Shown here: piece after piece, positions 1 through 64,000 of the stretch
Position numbering within the stretch: position 1 is the first letter of the stretch
Layout of the letters: every line of letters begins with the position of its first letter
Assembly (NCBI GenBank): GCA_012510445.1
Contig: JAAZIA010000045.1
Coordinates: 1-64,000, forward strand
Reading direction: 5' to 3'
Source of the DNA: Bacteroidales bacterium
GTDB taxonomy: Bacteria; Bacteroidota; Bacteroidia; Bacteroidales; UBA932
DNA: 64,000 nt
The notes under the pieces: generated by a model
Told to the model about the DNA's origin: nothing
The model's database searches: none
What the model saw: the letters and a program-made list of their open reading frames with translations, nothing else
Made by a program: the position numbers and the translations under genes

Positions 1-11
1 CGTCAAATCAT

Positions 12-350
12 GTAAAGGTAGGAGGTGATAAAAAACACCGAAAATCCTGTTGTGCGCACATACACAGGTAGTTATGCGCTTTCTTCTCAAAATAGCGACT
101 TCCTACCTTTACCGAAAAGCGTCAAATCATGTAAAGGTAGGAGGTGATAAAAAACACCGAAAACCCTGTTGTACGCATATACACAGGCAGTTATGCGCTT
201 TCTCCTCAAAATAGCGGGTTCCTACCTTTACCGAAAAACGTCAAATCATGTAAAGGTAGGAGGTGATAAAAAACACCGAAAATCCTGTTGTGCGCACATA
301 CACAGGCGGTTATGCGCTTTCTCCTCATAATAGCGGGTTCCTACCTTTAC
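12..350. repeat. Tandem array of three 101-bp units (period 119 bp), each bounded by terminal inverted repeats GTAAAGGTAGGA ... TCCTACCTTTAC
   Basis: Units at 12-112, 131-231 and 250-350, separated by an 18-bp spacer (cgaaaarcgtcaaatcat); near-identical when read by eye. Confidence 0.95.
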
Positions 351-513
351 ATATGCACGTGCCGGCGCATATCAAGAACCTGGAATGACACCAAGAACCG
401 GGAACCGGGAATGCTTCCGGCTGAAGACAATCGGTTTTAAAAGCGGAGATAATTTCTTACGGAACAATTTGACTACAGAGCCTTGCTGTTACTACTGCAA
501 AAAAAAGATTGGT

Positions 514-580
514 GCTGCGAAGCAGCCTATTATAGGCGCCAAAGGCATTTGGCGCACTACATTCAATATAGCGCGCCAAA
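514..580. repeat. Hairpin cassette: GCTGCGAAGCAGC and GCGCCAAA-ggca-TTTGGCGC, followed by ATTCAATATAGCGCGCC
   Basis: Palindromes read directly (514-526; 536-555). The reverse complement aligns with 30390-30450. Confidence 0.75.
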
Positions 581-587
581 AGCATGC

Positions 588-629
588 ACCTGCACCGAAC
601 TGCACCTGCACCGAACTGCACCTGCACTG
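588..629. repeat. Short tandem repeat, 18-bp period (ctgcaccgaactgcac)
   Basis: cacctgcaccgaactgcacctgcaccgaactgcacctgcact seen in sequence. Confidence 0.8.
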
Positions 630-791
630 AAGAGGGGAGCTGGCAAGGGAGCTGCCACCAAAAGGAAAAGGGGAACCTCGCACCCGAGGAGGGAGGGACC
701 CGGTTGCGAAGCATCCGGGAGGTGTTCCCCGCTCTTTTGGTGTAGCGACCAGAAGCGTGCAGCGACCAGAAGCGTGCAGCGACTCTATCTC

Positions 792-2555
792 TTACAGGCC
801 CAGTTCTTTTTTCTGGGCTGCATCTATGCCCGAGGGGGCGTCCAGCATGACGTCGCGTCCGGCATTGTTTTTGGGGAAGGCAATGAAGTCGCGGATGCTT
901 TCCGAGCCTCCAAAGAGGGCACACCAGCGGTCAAAACCAAAGGCGATTCCGCCGTGGGGAGGCGCTCCGTAGCGGAAGGCGTCTATGATGAAAGAAAATT
1001 TTGTCTGTACTTCTTCTTCCGTCAACCCCAGCACGCGGAACATCCGTTCCTGGATGTGCGGATTGTGGATGCGGATGGAACCTCCGCCGACCTCGGTTCC
1101 GTTAATGACAAAGTCGTAGGCATTGGCGTTTACATCCATCAGGGCATGGCGGTCGTCGCTGAAAAACGCTTCCATATCTTCCGGTTTTGGGGCTGTAAAC
1201 GGATGGTGCCTGGCATAAAAACGTTCCGTTTCTTCATCCCATTCCAGCAGAGGAAAGTCATATACCCAAAGAGGGGCATACGTTCCCGGCTCTCTTAATC
1301 CCAGGCGGTCTCCCATTTCCAGACGCAAGGTTCCCAGCGCTTCTTGTGTTTTCTCACGCGGACCGCTCATAACGAGCAACAAATCGCCGTCCCCGGCACC
1401 CATCAACTCGGCCCAAGCACTCAGGGCTTGTTGGTCAAAGAACTTGTCCACAGAAGATTTGTACCCCATCACGCCTTCCTCTGTTTTAGTACAACGGACA
1501 TGTACCAGCCCCGCCGCACCTATTTGCGGGCGTTTGACCCATTCAATCAGCTGGTCCAGTTGCTTGCGCGTAGTATAAGAGGCTGCTCCCGGAACGCAAA
1601 GGCCACCCACATACTCGGCGTTACGAAAAACCGCAAACTCGGTGTCCCGCGTAAGGAAAGTAAGGTCGTGCAACAACATTTCAAAACGCGTGTCGGGCTT
1701 ATCGCTTCCGTATTGCTCCATGGCCTTTTTATAGGAAAGCCGAGGCAAGGGAGTAGGGATATCCACGTTCAGCACAGCAGCAAACAGGTGGTGGGCCAGC
1801 CCTTCAAATTGAATCAGAACGTCCTCTTGTGTTACAAAAGACATTTCGCAATCAATCTGTGTGAATTCTGGTTGGCGGTCTGCACGCAGGTCTTCGTCCC
1901 TAAAACAACGGACTATTTGAAAATATTTATCAAAACCGCCCACCATCAGCAATTGCTTAAACGTCTGCGGGCTTTGCGGTAAGGCGTAAAATTGCCCCGG
2001 ATGCATGCGTGAAGGCACTACAAAGTCGCGGGCTCCTTCCGGTGTAGATTTGATTAAAAACGGAGTCTCAATCTCAAGAAATCCGCAGTTACTTAGGTAA
2101 TTACGCACCTCTTGCGCCATGGTATGACGCAGCCGCATGGCTTGTTGCAAAGGCATCCTGCGTAAATCCAGATAACGGTACCGGGCACGCAATTCCTCTC
2201 CGCCGTCTGATTCTTCTTCCAGGGTAAAAGGTGGAACTTCAGATGTATTTAGTATTTCTATGGCAGAGAGTTCTATTTCAATGTCCCCGGTAGGTAGTTT
2301 AGGATTTTTGCTGCTACGCTCCACTACGGTTCCGTGGACAGAAAGAACAAATTCCCGCCCCAAACCCTCTGCCACTTTTTTAACTTCTGCCGGTGAATCT
2401 TCTTTTACAACAAGCTGGGTAATGCCGTATCTGTCTCTTATATCAATAAAAGTCATCCCTCCCAATTTTCGTATCCGTTGTATCCATCCGGCTAGCTGAA
2501 CCTGAAGGCCTGTATGGGAAAGATTCAATTCTCCGCAAGTGTGATTTCTGTACAT
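792..2555 (-). CDS. aspS: Aspartyl-tRNA synthetase
   Basis: 587 aa; class II aaRS features ([24 protein letters not shown]..., [31 protein letters not shown]). Confidence 0.97.
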
Positions 2556-2573
2556 GGCTGATCGTTTAAACTA

Positions 2574-2602
2574 CAAAGGTAAGGAGAAAAAGGCTACCTT
2601 TG
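2574..2602. promoter_or_regulatory. Divergent paired -7 elements between aspS and thyA (CAAAGGTA-N13-TACCTTTG)
   Basis: Matches the Bacteroidetes -7 consensus TAnnTTTG on both strands; 18 bp from the aspS start and 6 nt from the thyA start. Confidence 0.75.
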
Positions 2603-2608
2603 TGAGGT

Positions 2609-3403
2609 ATGCAAAACTATTTAAACCTCCTGAAAGACATCCTGGACAACGGTACCGACAAAAAAGACAGAACCGGCACAGGTACCCGCTCCGTATTTGG
2701 CAGGCAGTTGCGTTTTCCTCTGCAACAAGGATTTCCGCTGTTGACTACTAAAAAAGTTCACCTTCGCTCCATCATTTACGAATTGCTTTGGTTTTTGCAG
2801 GGAGATACAAACATAGGCTACCTGAACAAAAACAGAGTTACCATTTGGGACGAATGGGCCGATGAAAATGGAGAGTTAGGACCTGTTTACGGAAAACAAT
2901 GGCGTTCCTGGAAAACGGGGGACGGAAAAACTGTGGACCAGATAAGCGGTCTTATAGACGGGCTGAAAACCAATCCCGACGGACGCCGCCACATTGTAAG
3001 TGCCTGGAATGTAGGAGAAATAGATCAAATGGCTTTGCCGCCATGCCATACACTGTTTCAGTTTTACGTAGCTAACGGTACGTTATCTTGCCAATTGTAC
3101 CAGCGCAGTGCAGATTTGTTTTTGGGAGTACCGTTCAACATCGCCTCGTACGCCTTGCTTACGCTCATGGTAGCTCAAGTTTGCGGGTACGCCCCCGGAG
3201 AATACGTACACACGTTTGGCGATGTGCATATATACAACAACCACAGAGAGCAGGTACTTCTGCAACTCTCCCGCACACCCCGCCCGTTGCCTGTCATGGC
3301 GCTGAACCCGCAACGCAAAGACATTTTTTCTTTTACTTACGAAGATTTTTGCTTGACCGGCTACAACCCACACCCGTCCATCAAGGCCCCCGTATCTGTA
3401 TAA
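2609..3403 (+). CDS. thyA: Thymidylate synthase
   Basis: 264 aa; [24 protein letters not shown] catalytic Cys motif, HIYNNHREQ. Confidence 0.98.
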
Positions 3404-3432
3404 CCCATGTCTATATAAATTGTTACACGCCC

Positions 3433-3945
3433 ATGAAAACAGAAAAACCGTATGTATTATCCCTTATTGCCGTCATTGGTCCTAAAGGAGAATTGGGTGC
3501 CAACAATGATTTGCTGTGGCATATTTCCGAAGACCTGAGGCATTTCAAAGCCCTTACTATGGGCCATACCATCATCATGGGGCGTAAAACCTTCGAATCC
3601 CTTGGGAAACCTCTACCCGGCCGTAACAACGTAGTGCTTTCGCGCAGCGGCCTTACGCTTGAACAAGCACTGGCACAGGAAAAGGCACAAGCGGCTGACA
3701 GAGCCAAAACACAAGCCGAGGTGTTTATTATTGGCGGAGCCGAGGTGTACCGCCAAGCCATAGATTTGGCAGATCGGTTGTACATCACGCACGTGCAGGC
3801 TCCTCTTCCGGAAGGAGGGGCAGATGTCTTTTTCCCGGAAATTGACCTTAGTGTATGGAAAGAAACGGGCCGAGAAGACCAGCCGCGAGGAGCTACGTTT
3901 CCTTACCCTTTCTCTTTTGTAACGTACGAACGACGCCCAAAATAA
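3433..3945 (+). CDS. folA: Dihydrofolate reductase
   Basis: Start trimmed from the 3088 ORF to MKTEKPYVLSLIAVIGPKGELGANNDLLWHISEDLRHFK; GRKTFESLGKPLPGR; adjacent to thyA. Confidence 0.95.
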   Translation: MKTEKPYVLSLIAVIGPKGELGANNDLLWHISEDLRHFKALTMGHTIIMGRKTFESLGKPLPGRNNVVLSRSGLTLEQALAQEKAQAADRAKTQAEVFIIGGAEVYRQAIDLADRLYITHVQAPLPEGGADVFFPEIDLSVWKETGREDQPRGATFPYPFSFVTYERRPK

Positions 3946-6541
3946 CAGCCAGCAGCAAGGCGCCCAGCAGGGCCAAGGAACTTATACGGGACACCAGAAC
4001 GCCTGTGGTATAGGATGCAGGCTTATAAGTGAAGCGTATGTTATGGTTTCCGGCCGGCACCAGCAAGGTACGTGTGATAAAATTAGACCGCAAAATAGGA
4101 ACTTCCACATTGTCAATCCATGCCTTCCAGCCTTTAGGGTAGAAAATTTCAGAAAAGACTACCACTCCGTCTTGCTCCATAGAAGCTTCGTATTCCAGCG
4201 TATTAGGTGAATACGACACCAACGTCACATCAGAAGCATCCGTGGCCGATGTACCGGGAGCATCCATGGCCGATGTACCGGGAGCATCTGTGGCCGATGC
4301 ACCGAGAACATCCGTGGCCGGTATGCCGGGGGCTGCCGTTGCTGGAACGCCGGGAGGCATACCGGAGGCTGCGGTTACCGCTTGTTCCGGTGCTGTAGCA
4401 GCTACGGTCGTAAGCCATTCGGCCGGGGGGTTCTGCATAACGGCGGTGGTACGAAAGTCTGTTTGTGATAAGCTCTCGAGTTCTTCCAGCGTGGATTCAA
4501 CAGTGTGGATATCGGATACTACCCAGGCGTTTCCTAAGGCATGCGGATTGGTTACGGGTATGGCCTGTGGCGATAGGATCACGTATTTTGTGTTCAGCAA
4601 GTTCATGACCGGCGTTAAGGTGTAGCTCCCTTGATAAGCAAACAACTCCCCCGCTTCTTCCATGGTTTGGCATTGCCCCAGTTTGTCTGCAAAGGACTGT
4701 ATTTCCGGTATCAGATGCCTGTCTATAACGTCTTGGTATCTTTGTAATTTAGCAGCGTTGTATCCTCCTGCAGATTTATGAAAATAACTGGCTGTAGCAT
4801 CTGAAAACGTACTTCCCGTTAAATCCAGTACCCTGTAATACAAAGCAGGGTCGTCTAAAATGTAGCTATCTGCCGGTCTTTCTTCAAACAAGTTTTGGTA
4901 ATGGTGTTTTGTAACAAAATGAGAACTGTTTAAATAACGTTTTCCTGCAGGCAAGTAATCTACCAAAAGCAGAACACCCAGCAGGGCAACCACCCATCCT
5001 TTTTTTAAGCGTTTTCTAAGTGCCGGGAAAAAAATCAATGCCGCTCCCATAATCAAAAAAGCAGAGCGCAGTGCATCTGCTCTTAGCAATGTTTTACGAT
5101 CTGCAACAAGAGAGGGGATTAATTCCCGCGGAAGCGACACGTCTGACGGACCGGTAAAAGATCCGGCCAAAGAGGGAAATAGCGCCAGCAACAGGCAGAA
5201 ACCGGCGGTAATCCCGGTAGCCAGATACAAGCCTTTGCGCACTTTGCCTTCCGGGAGCTTGTTCTCCAGCAGGTACCATACGGTGTAAATCCCCAAAAGC
5301 GGTACGGTCATTTGCCAAATGACAAGGATCATGCTTACCGTTCGGAATTTATTGTACAGTGGAACGTATTTAAAAAACAACAAAGAGAACCATTCCAGAT
5401 GGTATCCCCAAGAAAGCAGCAAGGCTAGTAATGACACCCCGCCCAGGGCCCAGGTAAGCGGACTTCTGATAAGGAGTAACCCCAGTACAAAGAGAAAAAG
5501 CATAATGGCTCCCATATACATAGGACCTGCCGTAAACGGCTGTTCTCCCCAGTATAGGGGCATATGGGAAATAATAGTACTCGCTTGGTATCCCATCTCG
5601 GAGAGTTTTTTGTACGTATGGGAGTCCCTGCCCAAAGCACCTACGGAAGAACCGCCCAGAAAGTTAGGAATGAGCATATTCAAAGATTCCTTCCCGGAGT
5701 AGCTCCATTGCGTTGCGTAATCTACTTCAAGGCCTTTTCGCGGCGTTTCTCCTTGGTCTGTTTCCAGCTCGGACCCTCCACGCATGGAATACTGTGTGTA
5801 TTCATACGTAGGCAACAAATGGTTGGCAGAGGTGGCCAACCCCAACATGCCTCCAGCCACTATCAGCAGGGTAGTTTTGGCAAATCGCGGGACGGTGCGC
5901 TCTTTGATAGCTTTTACAAACAGCCCTACCACCACAAACAGCATGATGAAACCCAGATAATATGTGATTTGAGGATGGTTGGCGGCTACATGCAAGCTTA
6001 CGGTCAAAGCAAAGAATAAAGCCCCCAAAAGAGGTTTCTTTCTATACGCATAGACTAGTGCAGCCAGCACCCAAGGCATGTAGGCAATAGCTATCATTTT
6101 TGTAACGTGACCGGCTTGTATAATCTGTAGGTTGTAAGAACAAAACGTAACGGCCACAGCTCCCAAAACGGCAATAGGCACTCCCGTTCCCAAAGCTAGA
6201 AACAGCAAGAACCCGCCAAGAAGGGATATCAACAAATAAGAAGCGGGAGCTGCTCCTGCTCCAAAGATTTTGTCTAACACCAACACATGGTTTCCTGTAG
6301 TGATTTTATTTATGGTAACCGTAGGCATGCCTCCAAACATAGAATTGGTCCAGAGGGCCTCGTCTTCATGAGTTTTGTTGTAGTCAGAAGCTTCTTTAGC
6401 CATAGCCCGCCAGGCAGTTATGTCTCCCTGGTTTAAGATTTTTCCTTGAAAAACCTGAGGTACGAACCCATACGATAAAACCAGAAAAAACAAGACGGCA
6501 GCCAACGGGGCAAGCCATTTTTTTAAGATTGTTTTCTGCAT
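3893..6541 (-). CDS. YfhO family multi-TM membrane protein
   Basis: About 882 aa from MQKTILKKWL; multiple TM segments, C-terminal YfhO-like beta region (FYPKGWKAWIDNVEVPILRSNFITRTLLVPAGNHNIRFTYKP). Overlaps folA 3' end by 53 bp. Confidence 0.8.
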   Translation of the reverse strand: MQKTILKKWLAPLAAVLFFLVLSYGFVPQVFQGKILNQGDITAWRAMAKEASDYNKTHEDEALWTNSMFGGMPTVTINKITTGNHVLVLDKIFGAGAAPASYLLISLLGGFLLFLALGTGVPIAVLGAVAVTFCSYNLQIIQAGHVTKMIAIAYMPWVLAALVYAYRKKPLLGALFFALTVSLHVAANHPQITYYLGFIMLFVVVGLFVKAIKERTVPRFAKTTLLIVAGGMLGLATSANHLLPTYEYTQYSMRGGSELETDQGETPRKGLEVDYATQWSYSGKESLNMLIPNFLGGSSVGALGRDSHTYKKLSEMGYQASTIISHMPLYWGEQPFTAGPMYMGAIMLFLFVLGLLLIRSPLTWALGGVSLLALLLSWGYHLEWFSLLFFKYVPLYNKFRTVSMILVIWQMTVPLLGIYTVWYLLENKLPEGKVRKGLYLATGITAGFCLLLALFPSLAGSFTGPSDVSLPRELIPSLVADRKTLLRADALRSAFLIMGAALIFFPALRKRLKKGWVVALLGVLLLVDYLPAGKRYLNSSHFVTKHHYQNLFEERPADSYILDDPALYYRVLDLTGSTFSDATASYFHKSAGGYNAAKLQRYQDVIDRHLIPEIQSFADKLGQCQTMEEAGELFAYQGSYTLTPVMNLLNTKYVILSPQAIPVTNPHALGNAWVVSDIHTVESTLEELESLSQTDFRTTAVMQNPPAEWLTTVAATAPEQAVTAASGMPPGVPATAAPGIPATDVLGASATDAPGTSAMDAPGTSATDASDVTLVSYSPNTLEYEASMEQDGVVVFSEIFYPKGWKAWIDNVEVPILRSNFITRTLLVPAGNHNIRFTYKPASYTTGVLVSRISSLALLGALLLAVILGVVRTLQKRKGKET
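4236..4355 (-). repeat. In-frame 24-bp tandem repeat within the YfhO-like gene
   Basis: gcatccgtggccgatgtaccggga repeated about 4-5 times with substitutions; encodes (G)TSATDAP-type octapeptides. Confidence 0.9.
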
Positions 6542-6559
6542 AATGTAACCGATTTCAAA

Positions 6560-6588
6560 CAAAGGTATAAAGAAACAACGTATATTTG
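6560..6588. promoter_or_regulatory. Divergent paired -7 elements (CAAAGGTA-N13-TATATTTG)
   Basis: Lies between the divergent yfhO-like gene and the NSS transporter. Confidence 0.7.
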
Positions 6589-6622
6589 TGTAAAACCATT
6601 AGTAGCGTAAAACCTTTTCCTT

Positions 6623-7960
6623 ATGAAGCGTGACGAGTTTTCAGGATTTTTTGGAGTCCTGGTAGCCACAGTAGGTTCTGCTGTGGGATTGGGTAATTTA
6701 TGGCGTTTCCCTTACCTGGTTGGTCAGAATGGAGGCGCCGCCTTTATTTTGATTTACCTGGCCTTTGTGCTGATAGTCTGTATGCCCATTATTGTGTCTG
6801 AATTTATCATCGGGCGCAGAACTAACGCCAATACAGTCAAAGCTTTTCAAATTTTGGCACCGGGAACTCCCTGGAGCATTGTGGGGATTGTGGGAGTGGT
6901 GGCTGCGCTGGCCATTCTGGCTTTTTATACGGTAGTGGGAGGGTGGACTTTTGATTACTTGGTACGATCTGTAATGTACGTTTTTTCAAAACCCGACTTG
7001 TCTTCTTTGGAACAGCAGTTTACCCAAATGGTAACGTCTCCGGTGCGTCCTATTCTATGGACCATACTTTTTATGGGAGTAAATGCTTTTATAGTCATGT
7101 GCGGTATAAAGAAAGGTATTGAAAAATACTCCCGTATTATGATGCCTGTATTGTTTGTTATGGTAGTCATGCTGGTCATTCGTTCGCTCACATTGGAAGG
7201 AGCCCGGGAAGGGTTGGAATTTCTATTCAGACCGGATTTTTCCAAAATAAACACTAAAGTTGTCTTGGCCGCTTTAGGGCAGGCTTTTTTCTCTTTAAGC
7301 TTGGGTATGGGGTGTCTGATTACGTATGGATCTTACATTCCCAAACAAGAAAACTTAACTAAGTTGGCTTTTTCAACAGGCATTGCAGATACGTTGTTTG
7401 CCATATTGGCAGGTATAGCCATTATGCCGGCCGTATTTGCTTTTGGGATTTCACCGGAAGAAGGCCCTGGCCTGGTTTTTATAGTATTGCCCCGGATTTT
7501 TGCACAGATTCCTTTGGGCAATGTCTTTGCAGTAATATTCTTTGCCATTCTGCTCATCGCAGCCATAACGTCTGTTATATCGCTTATGGAAGTAGTAACG
7601 GCCTATATTTCGGAACGGTTTACCATAAAAAGAAAAATTACGGTAGCCATTGTCTCTGTTTTCGTTACCGTTTGTGCCTCTTTCAGTTCGCTATCGCAGG
7701 GAGTGTTGCAAGAGGTGAAAGTTTTTGGAAAAACCATTTTTGATTTTTTTGATCACCTTTCTGCTAACATCCTGCTTCCCTTGGGAGGATTATCTATAGT
7801 TATTTTTATAGGCTGGTATCTGAAAAAAGAAGTGGTGTACGACGAGTATACAAACCAGGGCACCTTAAAAGGCACCCTGTTCAATGCGTGTTATTTTATC
7901 ATTCGTTACATAGCTCCCGTAGCGATTGCTGTGGTATTTCTGGATCTTATCTTACGGTAA
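6623..7960 (+). CDS. Sodium-dependent transporter, neurotransmitter:sodium symporter (SNF) family
   Basis: 445 aa; GSAVGLGNLWRFPYLVGQNGGAAFILIYL signature. Confidence 0.95.
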   Translation: MKRDEFSGFFGVLVATVGSAVGLGNLWRFPYLVGQNGGAAFILIYLAFVLIVCMPIIVSEFIIGRRTNANTVKAFQILAPGTPWSIVGIVGVVAALAILAFYTVVGGWTFDYLVRSVMYVFSKPDLSSLEQQFTQMVTSPVRPILWTILFMGVNAFIVMCGIKKGIEKYSRIMMPVLFVMVVMLVIRSLTLEGAREGLEFLFRPDFSKINTKVVLAALGQAFFSLSLGMGCLITYGSYIPKQENLTKLAFSTGIADTLFAILAGIAIMPAVFAFGISPEEGPGLVFIVLPRIFAQIPLGNVFAVIFFAILLIAAITSVISLMEVVTAYISERFTIKRKITVAIVSVFVTVCASFSSLSQGVLQEVKVFGKTIFDFFDHLSANILLPLGGLSIVIFIGWYLKKEVVYDEYTNQGTLKGTLFNACYFIIRYIAPVAIAVVFLDLILR

Positions 7961-10900
7961 TCTTACGGTAACTCCCAGATGCCAATTTCCGTTGTATCCT
8001 AAGTCTTCCAGGGTAGTTGCCCGGCCGGTATTTTCCTGACTCGAGCCCATTAAACCTATTAGATTTCCTCCCGGAACAGGCGGCCCTTCACCGTCTGTCA
8101 TCAACACCGGGTGTAGTTCTTGTTGAGTTAAGACCAAATTCAACAGCAGGCTGTGTCCTTCTTCCAGCTTGATCACATAACTTTCTGTAAAGAAATCTTT
8201 GACACTGTCCCACTTGCCCTCTTCTTTAATACCATCAATCATAATTCGTTTAAAATTATGTTCACTTTGCGAAACAAGGTTTGTTCTGCCCGGGATCACG
8301 TTTTCTATCATGATAACGTGTTTGGACAAATTTTCAATGAAGTCTATAAACTGCATGGGGTCAACAGACTGAGTAGAGCCGGTGTCTGCCTTTGAAATAA
8401 TAAGAAAGGCTTCAAAAATCTCTTCAAGCTGGTCATCGCTGTTAGCAGCAATCAAAATAGAAGCTGTAGTATCTGCCGGACAAAGCATGATGTTCTCCAA
8501 AATCTTTCCTTTAAATTGACGAACGTACTGATTCTCCATATGAACCAAGGCAACTACATGGTCGTTGGGTGTGGGCGATGCAAACGGTCTGATACCTGCG
8601 TTAGGCTTGAATAAAGACATGGTTTGCGATGTAGAGGGCAAAGTGGAGATATTCTCTATGGCAATAGTATTCTTGCCCTCCGGTACGGTAATGATGGTAT
8701 AAAAATCTTTAAGAATGCCGTAAGCTTCTGTTATGCGCACTCCATACGTGCCGGGTTCAATATCTTCAATCAAGACCTGGCCGGAGAAAGAACTTTGCCT
8801 GTCGTATTCTATTCCGGAAGCTTGCGCGTTGGCTGCCAAAACAGGGCGCGGTGTTGCCCCGGGTAGGGAACGTTTACCGGAACGCAACAGGTGTAAGTTT
8901 TTTTGAACTTCTGCACGGTAAGGCTTCAATAGGTGCGACAACCATTGGGCAGCCGATTGCAATACATCGGTCTGCGAGGGATCAATACGCAGCGACGTTT
9001 TTTTAGGAGCGGCCTGTTTTGCTGTACGTTGGGCTGTGTAGTGTGGCTGTGTTTCTTCCGATAGCTGCTTAAGGTACACTTTGGCATATTGCACCGGTTC
9101 GTTTTTGTCGTCTGTAAGAACTAAGGTGAGCCGGTTGTACAAAGGAGTAGTTACGGTTAATTCCGGACTGTAAGCTGTTCCCGCATTGCTTGTGGCATAA
9201 GCCTTCACGGTATACAGGGTGTTTTCATCAAGGTCCTTGAAAGAAACCTGATATGTTCCCGGACCGCTTCCCATCCTGCGACTAGTAGTATTTAATATGA
9301 TGCCGCGGTCTGTTACCGGGTGGCTCCCCTGTCTTTCTACCGTAGCAGAAACGCTAATTTCATTGTACAACAACTTGCTGATTGTTATTTCACTTACGGT
9401 AGGCAAGACGTTTTCCACATCCAGAAAAACGTTGTTCTGCTGGCTGCGGATGTAGTGCGTGTTTGAGTTGTCTTTGTAGGCATCCCATTGCTCCCAACAC
9501 GGATGTTCAATCAAGGCTGCCGGAATAGTATGCGTGAGCTGGTTTCCGTAAACAGACAAGCGTTCAGTGACTATGGGCAAACCGGCCCAAGACAGGGGAA
9601 TGCCTCCTGTGAAATTACATTCGTGAAGGTACAGAGCCAGGCTTTGGGCGCTTGTGGTTAACTCTCCCAAAGCTTGCGGCAAGTCGCCTTTCAAGTGGGG
9701 GTTGTTATTGATTTTAAACGTATGCAGGTGTTTCCATCCGCTGAAAATTTCAGAAGGAAGGGACTTGCTCAACTTTGCATGCGAGATATCAAAGCTTTCC
9801 AGGGCAATCATTCCTGCCCATTCTTTGGGAACGGTTCCGTCTATTTCTGTATGGTCCAACTGCAGGTGGGTTAATTTTTTTAAATTCCCCAAAGAGGCAG
9901 GCAGAGGTCCTTCCAATCCCGTTTCCGAGGCTTTCAACAAGGTTAGGTTGGGGAGCTTTTCCAGTTGCTTTGGTAAAGTTCCTGTAACCTTGGGGTTGTT
10001 GCTTACATCAATGGTCTTTAGAGAAGTTAGTTCTCCAAGGCATGAGGGTAGCTTCCCTTTCAATCCGAATCCGCTCAGGTGTAATCCTACAATAGCACTA
10101 TCTGCTACAGTTACGCCCTCCCATTGGTCTATATCCAGATCTGATCCCCAATGTTTCCCTTTTGTCCAGTGCACTCCGTCTAAAGCATCATACAAAGTCA
10201 TAAGACATTCGCGTTGGGCGTCCGGTACTTGTTCCAATTCCAGAAACAAGCCGTCTTGTTGGGTACGAATACCGTGTATCTCTTGGTCTTGTTCTTGTTC
10301 CACCCATCTGTCCCACTTATCTTCTGTCCAGGACGGGTGTCCCTGAATAGATAAAGGAACTTGTTCTGTAAGTTTGTTGCCGTAAACGAACAGTTCGTTA
10401 CAAACGTCCGGAAGGTTGCCCCATTCTTCCGGAATGCCTCCTTCAAAGCTGCAATTGTGCCAATGCAATTTCAAGGAAGAGGCGCTAGTTTCCAGTTGGC
10501 CCAAGTCTTTAGGTAAAGAGCCTTCTAAATGGGGGTTATCGTTAATTTTAAACGTATGCAGGTGTTTCCACCCGTTGAAAATTTCAGAAGGAAGGGAGCC
10601 CTTCAGTTTTGCATGCGAAATGTCAAAGCTTTCCAGGGCGGTCATTCCTGCCCATTCTTTGGGAAGCGGACCTTCTATGTTGTTATGGCTAAGCAACAAC
10701 ACCTTTAGCTTGTTGAGGTTGCCCAAAGATCCGGATAAAGGCCCTTCCAGGCCGGTGGTCTCGGCTTTTAAGGTTTCCAAGGCTGTCAGATTACCCAGTT
10801 CCCCGGGCAATGCTCCTGTCAATTCCGGATTGGAGCTTACGTCCAGGTCTCTCAGGTCTGCCAGGCTTCCCAAGCCGGCAGGAAGAACACCTTTTAAAAG

Positions 10901-11659
10901 GAAGCCACTTAGATCCAGCTCCGTTAATTTTTCCTCTTCCAGGGTAACTCCGCCCCAGGTGTCAATGGATTGATTGGTGTTCCAGTGGGTTTTCTTGGTG
11001 TCTTTCCAGTTTGCTCCGTCCAGGGTGTTGTACAGTTCCATAAGAACGGAACGGAGTTCGCTTTCTTTTTGTTCAAAAACAAAAGTTTGTGTCTGGGCAA
11101 TTCCGGCATTGTCCCGGACTTCTACTTTTCCTGAACGAGGAGCTCCCGGATTGGAAGCTATCAGGAAATCCAGAGTGGCCGTGGACAATGCTCGGGTACC
11201 CGTATATTGGATCCAAGATTTGGCAGAGGCCTCTACTTCAACGGAATAATTTGTATTGTATTCCAATTGCAGGGAGTATGAACCGCCCCGGGCATCTACC
11301 ACGTTGGTTCCTTTTAGAATTAATGTATTGCGTGCACTTTGTGTTATAGAGACGGAAGTCTGCATGGTTCCGCTTTTAACCGTTAGTGTTGCTGTCACGT
11401 CAGAGGAAGAGGTGGCGGCAACGGCTTTCAGTTGTAACGTGGTATTCCCCGATCCGGAAGACGGGCTTACAGAGAAGCCTTTACCGGATACAGAGGCAGT
11501 CCAGGAAATGCTGTTGGTAGAAAGCTGGATGTTTTGTACGCCGCCTTCCTGTGGGAAAGATACCGTTTGCGGTTCTGCTTTTATAAACGGTTCATCTTCA
11601 CAACCGGTTGTAAACAACAATGCAGAAACAATAATAAAAGACGTAATAATTCTTTTCAT
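7952..11659 (-). CDS. Large lipoprotein with BACON-like N-terminal domains and two plant-type LRR blocks
   Basis: 1235 aa; lipobox LLFTTGC; BACON-type repeats; two copies of the LMxLYxxLDGxxW...LRR module; 9-bp overlap with the NSS gene end. Confidence 0.85.
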   Translation of the reverse strand: MKRIITSFIIVSALLFTTGCEDEPFIKAEPQTVSFPQEGGVQNIQLSTNSISWTASVSGKGFSVSPSSGSGNTTLQLKAVAATSSSDVTATLTVKSGTMQTSVSITQSARNTLILKGTNVVDARGGSYSLQLEYNTNYSVEVEASAKSWIQYTGTRALSTATLDFLIASNPGAPRSGKVEVRDNAGIAQTQTFVFEQKESELRSVLMELYNTLDGANWKDTKKTHWNTNQSIDTWGGVTLEEEKLTELDLSGFLLKGVLPAGLGSLADLRDLDVSSNPELTGALPGELGNLTALETLKAETTGLEGPLSGSLGNLNKLKVLLLSHNNIEGPLPKEWAGMTALESFDISHAKLKGSLPSEIFNGWKHLHTFKINDNPHLEGSLPKDLGQLETSASSLKLHWHNCSFEGGIPEEWGNLPDVCNELFVYGNKLTEQVPLSIQGHPSWTEDKWDRWVEQEQDQEIHGIRTQQDGLFLELEQVPDAQRECLMTLYDALDGVHWTKGKHWGSDLDIDQWEGVTVADSAIVGLHLSGFGLKGKLPSCLGELTSLKTIDVSNNPKVTGTLPKQLEKLPNLTLLKASETGLEGPLPASLGNLKKLTHLQLDHTEIDGTVPKEWAGMIALESFDISHAKLSKSLPSEIFSGWKHLHTFKINNNPHLKGDLPQALGELTTSAQSLALYLHECNFTGGIPLSWAGLPIVTERLSVYGNQLTHTIPAALIEHPCWEQWDAYKDNSNTHYIRSQQNNVFLDVENVLPTVSEITISKLLYNEISVSATVERQGSHPVTDRGIILNTTSRRMGSGPGTYQVSFKDLDENTLYTVKAYATSNAGTAYSPELTVTTPLYNRLTLVLTDDKNEPVQYAKVYLKQLSEETQPHYTAQRTAKQAAPKKTSLRIDPSQTDVLQSAAQWLSHLLKPYRAEVQKNLHLLRSGKRSLPGATPRPVLAANAQASGIEYDRQSSFSGQVLIEDIEPGTYGVRITEAYGILKDFYTIITVPEGKNTIAIENISTLPSTSQTMSLFKPNAGIRPFASPTPNDHVVALVHMENQYVRQFKGKILENIMLCPADTTASILIAANSDDQLEEIFEAFLIISKADTGSTQSVDPMQFIDFIENLSKHVIMIENVIPGRTNLVSQSEHNFKRIMIDGIKEEGKWDSVKDFFTESYVIKLEEGHSLLLNLVLTQQELHPVLMTDGEGPPVPGGNLIGLMGSSQENTGRATTLEDLGYNGNWHLGVTVRLP

Positions 11660-11714
11660 ACCACAAAGACGTTAAAACAATACATTTGGTTGCTTATATA
11701 CTAAACCGGCTGCT

Positions 11715-12578
11715 TTATGAAATCAGTTGCTTTATTACTTTTTCTGCCAGTTCTTTAAAAGCTTTTCCTGCCGGGTTCTTATCGTTGGCAGAAGGAATAC
11801 CCTCATCCCCACGCTCTCTCACACTTTGTACAATAGGTATTTCAGCCAGTACAGATAAGCCGTATTTTTCAGAAAGGTTTTTTGCTCCTCCCTTTCCAAA
11901 GATATAGTACTTATTATCCGGAAGTTCTTCCGGAGTAAACCAAGCCATGTTTTCAACAAGACCCAACACTTTTGTATTGAGGTCTTTATGGAAAAACATA
12001 TTCAGGCATTTTTCCACATCGGTTACCGAAATTTGCTGAGGAGTAGTAACTATTATGCCTCCGCTCAAAGGTATTTCCTGCATTAGGCTCAGGTGGATGT
12101 CTCCCGTTCCCGGGGGTAAGTCAACGAGCAGGAAATCCAGCTCTCCCCACCGTGTTTGCTGCAACAACTGCTTAAGGGCATTGCTGGCCATAGGTCCTCT
12201 CCAGATGAGTGCTTGGTCCGGTTTTGCAAAATACCCGATAGACATCCATTTTACTCCGTATTTTTCAATGGGAACGAATACCTGTACGTTATCGTCCAAA
12301 GGTTCCACTTGTGGATGCTGATCTTGTGTTCCTGTGAGGGTTGGGACGGAGGGACCGTAAATGTCTGCATCTGCCAACCCTACTTTATATCCCTCTAAAG
12401 CAAGGGCTACTGCCAAGTTGACAGCCACGGTAGATTTGCCTACGCCTCCTTTTCCACTGGCAATGGCTATTACATGTTTAACGCCTGTAAGGCCATCTAT
12501 CAAATCACTTGCTGCCGGCTCTTTTTTCTTGCCGGCAGGTTGCAGCGGCTTCATGGCCGCGTAATCTATTTTTGCCAT
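11715..12578 (-). CDS. apbC: Mrp/ApbC-type P-loop ATPase (Fe-S carrier family)
   Basis: 287 aa; IASGKGGVGKSTVAVNLA, VDLPPGTGDIHLSL, VENMAWFTPEELPDNKYYIFGKGG. No N-terminal MIP18/DUF59 region. Confidence 0.9.
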   Translation of the reverse strand: MAKIDYAAMKPLQPAGKKKEPAASDLIDGLTGVKHVIAIASGKGGVGKSTVAVNLAVALALEGYKVGLADADIYGPSVPTLTGTQDQHPQVEPLDDNVQVFVPIEKYGVKWMSIGYFAKPDQALIWRGPMASNALKQLLQQTRWGELDFLLVDLPPGTGDIHLSLMQEIPLSGGIIVTTPQQISVTDVEKCLNMFFHKDLNTKVLGLVENMAWFTPEELPDNKYYIFGKGGAKNLSEKYGLSVLAEIPIVQSVRERGDEGIPSANDKNPAGKAFKELAEKVIKQLIS

Positions 12579-12581
12579 ACT

Positions 12582-14732
12582 TTACTTTTTAATATCCATT
12601 TCTTTAAGCAGATAACCTGCTTGGCCGTATTTATCCATGATAAACAGCACGTATCTTATATCAACGGCAATACAACGTTGGAGCTCCGGTTCAAAGATTA
12701 CGTCACCACTCATAGATTCCCAGTTACCATCAAAAGCCAGGCCAAGAAGCTCTCCGTCTGCGTTGAGTACGGGAGAGCCCGAATTTCCTCCGGTTATGTC
12801 TGTGTTGGCAATAAAACCTGTTACTACTTCTTCACCGGGCAGGGCATACTGGCCGTAGTCTTTAGCGTGATAAAGTTGTTTTAATTTTTCAGGTACTACA
12901 AACTCCCAGTTGTCGGGATCTTCTTTTTCCATCACTCCTGTAAGGGTAGTGTAGTAATCGTAGATAACTCCGTCACGAGGTCTGTATGTTAGGACATTAC
13001 CATAAGTCAGGCGCATAGAGAAATTGGCATCGGGATACATAGCTTCTTCTTTTTTCATTTCCATCATGCCGGCCATCAAATTCCGGTGCCCGCGGGCATA
13101 TTGTCCGTAGTAAGGCATAATGGCCTGCTGGTATTCCATACTTTTCTCATTGACAGATTGTCCCAGTAACCAGGCCGGATCTTCCTGAACCTCTTTCCAG
13201 GCTTCTTCCCGCGTTGTTTCTTCTGCCATGCGCTCAATTAAGGCATCCACTTTGTCTTGTTCTGCAAAAAGCGTTTTAGCAAAAAGATCTTCTACATAAG
13301 TGTCTATATTGCCCGAGTAGTTGTTTTCAATGGTTTGGTATACGGTGGGGTGATATTCTGCACTTACTCTTTCTGCAAAAATTTTCAACATGGCTTTGGC
13401 TACCTTTACGTCTGTGGCCCGGTTGTAATTGGTGAAAAACCTGTTGGCTTGATTTTTAAGATTTTCTGCTTGTACAGGTCTGTCTGCACTCATGCGTCCA
13501 AACAACCGTGCTGCAAAAGCACTTACCTCAATGTTGCGTAGGGCTTCTGACAGGTAACGATTTACGTACATCATATCCCACTGCCCTTGAATGGATTCTT
13601 CAATGTCCCGGAGGGCTGTCCCGTATTTTTCACGACGTTTTTTCTTGGCTTGTACCCAGTTATTAAAGACAGCTTCTTCTTCTGCACGGCGTGCCCGAAC
13701 GTTTAGCTTTTTAAACGTTTCGTTCATTCCGGTCCATTTTTTCCAGGCGTTTGTACTTCCGGAATATTTGCTGGCGTATTGCAGCTGAACTTTGGGGTCT
13801 GCCAACATATCTTCCAGCAGCACGTTCTGACGAATGGTACGTACCTCAATACCAATCCCGTTGGTCAGTTGTTCCTGACGGTCTACCTCTATAGAGGTCA
13901 TATAGCGGGTGGTTGATCCGGGATACCCCAAGGTCATGACAAAATCTCCTTGTTGTACTCCTTTTAAGCTAACAGACAAGAAGTGCTTGGCTTGGTAGGG
14001 TTGGTTTTCCGGGGCATAAGCGGCCGGCTGGTTATCCGCTCCGGCATAAATACGAAACATGGCAAAGTCGCACGTCTGACGCGGCCAAATCCAGTTGTCT
14101 GTATCGGCTCCAAATTTTCCAATGGAAGAAGGAGGAGCTCCCACCAGGCGTACGTCTGTATACACTTTGTAGACTACAAAATAATATTGATTTCCTCCGT
14201 ACATGCTGTACAACCTTCCCATAAAGTGTGGGCTTTCTTCTTTGGCCCTTTCGGCAAAATCTTTGTTAAGCCGAGCTTCTGTTGCAGAACGGCTTTGCTC
14301 TGTGGTACAGGTATCGAGTACGGCCAGTACCTCTTTGGTCACGTCGGTCATCCGCTCCATGAAAGTAACTTGCAAACCGGGTGCGGGTAATTCTTCCCCT
14401 CTGTTTTTTGCCCAAAAACCGTCTTGCAGGTAATTGTGCTCTACGGTGCTAAGCCCATGTATGGCACCGTAACCGCAATGGTGGTTTGTCAGCAATAACC
14501 CTTCTGCAGAAACGACTTCTCCTGTACAGCCGCCTCCAAAAATAACGATGGCATCTTTCAGGCTGGACTTGTTAATGTCATAAATGTCTTCTGCATTGAG
14601 CCTAAGCCCGGCCTCTTTCATAGATTTGATATTAAGCTGATTGAGAAGCGGTAGCAACCACATTCCCTCGTCTGCACGTATAGTTCCGCTCATAAGCAGC
14701 AACGCGCATAGGATGTAACTTATTTTTTTCAT
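12582..14732 (-). CDS. dpp7: S46 family dipeptidyl-peptidase, DPP7-like
   Basis: 716 aa; TNHHCGYG, TGGNSGSPV; Gly 18 residues after the catalytic Ser (FDGNWE), as in DPP7 rather than DPP11 (Arg). Confidence 0.85.
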   Translation of the reverse strand: MKKISYILCALLLMSGTIRADEGMWLLPLLNQLNIKSMKEAGLRLNAEDIYDINKSSLKDAIVIFGGGCTGEVVSAEGLLLTNHHCGYGAIHGLSTVEHNYLQDGFWAKNRGEELPAPGLQVTFMERMTDVTKEVLAVLDTCTTEQSRSATEARLNKDFAERAKEESPHFMGRLYSMYGGNQYYFVVYKVYTDVRLVGAPPSSIGKFGADTDNWIWPRQTCDFAMFRIYAGADNQPAAYAPENQPYQAKHFLSVSLKGVQQGDFVMTLGYPGSTTRYMTSIEVDRQEQLTNGIGIEVRTIRQNVLLEDMLADPKVQLQYASKYSGSTNAWKKWTGMNETFKKLNVRARRAEEEAVFNNWVQAKKKRREKYGTALRDIEESIQGQWDMMYVNRYLSEALRNIEVSAFAARLFGRMSADRPVQAENLKNQANRFFTNYNRATDVKVAKAMLKIFAERVSAEYHPTVYQTIENNYSGNIDTYVEDLFAKTLFAEQDKVDALIERMAEETTREEAWKEVQEDPAWLLGQSVNEKSMEYQQAIMPYYGQYARGHRNLMAGMMEMKKEEAMYPDANFSMRLTYGNVLTYRPRDGVIYDYYTTLTGVMEKEDPDNWEFVVPEKLKQLYHAKDYGQYALPGEEVVTGFIANTDITGGNSGSPVLNADGELLGLAFDGNWESMSGDVIFEPELQRCIAVDIRYVLFIMDKYGQAGYLLKEMDIKK

Positions 14733-14776
14733 ACGGTTTATTTGTTTTTTGAGTTGTGATTATCTTACAAAGGTAA

Positions 14777-15394
14777 TTATAAATGATAAGAAAAAGATTT
14801 TCTATGTTGCAGAGTGGCACCGTGTTTTTTAAGGGCTATACGGTGTTCTTCTGTTGGGTATCCTTTGTTGCGGCCCCAACCGTATCCCGGAAACCAGGAA
14901 TCCAGTTCTTTCATGTACCGGTCGCGGTAGTTTTTGGCCAGTACAGAAGCTGCGGCAATAGAGGCAAAACGTGCATCTCCCTTGACAAAGCATTGGTGTG
15001 GAATGAGGTTCCCCGGCAAAGGATCCTTTCCCGGGGGTAAGTACGGATAAAACCGGTTGCCGTCAACCAGAATAAATTCCGGCGTTATGGACAATTTGTC
15101 TAGTGCTCGGTGCATGGCCGTAATGGATGCTCGCAGTATGTTCCATCGATCCACCTCGGCAGCAGAACACCAGGAAACACCCAAGCACAGCGCGTGTTTT
15201 TCTATGTATTCCCCTACCTTAAGGCGCTGTTTTTCACTCATTTTCTTAGAGTCTTGTAACAGAGGATGGCTGAACCCGCAAGGAAGAATAACGGCAGCTG
15301 TAAAGACAGGACCTGCCAGGGAACCTCTGCCGGATTCATCACAGCCTGCCTCTTTTCTTCCCGCTATAAGGTGCGGAAACAAAGGGGAATACAT
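14777..15394 (-). CDS. rnhB: Ribonuclease HII
   Basis: 205 aa; AGCDESGRGSLAGPVFTAAVIL, DSKKMSEKQR. Confidence 0.96.
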   Translation of the reverse strand: MYSPLFPHLIAGRKEAGCDESGRGSLAGPVFTAAVILPCGFSHPLLQDSKKMSEKQRLKVGEYIEKHALCLGVSWCSAAEVDRWNILRASITAMHRALDKLSITPEFILVDGNRFYPYLPPGKDPLPGNLIPHQCFVKGDARFASIAAASVLAKNYRDRYMKELDSWFPGYGWGRNKGYPTEEHRIALKKHGATLQHRKSFSYHL

Positions 15395-15399
15395 ATGTA

Positions 15400-15428
15400 C
15401 AAAGGTAAAGGAAAAATGATTACCTTTG
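15400..15428. promoter_or_regulatory. Divergent paired -7 elements (CAAAGGTA-N13-TACCTTTG)
   Basis: Between rnhB and the EF-G paralog; same 13-bp spacer as aspS/thyA. Confidence 0.75.
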
Positions 15429-15470
15429 ACGGCCTATATTAGGCCGAAAACAAATAAAACGTTTTATTGA

Positions 15471-17624
15471 ATGAAAACTTATACAACAGAACAAATTCGC
15501 AACGTGGTTCTGATGGGAAATACCAAATCCGGAAAAACCACTCTTGCAGAATCCATGATGCTGGAAGGCAAAGTGATTGACCGTCGTGGAACCGTTGAAG
15601 CCAAAAACACCGTATGCGACAATACGGAAATTGAACAATTGTATCAGAGGTCCATTTATCCTACACTCTTTTATACAGAGTACGGAGATTTTAAACTGAA
15701 CTTTATAGATACACCGGGCTCTGACGATTTCATAGGCGGTCTTATATCGGCTTTCCGGGTGGCAGACTCGGGCGTAATGCTTGTTAACGGACAGCATGGC
15801 GTAGAGGTGGGAACAGAAATTTTTTCCCGCTATGCAGAACAACACAACAAACCGCTTTTTCTGGCCATAAGCCAATTGGATCACGAAAAAGCCAATTGGG
15901 ATGCCAGTCTGGACTCCCTTAAAGAAGCTTTTGGAAGCAAAGTATGTCCGCTCCAGTTTCCTGTAGAAACGGGACAGGCATTTGATTCTTATGTAGATGT
16001 GCTTTCCATGAAAATGTACCGCTTTAAAGACGACAGTGGTAATCGCGAAGAGCTGGACATTCCGGCAGAACTGACAGAGCAGGCAGAGGAACTTCATGCA
16101 GAGTTGATTGAGCGCGCTGCAGAAGCAAGCGAAGAATTGATGGAATTATTCTTTGAAACAGGAAGCCTCACACCGGAGCAAATCACACAAGGTTTGACTT
16201 TGGGATTTAGCAAATGCGAGATCATGCCTTTGGTTATTGTTTCCGGGAAAAAAGACATTGGCGTAAAACGCCTCTTGGAGCTCATAACCCTTATAGCTCC
16301 CCATCCGGGGCAGACAAGCGCCAAAACCGTTTCCGGAGAAGAAGTTCCTTGTGATGTAAACGGACCGGCCTCGCTGTATGTTTATAAAACCAGTCAAGAG
16401 CAACACTTGGGAGATATTGCTTATTTCCGTGTAATGTCGGGGAAAATCACAGAAGCCCTGGACTTGGTTAATGTTAATAACGGTAGCAGGGAAAGGATAT
16501 CGGCACTCTACGTGGCAGCCGGAAAAAAACGTGAAAAGGTTACACACCTGGTTGCCGGCGATATGGGTTGTACCGTTAAGCTTAGAAGTGCTAAATCTAA
16601 CCATACTCTTAATGCAGCCGGAAAAGATTGGGAATTTGAGCCCATTACATTCCCGCCTGCAAAGTTCAGAACAGCCATAAAGGCCAAGTCTGACAAAGAC
16701 GACGAAAAATTGGGAGAAATCCTGAACAAGGCTTCTGCAGAAGACCCCACCATTGTGGTAGAATATTCTAAAGAGCTTAAACAAATTATTGTTAGCGGAC
16801 AGGGAGAGCACCACATCAATACACTCAAATGGCATATCAACAATACACACAAAATGGAAGTGGATTTGCTGGCTCCCAAGATTCCTTACAGAGAAACCAT
16901 TACAAAAATGGCAGCTTCCAGCTACCGCCACAGAAAACAGTCGGGCGGTGCAGGGCAATTTGGTGAAGTCCATATGCTAATAGAGCCTTACGTAGAAGGG
17001 GCTCCGGAAAATACCCGCTTTAAGGTAGACGGAAAAGAATTGGTGCTTTCCATTCGAGGACGTGAAGAACACACTATGGAGTGGGGTGGTAAACTGGTTT
17101 ACTACAACTGTATTGTAGGAGGTTCTATTGACGGCCGTTTTATGCCGGCCATTCTTAAGGGGATTATGGAAAGAATGGAAGAAGGGCCTTTGACAGGGTC
17201 GTATGCCCGTGATATCAATTGCTATGTGTATGACGGTAAAATGCACCCGGTTGATTCTAACGAAATTTCCTTTAAACTGGCAGGACGTAATGCGTTCCGG
17301 GATGCTTTCAGGAAAGCAGGACCCAAGATTATGGAACCCATCTATTTAGTAGAGGTATTGGTGCCGTCGGATTGTATGGGTGATGTAATGAGTGACCTGC
17401 AGAACCGTAGGGCATTGATAGAAGGCATGAGCAGTGAAAAAGGATTTCAGGTGCTTAGGGCCAAAGTGCCCTTGGCAGAACTGAATAAATATTCAACCAC
17501 ACTCAGCTCACTTACTTCCGGTAGGGCAAGCTTTACCATGACACTTGCAGAATACACACAAGTTCCTGCTGATATTCAGGAAAAACTGTTGAGAGAATAC
17601 GAAGAAGAAGAGAAAGACGAATAA
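15471..17624 (+). CDS. EF-G paralog (EF-G2-like translation factor GTPase-family protein)
   Basis: 717 aa, EF-G domain organisation throughout; divergent GTPase motifs [21 protein letters not shown]. Confidence 0.92.
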
Positions 17625-17640
17625 CCGTTTTTCCGTAACC

Positions 17641-18291
17641 ATGATCAAAGCAGATTATATTACAAAGTCATTCGGCAGCGTGCAGGTACTGAAAGGAGTT
17701 TCTCTGGAAGTAGCACCTGCCGAAGTGCTTTGTATAACCGGGGCCAGTGGTGCCGGTAAAACTACTTTTCTACAAATCATAGGAACCCTTTTAAGGCCCG
17801 ATATGGGACAGGTCTGGATTGCAGACACTCCCGTTATGGAGCTTAAGAAAGACCGGTTGGCAGACTTCAGAAACAAACATATTGGGTTTGTTTTTCAGTT
17901 TCATCACTTGCTTCCGGAATTTACAGCGTTGGAAAATGTGTGCATTCCGGGATTGATTGCCAAAGATCCCGCAGATAAGGTGCGGACCAGAGCAAAAGAG
18001 CTTTTGGATTTCTTAGGTATGGGACATAGGATGGAACATAAACCGTCCGAGCTGAGCGGAGGAGAACAGCAACGGGTTGCCGTTGCCCGAGCGCTTGTAA
18101 ACCGTCCTAAAGTATTGCTGGCCGATGAGCCTTCGGGGAATTTAGATACGCGCAACAAAGAGGAGTTGCACCGCTTGTTCTTTCAGTTGCGTGATACCTA
18201 CCGGCAAACCATCGTTCTTGTTTCCCACGACCCGTCACTGGCAACGCTGAGCGACCGCAGCCTGATCATGAGTGATGGCCTTATTTTGTGA
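17641..18291 (+). CDS. lolD: ABC transporter ATP-binding protein, LolD-like
   Basis: 216 aa; [34 protein letters not shown]. Confidence 0.88.
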
Positions 18292-19078
18292 CGTGGAACC
18301 ATTCCGTTTCAAATATTTTTCTCTACAACATCACCGTTCGGCCATGCGGCTGACCACAGACAGCGTGCTGTTAGGCGCTTGGGTACGGACAGGAGCCACA
18401 GCTCAAGCTGTTGTCCATATCACAACTCCCCAAACGGTCTTGGATGTGGGGACAGGTTGCGGTATTCTGGCACTCATGATGGCGCAGCGCTTTCAGCAAG
18501 CCCGTATCTATGCCATAGATATAGACGAACTTTCTGTGCGGGAGGCAAGAGAAAACGTCAGTCTTTCTCCCTGGCCGGAACGTATCTGCATTTTTGAAGG
18601 GGATTTTAGGAGTTTTGTTTTGCCCCATACGTATGATCTGATCATTACCAATCCGCCTTATTTTCGCGGGGCATTACTAAGTTCTTATGCACGGCGTACC
18701 AGAGCACGTCATAGCGACGACAGCAGCATAACGCATGAAGAGTTGCTCAAAGGGGCGGTACACAAGTTGACAGAAGATGGAGTTTTTGCGCTGATTTTGC
18801 CTGCAGATAGAGAAGTTGGTTTTCTTTCCATGGCCCTTAAAGGTTCGGTTCCCCTTTATCCGTCAAGAATTACACGGGTAACTGCCGGCAGCGCCCTAAG
18901 CTGTAACAACAGCACCCTTTGGAGCACTACGGATGAAGAGCCTACACGCGTTTTATTGGAGCTGACAAAAAAACAAACAACGCCCCGGATAGAGACGTTG
19001 CCGATGTATGATAAAGGCAGGGGTAAATACAGCCCGCAATATATGGCGCTTATAAAGGATTTTTACCTTTGGGCTTGA
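18272..19078 (+). CDS. trmN6: tRNA1(Val) (adenine(37)-N6)-methyltransferase
   Basis: 268 aa; [33 protein letters not shown]. Overlaps the lolD 3' end by 20 bp. Confidence 0.9.
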
Positions 19079-19080
19079 AT

Positions 19081-19683
19081 TTACTTGTCTTTTTTCTCCA
19101 GTTGTTTGTTAATAAAATCCCTGAAAATTTTATTGCTAAACTGTTCTTCTGCAAAGTAAAATCCAGCTATTTTTTTGGCAGAAAGGACTTTTAAAAACTT
19201 TTGGTGGTATTCCAACCGTACCCGACTTTCTTCTTCAAAGGTTTGTATAAACCTTTCTAAAGCATTTTCAACGGAAGGCACAGGCTTTGAGGAATGGTCT
19301 TCGCCAAAGGAGCGTAGGCCGGCATCGCGATGATCACCGGCTAGGGTACGTCCTTCCGATGAACCTCTAGGATTTAAAGCTCGGTACATTTCTGTTTTGG
19401 CTTGTCCGCGTTTGTGCATTACGGCTTTAATTTTTCCGTCCAGTTCGTTATACAAGGGCCAGAATTTCTCGGCTTCCTCTGCCGTAAATCCTACTTTTTG
19501 TGTAATGAAAGCTACTTTTTGTGCCTGCAGGGCTTCACTGTAAGCTTTCCTGTCTTTATTAAACTTTTGTGGTTCCTGTGTTTCTTCTGTTGCTTCCATA
19601 GACGGCACCTGGATTTTTATACTTTGTGCACTTACAATAAGCGGGCACAAATATAAAAAGCAGAGTAATAGTAAACGCTTCAT
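19081..19683 (-). CDS. Periplasmic Spy/CpxP-like hypothetical protein in ECF-sigma operon
   Basis: 200 aa; signal peptide; LTAEEAEKFWPLYNE-type motif (FTAEEAEKFWPLYNELDGKIK). Confidence 0.6.
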   Translation of the reverse strand: MKRLLLLCFLYLCPLIVSAQSIKIQVPSMEATEETQEPQKFNKDRKAYSEALQAQKVAFITQKVGFTAEEAEKFWPLYNELDGKIKAVMHKRGQAKTEMYRALNPRGSSEGRTLAGDHRDAGLRSFGEDHSSKPVPSVENALERFIQTFEEESRVRLEYHQKFLKVLSAKKIAGFYFAEEQFSNKIFRDFINKQLEKKDK

Positions 19684-20150
19684 GGTAAATGTCTTACATC
19701 GTAGATTAAGTTCAAATCAAGGTGTACTGGGTCAAATCCCGGATAGTTCATATAGTCCATAAGGTCTTCTATATCCATATCTAATAAAAAATGGGATTCG
19801 TCATCTTCCGGAAGACCCTCCAACACCAAATCGTATACCTTACGGTGGTCAAGACCCCAGTAAGGCCACTCGCTAAGAATGGATAATTCTTCTGTTTGCA
19901 AGGTGTCTGTCTTGCCTTTGGTAATGGTTATCATCAACAAATAGCCCAGTCCAAACAGAAGTGCAAAAGCAGCTGCTAATTGCAGTTGAGGCAACAACAA
20001 ACGCATAAACGACCGACCTTTTTCCTTGTCAGTTGCTTTTTCCTGAACAGCTGCCGAAGACCAGCGGGCTTCTACTTGTTCAAAGTAGCCCTCCGGAACG
20101 GTGAACGGGTTCTCTTTCAGGTGCGGGTTATTTAGTGTTTTGTTGCTCAT
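19680..20150 (-). CDS. Small single-TM protein, putative anti-sigma factor
   Basis: 156 aa; N-terminal NPFTVPEGYFEQVEAR motif and one TM; directly downstream of the ECF sigma gene. Confidence 0.6.
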   Translation of the reverse strand: MSNKTLNNPHLKENPFTVPEGYFEQVEARWSSAAVQEKATDKEKGRSFMRLLLPQLQLAAAFALLFGLGYLLMITITKGKTDTLQTEELSILSEWPYWGLDHRKVYDLVLEGLPEDDESHFLLDMDIEDLMDYMNYPGFDPVHLDLNLIYDVRHLP

Positions 20151-20185
20151 TATTCAATCGTTAGACAGATATAAAATCAAAAGGT

Positions 20186-20713
20186 TTAAAGGAGTAACTC
20201 CCGCAGTGTTTTCTGTACTTTTGTATAGGCATGATGGTAAGAGGCCTTCAAAGCACCTACAGAGGTCCCTAAAATTTGTGACATATCTTCGTACTTTATC
20301 TCGTCAAAATAACGCATGTTAAATACAAGACGCTGTTTTGACGGTAAACGTTGAATGGCTTCCTGTAAAGCTTTCTGTATTTGATCTCCGGAAAAATAAG
20401 AGGTGTCTGCTTCCAGGCGTTCTTCAACCGACAGGTTGGTATAGGCCTTGTTTTTCTTAAGAAAGGTCAATACTTCATTGGTAGCAATGCGATACAACCA
20501 GGTAAACAACTGTGATTTCCATCGGAAAGAAGGCAGTCCGGTCCATGCTTTTATGAGGGTGTTTTGCAGCACATCGTCTGCATCGTCATGCGACAGGACC
20601 ATTTTGCGAATATGCCAGTACAAACGCCGGCTGTATTGCCGTACAACCTCTTCAAAAGCCTGATTGTACAGCCCCTCTTCGCATAATTCCCGTAATTCTT
20701 TGTCTGACATCAC
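20186..20713 (-). CDS. RNA polymerase sigma-70 factor, ECF subfamily
   Basis: 175 aa; DADDVLQNTLIKAW, FTWLYRIATNEVLTFLKK, region 4 RLPSKQRLVFNMRYFDEIKYEDMSQILGTSVGALKASYHHA. Confidence 0.95.
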   Translation of the reverse strand: MMSDKELRELCEEGLYNQAFEEVVRQYSRRLYWHIRKMVLSHDDADDVLQNTLIKAWTGLPSFRWKSQLFTWLYRIATNEVLTFLKKNKAYTNLSVEERLEADTSYFSGDQIQKALQEAIQRLPSKQRLVFNMRYFDEIKYEDMSQILGTSVGALKASYHHAYTKVQKTLRELLL

Positions 20714-20727
20714 CCTGTGTTAAGAGT

Positions 20728-21669
20728 TTACTTTTTTAACTCCAGTACTTTCTCAACAATACCTGCGGCATTTAGTCCGTAATGGTCCATTAATTCGGCC
20801 GGTTTTCCGCTCTGTCCAAAGCCTTCTTCCATAGCTACCATTCGCATGGGAACGGGGGAGTGCCTTGCTAGCAGACTAGCCGTTTTTTCTCCAAGTCCTC
20901 CTGTTATCAAATGTTCTTCTGCCGTAACTACGGCCCCTGTTTTCCGGGCCGAGTCCAGGATGGCTTTTTTATCCAAAGGCGTTATGGTGTGAATGTTGAT
21001 CAGTTCTACGCTAATGCCCTGTTGGCCCAGAATGCGAACGGCCTCTAAAGCTTCCCAAACCAGGTGTCCTGTAGCCAACAGTGTGACGTCTTCTCCAGGA
21101 TGCACAATCCAAGCTTTTCCTATAGTAAACGTGGCATCTGCCGGGGTGAAATTGGGAACGGACGGCCTTCCAAAACGCAAATACAAAGGTCCTTCCCACG
21201 CTGCCGCTGCCAGCGTTGCCAGACGCGTCTGGTTGTAATCGCAAGGGTTAACAACAGCCATATGGGGGAGGGCTCTTGTCAGAGCTATGTCTTCCATGGT
21301 TTGATGAGTGGCTCCGTCTTCTCCCAGCGTGATGCCTGCATGCGAGGCAGCAATTTTAACGTTGGCGTGTGAGTAGCAAACCGATTGCCTTAATTGGTCG
21401 TATACGCGTCCCGTAGCAAACTCGGCAAACGTCCCCACAAAGGGAATGTATCCTGTAATGGCCAGGCCGGCAGCCACTCCCATCATGTTGGCCTCGGCAA
21501 TACCGCATTGAAAAAAGCGATAAGGGTATTGAGCTGCAAATTGTTCCATTTTTAAAGAACCGGTCAAATCTGCACATAAAGCCACTACAGCGGGGTTTTT
21601 GCTGCCCAGTTCAAAAAGTCCGGCACCAAACCCGGAACGTGTATCTTTATTTCCTATGTTTTTCATCAT
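20728..21669 (-). CDS. Transketolase, C-terminal (Pyr + C) subunit
   Basis: 313 aa; [40 protein letters not shown]. Confidence 0.93.
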
Positions 21670-21678
21670 CTTTTCTTA

Positions 21679-22521
21679 TTAAAAATCCCCTAACGTTTCC
21701 GGCAGCTGTTCCAAAGCCCGTAACTCTTCTTCTGCAGACGGGGCTTTCCCGTGCCATGCATGTGTTCCTGCCATAAAATCTACGCCCTGTCCCATGTGCG
21801 TATGCATTAGGATCATCATGGGTTTGTCTCGCGGCTGGAGCGAAGCTTTGTAAGCTTCACGTATGGCTTCCGGATTGTGTCCGTCACATTCCCGGACTGT
21901 CCATCCAAACGACTCCCATTTGGCCACCAGGTCTCCCAGGCCGGCCACGTCATTCACCGGTCCGTCAATTTGCTGCCTGTTCCAGTCTGTTATGGCAGTA
22001 AGGTTTCCCAGTTTGTTGTGTGCAGCAAACAAAGCGGCTTCCCATATTTGGCCTTCTTCACTTTCACCGTCTCCAATCAAGACGTACACTTTGTGAGGGT
22101 CTTGCGCCAGTCGTTTTCCCAAGGCTGCTCCGCAGGCAACGGAAAGGCCTTGCCCCAACGATCCGCTGGCTACGTGTACTCCGGGAAGTCCTTCTTCTAT
22201 ACTGGGATGCCCCTGTAACCGGGATCCCAACTTGCGGAAGGTGCTTAATTCTTCTATAGGAAAATAACCCATCCTGGCCAGCAAACTGTAATACAAAGGC
22301 GTGATATGGCCAATGGAAAGAAAAAACATGTCTGTGTTTTTACCGTCACGCCTCCATTGGGCGGGACTTTGTTGCAGGAATTCTGCAAAAAGTAAGGTTA
22401 AAAAATCGGTGCTACTGAGTGAGCCTCCGGGATGTCCGCTTTTGGCAGCTGTCACCATCCGTATGATGTCTCGGCGTATTTGTGATGTAAGGTCTGAGAG
22501 GGGGGGATTCTTTTGCTCCAT
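21679..22521 (-). CDS. Transketolase, N-terminal (TPP) subunit
   Basis: 280 aa; [55 protein letters not shown]. Confidence 0.93.
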
Positions 22522-22544
22522 GCTGTCTGAATTTGATTATCCCA

Positions 22545-22571
22545 CAAAGATAAAAATTATATTTACCTTTG
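22545..22571. promoter_or_regulatory. Divergent paired -7 elements (CAAAGATA-N11-TACCTTTG)
   Basis: Between the transketolase N subunit and lepA; lepA ATG begins 8 nt after the element. Confidence 0.7.
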
Positions 22572-22579
22572 TCCCACCT

Positions 22580-24367
22580 ATGAAGAACATCAGAAATTTC
22601 TGCATTATTGCCCATATTGATCACGGGAAGAGTACTTTGGCAGACCGCTTGTTGGAGCTAACCCATACGGTAGATGAGCGTGACATGGAAGCCCGGGTTC
22701 TGGACAGTATGGACCTGGAGAAAGAAAAAGGGATTACTATAAAATCCCATGCCATACAATTGGATTACGAACATAACGGAGAAAAACACATACTGAACCT
22801 GCTGGACACACCGGGACACGTAGATTTTTCCTATGAAGTATCCAGGGCTATTGCTTCTTGTGAAGGTGCTCTGTTGGTAGTGGATGCTACACAGGGAGTT
22901 CAGGCCCAAACCATATCTAACTTATACCTGGCCATTTCGCATAACCTGGAAATAGTACCGGTGCTGAATAAAATTGACATGGAATCGGCTATGATAGATG
23001 TGGTTCAGGACCAAATCATGGATCTTTTAGGGTGTGAGAAGGAGGAAATTCTGCACATAAGTGCCCGTACAGGAGAGGGTGTTTCAGAATTGCTCCATGC
23101 CATTATTGAGCGCATTCCGGCACCGCAAGGAGACCCCGATGCACCGTTGCAAGCCCTCATTTTCGACTCTGTTTACAATTCGTACCGAGGCATTATCGGC
23201 TACTTTAGGGTTATGAACGGGTCTATTAAACAAGGCGATAAAGTTAAGTTTTTTAATACCGGGAAAGAGTACGATGCAGACGAGGTAGGGATTCTTAAAA
23301 TCAAGATGATCCCAAGGCAGGAGGTACATACGGGAGATGTGGGGTACATCATATCCGGGATTAAAACAGTATCCGAGGTGAAAGTGGGAGATACCATCAC
23401 TACGGTAGAACGTCCCTGCCAGAAAGCCATCGAAGGGTTTGAAGAGGTAAAACCTATGGTCTTTGCCGGTCTGTACCCGGTAGATACAGACGGCTACGAA
23501 GACCTGAGAGCGGCGTTGGAAAAATTACAGCTGAACGATGCTTCGCTTACTTATGAGCCGGAATCGTCTCTGGCCCTGGGCTTTGGTTTTCGTTGCGGAT
23601 TTTTGGGATTGCTCCATATGGAAATTGTCCAGGAAAGGTTGTTTAGGGAATTTGATTGTGATGTAATCACTACCGTTCCTAACGTTTCCTATAAAGTATA
23701 TACAACGCAGGGAGAAGAATCGGAAGTGCACAACCCTTCCGGGCTGCCCGCAGTAACATTGATTGACCGTATAGAAGAACCTTATATAAGGGCACAGGTT
23801 ATTTCCAAATCGGAGTATTTTGGTCCTATAATGAAACTTTGTCTGGATAAACGTGGTATATTGCTTAACCAACACTTTCTGACTTCAGACCGGGTAGAGC
23901 TTACTTTTAAGATGCCTCTTTCAGAAATAGTGTTCGATTTCTATGATAAACTTAAAAGCGTTTCGCGCGGTTATGCTTCTTTTGATTACCACATAACCGG
24001 GTACGAACAGGCAGACTTGGTCAAATTAGATATCCTTCTGAACGGAGAACAGGTAGATGCCCTTTCTAGCCTTATCCACAGAGCACACTCCTATACGTTT
24101 GGCAGACGCATGTGTGAAAAGTTGAAAGAATTGATTCCGCGTCAACAGTTTGAAATTGCCATTCAGGCAGCTATTGGTGCCAAGATCATTGCACGAGAAA
24201 CGGTAAAGGCTGTAAGGAAAGACGTGACCGCTAAATGCTACGGAGGAGACATAAGCCGTAAACGCAAACTGCTGGAAAAGCAGAAAAAAGGGAAGCGCCG
24301 TATGCGGCAGATTGGCAACGTAGAAGTGCCGCAATCGGCCTTTATGGCCGTCCTCAAGCTGGACTAA
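22580..24367 (+). CDS. lepA: Elongation factor 4
   Basis: Start trimmed to [40 protein letters not shown]; LepA C-terminal domain; 595 aa. Confidence 0.97.
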
Positions 24368-24436
24368 ACCGGTTCTACTCAAACAAAACAGTCTTATTCA
24401 GATCGGGCAGTGCTACTCACGCCGCACAGTGCTTTG

Positions 24437-25018
24437 CTACTCAGAAACATGGAGGTTTCTGAGGGCTCTTCTCACTTTTCTGTCCATTTCTTTTGCCACA
24501 ACGGCCGTACATATCATAAATATAATACTTGCAAAGCCGACACCTGTGAAAACCCCACTCAAAAAATCAGAGACAGGATAGAAGTACCAGTGTTTGAGGC
24601 ATAAGATGCAGGCTATGGAAAAAGCGAGCAGCCGGGTGAAGAAATATTGTAGTTTATGAGCAAACCTTTGTGCTTTCAGGGTGCGTACCAGCTGCTGCAA
24701 AGCGTGCTCCTCAGAGCCCATCACATGTTCTCCTCGTCGGCTGCGCAGGTATATCCAATACCGGCTACGAGCCGCTACTTCTACCCCCGATTCTTTAAGA
24801 AAATCTAAATACCCTTCACGGCTGCCGGCGTAAGGATCTTTTTCTTTCAATTCCAGGTTGTATTCCCAGGCGCCGGGGGTGTCTTTCTCAAAATAGTAAA
24901 ACACATACCTTATTTTAAACAACATCCAGCCATCAAGAGCCATGTCGTTTATCCAGGCTTCTTCCTTTTCGAAATTCCATAAAAAGAAGGGTTTTAGAAC
25001 GCATTTTTTTTCCATCAT
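24437..25018 (-). CDS. DUF2812 domain membrane protein
   Basis: N-terminal KPFFLWNFEKEEAWINDMALDGWMLFKIRYVFYYFEK typical of DUF2812; C-terminal TMs; adjacent to a PadR regulator. Confidence 0.8.
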   Translation of the reverse strand: MMEKKCVLKPFFLWNFEKEEAWINDMALDGWMLFKIRYVFYYFEKDTPGAWEYNLELKEKDPYAGSREGYLDFLKESGVEVAARSRYWIYLRSRRGEHVMGSEEHALQQLVRTLKAQRFAHKLQYFFTRLLAFSIACILCLKHWYFYPVSDFLSGVFTGVGFASIIFMICTAVVAKEMDRKVRRALRNLHVSE

Positions 25019-25026
25019 CTTATAGA

Positions 25027-25335
25027 TTATAGATTTAAAAATTTTTCTCCGTTTGTAACAAGCTCTTGCAACCTTCTCCACTCGGCTTGCACCACCTGTT
25101 TGCCCTTAGAGGTAATGATATACTCTTTGCGCCGGCTGTCTTCTTCCACGGGCAGGGGTTTGATCCACCCTTTCTCAAGCATAGTGGAAATAGCTCCGTA
25201 CAACGTGCCGGCAGACAAGTTGAGTCTGCCGTTTGTCAACGTTTTTGTTTCTTGCATAATTCCGTAGCCGTGCAACGGGCGGTGCAATACCAGTAAGGTA
25301 TAAAAGACGGCTTCTGTTAAAACTATACTATTCAT
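25027..25335 (-). CDS. PadR family transcriptional regulator
   Basis: 102 aa; HGYGIMQETKTLTNGRLNLSAGTLYGAISTMLEKGWI. Confidence 0.92.
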   Translation of the reverse strand: MNSIVLTEAVFYTLLVLHRPLHGYGIMQETKTLTNGRLNLSAGTLYGAISTMLEKGWIKPLPVEEDSRRKEYIITSKGKQVVQAEWRRLQELVTNGEKFLNL

Positions 25336-25384
25336 GTTAGCTATAAAGAGCTCCGATATATCGGCGGCCGATACAAAGGTAGTT

Positions 25385-25419
25385 AAAAAAAGGAGACAAA
25401 CAAATTTTTATCTCCTTTT
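25385..25419 (-). terminator. Rho-independent-like terminator downstream of the TPR lipoprotein gene
   Basis: Inverted repeat aaaaaggaga...tctccttttc; poly-T on the minus strand. Confidence 0.6.
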
Positions 25420-25445
25420 CTAATAAGGTGTGAGGTTAAATGGAT

Positions 25446-27095
25446 TTAACGATATTTTGCAAATTCAATATCTTTTGCGGCTTTTTCAGCCAGTGCAGGT
25501 ACTTTGTTGATTTCTGTCATCAGTTCCCTGACTTTAGAAGCTTGTCCCTTGCGTGCAGCAATAACGGCTTTTATGTAGTTGCCGCTTGCACATTTGCAGG
25601 TTGCCATAGCAGCTTCTGCTTTGTCCAGGTTGCCGTTAAGCAGTTGGGCCAATGCACCGTTCATATGGGTTTGACCGTCCAGCTTAGCCAAGGCTTCTTT
25701 GTATTTTCCATTTAGGATATCAAGAGCTCCTTGGTTGTACTTGGCAGTTTCACATCCGGATTTAGCAAAATATTCGGCAGCTTTTCCGTAATTTCCTTTA
25801 CGCATTTCAATAACTCCCAGGTTGTTAGCAACCATGGGGTTGGATGCGTCGCACTTAGCCAGAGCAGCAGCGGCCTCGTTTACCTTCTTTGCGTTCAGGT
25901 AAGCCACTGCCAGGTTGTTGTAGCCTCTGAGCGAGTTGTATTTCTCGGCAGCTTTCTTATACAATGCAATCTTGGTATCGTTGTCATTGGTAAGGGTGGC
26001 AGCGTACAACAGCGCTTCTTCATTCATAGCTTCCATATTGCCGGCTGTCAGTTCAATCAACTCTTCGTCAGAATAGTTGGTAAACTCTACGTTGGCAATC
26101 AAACGTGCACGACGCAGCTTGGGCAATACTTTGTCTTCCAGGATTTTATAAACGGCAGACATGTTTCTGATTTCACGTTCGCGAATAACAGGGTCTGTGT
26201 ACATAGACAGTACGCGCAGGATCAGATCCTTATCACCCAGGTCTGTTTGGCTGACCAATTCTTGGAATCCTTCCCAGTCTTCCCCTTTGGTCTGCAAGCT
26301 CAACTCTCCATCCGGTTTGATTCTGCGGGTAATGGACTGAAACGCTCTTTCCGCACTCTTCATACGGTTTTCCGAGAGTTTTTCGTTGAAATCTACAGGG
26401 CCTTCCGGAGAAGCATAGGCTATAATATCTGTGCCTTTAATGACCCTTCTTTCGTCTTCAGGTAAGTTTTTCAAGAATTCCTGGAACTCTTTGATCTCGG
26501 ATTTTGTTAATTCACGGGCCCTTACTTGCGCAGAGTTCTTTGCGTACATAATGTTTGTTTCTTCTGCTTCCATAATCACCTTTTGGTAATTATCGGGAAT
26601 GATTACAGGCGTTCCGTCAAGCTCAACCCATTTGTAGGTTATGTTTGCACCGTCAGCAATCTTATAGGCTGCAGGATATGGCCATACGTTGTCTTTATAC
26701 AGAACAGCACCACGCAGCTCAAGATGTGATTTGGCCATGCCTTCTACATAGTCAAACTGGATTTTATGCTGAATACGATCTCCGGCAACAGGAATTACGT
26801 TGTAGTTATCCAGGATTTTTTCTCCCTGGAGTCTGAGTGCCTGTGCGGCTACTTCACCACCTTCGTATACTAATACAGGTGTAATTTCCAGCATGGCTTT
26901 GGGGTGGAAATACCCTTCGGGGAAATTTAGGGTGTAGGTAACATCAATTTTATCGGCTATAACTTCAAGGATTTCCGGCTGGCAAGATTTCTCAACGTCA
27001 TCTGCGTATTTTACCATGTCCTTTGGGTTATTACAAGCCATAAGCATCACACCAAAAACGGCAATGCCCAAAAAGCGCAAAAAAGATTTTTTCAT
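25446..27095 (-). CDS. Lipoprotein with TPR-like repeats (OmpA-like segment possible)
   Basis: About 549 aa from MKKSFLRFLGIAVFGVMLMAC (lipobox); IIAYASPEGP.NEKLSENRMKSAERAF; TPR-like C-terminus. Confidence 0.75.
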   Translation of the reverse strand: MKKSFLRFLGIAVFGVMLMACNNPKDMVKYADDVEKSCQPEILEVIADKIDVTYTLNFPEGYFHPKAMLEITPVLVYEGGEVAAQALRLQGEKILDNYNVIPVAGDRIQHKIQFDYVEGMAKSHLELRGAVLYKDNVWPYPAAYKIADGANITYKWVELDGTPVIIPDNYQKVIMEAEETNIMYAKNSAQVRARELTKSEIKEFQEFLKNLPEDERRVIKGTDIIAYASPEGPVDFNEKLSENRMKSAERAFQSITRRIKPDGELSLQTKGEDWEGFQELVSQTDLGDKDLILRVLSMYTDPVIREREIRNMSAVYKILEDKVLPKLRRARLIANVEFTNYSDEELIELTAGNMEAMNEEALLYAATLTNDNDTKIALYKKAAEKYNSLRGYNNLAVAYLNAKKVNEAAAALAKCDASNPMVANNLGVIEMRKGNYGKAAEYFAKSGCETAKYNQGALDILNGKYKEALAKLDGQTHMNGALAQLLNGNLDKAEAAMATCKCASGNYIKAVIAARKGQASKVRELMTEINKVPALAEKAAKDIEFAKYR

Positions 27096-27158
27096 AACAA
27101 GTTGATTATTATTCATGTTTCAAGTTAAGTCAGGGAAGTAGACACTTGGTTTAGCTTA

Positions 27159-27186
27159 CAAATATAGGACAAAATTTATATCTTTG
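27159..27186. promoter_or_regulatory. Divergent paired -7 elements (CAAATATA-N12-TATCTTTG)
   Basis: Between the TPR lipoprotein and the bEBP; bEBP ATG (27192) begins 5 nt after TATCTTTG. Confidence 0.7.
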
Positions 27187-27191
27187 CAAAG

Positions 27192-28460
27192 ATGGATGTT
27201 ACTGGAATTAAGCAAAGATTTGAAATTATTGGAAACAGCCCTTTATTGGACAGGGCGCTGGATATAGCTGCTCAGGTAGCCACTACGGATCTCTCTGTTT
27301 TGGTTACCGGTGAAACGGGTGTTGGAAAAGAATTTATTCCTAAGATTATACACTCCTACAGCATAAGAAAACACGGTCACTATTTTGCTGTCAACTGCGG
27401 AGCCATTCCGGAGGGCACTATAGATTCGGAATTGTTTGGGCATTTAAAAGGATCTTTTACCGGAGCTCACGAAGACAGGAAAGGGTATTTTGAAGCAGCA
27501 GACAAAGGCACGCTTTTTCTTGACGAGGTGGCAGAACTACCCTTATCTACGCAAGTACGCCTGTTGAGAGCTTTGGAAACGGGAGAGTTTATACGGGTGG
27601 GTTCTTCTACGGTACAGAAGACAGATGTACGCGTAATAGCTGCTACCAACGTGAATCTGCACCATGCCATTAAGTCGGGGAAATTTAGAGAAGATCTTTA
27701 TTATAGATTAAATACGGTGCCTATTACCGTTCCGGCATTGAGGGAACGTCCCGGAGACATTCACTTGTTATTCCGGAAGTTTGCGGCAGACTTTGCAGAA
27801 AAGTACAAAATGCCGGTCATTCGTCTTACTGACCAGGCACGTAACGTATTGGAACATTACCGATGGCCGGGCAACGTAAGGCAATTGAAGAACGTAGCTG
27901 AACAACTGAGCGTTTTGGAACAAAACAGAACGGTTACGGCAGAAACCTTACAACGATACCTGCCGGAAGACAGCCCCCTGCACTTGCCGGTGGTATACGA
28001 CAAAGCCGCCCGCGGCAGGGACGACTTTATTTCCGAGAGAGACATTCTCTACAAAATTCTCTTTCAACTGCGTTCAGAAATGGACGACTTGAAAAAAAAG
28101 ATGGACCTGATACAGCAGACAGATTTGACACAACGTACAGACCTGATGCAACGTACAGACCTGATGCAACGTACAGATCTGATGCAACAGAAAGATTTGT
28201 ATCCTGCGTCTGTTTCCGGTACTATGTTATCCCATTCGGTACACGAGCACAACAATGGTGAAGAGGAAGTGACGGAAGGAGAAATCCTGCCCATAGAAAC
28301 GGTAGAAGAAAAACAAGATCTTTCTTTGAATTCTTTAGAGAAAGAATTAATCACAAAAGTACTCCAAAAGAACAAAGGACACCGCAAATCCACGGCTAAA
28401 GAACTGGGCATTGCAGAACGAACTTTGTACCGCAAAATCAAAGAATATGAAATTGAATAA
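27192..28460 (+). CDS. Sigma-54-interacting transcriptional regulator (AAA+ and Fis HTH, no receiver domain)
   Basis: 422 aa; GETGVGKE, ELFGHLKGSFTGA, LFLDEVAELP, C-terminal KSTAKELGIAERTLYRKIKEY. Confidence 0.94.
   Translation: MDVTGIKQRFEIIGNSPLLDRALDIAAQVATTDLSVLVTGETGVGKEFIPKIIHSYSIRKHGHYFAVNCGAIPEGTIDSELFGHLKGSFTGAHEDRKGYFEAADKGTLFLDEVAELPLSTQVRLLRALETGEFIRVGSSTVQKTDVRVIAATNVNLHHAIKSGKFREDLYYRLNTVPITVPALRERPGDIHLLFRKFAADFAEKYKMPVIRLTDQARNVLEHYRWPGNVRQLKNVAEQLSVLEQNRTVTAETLQRYLPEDSPLHLPVVYDKAARGRDDFISERDILYKILFQLRSEMDDLKKKMDLIQQTDLTQRTDLMQRTDLMQRTDLMQQKDLYPASVSGTMLSHSVHEHNNGEEEVTEGEILPIETVEEKQDLSLNSLEKELITKVLQKNKGHRKSTAKELGIAERTLYRKIKEYEIE
28101..28190 (+). repeat. In-frame 18-bp tandem repeat (acagacctgatgcaacgt) in the bEBP linker
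   Basis: Five units encoding MDLIQQ-TDLTQR-TDLMQR-TDLMQR-TDLMQQ between the AAA+ and Fis domains. Confidence 0.93.
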
Positions 28461-28950
28461 ATTGCTGCTCCTGCTCCTTTCGCCCTTATTGCTCACACAG
28501 TGTTGGTGGTACTCTTTTTCCGGTACCTCTATTCATCCTCAAGCACAAACCATCAGTGTTTCGTATATTGAAAACCGTGCAGAACGCATTAACCCGGCAC
28601 TGAGCAATACGTTTACAGAAGCTCTAATGGACAAATACACCAAGCTCACCCGGCTTTCTGTAATTCGTGAAGACGGAGATTATGCCGTTGATGGTTATAT
28701 TACAGGATACAATATGGCACCCATTGCCGTAACGTCAGACGAGGTGGCTTCTATGGCAAGACTTACGGTAACAATTAAAATCATATTTCAAAACAAAATG
28801 GATCCTTCAGAAAACTTTGAGAGAGACTTTTCCGGATACGAAGATTACGATTCTACCATATCGTTCGATGCTGCCGAAGGGGGCTTGGTAGACGCCATAG
28901 TAGAAAAAATAGTAGAAGACATTTTCAACGCCACCGTAGCCAACTGGTAA
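28447..28950 (+). CDS. lptE: LptE-family LPS assembly lipoprotein
   Basis: Start trimmed to MKLNKLLLLLLSPLLLTQCWWYSFSGTSI; 167 aa; typical synteny bEBP-LptE-TPR-SecG. Confidence 0.88.
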   Translation: MKLNKLLLLLLSPLLLTQCWWYSFSGTSIHPQAQTISVSYIENRAERINPALSNTFTEALMDKYTKLTRLSVIREDGDYAVDGYITGYNMAPIAVTSDEVASMARLTVTIKIIFQNKMDPSENFERDFSGYEDYDSTISFDAAEGGLVDAIVEKIVEDIFNATVANW

Positions 28951-28962
28951 AACAAAAAAATC

Positions 28963-29805
28963 ATGGATACTTCAGTTTTTTACAAACAATACGTAAACGC
29001 AGCACCGCAAGAGCTGGCCCCCAACGGATATGTACTTCAAGACCTGGTTCGTCGTTACCCTTGGTTCTCCCTAGGGTACCTCCTGTTATTCAAAGCGCTC
29101 TGCGGCATGGGTGGTGACGCCAGTCTTTCCCAATCAGAAAAAACAGCCGCCTATATCTACTCACGAAAGAAACTGTATTTCATACTGCAACAAACCAGAA
29201 AGGATTTTGAAACACTTGCCGAGGAAGAGTTTTTCACCCTGGACGTCCCAGAGCAAGAGCCCATTTTAGACACAGGAGCCGCCGCAGACAAAACCCTATC
29301 CGCCGCCGCAGACAAAACCCTGGCCGCCGCCGCAGACAAAACCCTGGCCGCCGCCGCAGACAAAACCCTGGCCGCCGCCGCAGACAAAACCCAAAGCCGA
29401 AGTATCGGGACGGCTTCTCTTTCCGATGCAGGTCCTCTGGAATTTGTTTTGGACATTCCAAAGAATCGTACTTTTTATCCAGGAGCGGATTATTTCGGAA
29501 AAGAACAAATGGCTTCTGTCTCGTTAGATGTAACTACGCCCATAGATCGTTTTATAAGTGAGAACCCCCGGTTTACGCAAGCACTCAAAAGAGCGGGAGA
29601 GAATCTGGACACCTCAGAACAAGATGCACCGCCGGCACTCAAAGACGATGAATTTGTAACAGAAACCCTTGCAAAGATTTACGCTGCGCAAGGTTACCAT
29701 AAATTAGCCATTGACTGTTACGCAAAACTTATTTTGCTATATCCGGAAAAAAGCGCTTACTTTGCGTCCCTTGTAGAAGAAATCAAACAAAAATCCAATA
29801 ATTAA
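28963..29805 (+). CDS. Hypothetical TPR-like protein with internal octapeptide repeat
   Basis: 280 aa; C-terminal ETLAKIYAAQGYHKLAIDCYAKLILLYPEKSAYFASLVEEI. Confidence 0.75.
   Translation: MDTSVFYKQYVNAAPQELAPNGYVLQDLVRRYPWFSLGYLLLFKALCGMGGDASLSQSEKTAAYIYSRKKLYFILQQTRKDFETLAEEEFFTLDVPEQEPILDTGAAADKTLSAAADKTLAAAADKTLAAAADKTLAAAADKTQSRSIGTASLSDAGPLEFVLDIPKNRTFYPGADYFGKEQMASVSLDVTTPIDRFISENPRFTQALKRAGENLDTSEQDAPPALKDDEFVTETLAKIYAAQGYHKLAIDCYAKLILLYPEKSAYFASLVEEIKQKSNN
29277..29391 (+). repeat. In-frame 24-bp tandem repeat (gccgccgccgcagacaaaaccctg)
   Basis: About five units encoding AAADKTLA. Confidence 0.95.
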
Positions 29806-29807
29806 AA

Positions 29808-30146
29808 ATGTATACAGCAACCGCCATTCTTATTGTTATAGCAAGCATATTGCTAACCCTTGTTGTTCTGGTACAGAACTCTAAGGGAGGCGGACTGGCA
29901 GCCAATTTTGCAACAGGTAACACCACATTTGGCGTTCGTCAGACGGCCGACTTTTTGGAAAAAACCACATGGACCCTAGCCATTACCATTTTGGTATTGT
30001 GTCTTTTGGGTACTACTTTCATATCAACAGGAAAAGCGAAGAAAGCTTCTGACCTGGAACAACGTTTGGAGCAAACTCAACAAACCCCCGGCCTTCCCCA
30101 ATTCCCGGTAGGAACGGAAGACCTGCCACTCACCCCCGTTGAATAA
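29808..30146 (+). CDS. secG: Preprotein translocase subunit SecG
   Basis: 112 aa; LVVLVQNSKGGGLAANF, two TMs. Confidence 0.95.
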   Translation: MYTATAILIVIASILLTLVVLVQNSKGGGLAANFATGNTTFGVRQTADFLEKTTWTLAITILVLCLLGTTFISTGKAKKASDLEQRLEQTQQTPGLPQFPVGTEDLPLTPVE

Positions 30147-30151
30147 GATAC

Positions 30152-30260
30152 TTTAGATTCAATCTAGCGCGCCAGAGTTTTCAGCCACTGCTGTATTTCT
30201 CTGGCAACTAGCCATTTGCTATTTTTGCAAAAAGGTTGGCGCGTTAGATTGAATCTAACT
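30152..30260. repeat. MITE-like element copy A with terminal TTAGATT(C/G)AATCTA palindromes
   Basis: tttagattcaatctagcgcgcc ... ggcgcgttagattgaatctaac; near-identical copy at 30867-30975. Confidence 0.85.
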
Positions 30261-30389
30261 GCGCCAAAACATTGCGTACCCACACCCACACTTTAGTGCG
30301 TCGCACTCGGAGGTTAATTTACTGGTTACCTGCAAGTTACCAAAAACATGTATAGGGGTACGTTTATAGTAATCGACTATAGTACGGCC

Positions 30390-30450
30390 TTCAAATATAG
30401 TGCGCCAAAAGCTTTTGGCGCTTTTTAAAGCGCTGCTTTGCAGCTCCTTC
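30390..30450. repeat. Hairpin cassette with perfect palindrome GCGCCAAAAGCTTTTGGCGC (30402-30421) and GCTGCTTTGCAGC
   Basis: Read directly; reverse complement of 514-580 aligns. Confidence 0.85.
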
Positions 30451-30473
30451 TTTTTAACGCAGCATGTGCATAT

Positions 30474-30860
30474 GTAAAGGTAGGAAGTCACTGTTTTCAA
30501 GAAAAGAGGTCTAACTGTCTGTATATGCGCACATAGCAAGATCGGCGTCAGTTTTTCTTACCTCCTACCTTTACACGATTTGCTGTTTTCCTGTAAAGGT
30601 AGGAAGTCACTGTTTTTTGAGAAAAGTGTATAATTACTTGATTTTGTGCGCATAACAAGGACAGGTGTGTTTTTTCTTACCTCCTACCTTTACACGATTT
30701 GCTGTTTTCCTGTAAAGGTAGGAAGTAGTTGTTTTTTGAGAAAAGTGTACAACTGCTTGATTTTGTGCGCATAACAAAGGCAGGTGTATTTTTTCTTACC
30801 TCCTACCTTTACACGATTTGCTGTTTTCCTGTAAAGGTAGGAAGTAGTTGTTTTTTGAGT
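30474..30860. repeat. Tandem array, three 101-bp units plus a truncated fourth, 119-bp period, inverted relative to the 12-350 array
   Basis: Units 30474-30574, 30593-30693, 30712-30812, partial from 30831; GTAAAGGTAGGAAGT ... CCTCCTACCTTTAC ends. Confidence 0.95.
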
Positions 30861-30866
30861 AGGCAC

Positions 30867-30975
30867 TTTAGATTCAATCTAGCGCACCAGAATTTTCAAC
30901 CACTGCTGCATTTCTCTTGCAACCAGCTACTTGCGGTTTTTGCAAAAAAAATTGGCGCGTTAGATTCAATCTAAC
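30867..30975. repeat. MITE-like element copy B
   Basis: tttagattcaatctagcgcacc ... ggcgcgttagattcaatctaac; matches 30152-30260. Confidence 0.85.
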
Positions 30976-31028
30976 TGCGCCAAACTGCGCCAAACTGCGC
31001 CAAACTGCGCCAAAACTGCGCAAAACTG
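30975..31028. repeat. 10-bp tandem repeat (ctgcgccaaa), about five copies
   Basis: ctgcgccaaactgcgccaaactgcgccaaactgcgccaaaactgcgcaaaactgc. Confidence 0.9.
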
Positions 31029-31048
31029 CATCCAAATGCAGTGGTGCT

Positions 31049-32890
31049 TTAATCAAAGCCTTTAATGGTGACTTTGCGGGAGCTCGATTTACCAAATTCG
31101 TGGTAGATGGGTTTGCGTACGATGATCACTTGGTTAGCGGGAACGTACAATCTTAGGGAGCCTATGGTGCCGTCCCAAGGATGGGCTTTGTTAATCTGGT
31201 ACGAGGGGATGGTCATCACATTGCCGGTTAAATGAAAAGCGGGTGTTTGTTTTTCTGCCGTTTCCAGTGCATCTGATTTTGATTGACCAAAGGAGCGAGA
31301 TTTCAGCAATACAGACGGAGTCTCAAACTGGGACTGTCGTACAACGGTTACAGGCGGAAATATGACCACATTGGGATCTTTTCTTTTGCCTTCAATCCAT
31401 CCCAGTTTGTAAACCGCGTTGTCTGCTTCTATCCAGTAGCGCTCAAACAGAAAATCTTCCCTTGCATCCAGGTCTATGAATAAGGTGTCTGAGGTTAGTT
31501 CAATAGGTATGCGTTCTTCTACAGAGGCGTGCTTTTTGAAATGTGAAGCTCCACGGGAGCCGGTTACAATCAGACCAACCAGTGCGACAAGCCAAGTGAA
31601 AAACATAATACCGCCAATCCATCGAGGGCCTCTTATGTTGAATACCAGAACAGAGCCGAGGTATAAGAAGCCCAGTACGGGAATAAGAACCGTGAGCATA
31701 CCAAACACCTTGAACCAGAAGATGCTACCTGTAAAAGCCACTAGGTTAAACAGTGCAGTAGGAAGGAAATTCAGGGCAAATCCCGTAACGGAAAAGGCCA
31801 GAACCAAGCTTATTAATACAGCAGAGCTGCCTATCAGAAAAAACAACCCTACAATCACTGCAACTACTCGTAGTAAAATATACCACGCCTTATTTCTGCC
31901 GGAAGAGCTATACGAAGGATGACGGTAAGAATCGTAGAGGCTGTGTGATGTTCCATAGCTTTGTGACGGCTCGAAGCTGCGAGGTGCACGAGAGCTGCGA
32001 GGTGCACGAGAGCTGCGAGGTGCACGAGAGCTGCGAGGTGCACGAGAGCTGCGAGGTACACGAGAGCTGCGAGGTGCACGAGAGCTGTATGCTGCACGAG
32101 AGCTGCGAGGTACACGAGAGCTGCGTGGTGCACGAGAGCTGCGTGGTACACGAGAGCTGTATGTTGCACGAGAGCTGTGTGCTGCACGAGAGCTGTGTGC
32201 TGCACGAGAGCTGTGTGTTGCACGAGAGCTACGCGATGCTCGGGCAGAGCTGCGTGTCCTGTCAGCTCTGCTTACACGCTGTAACCCTCTTGCAGACAGC
32301 GGTTCCCCGCGCATGGCATATTTTTCTTCTACGGTGCGTGCTGCCGGTATGAGGATCCACATAATCAAATAAATTATAAAGAAGAACCCTCCAAAGTTGA
32401 AAGTAAAAGTACCCCGACCAGAGATAAATTCACCGTAGTGAACAACAGAAGGTAAAAAGAGCAAAACAGCATATACCAGGCGGACAATCACCACGTCTAT
32501 ATTAAAATAGGCAGCCAGTCCCGAACAAACTCCGCCAAGCACTTTGCGGTCTATGTTCCGATACAATTTCTTAGGTGGAAAGGGGGTATCGTGGTATGTA
32601 CTGCCAGTAAAATCAGAGGCTCCGCTTTCTTCTTCTATAACTTCCAGCGGTCCCATAATTTCTAAAACTTGGTTTACTATGTCTTTAGATACTACATGTT
32701 CTCCGGCATGGGTGCGTTCAGAAAGAAGCTCGGCAATACGCTCTTCTATTCCGTCCACTATTTCCATCCCTCCTTCCTTGCCGGAATAGTACCTGCGTAA
32801 ATGGTCCAGATATACTTTTAGAGTGCTATAGGCATCTTCCGACAGCGTAAAAGGTATCTTATTGATACTTACCCTGATTACTTTTTTCAT
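31049..32890 (-). CDS. PspC domain membrane protein with (SSRAPR)n low-complexity segment
   Basis: 613 aa; KKLYRNIDRKVLGGVCSGLAAYFNIDVVIVRLVYA PspC motif; repeat segment; C-terminal beta-rich region. Confidence 0.88.
   Translation of the reverse strand: MKKVIRVSINKIPFTLSEDAYSTLKVYLDHLRRYYSGKEGGMEIVDGIEERIAELLSERTHAGEHVVSKDIVNQVLEIMGPLEVIEEESGASDFTGSTYHDTPFPPKKLYRNIDRKVLGGVCSGLAAYFNIDVVIVRLVYAVLLFLPSVVHYGEFISGRGTFTFNFGGFFFIIYLIMWILIPAARTVEEKYAMRGEPLSARGLQRVSRADRTRSSARASRSSRATHSSRAAHSSRAAHSSRATYSSRVPRSSRAPRSSRVPRSSRAAYSSRAPRSSRVPRSSRAPRSSRAPRSSRAPRSSRAPRSFEPSQSYGTSHSLYDSYRHPSYSSSGRNKAWYILLRVVAVIVGLFFLIGSSAVLISLVLAFSVTGFALNFLPTALFNLVAFTGSIFWFKVFGMLTVLIPVLGFLYLGSVLVFNIRGPRWIGGIMFFTWLVALVGLIVTGSRGASHFKKHASVEERIPIELTSDTLFIDLDAREDFLFERYWIEADNAVYKLGWIEGKRKDPNVVIFPPVTVVRQSQFETPSVLLKSRSFGQSKSDALETAEKQTPAFHLTGNVMTIPSYQINKAHPWDGTIGSLRLYVPANQVIIVRKPIYHEFGKSSSRKVTIKGFD
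31970..32265 (-). repeat. In-frame 18-bp tandem repeat (agctgcgaggtgcacgag), about 14-15 units
   Basis: Encodes SSR(A/V)(P/A/T)(R/H/Y) hexapeptides; units at the 3' side of the gene are the most uniform. Confidence 0.95.
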
Positions 32891-33219
32891 TTTCTTAAAA
32901 TCTCAAGTGTTTCTACCAATTCTTTCCAAGCCTTGTCCATTTCCAGAAGTACGGCTTGCCCTTTGTCTGTGAGGGAGTAATATTTACGAGGAGGTCCTTG
33001 AGTGGACTCTTCCCAACGGTACGTAAGAAGACCCTGATTTTTCTGCCGGGTCAATAAAGGGTACAATGTCCCCTCTACCACTATAATACGCGCCTCTTTC
33101 AGTTTGCCAATCAATTCAGAGGCGTATGCGTGTTTTTTTTCTAAAATGCTAAGGATGCAATACTCCAGTACGCCTCTACGCATTTGCGATTTAATGTTTT
33201 CAATATTGTTTTGATTCAT
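32887..33219 (-). CDS. PadR family transcriptional regulator
   Basis: 110 aa; RRGVLEYCILSILEKKHAYASELIGKLKEARIIVVEGTLYPLLTRQKNQGLLTYRWEES. Confidence 0.94.
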   Translation of the reverse strand: MNQNNIENIKSQMRRGVLEYCILSILEKKHAYASELIGKLKEARIIVVEGTLYPLLTRQKNQGLLTYRWEESTQGPPRKYYSLTDKGQAVLLEMDKAWKELVETLEILRK

Positions 33220-33247
33220 AACGGCTCTTTTTAGTTGATTAAGGTTC

Positions 33248-33853
33248 TTAGCGATGCTTGCTATAACGACGCAAATTTTCAGCAGTTATAGGGAGTCCTC
33301 GCATTTCCAGTTTTTCAGAAGCTGTTCGTGCTTTTGGGACGGCAATCCAAAGAATAATATAAATCCAAAACCCTGCACTTCCCATGAAGAAAGAAGCTAC
33401 TGCCAGTACGCGTACCAGTACGGGATCACAATTAAAGTAAGCAGCCAGACCGCTGCAGACTCCTCCTATTACAGAATCATCGGGATTTCTGTACAACCGT
33501 CGTTCCGGTTTTTCGCCCAGACCGTCGTAACGTTCGTAATCTGAATACCCGTTACGACGTTTGGCCCTCGCCGTCCGTTCCTGCCTTTCTTCCCGCGCTG
33601 CAGAATCGTTAGGGTATCCCAGTTGTCTTATCACACGCTCTACTACCTCTAATGAAACTACCTCTGTTTTGCCTGTAGTATATTCAAAGAAAAGTTCGGC
33701 AATGCGTTGCTCAACGTCTTCCATAACTTCTGCCGCTTCTTTACTATCCATTTCACTACGAAAGCGTTCCAGGTAAAGATCCAGCCTTTGGTATGCATCT
33801 TCTTCTATGATAAAGCTGCTTTTTCCAATGCCTACATTCAATACTTTTTTCAT
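33248..33853 (-). CDS. PspC domain protein
   Basis: 201 aa; RRLYRNPDDSVIGGVCSGLAAYFNCDPVLVRVLAV. Confidence 0.92.
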   Translation of the reverse strand: MKKVLNVGIGKSSFIIEEDAYQRLDLYLERFRSEMDSKEAAEVMEDVEQRIAELFFEYTTGKTEVVSLEVVERVIRQLGYPNDSAAREERQERTARAKRRNGYSDYERYDGLGEKPERRLYRNPDDSVIGGVCSGLAAYFNCDPVLVRVLAVASFFMGSAGFWIYIILWIAVPKARTASEKLEMRGLPITAENLRRYSKHR

Positions 33854-33991
33854 AATTTTCCTTTAATAAAAATTCGCATTCAGAATAATATGCGACAAAG
33901 ATATATAAAAAAATTGATACCTTGTACCACAAGGTACTGAAATATTTAAAAAATCTTAAAAGAAACCTATATATGCCTATCTTTGTAGGCT

Positions 33992-35188
33992 ATGGAAAGT
34001 ATTAAACAAATTTTCAAAATAGGAAACGGTCCTTCCAGTTCTCATACCATGGCTCCTCGTTGGGCAGCCTTGGAATTTGCCTCAAGAAATCCGGAAGCAG
34101 CCGCTTTTTCTGTGACTTTGTACGGCAGCTTGGCGGCTACCGGAAAAGGACACTATACAGATAGGTCTTTAGAAGAAGCTTTTGCTCCCAAACACGTAGA
34201 GATTTTTTGGGACTACCATACCGTACTGAAACAACATCCCAACGGGATGGAGTTCAAAGCACTGGACCAAGAAAAGAACGTTTTGGACACGTGGCTTACC
34301 TTTAGTATTGGCGGAGGAGACCTTTCAGATACGGGCAAAAGAAAAGCACATAAAACCATATATCCTCTGAATAAAATGGCAGATATTTTAACGTACTGTC
34401 AAGAAAAAGGGCTGCATTTTTGGGAATACGTAGCCATGCACGAAGAGGAAGATTTATGGGATTACCTTGACGAGGTATGGCAAACCATGAAAGCTGCCAT
34501 ACGCAGAGGCTTACAAAACGAGGGAGTACTTCCCGGACCGCTCCACCTGGCGCGCAGGGCTGCTTCTTATTACATCAAAGCACAAGGTTACAAAGGTTCT
34601 ATGCAAAGAAGGGCTATGGCTTTTTCGTATGCCCTTGCCGTAGCAGAAGAAAATGCAGAAGGCACAAAAATTGTGACAGCCCCTACTTGCGGCAGTTGCG
34701 GAGTAATACCTTCTGTACTGTATTTAAATCAAACTTCCTACAATTTCCCGGAAAGCCGTATATTACGCGCCCTTGCTACTGCAGGGCTTATTGGGACGCT
34801 TATTAAGCATAATGCTTCCATATCGGGGGCCGAGGTAGGTTGCCAGGGAGAGATTGGCTCGGCCTGTTCTATGTCAGCCGCAGCAGCCGTACAGCTTTTT
34901 GGAGGAAGCATTGCTCAGGCAGAGTATGCAGCCAGCATAGGCATGGAACATTTTTTGGGGCTTACTTGTGACCCCATTCACGGGTTGGTTCAAATACCGT
35001 GTATTGAAAGAAATGCTTTTGGAGCCACCCGTGCCATTGATGCCAATATGTACGCTTTACTCTCTGACGGTACACATAGAGTAAGCTTTGATACCATTAT
35101 AGAAGTGATGAAAAGAACGGGTCACGACCTGCCTTCTATATACAAAGAAACGTCGGAGGGAGGGCTGGCCATTGTGTCTAATACATGA
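33992..35188 (+). CDS. sdaA: L-serine ammonia-lyase
   Basis: 398 aa; GPSSSHTMAP, APTCGSCGVIPSVLY, GAEVGCQGEIGSACSMSAAA, CDPIHGLVQIPCIERNA. Confidence 0.96.
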   Translation: MESIKQIFKIGNGPSSSHTMAPRWAALEFASRNPEAAAFSVTLYGSLAATGKGHYTDRSLEEAFAPKHVEIFWDYHTVLKQHPNGMEFKALDQEKNVLDTWLTFSIGGGDLSDTGKRKAHKTIYPLNKMADILTYCQEKGLHFWEYVAMHEEEDLWDYLDEVWQTMKAAIRRGLQNEGVLPGPLHLARRAASYYIKAQGYKGSMQRRAMAFSYALAVAEENAEGTKIVTAPTCGSCGVIPSVLYLNQTSYNFPESRILRALATAGLIGTLIKHNASISGAEVGCQGEIGSACSMSAAAAVQLFGGSIAQAEYAASIGMEHFLGLTCDPIHGLVQIPCIERNAFGATRAIDANMYALLSDGTHRVSFDTIIEVMKRTGHDLPSIYKETSEGGLAIVSNT

Positions 35189-35238
35189 TTTTTTATAAAT
35201 TTACAAAAAATAGTATCAGTATTAAAAGTTAAAAGATT

Positions 35239-35562
35239 ATGAGTCAAATAGTAACGGATGATAATTTTAATTCGGTAGTATTAAAGTCAACGGTACCTGT
35301 TTTGGTTGACTTTTGGGCTGAATGGTGCGGCCCCTGTCGTCAGATTTCTCCCATGGTTGACGAATTGTCACAGGAAATGGAAGGAAAGATCTTAGTATGC
35401 AAATGCGATGTAGATCAGGCTACGGAAGTGCCTGCAAAATATATGATTCGCAGCATCCCTACCTTGCTTTTCTTTAAAAACGGAGAGCTTGTCCACAAGA
35501 TTGTAGGAGCTACCAATAAACAGACCATTCAAGAAAAATTGAATTCTCTAATAAACGAATGA
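35239..35562 (+). CDS. trxA: Thioredoxin
   Basis: 107 aa; VDFWAEWCGPCRQISP. Confidence 0.97.
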   Translation: MSQIVTDDNFNSVVLKSTVPVLVDFWAEWCGPCRQISPMVDELSQEMEGKILVCKCDVDQATEVPAKYMIRSIPTLLFFKNGELVHKIVGATNKQTIQEKLNSLINE

Positions 35563-35563
35563 T

Positions 35564-36181
35564 ATGAAAAAACACGTGATTACGTTCGTACTTTTGTTAG
35601 GACTAAGTACGGCAGCCCTGGCACAGGGCAGCTTTGTAGTAAAAGCAGGATTAAACTTCAACAAACTCCAGGATATTCAGGTAGGTAATGCAGAAGAAGC
35701 GTGGCAAGCCCAAACCGGATTTCATGCGGGAATAGGTGGTCAATACAGAATTCCGCTTATTGGACTTTCCTTCCAACCGGAAATTCTATACAGCCGTGTG
35801 CGTACAGATTTGGTAGGAGCCCCGGTAGGTCAGGATTCTTACGGCTTTAGGATTGATTACCTTGAGGTTCCCTTGAACATGCAGTTGGGAATCAATATAC
35901 TTTTCCTGCGTCCCTATGTATTTGCAGCACCTTACGTAAGGTACGCTCTGTTTAAAGGAGACCTGCTGGAACATGTAGACTGGAAGAACCTTAACCGGCT
36001 GGATTACGGATTTAGTCTGGGAGCCGGTTTAGAAATCTGGAAATTACAAATCTCGGGGAAATACAATTGGAGCTTTGGAAAATTGGCAAGAGGCGGAAGC
36101 TTACGTATTGATACGGATGATTGGAAGCTTGGGAACTCCAATATGAGAGGATTTGAATTATCCGTTGCTGTTCTCTTTTAA
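35564..36181 (+). CDS. Outer membrane beta-barrel protein (porin family)
   Basis: 205 aa; signal peptide, amphipathic strands, terminal aromatic residue (LSVAVLF). Confidence 0.75.
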   Translation: MKKHVITFVLLLGLSTAALAQGSFVVKAGLNFNKLQDIQVGNAEEAWQAQTGFHAGIGGQYRIPLIGLSFQPEILYSRVRTDLVGAPVGQDSYGFRIDYLEVPLNMQLGINILFLRPYVFAAPYVRYALFKGDLLEHVDWKNLNRLDYGFSLGAGLEIWKLQISGKYNWSFGKLARGGSLRIDTDDWKLGNSNMRGFELSVAVLF

Positions 36182-36184
36182 TAC

Positions 36185-37129
36185 ATGAAAGATGCTATGG
36201 ATTGGGTAAGGCAGTCTCTGGGGGCTGATTGGATGGCTTTTGAAAACATATTAAAAACAGCCCTGGACACTCCGCATGCTCTACTAACTACCATAGATCA
36301 ATACATTCTTAACAGGCCCGGTAAACAGATAAGGCCTGCTTTGGCTTTGTCTGCAGCAGGCGTATGTGGTACTCCGGGCCCGCTAAGCCATGCCGTAGCT
36401 GCCATAGCAGAAATGATTCATACGGCATCGCTCCTGCACGACGACGTGGCAGACAACGCTCAGACACGCCGTGGGAAAGAAAGCGTACAAAAACAGTTTG
36501 GTCCGCGAGCGGCCATTATGTTGGGGGATTTCTGGTTGGCCAGGGCTTTGCAAATTTTAATACAACATAATGGAACTCACTTGCTTCCCCTGTATGCCAA
36601 TGTTATTGAAGACCTTAGTGAGGGGGAAATTTTTCAAATGGAAAAGGCGAAAACATTGGATATAACGTTGGCAGACTACTATACTGTCTGTAAAAAGAAG
36701 ACGGCTTCTTTGTTCCATGTGTCGGTCATGTCCGGCGTGCTGTCCGTTCCCAATTCATCAACAACAGAAACTTATCGTCCCTTTTTAAGCCGAGCAGCCT
36801 ACCATATGGGTATGGCTTTTCAAATTAGGGACGACCTGGCAGATGTAACGCAAGACCTTGCCGAGGCAAAAATCACCTTGCCTCTCTTAGGTGCCTTGCG
36901 CCAAGCAGGAGACGAACGTTTTAGACCGCAAGTAATTCTGTGGATACGCAGTTTGGAAAAAGAAGACCTTACGGCCCATGATCAACTGATATCTTTTATA
37001 AAAGACCATAAAGGAAGAGAGTATGCCCAAAAGGTATTTAATCACCATAAAGAACAGGCCCGGGAACGGATCGGTCACCTTCCCAACTCTGTTTGGAAAG
37101 AGTGCCTGCTAACCATTTCAGATATGTAA
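36185..37129 (+). CDS. Polyprenyl synthetase family protein
   Basis: 314 aa; LLHDDVADNAQTRRGKESV and FQIRDDLADV aspartate-rich motifs. Confidence 0.92.
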   Translation: MKDAMDWVRQSLGADWMAFENILKTALDTPHALLTTIDQYILNRPGKQIRPALALSAAGVCGTPGPLSHAVAAIAEMIHTASLLHDDVADNAQTRRGKESVQKQFGPRAAIMLGDFWLARALQILIQHNGTHLLPLYANVIEDLSEGEIFQMEKAKTLDITLADYYTVCKKKTASLFHVSVMSGVLSVPNSSTTETYRPFLSRAAYHMGMAFQIRDDLADVTQDLAEAKITLPLLGALRQAGDERFRPQVILWIRSLEKEDLTAHDQLISFIKDHKGREYAQKVFNHHKEQARERIGHLPNSVWKECLLTISDM

Positions 37130-37140
37130 CGGGTTATTAA

Positions 37141-38319
37141 ATGAACAGCATACAAAACTTCTTTACTACGCAAAGTGTTTCCTCTACTTTGCTCTACTTG
37201 AGCCTTACTGTCTTTACCGGAGCCTTGCTTGGGAAGATTAAGTATAAAGGCATTGGCTTTGGGGCGGCGGGTGTATTGTTTACAGGCATACTCATTGCCC
37301 ATTTTGGCGCTCCTATAGATGTACAAACGTTGCACTTTGCACGTGATTTTGGACTCATTTTCTTTGTGTACAGTATAGGGCTGAGCATGGGACCGCGTTT
37401 CTTTTCTTCATTCAAAAAAGACGGTTTGCTACTGAATATACTGGCAGTAGTCATAGTGTTGGGAGGGTTTGGGATAGCTCTTTTGATTTATCGCTTTACC
37501 GGTATATCGCGTATTGCCGTTGCGGGGATTATGTGTGGCGCAGTAACCAATACACCTAGCCTGGGGGCTGCTCAGGAGGTGCTTGCCGGTCAAGGGGCAA
37601 GTGAGGCTGCCATTGCTCAAACAGGCATGGCGTATGCCAGTACTTATCCGTTTGGAGTTTTGGGAGTTATTCTTTCTATGGTGTTGCTAAGGGTATTTTT
37701 TAAGATAAAAATAGACCGTGAAATACAGAAATGCACAGACTATCCTAACGGGGCTCAAGCAAAGAAAGAGACTTGGGAAGCTCCTAGTATTCTCTTGCTT
37801 TTTCTTGGAATATTTATAGGAGTATTGGTGGGCAGCATTCCTATCTTTTTCCCCGGTTTGCCGGCACCTGCCAAATTAGGACTTGCCGGAGGCCCTTTGT
37901 TAGTGGCCATTCTTTTGGGGCATAAGGGACGCATTGGTAAAGTGAATTTTCACATGAGTCCACAAGTCATTTTTTTTATGCGTGATCTGGGTATTCTTCT
38001 CTTTCTCTCTTGCGTAGGACTGCTTTCCGGTGGGACGTTTGTAGAGACTATACTAAGCGGAGGATGGCAATGGATGCTGTACGGGACTGCCGTTACATTT
38101 ATTCCTGTTATGGTTGTAGGTGTTATTGCCCGCCTAATGAAAGTAAATTACCTTAAAATATGCGGTATGCTGGGAGGGGCCACGACCAATCCGCCTGCAT
38201 TGGATTTTATCAATGGTATTGCTCCCGTTCAGGCACAGGCTGCGGCTTATGCTATGGTATATCCCCTGGCCATGCTTCTTAGAATTCTTCTGGTTCAGGT
38301 TTTTATTCTTGTAACGTAG
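37141..38319 (+). CDS. AspT/YidE/YbjL-family putative transporter, short form without RCK domains
   Basis: 392 aa; two TM halves with GAVTNTPSLGAAQE and GGATTNPPALDFI motifs. Confidence 0.85.
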   Translation: MNSIQNFFTTQSVSSTLLYLSLTVFTGALLGKIKYKGIGFGAAGVLFTGILIAHFGAPIDVQTLHFARDFGLIFFVYSIGLSMGPRFFSSFKKDGLLLNILAVVIVLGGFGIALLIYRFTGISRIAVAGIMCGAVTNTPSLGAAQEVLAGQGASEAAIAQTGMAYASTYPFGVLGVILSMVLLRVFFKIKIDREIQKCTDYPNGAQAKKETWEAPSILLLFLGIFIGVLVGSIPIFFPGLPAPAKLGLAGGPLLVAILLGHKGRIGKVNFHMSPQVIFFMRDLGILLFLSCVGLLSGGTFVETILSGGWQWMLYGTAVTFIPVMVVGVIARLMKVNYLKICGMLGGATTNPPALDFINGIAPVQAQAAAYAMVYPLAMLLRILLVQVFILVT

Positions 38320-39004
38320 CAATACCTTGCCCTGTCTTTATTGAAAACTTGAGGTATGTGATGGGCTTTCCTTCGGCAAGAAACATTTCTTCGTAGAAGG
38401 TACGCACAGCTATCAGAGGGTCTGTACTTTGGCGACCGCTGCCGTAAATGTCAGTGTCTGCCTCTAACAGCTGCATCCCCTCCCACTCTTCTACTACTTG
38501 TCGCGTATAATCGTGCAATGGGCGACTGTCTGTTTTCAGGTGGATGATGGCATCCGGTTGTAGAAAGGTAAGGTATCTATTTAAAAACCCGGGCGAGGTC
38601 AACCTTTTCTTTTCTTTTTTAGGCTGAGGGTCGGGAAAAGTAATCCAGATTTCCGAGACTTCTCCCGCAGCAAAAAAGCTTTCAATCAGTTCAATACGTG
38701 TGCGAATGAAAGCCACGTTTTCAATCTTTTTTTCCAGAGCTGTTTTGGCCCCTCGCCACAGACGAGCCCCTTTTATATCTATACCAATGAAGTTTTTTCG
38801 TTTATGATGCTCGGCCAAGGCCAGGGTGTACTCGCCTTTTCCACATCCCAGTTCCAGAACAATGGGATGATTGTTCTTAAAGACTTTTTGAGTCCAATGC
38901 CCCTTGAGTGGATAATCTTTCCGGTACACCTCCTGAAAAGAAGGTTCATATAAGTTTTTAAAACCTTTGTTTTCCTGAAACCGTTGCAGTTTATTTTTCC
39001 CCAT
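38303..39004 (-). CDS. trmB: tRNA (guanine-N7)-methyltransferase
   Basis: 233 aa; LELGCGKGEYTLALA, IWITFPDPQPKKEKKRLTSPGFLNRY. Confidence 0.96.
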   Translation of the reverse strand: MGKNKLQRFQENKGFKNLYEPSFQEVYRKDYPLKGHWTQKVFKNNHPIVLELGCGKGEYTLALAEHHKRKNFIGIDIKGARLWRGAKTALEKKIENVAFIRTRIELIESFFAAGEVSEIWITFPDPQPKKEKKRLTSPGFLNRYLTFLQPDAIIHLKTDSRPLHDYTRQVVEEWEGMQLLEADTDIYGSGRQSTDPLIAVRTFYEEMFLAEGKPITYLKFSIKTGQGIATLQE

Positions 39005-39482
39005 TCTCTTGCATTTTCATAAGGATGCCTGCTTTAAGCAACCCTCGTAATGAGGCTTGCGGCATATTATGTTCCATCTGCCAGTAAAAAACAGAATCGC
39101 TTGCCCAAATTCCGTCTGTATTGACGGGAAGCCTGTAATCCAAAAATTGGCCCGAACGGAGGGCTTGTTGCGGAAGCAGCGGTAACCACAACGTGTCTGT
39201 GGATGGTTGTCCGCGGGCAGAAGAAAGTGCCTCGGGCGCGTATGTTAGTACAACAGACAGGTAATCGTAAGGATATTCTTTACTTACCCTAAGGTCCAGA
39301 AAGACACAATAGCGGGTATTAAGTTGTGGTAAAGACAGTTGTAGGGTAAGCTTATGCCCCTTTTCCCAGACAGCAGGAACAACCAATTCCCTTTGAGCAG
39401 AAGAGGGAGCAGAGCAACCGGTATGCAGGAACAACAGGCTTGCTAAAACGGCAAAAAACCATTTATGATTTTTAAGAAACAT
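38991..39482 (-). CDS. gldH: Gliding motility lipoprotein GldH-like
   Basis: Start trimmed to MFLKNHKWFFAVLASLLFLHTGC (lipobox); synteny HolB-RicT-GldH. Confidence 0.75.
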   Translation of the reverse strand: MFLKNHKWFFAVLASLLFLHTGCSAPSSAQRELVVPAVWEKGHKLTLQLSLPQLNTRYCVFLDLRVSKEYPYDYLSVVLTYAPEALSSARGQPSTDTLWLPLLPQQALRSGQFLDYRLPVNTDGIWASDSVFYWQMEHNMPQASLRGLLKAGILMKMQENGEK

Positions 39483-40629
39483 TTTTTCTTTGGCCGGATT
39501 TTCTTCTTTTGTTTCTGCCCTTACTCTTACTCTTGCTTTTCTTATCAAAACGCGTGATGCTCTCTTCTCCTGCTGAGGATCTGAAATTGTTCTTTTCCTC
39601 TATGGCCTTATCTTTGATGCGGAGCGAAGGTACTTTTTCTCCTTTGTTGTTGGCGGCCAACATCTCTTTTACTTTTTTGGCAGGTACCGGCTGCATATTG
39701 GCCATGCTTTGTTTGTCGTAGCTAAACCACATAGTACCTTTAAGCACATCTGTCTTAACAAGATAAATGAGGCCGTCTTCTGTTTCTATGGGATGGGTAA
39801 CTTCCGGAATTTCTTTTAAAGCATCTATGTAAACAGGAGTCTCGTAATCTATGCAGCATTTAAGCTTGGAACATTGGCCTGCCAACTTTTGCGGATTTAA
39901 AGAAAGGTCTTGAATTCGGGCTGCTTGTGTAGTGACAGAATTAAAATCTGCCATCCAGCGACTGCAACACAATTCCCGTCCGCAAACTCCAATGCCGCCA
40001 ATCAATCCGGCTTCTTGACGCGCACCAAATTGCCTCATTTCTATACGAATACAAAACTCAGAGGCAAACAACTTAATGAGCTTTCTGAAATCAATCCTTT
40101 CGTCTGCGATGTAATAGAAAATGGCTTTGGTTCCGTCTCCTTGGAATTCCACATCTCCAATTTTCATTTGCAAATTCTCCGAGGCTGCAATTTGTCGTGC
40201 ACGAATCATCACCTGATATTCTCTGGCAATGGCCTCTTGCCATTTTTCAAGGTCCAGCAGTTTGGCTTTCCTGTAAATTTTTTTGAACTCGTATGTTTCC
40301 GGATTCAAGTTGTGGCGTTTCATCTGTTTTAAAACAAGAGGACCTGCCAAGTCTATAAACCCAATATCATGTCCCGTAGTCGCTTCTACGGCAACCAGGT
40401 CGCCTACCTTTAAGGGCATTTGGGAAGCGTTTCGGTAATATCCTTTATGGGTATTTTTAAAGCGCACCTCAAACAGATCGTCACACTTAGGATCTTGTAA
40501 GCCTTCCAGCCAATCATAGGTGGCCAGTTTGCTGCAACTCTGTGTCATATCACACCTAAGGTCTCCCATAGGTGTTCTTTCCACCAGGCATCCGCGTGAA
40601 CAATCGTATACTATATTTTTAGTTTCCAT
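39472..40629 (-). CDS. ricT: PSP1 domain protein RicT
   Basis: 385 aa; GIGVCGRELCCSRWMADFNSVT...QKLAGQCSKLKCCIDYE Cys motifs. Confidence 0.9.
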   Translation of the reverse strand: METKNIVYDCSRGCLVERTPMGDLRCDMTQSCSKLATYDWLEGLQDPKCDDLFEVRFKNTHKGYYRNASQMPLKVGDLVAVEATTGHDIGFIDLAGPLVLKQMKRHNLNPETYEFKKIYRKAKLLDLEKWQEAIAREYQVMIRARQIAASENLQMKIGDVEFQGDGTKAIFYYIADERIDFRKLIKLFASEFCIRIEMRQFGARQEAGLIGGIGVCGRELCCSRWMADFNSVTTQAARIQDLSLNPQKLAGQCSKLKCCIDYETPVYIDALKEIPEVTHPIETEDGLIYLVKTDVLKGTMWFSYDKQSMANMQPVPAKKVKEMLAANNKGEKVPSLRIKDKAIEEKNNFRSSAGEESITRFDKKSKSKSKGRNKRRKSGQRKNVS

Positions 40630-40640
40630 GAGTCTGTTGT

Positions 40641-41606
40641 CTATCTCTGCAAAGATAGGAAAAAGTCAAAAGCCAGTGAACAGAAGAGTATTCTTGAGTT
40701 TACGTTGCGCTCCAGCCTTAAGGCTGCTGTATTTAACCGATCACATACGCTGGTGAAGAAAGTATCCGACATACGGTCTGCGTATCGTTGTGCTTTGGTT
40801 TGCCGGGCAGGGTCTACCCAAGCCAGTGAGGGAACCCCAAGAAAGACCATATAATATTGTCGGAGAATTTGCAGCGCATAGCTAATGAATTTCTTTTGTT
40901 CTTCTCGTCCCAAGTTAGCCATTTCTTCTGCCCAGTCAATAATACCGGCAGGCTTTCCGGCTAGGCACAAGTCCAGTAATTTTTCAAGTTGCATATACCC
41001 CTCATCGGAAGGAGGAATTTGCCCGGCGGGAGGTACCTGAATATGCATGCAACGGCTCCTTATGGTAGGAAGCAATTGATCCGGTCTGTGACTTACCAGC
41101 AGAAAGTATGTTCCCGGGGAGGGCTCTTCTAAAATCTTCAGCAACTTGTTGGCTGCTGCCGGATGCATACGTTCGGGCAACCAAATAAGAATTACCCTGG
41201 ATCCTCCTTCAAAAGGCTTGTATTTAAGTTTATGTAATAGGTTGGCTGCCTCGGCCACTCCAATGAGTCCCTGTTTGTTTTCTATATCAATTTTTTTGTA
41301 CCATTCCTGTTCCGTTATCAGACTGTTTTCAAGCAAGGCTTCTCGCCACAAGCTTAAAAAATCATCCGTTACAGGAGCCCTGCCGGCAGGTACGGCAGCC
41401 GAACGATTTACCGGAACAACAAAATGAAAGTCGGGGTGAACAAAATTATGGGTTTTACGGCATGCGTCACATGTCCCACAAGCTGTATTTTTACCTTCTT
41501 TATGGGAACAAAGGATGTATTTAGCCAGCGAGAGGGCCTGCGGTAAAGCACCTGAGCCCTCTTCTGCACTAAATAATATAGCGTGAGACAAATTGCCTAT
41601 TCGCAC
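40641..41606 (-). CDS. holB: DNA polymerase III delta' subunit
   Basis: 321 aa; CGTCDACRKTHNFVHPDFHFVVP, KLLKILEEPSPGTYFLLVSHRPDQLLPTIRSRC. Confidence 0.92.
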   Translation of the reverse strand: MRIGNLSHAILFSAEEGSGALPQALSLAKYILCSHKEGKNTACGTCDACRKTHNFVHPDFHFVVPVNRSAAVPAGRAPVTDDFLSLWREALLENSLITEQEWYKKIDIENKQGLIGVAEAANLLHKLKYKPFEGGSRVILIWLPERMHPAAANKLLKILEEPSPGTYFLLVSHRPDQLLPTIRSRCMHIQVPPAGQIPPSDEGYMQLEKLLDLCLAGKPAGIIDWAEEMANLGREEQKKFISYALQILRQYYMVFLGVPSLAWVDPARQTKAQRYADRMSDTFFTSVCDRLNTAALRLERNVNSRILFCSLAFDFFLSLQR

Positions 41607-42544
41607 TTCAGTTCTGTTTTGATCTTGTATTCTGCGATGGATTTAAAGTTGGGATCGTTTAGTATTTTCTTGTAATAGGTACAAGCGTTTGCTTTGTCTC
41701 CTAAGCCTTCATACACAACGGCCAAACGGTAATATGTAGTGTTAATGTCTTTGGCATTGAGGTCTGCATTCATAACCTTTTCCCATGAGGTAAGAGCTTG
41801 TGGGAAACGTTTCAGTTCCATGGCAGCCAAGCCCAACAATTTGTTGGCCTGTACATTGTCTGCAAATTCGGCAGCTTTTAAAGAAGCTTCGTATACTTGT
41901 TCCCATTCTTTATTTTTCTGTGCCCCAACAGCTTGTCTTAAGAAAATGGAAGCCAACAACCGATTAGCATTGGCTTCTTGTCCCAATTGTGCGGCGTTTT
42001 GTAAAGCCGCAATGGCATTTTCTTCTTGTCCGCTGTTGGCGAAAGCTTGTCCCAGGCGCAGGCAGGCAATACCGTTGGAAGGATCCAGCTCAAGTACTTT
42101 GTTGTAGTTTTCAATAGCGTTTTCAAAATCTTTCTTTCCAAAAGCTTCGTTAGCTATAATGTAATACACTTTAGACTTAAGGTCGTTTACTTCTTCCGGA
42201 ATACCTCCTTGACCGTATGCAAAAGCCGTTTCTGCTGCTTTGTCCAGAAAAGGAAGCGATTCCAAACCTTTTCCACCGGCAGCCAGTTCTTTGGCATGGC
42301 GTAAATACAATTGAGGGATGAGGTTTTTACAATCTGTCACCACAGAAATACCGTCTTCACCCAAGGCATTACCCAAGTCAAGAGCACGGTTTAAATGTTC
42401 AATAGCAGTGACATAATTACCTTCTTGTGCGGCTGTTGCTCCCAGGTTATACGCTTCAATGGCATCGTTAAGGTCTTGTGCCTGCAAAAAACCTGTGCAA
42501 GCGACCACAAGCAAGGTGGCAAATAAAATCCTGATTTTTTTCAT
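41597..42544 (-). CDS. TPR-repeat exported protein
   Basis: 315 aa; signal peptide and several TPR motifs (FENAIENYNKVLELDPSNGIACLRLGQAFANSG). Confidence 0.85.
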   Translation of the reverse strand: MKKIRILFATLLVVACTGFLQAQDLNDAIEAYNLGATAAQEGNYVTAIEHLNRALDLGNALGEDGISVVTDCKNLIPQLYLRHAKELAAGGKGLESLPFLDKAAETAFAYGQGGIPEEVNDLKSKVYYIIANEAFGKKDFENAIENYNKVLELDPSNGIACLRLGQAFANSGQEENAIAALQNAAQLGQEANANRLLASIFLRQAVGAQKNKEWEQVYEASLKAAEFADNVQANKLLGLAAMELKRFPQALTSWEKVMNADLNAKDINTTYYRLAVVYEGLGDKANACTYYKKILNDPNFKSIAEYKIKTELKCE

Positions 42545-42597
42545 TTTTCGTTACCTTAATTTTTGTAAGAGTTATAATTAACTGTTTTTCAAACCAA

Positions 42598-42625
42598 CAA
42601 AGGTAGAGCTTTTTTTATACCTTTG
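42598..42625. promoter_or_regulatory. Divergent paired -7 elements (CAAAGGTA-N12-TACCTTTG)
   Basis: Between the TPR protein and the M16-like gene. Confidence 0.7.
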
Positions 42626-42653
42626 CAATGGAACCAACTGTAATTTTTAGGAT

Positions 42654-45125
42654 ATGAAATGGCGTAGTCTGTTTGCGGGATTGATTCTTTTTGTAGGGGC
42701 AGCAAGTGCCTGCCCGGCGTGGGGATCTTCTGCAGTACCATTAGATGGAAATTTTCGTACCGGTCAACTAGCCAATGGACTTACGTACTTTATTCAAGTC
42801 AATGATCTACCCAAAGGACAAATGCACTTTGCTTTGGTTCAAAAACCAGTAAGAAAACCTTTTTACCGGCAAGTGCTTCTCTCTCCTTCTCATGTAAAAG
42901 AAGGAGTAGCTCAAATGGAAAGGGTGCTCAGAGAACAGTTGATTACTTCTCCTAAACAATACAGGCCCCACCTGATGGGTGTCATTATAATAGGTGCGTT
43001 CCATGCAGATTCTGTAGAGTCTTTGGTACGTACCCGGCTAAGTGATTTGCCGGCCACAGTGGATGTTATGCAGGCCCAGAAAGTGCCCGATGGAGCAGAC
43101 TCTGCTTTTGCTGCTAAAGCTTTTTCTGCCACACCCTTGCCTCCTGTTTGGCAGGATGGGTGTTATCGTATGGAAATTTCATTCCCCATTCCCGCACTTT
43201 CCAGAGAGCTGCGTGCAGGAAATGAGTTTTTTGTTATGGATTTCCTAAGGCATGTCATGCTCTATGCGGCTAAGGGGCCTTTGACGTATCCGGCCCAAGT
43301 TTATGCTCATAGGGATATGGTTTGGGCAGCCCGCGTTCACCCGGACAGCCTGACAGAGGCATTCAGCCGTCTGGCTCGGGAGTGTGTACGACTGGCGCGA
43401 AGCGGGGTTTCACAGGAGATGTTTGATTTGGCCGGGGAAGATTACCTGCGTAGGGAAACGTGGCGCTATAAAAACAGTAAGGTACGTACCAACCGTTTTA
43501 TAGAACAAGAATGTATACGCCATTTTTTTGACGGAACGCCTATGGCACAAGCTGCCTGGAGGTATGGATTTGTAAGTCGTATGGTGCCTTATGTTACCCT
43601 TAACCACGTCAACCAATATATAAGAGGGATACTTCTTTCTTCAGAACCCGGTATTTTTCTTTACCCGGCCACAAGTGCGGCCGACAGCCTGATGACCCCT
43701 ATAGAGTACCTTCCCGCAGCGTTGCAAGAGGAAAGGGTTCGCTTAGAAGAGGAGCTTGCCGGAATATCCTTTCCCTTTGAAGAGGATCGGCTTATGGAAC
43801 TCTCGGAAAGGATTTTGGATATTGACCTAAGGTTGCAACTGGATAGTTTACAGCGCAGCCAGGTGATTCCGGTTATAGATGCAGACAGTCTGCAAGCATT
43901 ATACAGTAAGGTAAGGTATACGCAAGACAGACCGTTTGTACCGGAGGATATTTCTGTTTCCGAGGATTTGTTACATAGTGGAGAAGTATTGCGCTGTATT
44001 CCTGTGGCGCACCACGATGTTTCTGTATGGCAGCTTTCCGGAGGTTCACTTTTGTATGTACGTCCCGATACTTTGCAACAAGGCAGAATATACTTTGCCG
44101 CTGTAGAAAAAGATCCTATCGCATTTTCATCTTACGTGCCCGGAGAAGGGTTCCGTAAGTATTCCGGACCGCTTTTGTGGAAACAAACTACACAAGGGTT
44201 GTTATTATACAATACTACCACTCCGGATTCTTTACATACGTTTTTACAAGAAGTGGCACGGCAAATAGAGAAAATAACAAGAAACCGGGAATATCGGCAA
44301 GGTATGTGGAGCGAAAGAGAAAAACACATACAGTCTGCCAGAAACTTATCCCGCAACCTGTTGCTTGACAGTTTACGCGTGATGCTTTTTGAAGACCGCT
44401 CACCCGGGAAAGATGCCGTACCCAAAGGGTTTGATTTTATTTGTACCGGAGATGTTCCCACAGACTCTCTGTTATCATGGGCAGAAAAATACCTGGCCGG
44501 TATTCTGTGTACAAAAGGACATACTCGGGAGCCTGTTGCACAAGGCGAGGGCATACGTAGGGGTATGCACAATCAAATCATTCCTTTTCCTAATCCGGCT
44601 GCAGAAAGCAAGGCCGCACGTCTCTACTCGGGCCCTTGTCCTTATACACTAGAACAATATGTCTTGTTGCAGATGCTGGAAAGGCTGGTAGAACAAAGCA
44701 CAGACGGTGCTGTATCTATTCAGTCTTCTTTGGAATATCATCCGCGTGGTCATTACTTCTTCTATATGGGCTTTTCCTCCGATGCCAGAGATCTGGCGTA
44801 CAATCGGCACCGGCTGGATCAAATTCTGGCCAACCTGGCAGCTTTTGGCCCCACACAAGAGCAATTGGAAAAAGCACGTCACTCCCTATTGGTAGAATAC
44901 AAAGAGAACCAACTGGATGCTGCCTGGCATTGCCGTATGCTGGTTGGGTACAGCCGTAGTGGAAGGGATTTTGTGACAGGGTATGGTAACATGCTTCAAC
45001 AAATAGATACTGCTATGGTGAGGGATTTTGTAAGGCAAATTATGGAATACGGAAACGCGGCTTCATTGGTGCTATCGGGTGCAACAAATGAAAGGGAGCA
45101 TACGTCTTATGTAAAAAATCCGTAA
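42654..45125 (+). CDS. M16 (insulinase-like) peptidase homologue lacking HxxEH; probable pseudopeptidase
   Basis: 823 aa; N-terminal LANGLTYFIQVNDLPKGQMHFALVQK typical of Bacteroidetes M16, but no HxxEH anywhere in the translation. Confidence 0.75.
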   Translation: MKWRSLFAGLILFVGAASACPAWGSSAVPLDGNFRTGQLANGLTYFIQVNDLPKGQMHFALVQKPVRKPFYRQVLLSPSHVKEGVAQMERVLREQLITSPKQYRPHLMGVIIIGAFHADSVESLVRTRLSDLPATVDVMQAQKVPDGADSAFAAKAFSATPLPPVWQDGCYRMEISFPIPALSRELRAGNEFFVMDFLRHVMLYAAKGPLTYPAQVYAHRDMVWAARVHPDSLTEAFSRLARECVRLARSGVSQEMFDLAGEDYLRRETWRYKNSKVRTNRFIEQECIRHFFDGTPMAQAAWRYGFVSRMVPYVTLNHVNQYIRGILLSSEPGIFLYPATSAADSLMTPIEYLPAALQEERVRLEEELAGISFPFEEDRLMELSERILDIDLRLQLDSLQRSQVIPVIDADSLQALYSKVRYTQDRPFVPEDISVSEDLLHSGEVLRCIPVAHHDVSVWQLSGGSLLYVRPDTLQQGRIYFAAVEKDPIAFSSYVPGEGFRKYSGPLLWKQTTQGLLLYNTTTPDSLHTFLQEVARQIEKITRNREYRQGMWSEREKHIQSARNLSRNLLLDSLRVMLFEDRSPGKDAVPKGFDFICTGDVPTDSLLSWAEKYLAGILCTKGHTREPVAQGEGIRRGMHNQIIPFPNPAAESKAARLYSGPCPYTLEQYVLLQMLERLVEQSTDGAVSIQSSLEYHPRGHYFFYMGFSSDARDLAYNRHRLDQILANLAAFGPTQEQLEKARHSLLVEYKENQLDAAWHCRMLVGYSRSGRDFVTGYGNMLQQIDTAMVRDFVRQIMEYGNAASLVLSGATNEREHTSYVKNP

Positions 45126-45165
45126 CTTGCACCTCCTTAATGTGACTTTGAAAAATAAGAAACTT

Positions 45166-47733
45166 ATGTTACGCCATTTCATACAACGGATGAACTCTCC
45201 ACTAGCTAGGGTAACCCTTCTTTTTCTTGCCTTTCTTTTGAGCGCATGTATAAAGCCCGGGAGTGATGAGATCTTGGTAACTCCGTACACTAAGATAGAT
45301 TTCCCCGCATCAGGAGAAACGAGCGATTTTGCTATTTCTTCCAATTTTCTTTGGACTATTGAAATATCAGATACTTGGGTTACTATAAATCCCATGAGGG
45401 GATACGGAGACCGTAATGTAACGGTTACGGCTGCACCCAATACAAACCTTGCTGCCCGTGAAGCTACTTTTACCATTTCCGGAGAAAAAGCCGTAAGAGA
45501 AATAACCGTCACGCAAAAAGGAGAGACTCCGCAGCTTACGTTAGACAGTATGCAAAAAACAGTACAAGCTGCCGGAGATACGGTCTCTGTGGGAGTAACT
45601 ACCAATTTGGAGTTGCAAGTGACTCCGGATCAGGGATGGATTTCCTTTACAGAAACACGGACCGTTACCACAACACGTTACGTATTTACTGTGGAACCCA
45701 ATACGTTGCTGGAAGCCAGACAGGGAAGCGTTCTCTTTAAACAAAAAGACGGTTCGCTTTCTGCCGTACTTAGGATAACACAAGACGCAGAAGCACCCGG
45801 TATAGAGGTAGAGACTAAAACAGTGACGGCTACAGCAGAAGGAGGAGCCTATAAAGTAACGGTGGTATCTAATATAGAGTGGGAAGCCACTACAGAAACG
45901 CCCTGGATAGACTTGACCGGAACAAAACTTATGCAGCCCAAAGATTGCGAGTTTACCGTAGCGCCAAACACACGGGTAGAAACAAGGGCAGGTACCATAT
46001 ATATTTGGGCACCGGAACATCCGCAACTGGGACAGACCATTGTAACCGTAACACAGGAAGGAGCAGAGCCTCTGGCAGAACTCACACCGCAAATCTTGGA
46101 AGACATTCCGGCGGAAGGCGGCATATATACCGTAACGGTAGAAACTAATTTTCATTGGCAAACAGACCTTTCCGAAACAGCCGGATGGGTAACCTGTGAA
46201 GAGCAGCCGAATGACCAACTGCGTATTACCATTGAAAAGAACGAAAGTGTACAGCCCAGGTCCACCACATTGGAGGTAGTGGAAAAAGGCGGTACCTATA
46301 AGAAGACACTCATTATAGAGCAACAAGCAGGAGAACGTTTTCTGGAGCTGCCCACACAGTCAAAAATGCCCCAAGCCTCTGCAGCGGGAGGGGTATTAGA
46401 GATTCCCATAACCTCTAATGTACCTTGGAAAGCCACTGTTTCTGAAACATGGTTGACTGTTATAGAAACCAAATCTAAAGAGACAACTATACTTACGTTG
46501 CAGGTAGATCCCAATGAACAAACAGAACCGCGCCAAGCTGCACTTACTGTTATTACAGAGGATCAATCTGAGATGCCTTTATTAGTAGCTCGCATCATAA
46601 GACAGGAAGGCGCGCAACCGCACATTACAGCACAAACCGATACGTTACAAGTTCCTTCTGCCGGCGGATTTTATGAAATTCCCGTACAGGCCAACGTTCC
46701 CTGGAAAATATTTACGTATCCTTCTTGGTTGGAAGACGTGCTTAGTGTAACTACGGAAAGACATGACGGAACCCTTTCTTTCACGGTACTTCCCAACAAA
46801 CAAACTGTTCCACGGTCTGCCAAAATTGAGTTGGTTTCTACAGACAACCGTTTGCGCACAGCACTTGTGATAGAACAAGCTCCCGAACAGGTGTTTGTAA
46901 ACGCCACCTTGGATGCTCCTGATTTTCTGCATAACGAAGGAGATGTATTTACCTTAGCCGTAGAGACTAATATACAGGCAGAGTATGTGCTGGAAGCTCC
47001 TTGGGTGGTTCAGAAAACAGTGAAAACCGAAGACAGAACCACTACCTGGACTTTTGAGGTTTTACCGGTGCCCACAGTAAACAGCCGAACGGCAGTAATA
47101 CAAATACGTAAAGTGGGTACAGAGCAGGTGTTTGCCACGTTCAAATTGACCCAACGCGGAGCACGCGTTGCCCAAAGGGATAGTTTGGCCCTAGTAAGTT
47201 TCTACAACAAAATGCATGGCGAAAATTGGAGAGACACCTATTTATGGATTATACAGCTTCCCGTAGATTCTTGGCCGGGGGTGGTGTTGGAAACAGCCGT
47301 ACGCAACGGAGCTCGTTACGTAAAGGAAATAAGTTTGCCTAATGCTCGTTTGCAAGGTTCCATAGGGGACGGACTGGAAACAGATCCGCTAGCAGTACTC
47401 AGTTACTTGGAAAAACTGGATTTATCCAACAACGAAAAGATAACCGGCTGGCTACCCCTGTCGTGGAGAAACTTAAACAATCTGGAAAAGTTAAACCTTG
47501 AAAGCTGCAACATTGGCAACTACATCCTTTTTGGGTACAACATCCCTGCGCAATATGCTACAGGGCTACGGAGCCTAAAATCTTTAGTCCTGAAAAACAA
47601 CTTGCTTAACGGAGAAATACCACGTGAACTTCTTGATCATCCGTATTTTGAAGAATGGGATTTTGAAAAGAACATACAACCGCAAAAAGGAAGCAACCTA
47701 TTGACTTTACCCCCAGGGTCGGAAGAACCCTGA
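45166..47733 (+). CDS. Lipoprotein with about seven BACON-like domains and a C-terminal LRR module
   Basis: Start trimmed to MLRHFIQRMNSPLARVTLLFLAFLLSAC (lipobox); repeated AEGG/AAGG...N.W...W motifs; LEKLDLSNNEKITGWLPLSWRNLNNLEKLNLESC. Confidence 0.85.
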   Translation: MLRHFIQRMNSPLARVTLLFLAFLLSACIKPGSDEILVTPYTKIDFPASGETSDFAISSNFLWTIEISDTWVTINPMRGYGDRNVTVTAAPNTNLAAREATFTISGEKAVREITVTQKGETPQLTLDSMQKTVQAAGDTVSVGVTTNLELQVTPDQGWISFTETRTVTTTRYVFTVEPNTLLEARQGSVLFKQKDGSLSAVLRITQDAEAPGIEVETKTVTATAEGGAYKVTVVSNIEWEATTETPWIDLTGTKLMQPKDCEFTVAPNTRVETRAGTIYIWAPEHPQLGQTIVTVTQEGAEPLAELTPQILEDIPAEGGIYTVTVETNFHWQTDLSETAGWVTCEEQPNDQLRITIEKNESVQPRSTTLEVVEKGGTYKKTLIIEQQAGERFLELPTQSKMPQASAAGGVLEIPITSNVPWKATVSETWLTVIETKSKETTILTLQVDPNEQTEPRQAALTVITEDQSEMPLLVARIIRQEGAQPHITAQTDTLQVPSAGGFYEIPVQANVPWKIFTYPSWLEDVLSVTTERHDGTLSFTVLPNKQTVPRSAKIELVSTDNRLRTALVIEQAPEQVFVNATLDAPDFLHNEGDVFTLAVETNIQAEYVLEAPWVVQKTVKTEDRTTTWTFEVLPVPTVNSRTAVIQIRKVGTEQVFATFKLTQRGARVAQRDSLALVSFYNKMHGENWRDTYLWIIQLPVDSWPGVVLETAVRNGARYVKEISLPNARLQGSIGDGLETDPLAVLSYLEKLDLSNNEKITGWLPLSWRNLNNLEKLNLESCNIGNYILFGYNIPAQYATGLRSLKSLVLKNNLLNGEIPRELLDHPYFEEWDFEKNIQPQKGSNLLTLPPGSEEP

Positions 47734-47745
47734 TTTCGCAGGGTT
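47726..47745 (+). terminator. Possible terminator hairpin after the BACON/LRR gene
   Basis: AACCCTG-atttcg-CAGGGTT; weak T-tract follows. Confidence 0.4.
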
Positions 47746-47771
47746 TCTAACAAGTTTTCAACAAAAATTAT

Positions 47772-47801
47772 TTTGCGGTTTCAAATTATCGTTTAACTTT
47801 G
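47772..47801 (+). promoter_or_regulatory. Promoter (-33 TTTG, -7 TAACTTTG) for the coiled-coil lipoprotein gene
   Basis: ttttgcggtttcaaattatcgtttaactttgc; about 75 nt upstream of the ATG. Confidence 0.65.
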
Positions 47802-47875
47802 CAATTATATATACCGTAACGGGAAACAGATAATTGATAACTATAAACTTTTGTTTAACTTAAAATTTTTAATGC

Positions 47876-50773
47876 ATGAAAAAATTTTTTAAATGGAGTG
47901 CAGCCTTTTTAGTATTAGGTGTACTCGCTGTGGGCTGTATTAAGAACGAGCCTAGCAACGGCATAGAGGCCATGCGTAATGCAAAAGCCTCTCTGTTAAG
48001 CGCTCAGGCCGAACTTGAAAAAGCCAAAGCACAGGTAGAAATTGCTCAGGCCGCTGTTTTGCAGGCCCAGGCAGGCTTAATAGATGCAAACGCAGCCATT
48101 CTTGCAGCTCAGAAAGCTGCCATAGAGGCAGAAACAGCATGGCAGAAAGCTCTTACAGAATTCCATAAGGAAGGCTGGGAAATAAGAATAAAAGAGATGG
48201 AAGAAGACCTGCGCGCCAGGCAGGCAGAAACAGATGCACTTGTTGCTGCATTTGAACTGCAAATAGCGCAAATGCAGGTAGAACTGATTAATGCACAGCG
48301 TGCTTATGAGGCCTCTCTGCTGGCTTTTGAACGTTGGAAACTAGCCAACATAGATGCTCTTGCACAAGACCTCATTGATGCTCTGGATGCTCTTACTCTT
48401 CAGATTCAAGGTATTATTTATGAGTTGGCAGAAGCACAGATTGATTTGAACTATGCCAAGGCGGAATATTTGTGGTACATTCAGGTAGAATATCCGGAAG
48501 ACATATCCCACATAAGGCAACAGTTGGAAGCCAACAAACGTCGCCTTACCTGTGAAGTGGATTACTTGGAAGGTGTTGTAGCCGCTTACGATGCCTTGTA
48601 CAACAACTACCATGGTGAACTGGACGGTATGATTGCAGAATTCCAGGATATGATTACCATGTTCCGTGCAGGAATTGCAGAAATGGAAATCAGATACATT
48701 GAACTGCAAGAAGAATATTTCTGGTTCAATGATGGTCCATTAAAAGCAGCTCTTGCAGCACTTACTAAATCAAGGAAAGTTGGTATCAAGGGCGTATTTT
48801 CCGATGGTGGCAGCGATCCCAACATCCACGTAGGAAACGGAAATTACGAAATTACTGCTCCTTGGGTAGGAACTCCCAGTATGTTTCTTATAATGAAAAG
48901 AGATATGCGTGTAATTGAAGATACACGTGCAGAGTTTAACGACCAGAATTCAGGACTCATTGAAAGAAACTTGAATGCCAAGAAAACGGCTGCAAACAAT
49001 GCGGTCAAAGCTTATGAAGATAATTGGAAAAAATGGCAGGAATACTATGACGGAGCCCGTATAGAGACAGGTCATACCGGCGCTTTGTACACTGCATGGG
49101 TAAACGCATGGAACGCGTGGGATGCAGACATGAAAGACTACAACGCCCACCTGAACACGTATGACAAGATGTATACAGAGGCCGAAAAATTGATAAGGCT
49201 CTTTATGAAATACATGAACGGTTTTCTGAATGAAGGCAACCTCACAGTTCCCGGAAGTGCTACTATTTCAGAGATTTTAGGTGGAATTGACTTTAACGCA
49301 GGCACCCTGGCTCAATATGTATTTGGCGTAAACGCACAGGCGTTCATAGACGTTGTGAATACCATCATAGGCCTGATTAACCTGCCTACAGAAATTGATG
49401 CTATTGTAACGCAGCTGAAAGGCCTTATGGACGGAACTCACCACGACGGATATCCTCCTTTCTGGGAGCACGCCACTGCTTGGACATACAAACCTACTCC
49501 TGTAGTATACGGAGACATCATGCGTAGCGTTTACAGCAGACAAGATAGAGAGCTTACGCAAATCACTACCAATGACTGGTATTCATGGCTGTTCCTATAT
49601 TGGCTGTTTGAAAACAGAACCGTTGAACTGGGTCTGGATGGACCTAATGGAGGTCCTGTAATTACCATAAATCCGGCTCCCTACACAGATGCTGCAGAAC
49701 AGGTACTGTATGACTTCTTTGGAAAATTAAACAAAGCCAAATATGACGCCTATATGGTTGGTACTTCTACAGCAGCTATTGAAAAAGCCGTTAAGGCCTA
49801 TTACGATGCAGTAGAAGGATTGGGAGATCTTGAAACAAAAATGTTCCGTCCTTTCAATAGGGAGTGGTTTGCTTATAAAGGAGCCGCTAAATTTGAACGG
49901 AGCGATGTGGTTTATACAGTAAAACCTGCCTTGACAGGAATTAAACCGACTCCTTCCACCTATACACCTATAGCGTATAACGATTCGCTTCTCCTGAATG
50001 AAGAGCAACCCGATCCAATAAATGTAAACAATTTCTTCTTTGTTCTGGAAGCCTATAAAGATCAAACAGGCCCCATTCCGTCACTTGACTTTGACATTAC
50101 TTATTTGGACAAATACTGCAACCTGTGGGTTGAATATGCAGCACTGTTGGCTGCTGGTGAAGATTGCGGTAAGCAGTGGTCCCAGTGGGTAGGTGATATG
50201 AGGCTCTGGAAATGGGCAGATAGAGCTACTTATTCCAGTGGTCACTATTTCTACGCCATCTATCTGGACCGCGATTACAGGGCGTATCAAGATACCTGGG
50301 ACCGTGTGGATAATGGCGAATACGCCGCTCTCTATGACAAGATTCAAGAACTGTACGACACAGAGTGGGCAAAATATGAAGATGCACAAGATCTTGCCGA
50401 TGAACTGCAAGACCAAGCAGATGAGCTTGACGACGAATTAGATTATATTGAAGCAATGATTCCCACGTATGAGCTCCTTATTGTATACTACGAGGGCTGG
50501 ATTGCTCAGGCACAATGGGCACACAACGGAGGCAACGTGGCAAATGACGGATTGCTGAGTGCGTGGAATAAAGCAAAACACCGCTTGATTGCCAGACAGA
50601 ACGAGCTGAACAGAGTACTAACAGCTCTTGAGATTCTGGATCAAGAATTCCTTAACGAAGCTCCCTTGTTCTTAGCAGAAATTGAAGCTATCCTGGATAG
50701 AATTGAAACTCTGCAGAAGCAGATGGAAGCTTTAGAAAAGTTACGTGATAAACTGCTGGCAGAATATCTATAA
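47876..50773 (+). CDS. Large coiled-coil lipoprotein, unknown function
   Basis: 965 aa; lipobox LAVGC; long Ala/Glu-rich heptad region at the N-terminus and another coiled coil at the C-terminus; Trp/Tyr-rich middle. Confidence 0.85.
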   Translation: MKKFFKWSAAFLVLGVLAVGCIKNEPSNGIEAMRNAKASLLSAQAELEKAKAQVEIAQAAVLQAQAGLIDANAAILAAQKAAIEAETAWQKALTEFHKEGWEIRIKEMEEDLRARQAETDALVAAFELQIAQMQVELINAQRAYEASLLAFERWKLANIDALAQDLIDALDALTLQIQGIIYELAEAQIDLNYAKAEYLWYIQVEYPEDISHIRQQLEANKRRLTCEVDYLEGVVAAYDALYNNYHGELDGMIAEFQDMITMFRAGIAEMEIRYIELQEEYFWFNDGPLKAALAALTKSRKVGIKGVFSDGGSDPNIHVGNGNYEITAPWVGTPSMFLIMKRDMRVIEDTRAEFNDQNSGLIERNLNAKKTAANNAVKAYEDNWKKWQEYYDGARIETGHTGALYTAWVNAWNAWDADMKDYNAHLNTYDKMYTEAEKLIRLFMKYMNGFLNEGNLTVPGSATISEILGGIDFNAGTLAQYVFGVNAQAFIDVVNTIIGLINLPTEIDAIVTQLKGLMDGTHHDGYPPFWEHATAWTYKPTPVVYGDIMRSVYSRQDRELTQITTNDWYSWLFLYWLFENRTVELGLDGPNGGPVITINPAPYTDAAEQVLYDFFGKLNKAKYDAYMVGTSTAAIEKAVKAYYDAVEGLGDLETKMFRPFNREWFAYKGAAKFERSDVVYTVKPALTGIKPTPSTYTPIAYNDSLLLNEEQPDPINVNNFFFVLEAYKDQTGPIPSLDFDITYLDKYCNLWVEYAALLAAGEDCGKQWSQWVGDMRLWKWADRATYSSGHYFYAIYLDRDYRAYQDTWDRVDNGEYAALYDKIQELYDTEWAKYEDAQDLADELQDQADELDDELDYIEAMIPTYELLIVYYEGWIAQAQWAHNGGNVANDGLLSAWNKAKHRLIARQNELNRVLTALEILDQEFLNEAPLFLAEIEAILDRIETLQKQMEALEKLRDKLLAEYL

Positions 50774-50787
50774 CATACGGATAAGAT

Positions 50788-51651
50788 TTGCGTATAATGA
50801 TTAAAAAACTTAGCATATTTCTGATAGCTGTTCTAACGGTTGCGTCTTTAGGGGCGCAACCGGCGGAACGCTCCGGAAGTGCTGTATATGCTCCGCGTGC
50901 AGGGCAAGTGCAAGTCTCTGCGGTGTTGGGAAGCAGTCTGTATTTTGAATTCCTGGATAACCTCACGCCCTTGTTGCCCGGCTACTTGCCCGGTGATGAA
51001 TTAGGTATAGACCCTATGGGGTACTCAGTGGGGTATTACCTGCAAATGGGAAGTCTGAATAAAAATTCAGCAGCCAATATTGCCGGAATTCAAGCCAAAC
51101 TGTTTTTGACAAACCGCTTGGCAGTGCACTCTATGTTTGCTATGCAAATAGATGTCACCCCGCAACGCGATTATATAGAAGGCATAGATCTGGATAGTCA
51201 GGGATTACTGGATCTGGGGGGCATACAGTGGGTTGAAGGCAGACTGACCAACAAATACCTTGTAAATGTTGGAGCAGATTACTACTTCAACAACTGTAAC
51301 GGCAGGCTGTTTCCCTACGTTGGTGTGCTGGGAGGTTTCCAACACGCCAGGGTACAAGCCTACCTTCCCTATACCGGGATAGAAATTCCGGTAGGGAGTG
51401 GCCAAACAGACCCCATTGAACTCTATGCACTAGACAGACGTGCCGGAGAAGCATATGCAATATCCGGAGCCATTACGGCCGGCGTGGAATACAATTTCCT
51501 TCCCGGTATGAACATAGCTCTTGAGGTACGCCCTTTCAATTATTACTATTCAGCAGTCCGTATGTATGCAGATGGCCAAGAATTTAATGCCTATGAAATG
51601 CAATTTAAATTCTTTGCTTTTCCGCAACTGAAGATAGGATTCCGTTTTTAG
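50788..51651 (+). CDS. Outer membrane beta-barrel protein
   Basis: 287 aa (start may be MIKKLSIF at 50797); signal peptide; alternating strands; ends KIGFRF. Confidence 0.75.
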   Translation: MRIMIKKLSIFLIAVLTVASLGAQPAERSGSAVYAPRAGQVQVSAVLGSSLYFEFLDNLTPLLPGYLPGDELGIDPMGYSVGYYLQMGSLNKNSAANIAGIQAKLFLTNRLAVHSMFAMQIDVTPQRDYIEGIDLDSQGLLDLGGIQWVEGRLTNKYLVNVGADYYFNNCNGRLFPYVGVLGGFQHARVQAYLPYTGIEIPVGSGQTDPIELYALDRRAGEAYAISGAITAGVEYNFLPGMNIALEVRPFNYYYSAVRMYADGQEFNAYEMQFKFFAFPQLKIGFRF

Positions 51652-51673
51652 TAATCATTGAATATTCTTATAG

Positions 51674-51703
51674 AACCGCTCCTGCAAAGGGCGGTTTTTT
51701 TTT
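51674..51703 (+). terminator. Rho-independent terminator
   Basis: AACCGC-tcctgcaaagg-GCGGTT followed by a T-tract. Confidence 0.8.
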
Positions 51704-51705
51704 AT

Positions 51706-51713
51706 TACCTTTG
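51706..51713 (+). promoter_or_regulatory. -7 element TACCTTTG upstream of the small lipoprotein gene
   Basis: Consensus match 20 nt upstream of ATG 51733. Confidence 0.6.
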
Positions 51714-51732
51714 TAGCTCAAACAGAACATAT

Positions 51733-52242
51733 ATGAAAAAAATGGTAGTACTGGCTCTGCTTATAGCAGGGATCACAGCTTGCAAGAGTACGGCAAACGT
51801 TCCTCATCTGAATGTAGAATTGCCCAAATCTTTGAAAGAAAATAAAGAACTCAAAGAATTTGTGTTGGAAGCACAGAAAGAAGCCAATGAGCTGGCGGTC
51901 GGTTGTGTTAAAATGCATGCAGAAGCGCTTCCTTTTCTGGAGGCAGATTTTGATGCATTAGATGAAAAACAACAAGTAGCCTTGGTGAAGCTGGATTATG
52001 ATTACGTAGAAATGTGGTATAACTTCAACGTTAAATCTACAACAAGGGCTTTTAAAATCATGCAATACATGCAGGACAAGAGCCGATTGCCCCAAGAAAT
52101 CGCAGACCTGGGGAAAACTATGGCGGTTGTAAATCAATTTGTACAGGAATTGAAAGATACGTACGGAGAAGACCTTAGGTTAGATCCGTATCCGGTGACA
52201 GATCCGGAGTCTGAAGTTCCGGAGTTGTTGGAAGTAGAATAG
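51733..52242 (+). CDS. Hypothetical lipoprotein
   Basis: Start trimmed to MKKMVVLALLIAGITAC (lipobox); 169 aa. Confidence 0.75.
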   Translation: MKKMVVLALLIAGITACKSTANVPHLNVELPKSLKENKELKEFVLEAQKEANELAVGCVKMHAEALPFLEADFDALDEKQQVALVKLDYDYVEMWYNFNVKSTTRAFKIMQYMQDKSRLPQEIADLGKTMAVVNQFVQELKDTYGEDLRLDPYPVTDPESEVPELLEVE

Positions 52243-52814
52243 TGGTTCTGGTTTCAGATAAAATTATAGTCAGCGAAAGTGTGCTTACTGAATACTTTTG
52301 CTGCCATCCCGCACTTTGTAAAGGTTTTTGCTGCGTGGAAGGAGATAGCGGAGCCCCTCTCACCCCGGAAGAATGTGTTTTACTGGATGCAGAATGGCCA
52401 CGTTTTGCACATTATATGCAACCCAGTGGTATAGAAACCATTAAGCGTCAAGGTGCCTGGGTTATAGATGTTGAAGAAGATGCCGTTACTCCACTGATAG
52501 ACAAAGGAGAGTGTGCCTATGCCTATTTTAACGACAGCGGCACTTGTATGTGTGCCATAGAAAAACATTGGACAGTACACCAAGCTCCTTTGCGCAAACC
52601 CAACTCCTGTTGGCTGTATCCCATACGGGTACAGAAATTATCTAACGGGTCTATAGGTCTTAATTACCACCGCTGGCATTTATGTCAACCGGCCAGAGAG
52701 TTGGGTACAGAGAAAAAAATGCGTGTCTTCGAATTTTGCAAAGAACCTCTTATTCATTGTTTTGGAGAAAAGGTATATCGCGCCATTACTATGGCTGCAG
52801 ACAATTCTCTATAA
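52242..52814 (+). CDS. DUF3109 family Cys-rich protein
   Basis: 190 aa, GTG start; FCCHPALCKGFCCVEGDSGAPL, CAYAYF..GTCMCAIEK, CWLYPIRV. Confidence 0.85.
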   Translation: MVLVSDKIIVSESVLTEYFCCHPALCKGFCCVEGDSGAPLTPEECVLLDAEWPRFAHYMQPSGIETIKRQGAWVIDVEEDAVTPLIDKGECAYAYFNDSGTCMCAIEKHWTVHQAPLRKPNSCWLYPIRVQKLSNGSIGLNYHRWHLCQPARELGTEKKMRVFEFCKEPLIHCFGEKVYRAITMAADNSL

Positions 52815-53907
52815 TACGGTCGGCTATAAAGAATAAAGACGGAGGGATGAGTATTCGTTCATCTTCTTGAATGAGCACTCCTTCTCTCATTAGTGAATCT
52901 ATTCGGGAAAGGAACACTTCTACGGCACGGCGGCCTTTGCGAGCCTCCAGTTGTTCCAGTGAAAAACCGGCAGTAGTACGCAATTGCAACATTATCCACT
53001 CGTTAGATACATTGCGACGGGTAAGGTAATCGTGCCTGCGGTAGGGTCTTCTTTTACGCAATCCGTTCATATATTTACTTATATGATATACATTGGCGTA
53101 CCTGTTACGTCCGTTAAAGGAATGTGCAGAGGGTCCCAACCCCAAGTAAGGTATGCGTTGCCAGTACCGGCTGTTATGTATGGCTTCTTTTCCCGGACGG
53201 CAAAAACTGGAAATTTCATACTGTTTGTACCCGTGGGTTTTCAACGTTCCTTGTAAAAAAGTATATTGTGCAAAACAAGTGTCTTCCGAGGGAAGAGTGG
53301 CTTGTTGTTCCCACAAACTGGGAGGATCCAAAGAGAGCTGATAAGCCGATATATGCTCCGGTGCCAGTTCAATGGCTTGATGTAGGGTTGCCTCCCACTG
53401 CTCCATAGAAAGGTCCGGGAATCCAAAAAGCAGGTCAATGTTAATGTTTCGGAACCCGGCCTGGCGTGCAGTCCATACTGCCTCTATAGCTTGACGGGCT
53501 GTGTGTCTTCTGTTCATGGCCGCTAAGTGGTCATCATGGAAAGACTGAATACCTATGCTCAATCGGTTAATTCCCATTTCCAGCCACGCCTTACAATATT
53601 CCGGTGATATATCGCACGGGTTGGCCTCTATGGTAACTTCTGTTATTTCATTACCAAAAGACTTTATGTCATCAAGAATTTGTTGCATAAAGGGTTGTAG
53701 TTCTTCTAACGGACAAAGGCTGGGAGTTCCACCACCTATATATAAGGTTTGGTTTTTGCTTAACAAAGGAAGCCACTTGTCACGCTCCAAAAGCCATTCT
53801 TTTCTAATGGCATGCATGACATCGGGAATGAAAGTAAGTTTTGTACTGGAATAAAAACTGCAATAAGAACAAAAGCTTTTGCAAAAGGGGAAATGAATGT
53901 AAATCAA
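52789..53907 (-). CDS. hemW: Radical SAM HemW-like protein
   Basis: 372 aa; IYIHFPFCKSFCSYCSFYS (CxxxCxxC), LYIGGGTPSLC, NRLSIGIQSFHDDHLAAMNRRH. Confidence 0.93.
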   Translation of the reverse strand: MIYIHFPFCKSFCSYCSFYSSTKLTFIPDVMHAIRKEWLLERDKWLPLLSKNQTLYIGGGTPSLCPLEELQPFMQQILDDIKSFGNEITEVTIEANPCDISPEYCKAWLEMGINRLSIGIQSFHDDHLAAMNRRHTARQAIEAVWTARQAGFRNINIDLLFGFPDLSMEQWEATLHQAIELAPEHISAYQLSLDPPSLWEQQATLPSEDTCFAQYTFLQGTLKTHGYKQYEISSFCRPGKEAIHNSRYWQRIPYLGLGPSAHSFNGRNRYANVYHISKYMNGLRKRRPYRRHDYLTRRNVSNEWIMLQLRTTAGFSLEQLEARKGRRAVEVFLSRIDSLMREGVLIQEDERILIPPSLFFIADRIIENCLQP

Positions 53908-53919
53908 AATATTAATTAA

Positions 53920-54777
53920 TTAACGTAATAGAATATCCGCTGTCCCAATTTTACCGTCTACCGTATAGAGCTCTGCTGTATAAACGCCGCGAAGGAAACC
54001 AACACCTCCAAAAAAGATGCAAAATTCTACTTCGGCTCCCTGATAATCAATTTCACGTACTGCAGAATAAATAAGCTGTTCTCCGGCGGCATTAAAGACA
54101 CCTTGATCCGGGTTGGTCAGTAAAATACCATCCGGTCCTTTAATACGCAGGTAAATGTATCTGGGTCCTTTAGGAGCAATAGCGTTTTCTATAAGGCTTC
54201 CACAGACCTTAAGTTTTGAGATGCGGCTGGAACGTTCAGACTCCCTTCCTGTTTCTGTGATTCCGGTCATAACAAAATCTCGTCCCTTCAGTTGCGCCCC
54301 AATCTCTACCTGACGGGCGTATTCTTCTGTTGTGGTCTGAAGCTCCTGATACTGTCTGGTGGCGCGTGTGGCTTCTTCCCGAGCTTGTGTTGCGTCTTTA
54401 CGCAATACCAAGGTTAGCGTGTTAAGGGAGTCTATCTGGTGTATGTAACTGCGCATGATGCTACGCAAGGTTCCCAATTCCCTTTCGTATTCACGCATGC
54501 GAGTGCGATTGGTAGCTTCTGTTTTATTTATACGCTCAATGAGCTGGTCTATTTTCTCTTTTTCTTCCATAAGTCGCAGGTTTAGCGTATCGTTGGTAGT
54601 GCTCAAAGAGTCGTATTCTGAACGCAGCCGGACCATTTGTTGCGTAAGGTCATCTTTTTCCAGATTTAGTTCTTTGATCACACCACCGCGATCAATCCAA
54701 ATCCAGGCAAGGGCTCCTGCCAGTAGTACGGCTAAGGAGGCCAGTACAATGACAATGGTTTTGAGTTGTTTTTCCAT
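53920..54777 (-). CDS. Hypothetical membrane-anchored coiled-coil protein
   Basis: From MEKQLKTIVIVLASLAVLLAGALAWIWI; TM, coiled coil, beta-rich C-terminus. Confidence 0.75.
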   Translation of the reverse strand: MEKQLKTIVIVLASLAVLLAGALAWIWIDRGGVIKELNLEKDDLTQQMVRLRSEYDSLSTTNDTLNLRLMEEKEKIDQLIERINKTEATNRTRMREYERELGTLRSIMRSYIHQIDSLNTLTLVLRKDATQAREEATRATRQYQELQTTTEEYARQVEIGAQLKGRDFVMTGITETGRESERSSRISKLKVCGSLIENAIAPKGPRYIYLRIKGPDGILLTNPDQGVFNAAGEQLIYSAVREIDYQGAEVEFCIFFGGVGFLRGVYTAELYTVDGKIGTADILLR

Positions 54778-54798
54778 AAGTGAAAATATTAGTTCATA

Positions 54799-54826
54799 CA
54801 AAAGTAGTAAAAAAGCAGTACATTTG
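54799..54826. promoter_or_regulatory. Divergent paired -7 elements (CAAAAGTA-N12-TACATTTG)
   Basis: Between two divergent hypothetical genes. Confidence 0.65.
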
Positions 54827-54852
54827 TTTAGTTAACTTAATGAATACATACT

Positions 54853-55338
54853 ATGAAAGGCTTTCGTGCATGGGTATACTTACGCCGTGTAGCTAAGTAT
54901 ATTCTTTTTTATACTCTTTTTATCTTGGCTCTGTTGGCTATTGTTTATTTTACAACAAAAGACCCGTCTATTACTTTTAAAGAACTGATTTCTCCCCAAA
55001 GTAGGAAAGATCTGATTTTGCTTATCATTGCCTTTTCTGCTGTGTATCCGTTTATAGGATTTGTCAAAAAAGATGTACACGTTAATAAATTTACAGAAGA
55101 AGACAAAGAAAAAGTTTGTCATATGGCTGCCGAGGCAGGGTTCTTTTTGGTTTCAGATGAAAACGGGCAAATGATCTTTAAGGCACGTCGTTTTGGCATG
55201 CGGTTATTCCGTGTTTTTGAAGATAAGATAACGTTGGATTACCATGAAAACCCACTTGTTATGGATGGCATGCGCCGTGATGTTCAGCGCATTGCACGTC
55301 ATATGGAATACTACTTTAGGCAAGTAGAGAAGGAATAA
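54853..55338 (+). CDS. Hypothetical membrane protein
   Basis: 161 aa; two N-terminal TM segments. Confidence 0.7.
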   Translation: MKGFRAWVYLRRVAKYILFYTLFILALLAIVYFTTKDPSITFKELISPQSRKDLILLIIAFSAVYPFIGFVKKDVHVNKFTEEDKEKVCHMAAEAGFFLVSDENGQMIFKARRFGMRLFRVFEDKITLDYHENPLVMDGMRRDVQRIARHMEYYFRQVEKE

Positions 55339-55978
55339 ACAGGCAACGTAGTACAATCAGCGAAAAAACGGCAAACAATACGGTAGAATATACAAGAGCT
55401 AAGGCTCGCCATATGGGTAACAAACGTTTGTTGCTTAATCCCAGGGTCTGGAAAGCAGACCAAAAACCGTGGTTAATGTGTAACCATAAGGCTGTAAACC
55501 AAATGAAATAACAAACTGCCATAAGGGGAGTTCCCAAGTGATGAGTTACTAAAACGTAACCGTTTTGAGGATCTTGCCCCGTCCATTGTTTCCATTGCAT
55601 TTTTGTCCAGAACTGAGACAAATGCAACACTAGGAAACCTAAAATGATAATCCCCAAGATCAACATATTGCGCGAGGTCCAATGTCCAAATCCCAAGCCA
55701 CGTGACTTATGTCCCCCGGCATAGCTTGCCGGGCCCCGAGCTTTTCTGTTGATGAGGGTCAGCCAAAGAGACATTCCAATATGCAGCAGAAAACCTAACG
55801 CAAGGACAGGGACCATTACTTGTATAAAAGGGTTGGTTCCCATAAAGTGTGTTACAGTATCGTACGCTTCTTTTCCCCAAAGTAAGGAACTGTTGGCTGT
55901 TGCATGGAGCGTTAAAAACAGGATTAAAAACAACCCCGTAAGGCTCATGGTCACTTTTTTAAGAATGGATGATATCAT
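55316..55978 (-). CDS. sdhC: Succinate dehydrogenase/fumarate reductase cytochrome b subunit
   Basis: Start trimmed to MISSILKKVTMSLTGLFLILFLTLHA; about five TMs with conserved His (LHA, LLHIGM, LHLSQF, HHLGTP, HINHGFWSAFQTLG). Confidence 0.92.
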   Translation of the reverse strand: MISSILKKVTMSLTGLFLILFLTLHATANSSLLWGKEAYDTVTHFMGTNPFIQVMVPVLALGFLLHIGMSLWLTLINRKARGPASYAGGHKSRGLGFGHWTSRNMLILGIIILGFLVLHLSQFWTKMQWKQWTGQDPQNGYVLVTHHLGTPLMAVCYFIWFTALWLHINHGFWSAFQTLGLSNKRLLPIWRALALVYSTVLFAVFSLIVLRCLFIPSLLA

Positions 55979-55997
55979 GTTGAACGGCTCTGTAAGG

Positions 55998-56027
55998 CAA
56001 AGATACACGGAATTTTATATATCTTTG
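55998..56027. promoter_or_regulatory. Divergent paired -7 elements (CAAAGATA-N14-TATCTTTG)
   Basis: Between sdhC and pyrH. Confidence 0.7.
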
Positions 56028-56048
56028 TGTACCATCAACAGTTAACGT

Positions 56049-56753
56049 ATGAAGTATTCTTCCATTTTATTAAAACTGAGCGGTGAAAGCTTGGGCGGAA
56101 AAGAAGGACAGGGGTTGGACCCTGCTACGTTGCAAAGTTATGCAAAAGACATTGAGTCTCTTGTGAAAAAAGGAGTGCGGGTGGCCGTTGTGGTTGGCGG
56201 AGGGAATATTTTCCGTGGACTGCAGGGAACAGGCAAAGGGATGGATCGCGTACACGGAGATCAAATGGGTATGCTGGCCACTACCATCAACAGCCTGGCT
56301 TTGGCAGGTGCTCTGCATGATTGCGGGTTGAAGGCCTTAGTATATTCGGCTACACTTATGCCTGCTGTAGCCGCGTATTACCGCAGAGACCAGGTAAAGG
56401 AACAAATGGACAATGGAACCGTTGTTTTGTTGTCCGGCGGCACAGGCAACCCGTTCTTTACTACAGATTCTGCAGCTGCTCTGCGTGCTGTAGAACTGGG
56501 GGTAGATGCCGTATTTAAAGGAACACGGGTAGATGGGGTGTATAGTGCAGACCCGGAAAAAGATCCCCTGGCCACCAAGTATGATACGCTTAGCTTTGAT
56601 GAGGTTTTGCAAAAAGAATTAAAGGTTATGGATAGTACGGCCTTTACTTTATGCAGGGAAAACCATATGCCCGTTGTGGTATTTAATATGAACGTCCCCG
56701 GTAACCTAATTAAGGTAATAAACGGGGAGCCTATAGGAACAATAGTAAAATAA
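56049..56753 (+). CDS. pyrH: UMP kinase
   Basis: 234 aa; ILLKLSGESLGG, VVGGGNIFRG, GTGNPFFTTDSAAALRA. Confidence 0.97.
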   Translation: MKYSSILLKLSGESLGGKEGQGLDPATLQSYAKDIESLVKKGVRVAVVVGGGNIFRGLQGTGKGMDRVHGDQMGMLATTINSLALAGALHDCGLKALVYSATLMPAVAAYYRRDQVKEQMDNGTVVLLSGGTGNPFFTTDSAAALRAVELGVDAVFKGTRVDGVYSADPEKDPLATKYDTLSFDEVLQKELKVMDSTAFTLCRENHMPVVVFNMNVPGNLIKVINGEPIGTIVK

Positions 56754-56762
56754 CAATACAAT

Positions 56763-57329
56763 ATGGAAATTAGTGATGCACAAATGGTACTGGAAATGGC
56801 CAGAGAGAAGATGACAAAAACAGTAGAGTACCTGGAAAACGAACTGGCCACTTACAGGGTAGGGAAAGCCAATCCTGCTATTTTTTCCGGAGTGACCGTA
56901 GAGTATTACGGTACGCCTACGCCTTTGGCACAAGTCTCTAGTATTTCTGTTCCCGATGCCAGAACCATGATCATTCAACCTTGGGAAAAAACCTTGATAC
57001 CTCTTATAGAAAAAGCCATTATGGCTGCTAATCTGGGGTTTACTCCGCAAAACAACGGAGAGGTTATTCGTATTTTAGTACCTCCGTTAACGGAAGAACG
57101 TCGTAAAGAATTGGTGAAAAGAGCCCGGGCAGAAGGAGAAAATGCTCGAATAAGCATTCGTAATGCACGTCGCGATGGGGTGGACCAGCTTAAAAAGTAT
57201 CAAAAAGAAGGTCTTTCAGAAGATACTGTTAAAGACACAGAAGGTTTAATACAAAAAGAAGTAGATGCTTTTTCCAAACAAATAGAAGAAATTCTAGTAG
57301 CTAAGGAAAAAGAAATTATGACTGTGTAA
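56763..57329 (+). CDS. frr: Ribosome recycling factor
   Basis: 188 aa; YRVGKANPAIFSGVTVEYYGTPTPLAQVSSISVPDARTMIIQPW. Confidence 0.97.
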   Translation: MEISDAQMVLEMAREKMTKTVEYLENELATYRVGKANPAIFSGVTVEYYGTPTPLAQVSSISVPDARTMIIQPWEKTLIPLIEKAIMAANLGFTPQNNGEVIRILVPPLTEERRKELVKRARAEGENARISIRNARRDGVDQLKKYQKEGLSEDTVKDTEGLIQKEVDAFSKQIEEILVAKEKEIMTV

Positions 57330-57340
57330 GCCTAAAGGAA

Positions 57341-58546
57341 TCATGTCATAGCGGCAATACCGGGAAGCTCTTTACCTTCCAAGTATTCCAACATAGCACC
57401 GCCTCCGGTAGAAACGTAACTCACTTTATCTGCATACCCCATTTGGGTAACGGCAGCTACAGAATCCCCTCCTCCTACCAGAGAGAAAGCTCCGTTTTGG
57501 GTAGCTTCTGCCACATAAGTTACCAATTGCAATGTGCCATTGGCAAATGCAGGTATTTCAAAGACACCGGCCGGACCGTTCCATAACAAGGTTTTAGACT
57601 GTAAGATTACTTTTTTCCAGACCTTTAGTGTTTCCGATCCTGCATCTACTCCCATCCATCCATCCGGGATGTTGTCCACAGGGCATGTGACGGTTTCAGC
57701 ATGAGGGTCAAGCGAACGGACTGCCAGTACATCTGTAGGCAGGTATATTTGTACGCCTTTTTGGGCTGCTTTGTTCAAAATGTCCAGCGCCGTATCCAGC
57801 AAATGATCTTCACACAGAGAATTGCCAATGTTTCCGCCGCTGGCTTTGATAAAGGTGAAAGCCATACCTCCACCAATAATCAGGTTGTCCACTTTGTTAA
57901 GCAAGTTTTTGATGATGCCCATTTTACTTGATACCTTAGCGCCTCCCAAAAGGGCGGTTACCGGCTGAGCGGGGTTGTGTAACAGGTTATCCAAGGCTTG
58001 TATCTCGGCAAGTAACAGATATCCAAACATTTTATCGTTAGGGAAATGTTCCGTAATGAGTGTGTTAGATGCATGGGCTCTGTGGGCAGTTCCAAACGCA
58101 TCGTTAATGTAACAGTCTGCATAAGAAGCCAGAGTGGCTGTAAACTTCTTTTGGCTTTCCGGCAGGCTGCGTGGTTTCCCTTCTTCCTGGGCATAAAAAC
58201 GCAGGTTTTCCAAGAGCAACACTTGCCCGGGTTGTAATGATCGGGCTATTTTTGCGGCTTCTTCTCCCATACAGTCGGGAGCAAAAAGTACAGGAACCTC
58301 CAGCAGTTCTTCAACGGCAGGAAGAATATGGCGTAGCGAGTATTTCTCCTCGGCCTTTTTTGGACGTCCCAAGTGAGACATTAGAATAAGTGATCCACCA
58401 CTTTCCAACACCTTTTTTAAGGTGGGGAGGGCTGCACGTATGCGAGTATTGTCGGTAACGCGGTATTCACTGTCCAGAGGAACGTTAAAATCTACGCGTA
58501 CCAAGGCACGTTTGCCTTTGAAAGAGTAGGTATGGATGTCTTGCAT
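57341..58546 (-). CDS. pgk: Phosphoglycerate kinase
   Basis: Start trimmed to [62 protein letters not shown]. Confidence 0.97.
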
Positions 58547-58564
58547 TTCTATACGTATTAAAAC

Positions 58565-58597
58565 AAGGTAAAGATATAAAAAATGTATCTTTACCTT
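58565..58597. promoter_or_regulatory. Palindromic divergent promoter: AAGGTAAAGATA-N9-TATCTTTACCTT
   Basis: Perfect 12-bp inverted repeat; ends immediately before ATG 58598. Confidence 0.7.
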
Positions 58598-59515
58598 ATG
58601 CAAATAGTAAGCCCTGTATCCCGGACAGATTACCGGCTGGAGGATTGTGGGGATGGCGAGAAGCTGGAACGTTTTGGCCCTTACCTAACCATTCGTCCCG
58701 AGCCCAATGCTACTTGGGCTCGTTCAGAACCGCTTGAGAAGTGGATCCAACGGGCGCACCTATACTATCAGGCGGGAAAGGGGCAAGGAGTTCCCGGCAG
58801 AGAGGACAGCGGTACTTGGAAAAAGTTGAAAAACGTTCCCCGTGTATGGAACATACAATATAAGGATCTTTTTACACTACAGGTGGGGCCTACGGCTTAT
58901 AAGCATGTAGGAGTTTTCCCGGAACAGGCCTGCAACTGGGATTTTATTTACGACAAAACGGAACAGGTTAAAAAACAATTAACAAAAACTGGAGGGAACG
59001 CCTCCGATGCCGTTCCGTGGGTACTCAATTTGTTTGCCTATACGGGGGCTGCTTCGCTTGCAGCCAAAGCAGCCGGAGCAGAAGTAGTACATCTGGATGC
59101 TGTACGGCAGGTGATTACATGGAGCAGAAAAAACATGGAACTGAGCGGTATGACAGGCATCCGATGGGCAGTGGAAGATGCCCTTACGTTTGTAGAGCGA
59201 GAAGTACGACGAGGAAACAAATACCACGGCATTGTCTTGGATCCTCCTACGTACGGATATGGTCCCAAGGGAGAAAGATGGAAACTGGAGGAAGGTATTC
59301 ATGCTCTTTTAGAAGGATGTTCCCGTATTTTAGAAAAAGAAAGTGCCTTTTTGGTGTTAAATTTGTACACTCCGGGGTACACGGCTACTAAGGCCGGTCA
59401 TTTAATAAAAGAGTTTTTCCCGGGGAAAGGAAAACTTACCATGGGACAGCCGTCTTTGGAAGATGCTTATGGCAAGCGGCTTTCCTTGGGAGCATTTGCA
59501 AGGTTGGAATTATAA
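58598..59515 (+). CDS. Class I SAM-dependent (rRNA cytosine-C5-like) methyltransferase
   Basis: 305 aa; [64 protein letters not shown]. Confidence 0.9.
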
Positions 59516-59527
59516 AAAATACATATT

Positions 59528-60409
59528 ATGAATTGGTTGGCTATTACATGGGATGTAAATCCAGAAATTTTTTCTTTTGGGAAAATAGGGGTTCGTTACT
59601 ACTCTTTGTTTTTCATCATAGCGTTTACCATCGGGTATTTTCTTTTTAAATACTTTTTTAAAAGAGAAGAAATAACTACAAAATTGCTGGACCCGTTGTT
59701 GTATACTTTGGCATTGGGCACATTGGTGGGAGCCCGTTTGGGGCATTGCCTGTTTTATCAGCCCGATTATTACCTGGCTAATCCCATTGAAATTTTGTAC
59801 GTATGGGAGGGGGGGCTGGCATCGCACGGTGGGGCCATTGCCCTTTTGTTTGCCATGTGGTGGTTTGCCCGCCATTACGGACGCAAACACAACTTCAGTT
59901 TTTTGTGGATTATGGACCGTTTGGGCATTACCGTAGCCCTCGCCGGTTTTTTTATTCGTATGGGAAACCTTATGAATTCAGAAATTTACGGGAACCCTAC
60001 CGATTTGCCGTGGGGTTTTGTATTTGTGCGAAACGGAGAAATCCTTCCCAAACATCCTACACAGTTGTACGAAGCGTTGTCTTACTTGCTCCTTTTTGGC
60101 GTGTTGCTGTTCCTGTACCGTAAAAAGCTGCCTAAACTTAAAGAAGGAACGCTCTTTGGAATTTTTTTGGTAGTATTGTTTGCTGCAAGATTTTTTATAG
60201 AATACATAAAAGAACCTCAGGTACCTTTTGAACAAGGTATGGCACTTAATATGGGGCAAATTTTGAGTATTCCGTTTGTTTTAGCCGGAGTGGCCTTGTT
60301 GTTGTACAGCATTTTGCGGGGTAAACCGGCCCTTAGAACTGCAGGGGAAGAACAACAGAAAGAAAAAGAGAAACCTTTGCCATTGAGTGGAACACGCGGG
60401 ACGTATTGA
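59528..60409 (+). CDS. lgt: Prolipoprotein diacylglyceryl transferase
   Basis: 293 aa; [57 protein letters not shown]. Confidence 0.96.
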
Positions 60410-60422
60410 AATTTTTAAAAAC

Positions 60423-60881
60423 ATGGCAAAAGCAAAATCCGGGGTAGTGATCAGGAACAAACGGGCTTCCTATGAATACGAACTCTTAGATACGTATACG
60501 GCAGGTATTGTTTTAGTAGGAACGGAAATTAAATCCATCCGTGCCGGCAGGGCGTCTTTGGCTGATGCGTATTGCTATTTTGTAGGGAACGAGCTTTTTG
60601 TTAAAAACATGAACGTAGCGGAGTACGCTCAGGCATCCTACAACCGTCATGAACCGGAACGTGACAGGAAGTTGCTTTTGACCCGTCGCGAATTGAACAA
60701 ATTGTACAGGGCTACCCGTCAGAAAGGATTCACCATTGTGGTCACTAAACTCTTTATTGCAGAAAACGGCTATGCCAAATTGACCATAGCCCTTGCCCGT
60801 GGGAAGCGCAAGTATGATAAGCGTGAATCCATTAAGGAAAAGGACATGCAAAGAGAGGCAGACCGGATGGCCCGCCTCTGA
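60423..60881 (+). CDS. smpB: SsrA-binding protein
   Basis: Start trimmed to [51 protein letters not shown]; 152 aa. Confidence 0.96.
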
Positions 60882-60894
60882 TTGTCATACGTCT

Positions 60895-61065
60895 TCACCC
60901 CTTGGGAAAAGGAACAAAGATAGCAAGAGCCAGTATGAGCACAACGGCAATAAGGCTCCCTATGATTCCCCACATGGGGAAACCCATAGATTCTAAAGCG
61001 GCCCAAAGCCCGTTATCTAAATATTCCAGATACCATTGTCCGGGTGTTGATAAAATGATATTCAT
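60895..61065 (-). CDS. Putative 56-aa single-TM microprotein (not in the supplied ORF track)
   Basis: Manual translation: MNIILSTPGQWYLEYLDNGLWAALESMGFPMWGIIGSLIAVVLILALAIFVPFPKG*; starts 27 nt downstream of the gcvP stop. Confidence 0.55.
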   Translation of the reverse strand: MNIILSTPGQWYLEYLDNGLWAALESMGFPMWGIIGSLIAVVLILALAIFVPFPKG

Positions 61066-61091
61066 CGTCTTAATTTTTTACAATAGATGCA

Positions 61092-63935
61092 TTATTCATC
61101 CATAAGGTTGCAGCAAACCAGGTTTCTGTCTCCGTAAGCATTGTCTACACGTGTTACTATGGGCCAAAATTTATGCTGTGCAATCCACGGTAGCGGATAG
61201 ACGGCCTTTTCGCGTGAATAGGGATGTGTCCACTCGTTGCCGGTGGCTTCGGCTGCTGTATGAGGAGCGTTTTTCAATAAATTGTCTTCTTCTGTCCCAT
61301 AGGAAAGGTCTTTGCGGGCCAGACCTTCACATTCTTCCATAATGCTGAGCATGGCTTCTGCAAAGCGATCCAATTCTTCTTTAGATTCGCTTTCCGTGGG
61401 TTCTATCATTAAGGTTTCATACACCGGGAAAGAAAGGGTGGGGGCATGAAAACCATAGTCCATCAAACGTTTTGCTACGTCTGTAGCATCTACGCCATAT
61501 GTTTTGGCAAAATGACGCAGGTCTATGATACATTCATGAGCTACATATCCGTTTTCTCCTGTGTACAAGGTGGTGTATTTGCCGGCTAGTTTGCGAGATA
61601 AGTAATTGGCATTCAAGATGGCATATTCAGAAGCACGCTTAACCCCTTCTCTTCCCAACATAGTAATGTAGCCGTACGTAATGGGAAGCAGTAACGGGCT
61701 TCCGTAAGGAGAGCCGGCTACAGTATTTCCCCCTCCGCAATCTACCAATGGGTGACCCGGCAGGTACGGTTCCAATGCTTTGGTACAGCAAATGGGGCCT
61801 ACGCCCGGGCCGCCTCCACCGTGAGGCATGGCAAATGTTTTGTGCAAGTTCAGGTGGCATACGTCGGCTCCTGTAATACCGGGATTGGTAATGCCGGTTT
61901 GAGCGTTCATGTTGGCCCCGTCCATGTATACCAGTCCCCCATTGCGGTGAATGGTTTCTGTAATCTCACAGATGGCACTTTCATACACTCCGTGAGTAGA
62001 TGGATAGGTAATCATTATACAAGACAGGTTTTCTTTATGCTCTTCTGCCTTTTTACGCAAATCTTCCACATCTACGTTTCCTTGCTCATCACAAGCCACA
62101 ATAACTACCTTAAGGCCGGCCATTATGGCGCTGGCAGGGTTTGTTCCGTGGGCAGACGAAGGAATAAGTGCAATATTTCTGTGTTCTTCTCCTTGCGCTT
62201 TTTGGTAAGCACGAATGACCATCAGTCCGGCATGTTCTCCCGAGGCACCTGAGTTGGGCTGCAGCGAGCAGGCATCCAGACCTGTAATTACAGACAGTTG
62301 ATGTTCCAGCTCTTTTATCAATTGCAGGTATCCTTCTACTTGCCAAGAAGGGGCAAACGGATGTATGGAATTCCATTCAGACCAGCTGAGTGGCATCATT
62401 TCTGCCGCTGCATTTAGCTTCATAGTACAGGAACCTAGGGGGATCATGGAGTGAGCCAAAGAAATATCCCTTGTTTCCAACATTTTGATGTAACGCATCA
62501 TCTCTGTTTCTGAGTGGTACGTGTTGAATATGGGTTCCCTTAAGGCAGCCTGCTCTCTTTCCATAAATGCGGGAATTTGAAGAGCCGGCAATTCTCCTTC
62601 TATATCAATATCAAAAACACGCAACACTTCTTTCAGCTCTGCCGGGGTGGTTAGTTCATCAAAAGAAATCCTTACCGTATCTTTGTTGGGATAGAAGAAA
62701 TTAATCATAGAAGCTTCTGCAGCAGCCCGTATACGCTCTGTATCTACTCCCGTAACTTCTATGGTGTCAAAAAAATGTTTGTGTTTTATTGTGATACCTT
62801 GCTTTGTAAATGCCTGTGCTGCTGCGTGGGCATAATTTCTGCCGTTTTGTGCAATGTTTTTAATGCCGTCACTGCCATGATACACAGCGTACATTCCTGC
62901 CATAGTAGCCATCAGAGCAGTTGCCGTACAAATATTAGACGTGGCTCGTTCGCGTTTGATGTGTTGTTCCCTGGTTTGTAAAGCCAGCCGGTAAGCTTGG
63001 TTGCCTAACCTATCAACAGAAAGCCCTACAATCCGTCCCGGCAGGTTGCGGCGGTATTTTTCATCGCAGGCAATGTATCCGGCAGTAGGTCCACCAAAAC
63101 CCATGGGCAAGCCAAAACGCTGAGCACACCCTGCTGCTATGTCTGCACCCCAAGCGGCCGGCTCTTTAAGTACGGCTAAAGACAACAAGTCACAGACAGC
63201 GGTTACCATCAGTTGCTTTTCATGAGCCTCTTTACATAACGCACTGTGATCACATATTTTTCCATCTGCTCCGGGGTATTGAACTACCACTCCAAAAATA
63301 CGGGAAGCATGTTTTTCAAGGGCGTCCAAGGGGTTGCTTTCCAAATCTTCCGGGATAACCTCTATGCCCAGCCCCAATGCCCGTGTTTCTATAACGGCCA
63401 GCGTTTGGGGAAATACATTCTTGTCAACCAAAACGGCGTTTCTTCCTTCTTTAACAAAAGCTCTGGGACGCAGGTCTTGCATCATGCGCATGGCTTCTGC
63501 CGCAGCGGTGGACTCGTCAAGAAGCGAGCTGTTGGACAGGTTGAATCCTGTTAGGCTGCATATCATGGTTTGGTAATTGAACAAAGCCTGAAGCCTTCCT
63601 TGTGAAATCTCTGATTGATAAGGAGTATACGAAGTGTACCATGCCGGATTTTCAAAAATGTTCCGTAACACAACGGGAAAACTTGCCGTGCCGTAGTAAC
63701 CCATTCCTATGAGCGACCTGAAAGGCAGGTTTTTAGCTGCCATGGCTTTTAAGTGTTTGGTAAATTCATACTCACTCAACCCTTCTTCCAAAGGCAACGG
63801 TTCCTTCATACGAATGTTTGCCGGAACCGTTTTCTCAATGAGTTCTTCCATAGATTCAACCCCTACAAATTGCAGCATTTCTTGTATTTGCTCGGGACGG
63901 GGCCCCATGTGTCTTTCTGTAAATGATCGTGCCAT
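61092..63935 (-). CDS. gcvP: Glycine dehydrogenase (aminomethyl-transferring), P protein
   Basis: 947 aa; RHMGPRPEQIQEML, MGYYGT, PYQSEISQGRLQALFNYQTM, HLNLHKTFAMPHGGGGPGVGPI. Confidence 0.98.
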   Translation of the reverse strand: MARSFTERHMGPRPEQIQEMLQFVGVESMEELIEKTVPANIRMKEPLPLEEGLSEYEFTKHLKAMAAKNLPFRSLIGMGYYGTASFPVVLRNIFENPAWYTSYTPYQSEISQGRLQALFNYQTMICSLTGFNLSNSSLLDESTAAAEAMRMMQDLRPRAFVKEGRNAVLVDKNVFPQTLAVIETRALGLGIEVIPEDLESNPLDALEKHASRIFGVVVQYPGADGKICDHSALCKEAHEKQLMVTAVCDLLSLAVLKEPAAWGADIAAGCAQRFGLPMGFGGPTAGYIACDEKYRRNLPGRIVGLSVDRLGNQAYRLALQTREQHIKRERATSNICTATALMATMAGMYAVYHGSDGIKNIAQNGRNYAHAAAQAFTKQGITIKHKHFFDTIEVTGVDTERIRAAAEASMINFFYPNKDTVRISFDELTTPAELKEVLRVFDIDIEGELPALQIPAFMEREQAALREPIFNTYHSETEMMRYIKMLETRDISLAHSMIPLGSCTMKLNAAAEMMPLSWSEWNSIHPFAPSWQVEGYLQLIKELEHQLSVITGLDACSLQPNSGASGEHAGLMVIRAYQKAQGEEHRNIALIPSSAHGTNPASAIMAGLKVVIVACDEQGNVDVEDLRKKAEEHKENLSCIMITYPSTHGVYESAICEITETIHRNGGLVYMDGANMNAQTGITNPGITGADVCHLNLHKTFAMPHGGGGPGVGPICCTKALEPYLPGHPLVDCGGGNTVAGSPYGSPLLLPITYGYITMLGREGVKRASEYAILNANYLSRKLAGKYTTLYTGENGYVAHECIIDLRHFAKTYGVDATDVAKRLMDYGFHAPTLSFPVYETLMIEPTESESKEELDRFAEAMLSIMEECEGLARKDLSYGTEEDNLLKNAPHTAAEATGNEWTHPYSREKAVYPLPWIAQHKFWPIVTRVDNAYGDRNLVCCNLMDE

Positions 63936-64000
63936 ATATGATGTTATAAAATTATTTTCAATGATTGGTTGCGTCTAATTTCAGCAAAATAAACAAAAGT

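Follow-up and report, generated by a model that had tools for sequence, protein, structure and literature searches.

A coiled-coil lipoprotein and a PF16961 outer-membrane barrel are encoded as an obligate-looking gene pair across Bacteroidales

Computational analysis of a Bacteroidales locus and its relatives revealed that the genes for a coiled-coil lipoprotein, hereafter CC, and for an outer-membrane barrel of family PF16961 (OmpA_like) form an obligate-looking pair across Bacteroidales. The window, by which we mean the whole analysed stretch of 64,000 nucleotides, lies within contig C30 of a Bacteroidales metagenome genome of 1.7 Mb in 51 contigs. We propose, with about as much belief as doubt, that the two genes constitute an operon in which the outer-membrane barrel docks the N-terminal tag of a hairpin stalk lipoprotein, which would project outward somewhat more likely than inward. 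The relevant features of the window are as follows.

42654 to 45125, plus strand: inactive M16-family gene, a neighbour outside the core, with the HxxEH region missing
45166 to 47733, plus strand: lipoprotein with six BACON stretches and LRR, a neighbour, predicted to be transcribed with the M16 gene
47794 to 47801, plus strand: putative TAnnTTTG (-7 type) promoter of the CC-barrel unit, read from sequence, 82 bases 5' of the CC start codon
47876 to 50773, plus strand: CC lipoprotein, 965 aa, the first core gene
50797 to 51651, plus strand: PF16961 (OmpA_like) outer-membrane barrel, 284 aa, eight strands, the second core gene
51672 to 51703, plus strand: terminator-like GC hairpin with T-run, read from sequence, which would close the CC-barrel unit
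51733 to 52242, plus strand: small lipoprotein, a neighbour with its own putative promoter (TACCTTTG at -27), overlapping the start of the DUF3109 gene
52242 to 52814, plus strand: DUF3109 protein, a neighbour beyond the originally reported span, predicted to be transcribed with the small lipoprotein

The initial annotation had grouped the five consecutive plus-strand exported genes between 42654 and 52242 as a single surface module. All five are present at the expected coordinates, the three lipoproteins carry the lipoboxes LSAC, AVGC and ITAC, and the M16 and BACON genes are separated by 40 bp, as had been described. The gap between the CC and barrel genes, reported as 14 bp, is instead 23 bp because the barrel starts at the ATG at 50797, the smaller figure being obtained when measuring from an upstream TTG. 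Pfam and NCBIfam searches bore out the reported absence of SusCD, T9SS and fimbrial signatures, since none of the five proteins matched a TonB-dependent barrel with SusD, a T9SS sorting domain or a fimbrillin domain; a PADLOC search for defence systems returned weak coil-type matches only, and no PHROGs phage protein family was matched. An uncharacterised envelope-related feature is present, as had been supposed, and its unit comprises two genes, not five.

The pairing is evident from the genomic context of the barrel in relatives, where 54 of 55 evaluable barrels have directly upstream of them either a CC lipoprotein gene or a coil fragment bordering the end of a contig. These 55 strong barrels are accounted for by 49 full-length matches to the CC tag, three partial profile matches, two contig-end coil fragments (L082 and L178) and a single true exception, the second PF16961 barrel of genome G081 (L073:9247-10053), which lacks a CC gene in a genome that also carries a normal cassette. 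The gene preceding this barrel, identified by eye, is presumably pyruvate:ferredoxin oxidoreductase-like. Two weak barrels (L120 and L121) are likewise without CC, and two others that are known by their coordinates and were dropped in ORF calling (L170 and L173) stand outside the tally; both adjoin a CC gene. The barrel, own genus included, was found in 63 of 250 genomes of the family, representing 12 of its 26 genera, and the pair spans 12 genera here and, beyond the family, at least seven further families of Bacteroidales (L112, L113, L115-L118, L179 and L180), with a median intergenic gap of 36 bp; it is absent from most Bacteroidales. The flanks of the pair vary and are unrelated, among them a ribosomal operon, lptC/ppiD-like genes and pnp/rpsO. 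The whole cassette is duplicated in tandem in genus g5 (L122:9189-15815), and at two loci of family f93 (L115:7476-11349 and L179:5145-9026) the barrel gene lies between two different CC genes.

Presence and absence of the two genes are also matched. When an identical set of 198 genomes of the order was searched with PF16961 and with a profile covering 80 residues of the CC N-terminus, strong matches to both were confined to the same eight genomes (G000, G277, G285, G326, G365, G378, G380 and G442; Fisher p = 2e-14, uncorrected for phylogeny). Weaker PF16961 members were detected in G395 and G411, the former without an adjoining CC gene, and a phylum-wide sample yielded no strong barrel match except in the own genome. 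Distances between barrels correlate with those between CC tags (Spearman 0.67, 48 pairs, 0 of 2000 permutations), a correlation for which linked inheritance alone can suffice.

The most constant part of CC is a short tag following the lipidated cysteine, with the consensus C-[IVL]-x(3)-E-[PS]-x-G-[IV]-x(2)-[LMI]-R-x-A-K-A. Aliphatic residues occupy positions +2 and +10 in all 54 distinct homologues, and the remaining positions are retained to varying extents (E+6 in 43, P/S+7 in 50, G+9 in 41, R+14 in 51, A+16 in 45, K+17 in 38 and A+18 in 44). Within the genus, identity is 0.95 over CC residues 1-40 (signal peptide included), compared with 0.39-0.69 in later blocks and 0.87 in the barrel; in the own genus, CC identity is 42-71% and barrel identity 82-93%. 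This combination of a constant short end with a variable remainder suggests that the tag is a docking or sorting signal.

The CC protein of the window consists of a signal peptide (residues 1-20), the lipidated Cys21, the tag (21-38), N-terminal arm helices (28-283), a mixed head (about 287-790) and C-terminal arm helices (791-964); the structural model, of modest confidence (pLDDT 65.7), has helices up to 283, a mixed centre to about 790 and helices again from 791 to 964. Members range from 347 to 1476 aa, the smallest (347-354 aa) comprising little beyond the two arms, and composition places coils near both ends in 34 of 36. Coils make up a median fraction of 0.52 in these members, compared with 0.10 in 416 other proteins 300 aa or longer, and compositional coil stretches reach about 440 residues. 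Coils at both ends, smallest members reduced to the arms and the model together support a hairpin stalk for CC, in which the head is optional and the two arms would pair in antiparallel fashion. In the genus comparison, the head does not evolve faster than the coil and therefore gives no sign of diversifying surface selection. No Pfam family matched CC, a PDB sequence search with a single CC protein found no match, and a search of the PDB with the CC profile retrieved generic coiled coils only. Foldseek returned generic coil architecture together with PrgA of Enterococcus (PDB 6z9l) as the best match (E 1.9e-4, TM 0.11). PrgA resembles CC in having a coiled-coil stalk built from both ends of the protein with an inserted domain, at this TM score an analogy of architecture only, and differs in being a Gram-positive, wall-anchored protein without a barrel partner.

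The barrel belongs to an already known family. The window protein matches PF16961 with 48.4 bits (E 1.3e-12; curated cut-off 26.6 bits), as do all 29 barrels tested, and its model, of moderate confidence (pLDDT 59.8), has eight strands, with OprF, OmpW and OmpA as the best PDB matches, which places it in the same fold class. Its C-terminus is GFRF. The peptidoglycan-binding domain PF00691 is absent from both the barrel and CC, so that this is not OmpA proper. The Pfam description of PF16961, as a putative OmpA-OmpF-like porin family, names no partner, whereas here the family goes together with a coiled-coil lipoprotein outside any Pfam family.

From these features, we infer a physical complex in which the barrel would fold into the outer membrane and pair with CC via the N-terminal tag, a stretch of roughly 18 residues immediately following the lipidated cysteine. 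CC would leave the membrane with its N-terminal coiled arm, carry a species-specific head at its middle and come back with its C-terminal coiled arm. Since the tag would pair with the barrel and CC would fold as a hairpin, barrel and lipid would together hold a long stalk bearing a variable, presumably functional head. The stalk, adhesin and anchor that had been proposed for the five genes are thereby retained in part: stalk and anchor suit the architecture of the CC-barrel pair, and an adhesin role is no more than possible.

The stalk could point in either direction, and we slightly favour the outward orientation, as a surface stalk or display structure, over the periplasmic one. A coil of about 440 residues, if straight, would be longer than the periplasm, and 40 of the 54 homologues carry two or more acidic residues among the six positions that follow the lipidated cysteine (+2 to +7), the criterion for surface export (LES; PMC12578637). 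The preference is only mild because such coils may bend and because the tag of the own genus, CIKNEPS, has a single acidic residue in this interval; nor is CIKNEPS an exact match to K-(D/E)2, the surface signal defined experimentally in Capnocytophaga (PMC5080379).

This single acidic residue would accord with a somewhat less likely alternative in which the same pair points inward, as a spacer or tether between the outer membrane and either the cell wall or the inner membrane. Several genera carry the cassette (L071, L078, L079 and L084) directly 3' of genes that, by eye, we take to be lptC-like and ppiD-like, a possible envelope-biogenesis context, and the barrel itself, whose periplasmic turns are short, lacks a wall-binding domain, so that a partner would be useful to it. 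Long coiled coils combined with an outer-membrane barrel are known as connectors from OmpM of diderm Firmicutes and SlpA of Deinococcus (PMC10628300, PMC9388160), of which the pair would be a split version. In those proteins, however, coil, wall-binding domain and barrel are united in one chain, whereas here there are two proteins and a lipid anchor, and none of 22 CC proteins has a peptidoglycan-binding domain. Lengths of 347-1476 aa with coils of this extent would also be odd for a spacer of fixed width, and most Bacteroidales manage without the pair.

It is also conceivable, though quite improbable, that the barrel is no structural partner and serves surface assembly, taking the tag and flipping or threading its one lipoprotein outward. 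One dedicated barrel for each lipoprotein, a conserved tag beside the lipid and a divergent passenger would all be expected of such a helper, but an eight-stranded barrel offers a folded protein no open pore, Slam- and BamA-like domains were not detected in this one, and Bacteroidota already possess a general export signal for surface lipoproteins (PMC5080379).

Promoter positions delimit the CC-barrel unit from its neighbours. In most or all loci of the genus TAnnTTTG lies upstream of the M16, CC and small lipoprotein genes, and it was never found 5' of the BACON or barrel genes. At CC the motif is present in all nine loci of the genus, the window among them, whose upstream sequence is intact, as TAACTTTG or TATCTTTG at -82 to -111; in the window, the Bacteroidetes-type TAACTTTG at -82 agrees with the earlier assignment of a separate promoter to CC. 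The hairpin with T-run at 51672-51703 parts the barrel from the small lipoprotein gene in the window. Given the genus-wide motif positions and this hairpin, the sequence points to three probable transcription units, M16-BACON, CC-barrel and small lipoprotein-DUF3109. As a gauge of high expression, codon usage compared with ribosomal proteins ranks CC 5 of 70 and the barrel 52 of 70, within a narrow range.

The neighbouring genes are conserved over a much shorter distance. Pfam detects only M16_C in the first protein, the HxxEH zinc-binding motif is absent from all 11 genus orthologues checked, and the deletion around it, of about 118 residues relative to PDB 9ldy, is genus-wide, confirming that this pseudo-peptidase is truly degenerate. 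A separate, longer M16-family gene, with an open frame of 967 residues, is located at about 115 kb in G000:C2. The second protein contains six BACON stretches and LRR, and the small lipoprotein has no Pfam match. In the own genus (UBA5433, WOFB08, Bact_09, ADurb and DTU002, for example, which from their names we take to be mostly anaerobic digester genomes), the M16, CC, barrel and small lipoprotein genes are collinear. The five-gene order is kept in this genus only, and the sister genus g19 retains part of it, with BACON also beside the CC-barrel pair and, in one genome, the small lipoprotein too. The small lipoprotein and DUF3109 genes are also kept as a pair in the sister-genus locus L066.

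A single five-gene operon was rejected because of the promoter positions together with the limited conservation of the M16, BACON and small lipoprotein genes. The broader proposal of one surface assembly built from all five products is very improbable and largely refuted: the order is kept in the own genus and all five products are exported, but there are three promoter-defined units, and beyond the genus only CC and barrel persist widely. The expected conservation of the neighbourhood in relatives holds for the CC-barrel pair across Bacteroidales, a unit to which the M16, BACON and small lipoprotein genes do not belong. Chance or passive linkage of CC and barrel without a common function is scarcely credible, since short intergenic gaps may be neutral but the pair survives many changes of flank and family with matched presence and absence.

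Outer-membrane barrels partnered by lipoproteins have precedents in Bacteroidota, namely SusCD, BtuBG and BAM with its surface lipoproteins; these resemble the pair in combining the two kinds of protein and differ in using large TonB-dependent or BAM barrels. To our knowledge, no Bacteroidota barrel-lipoprotein complex joins an eight-stranded PF16961 barrel to a coiled-coil stalk. Phrase searches of open-access papers found no mention of PF16961 and no description of the pair, which thus appears to be an undescribed case of an outer-membrane barrel with a dedicated lipoprotein. More tentatively than the docked stalk itself, we suggest that the pair might represent a new type of Bacteroidales-specific surface appendage. 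Its coiled-coil hairpin, anchored by lipid, would extend over tens of nanometres, bear a lineage-specific head and be held in the outer membrane by a dedicated eight-stranded barrel that recognises the 18-residue tag.

These findings raise the testable question of how so long a lipoprotein works together with a small closed barrel, and whether it does so outside or inside the outer membrane. They supply a probable partner for barrels whose family has no annotation beyond putative porin, render an unclassified family of coiled-coil lipoproteins definable by a short tag, and link the two proteins in Bacteroidales of digesters, termites and the ruminant gut.
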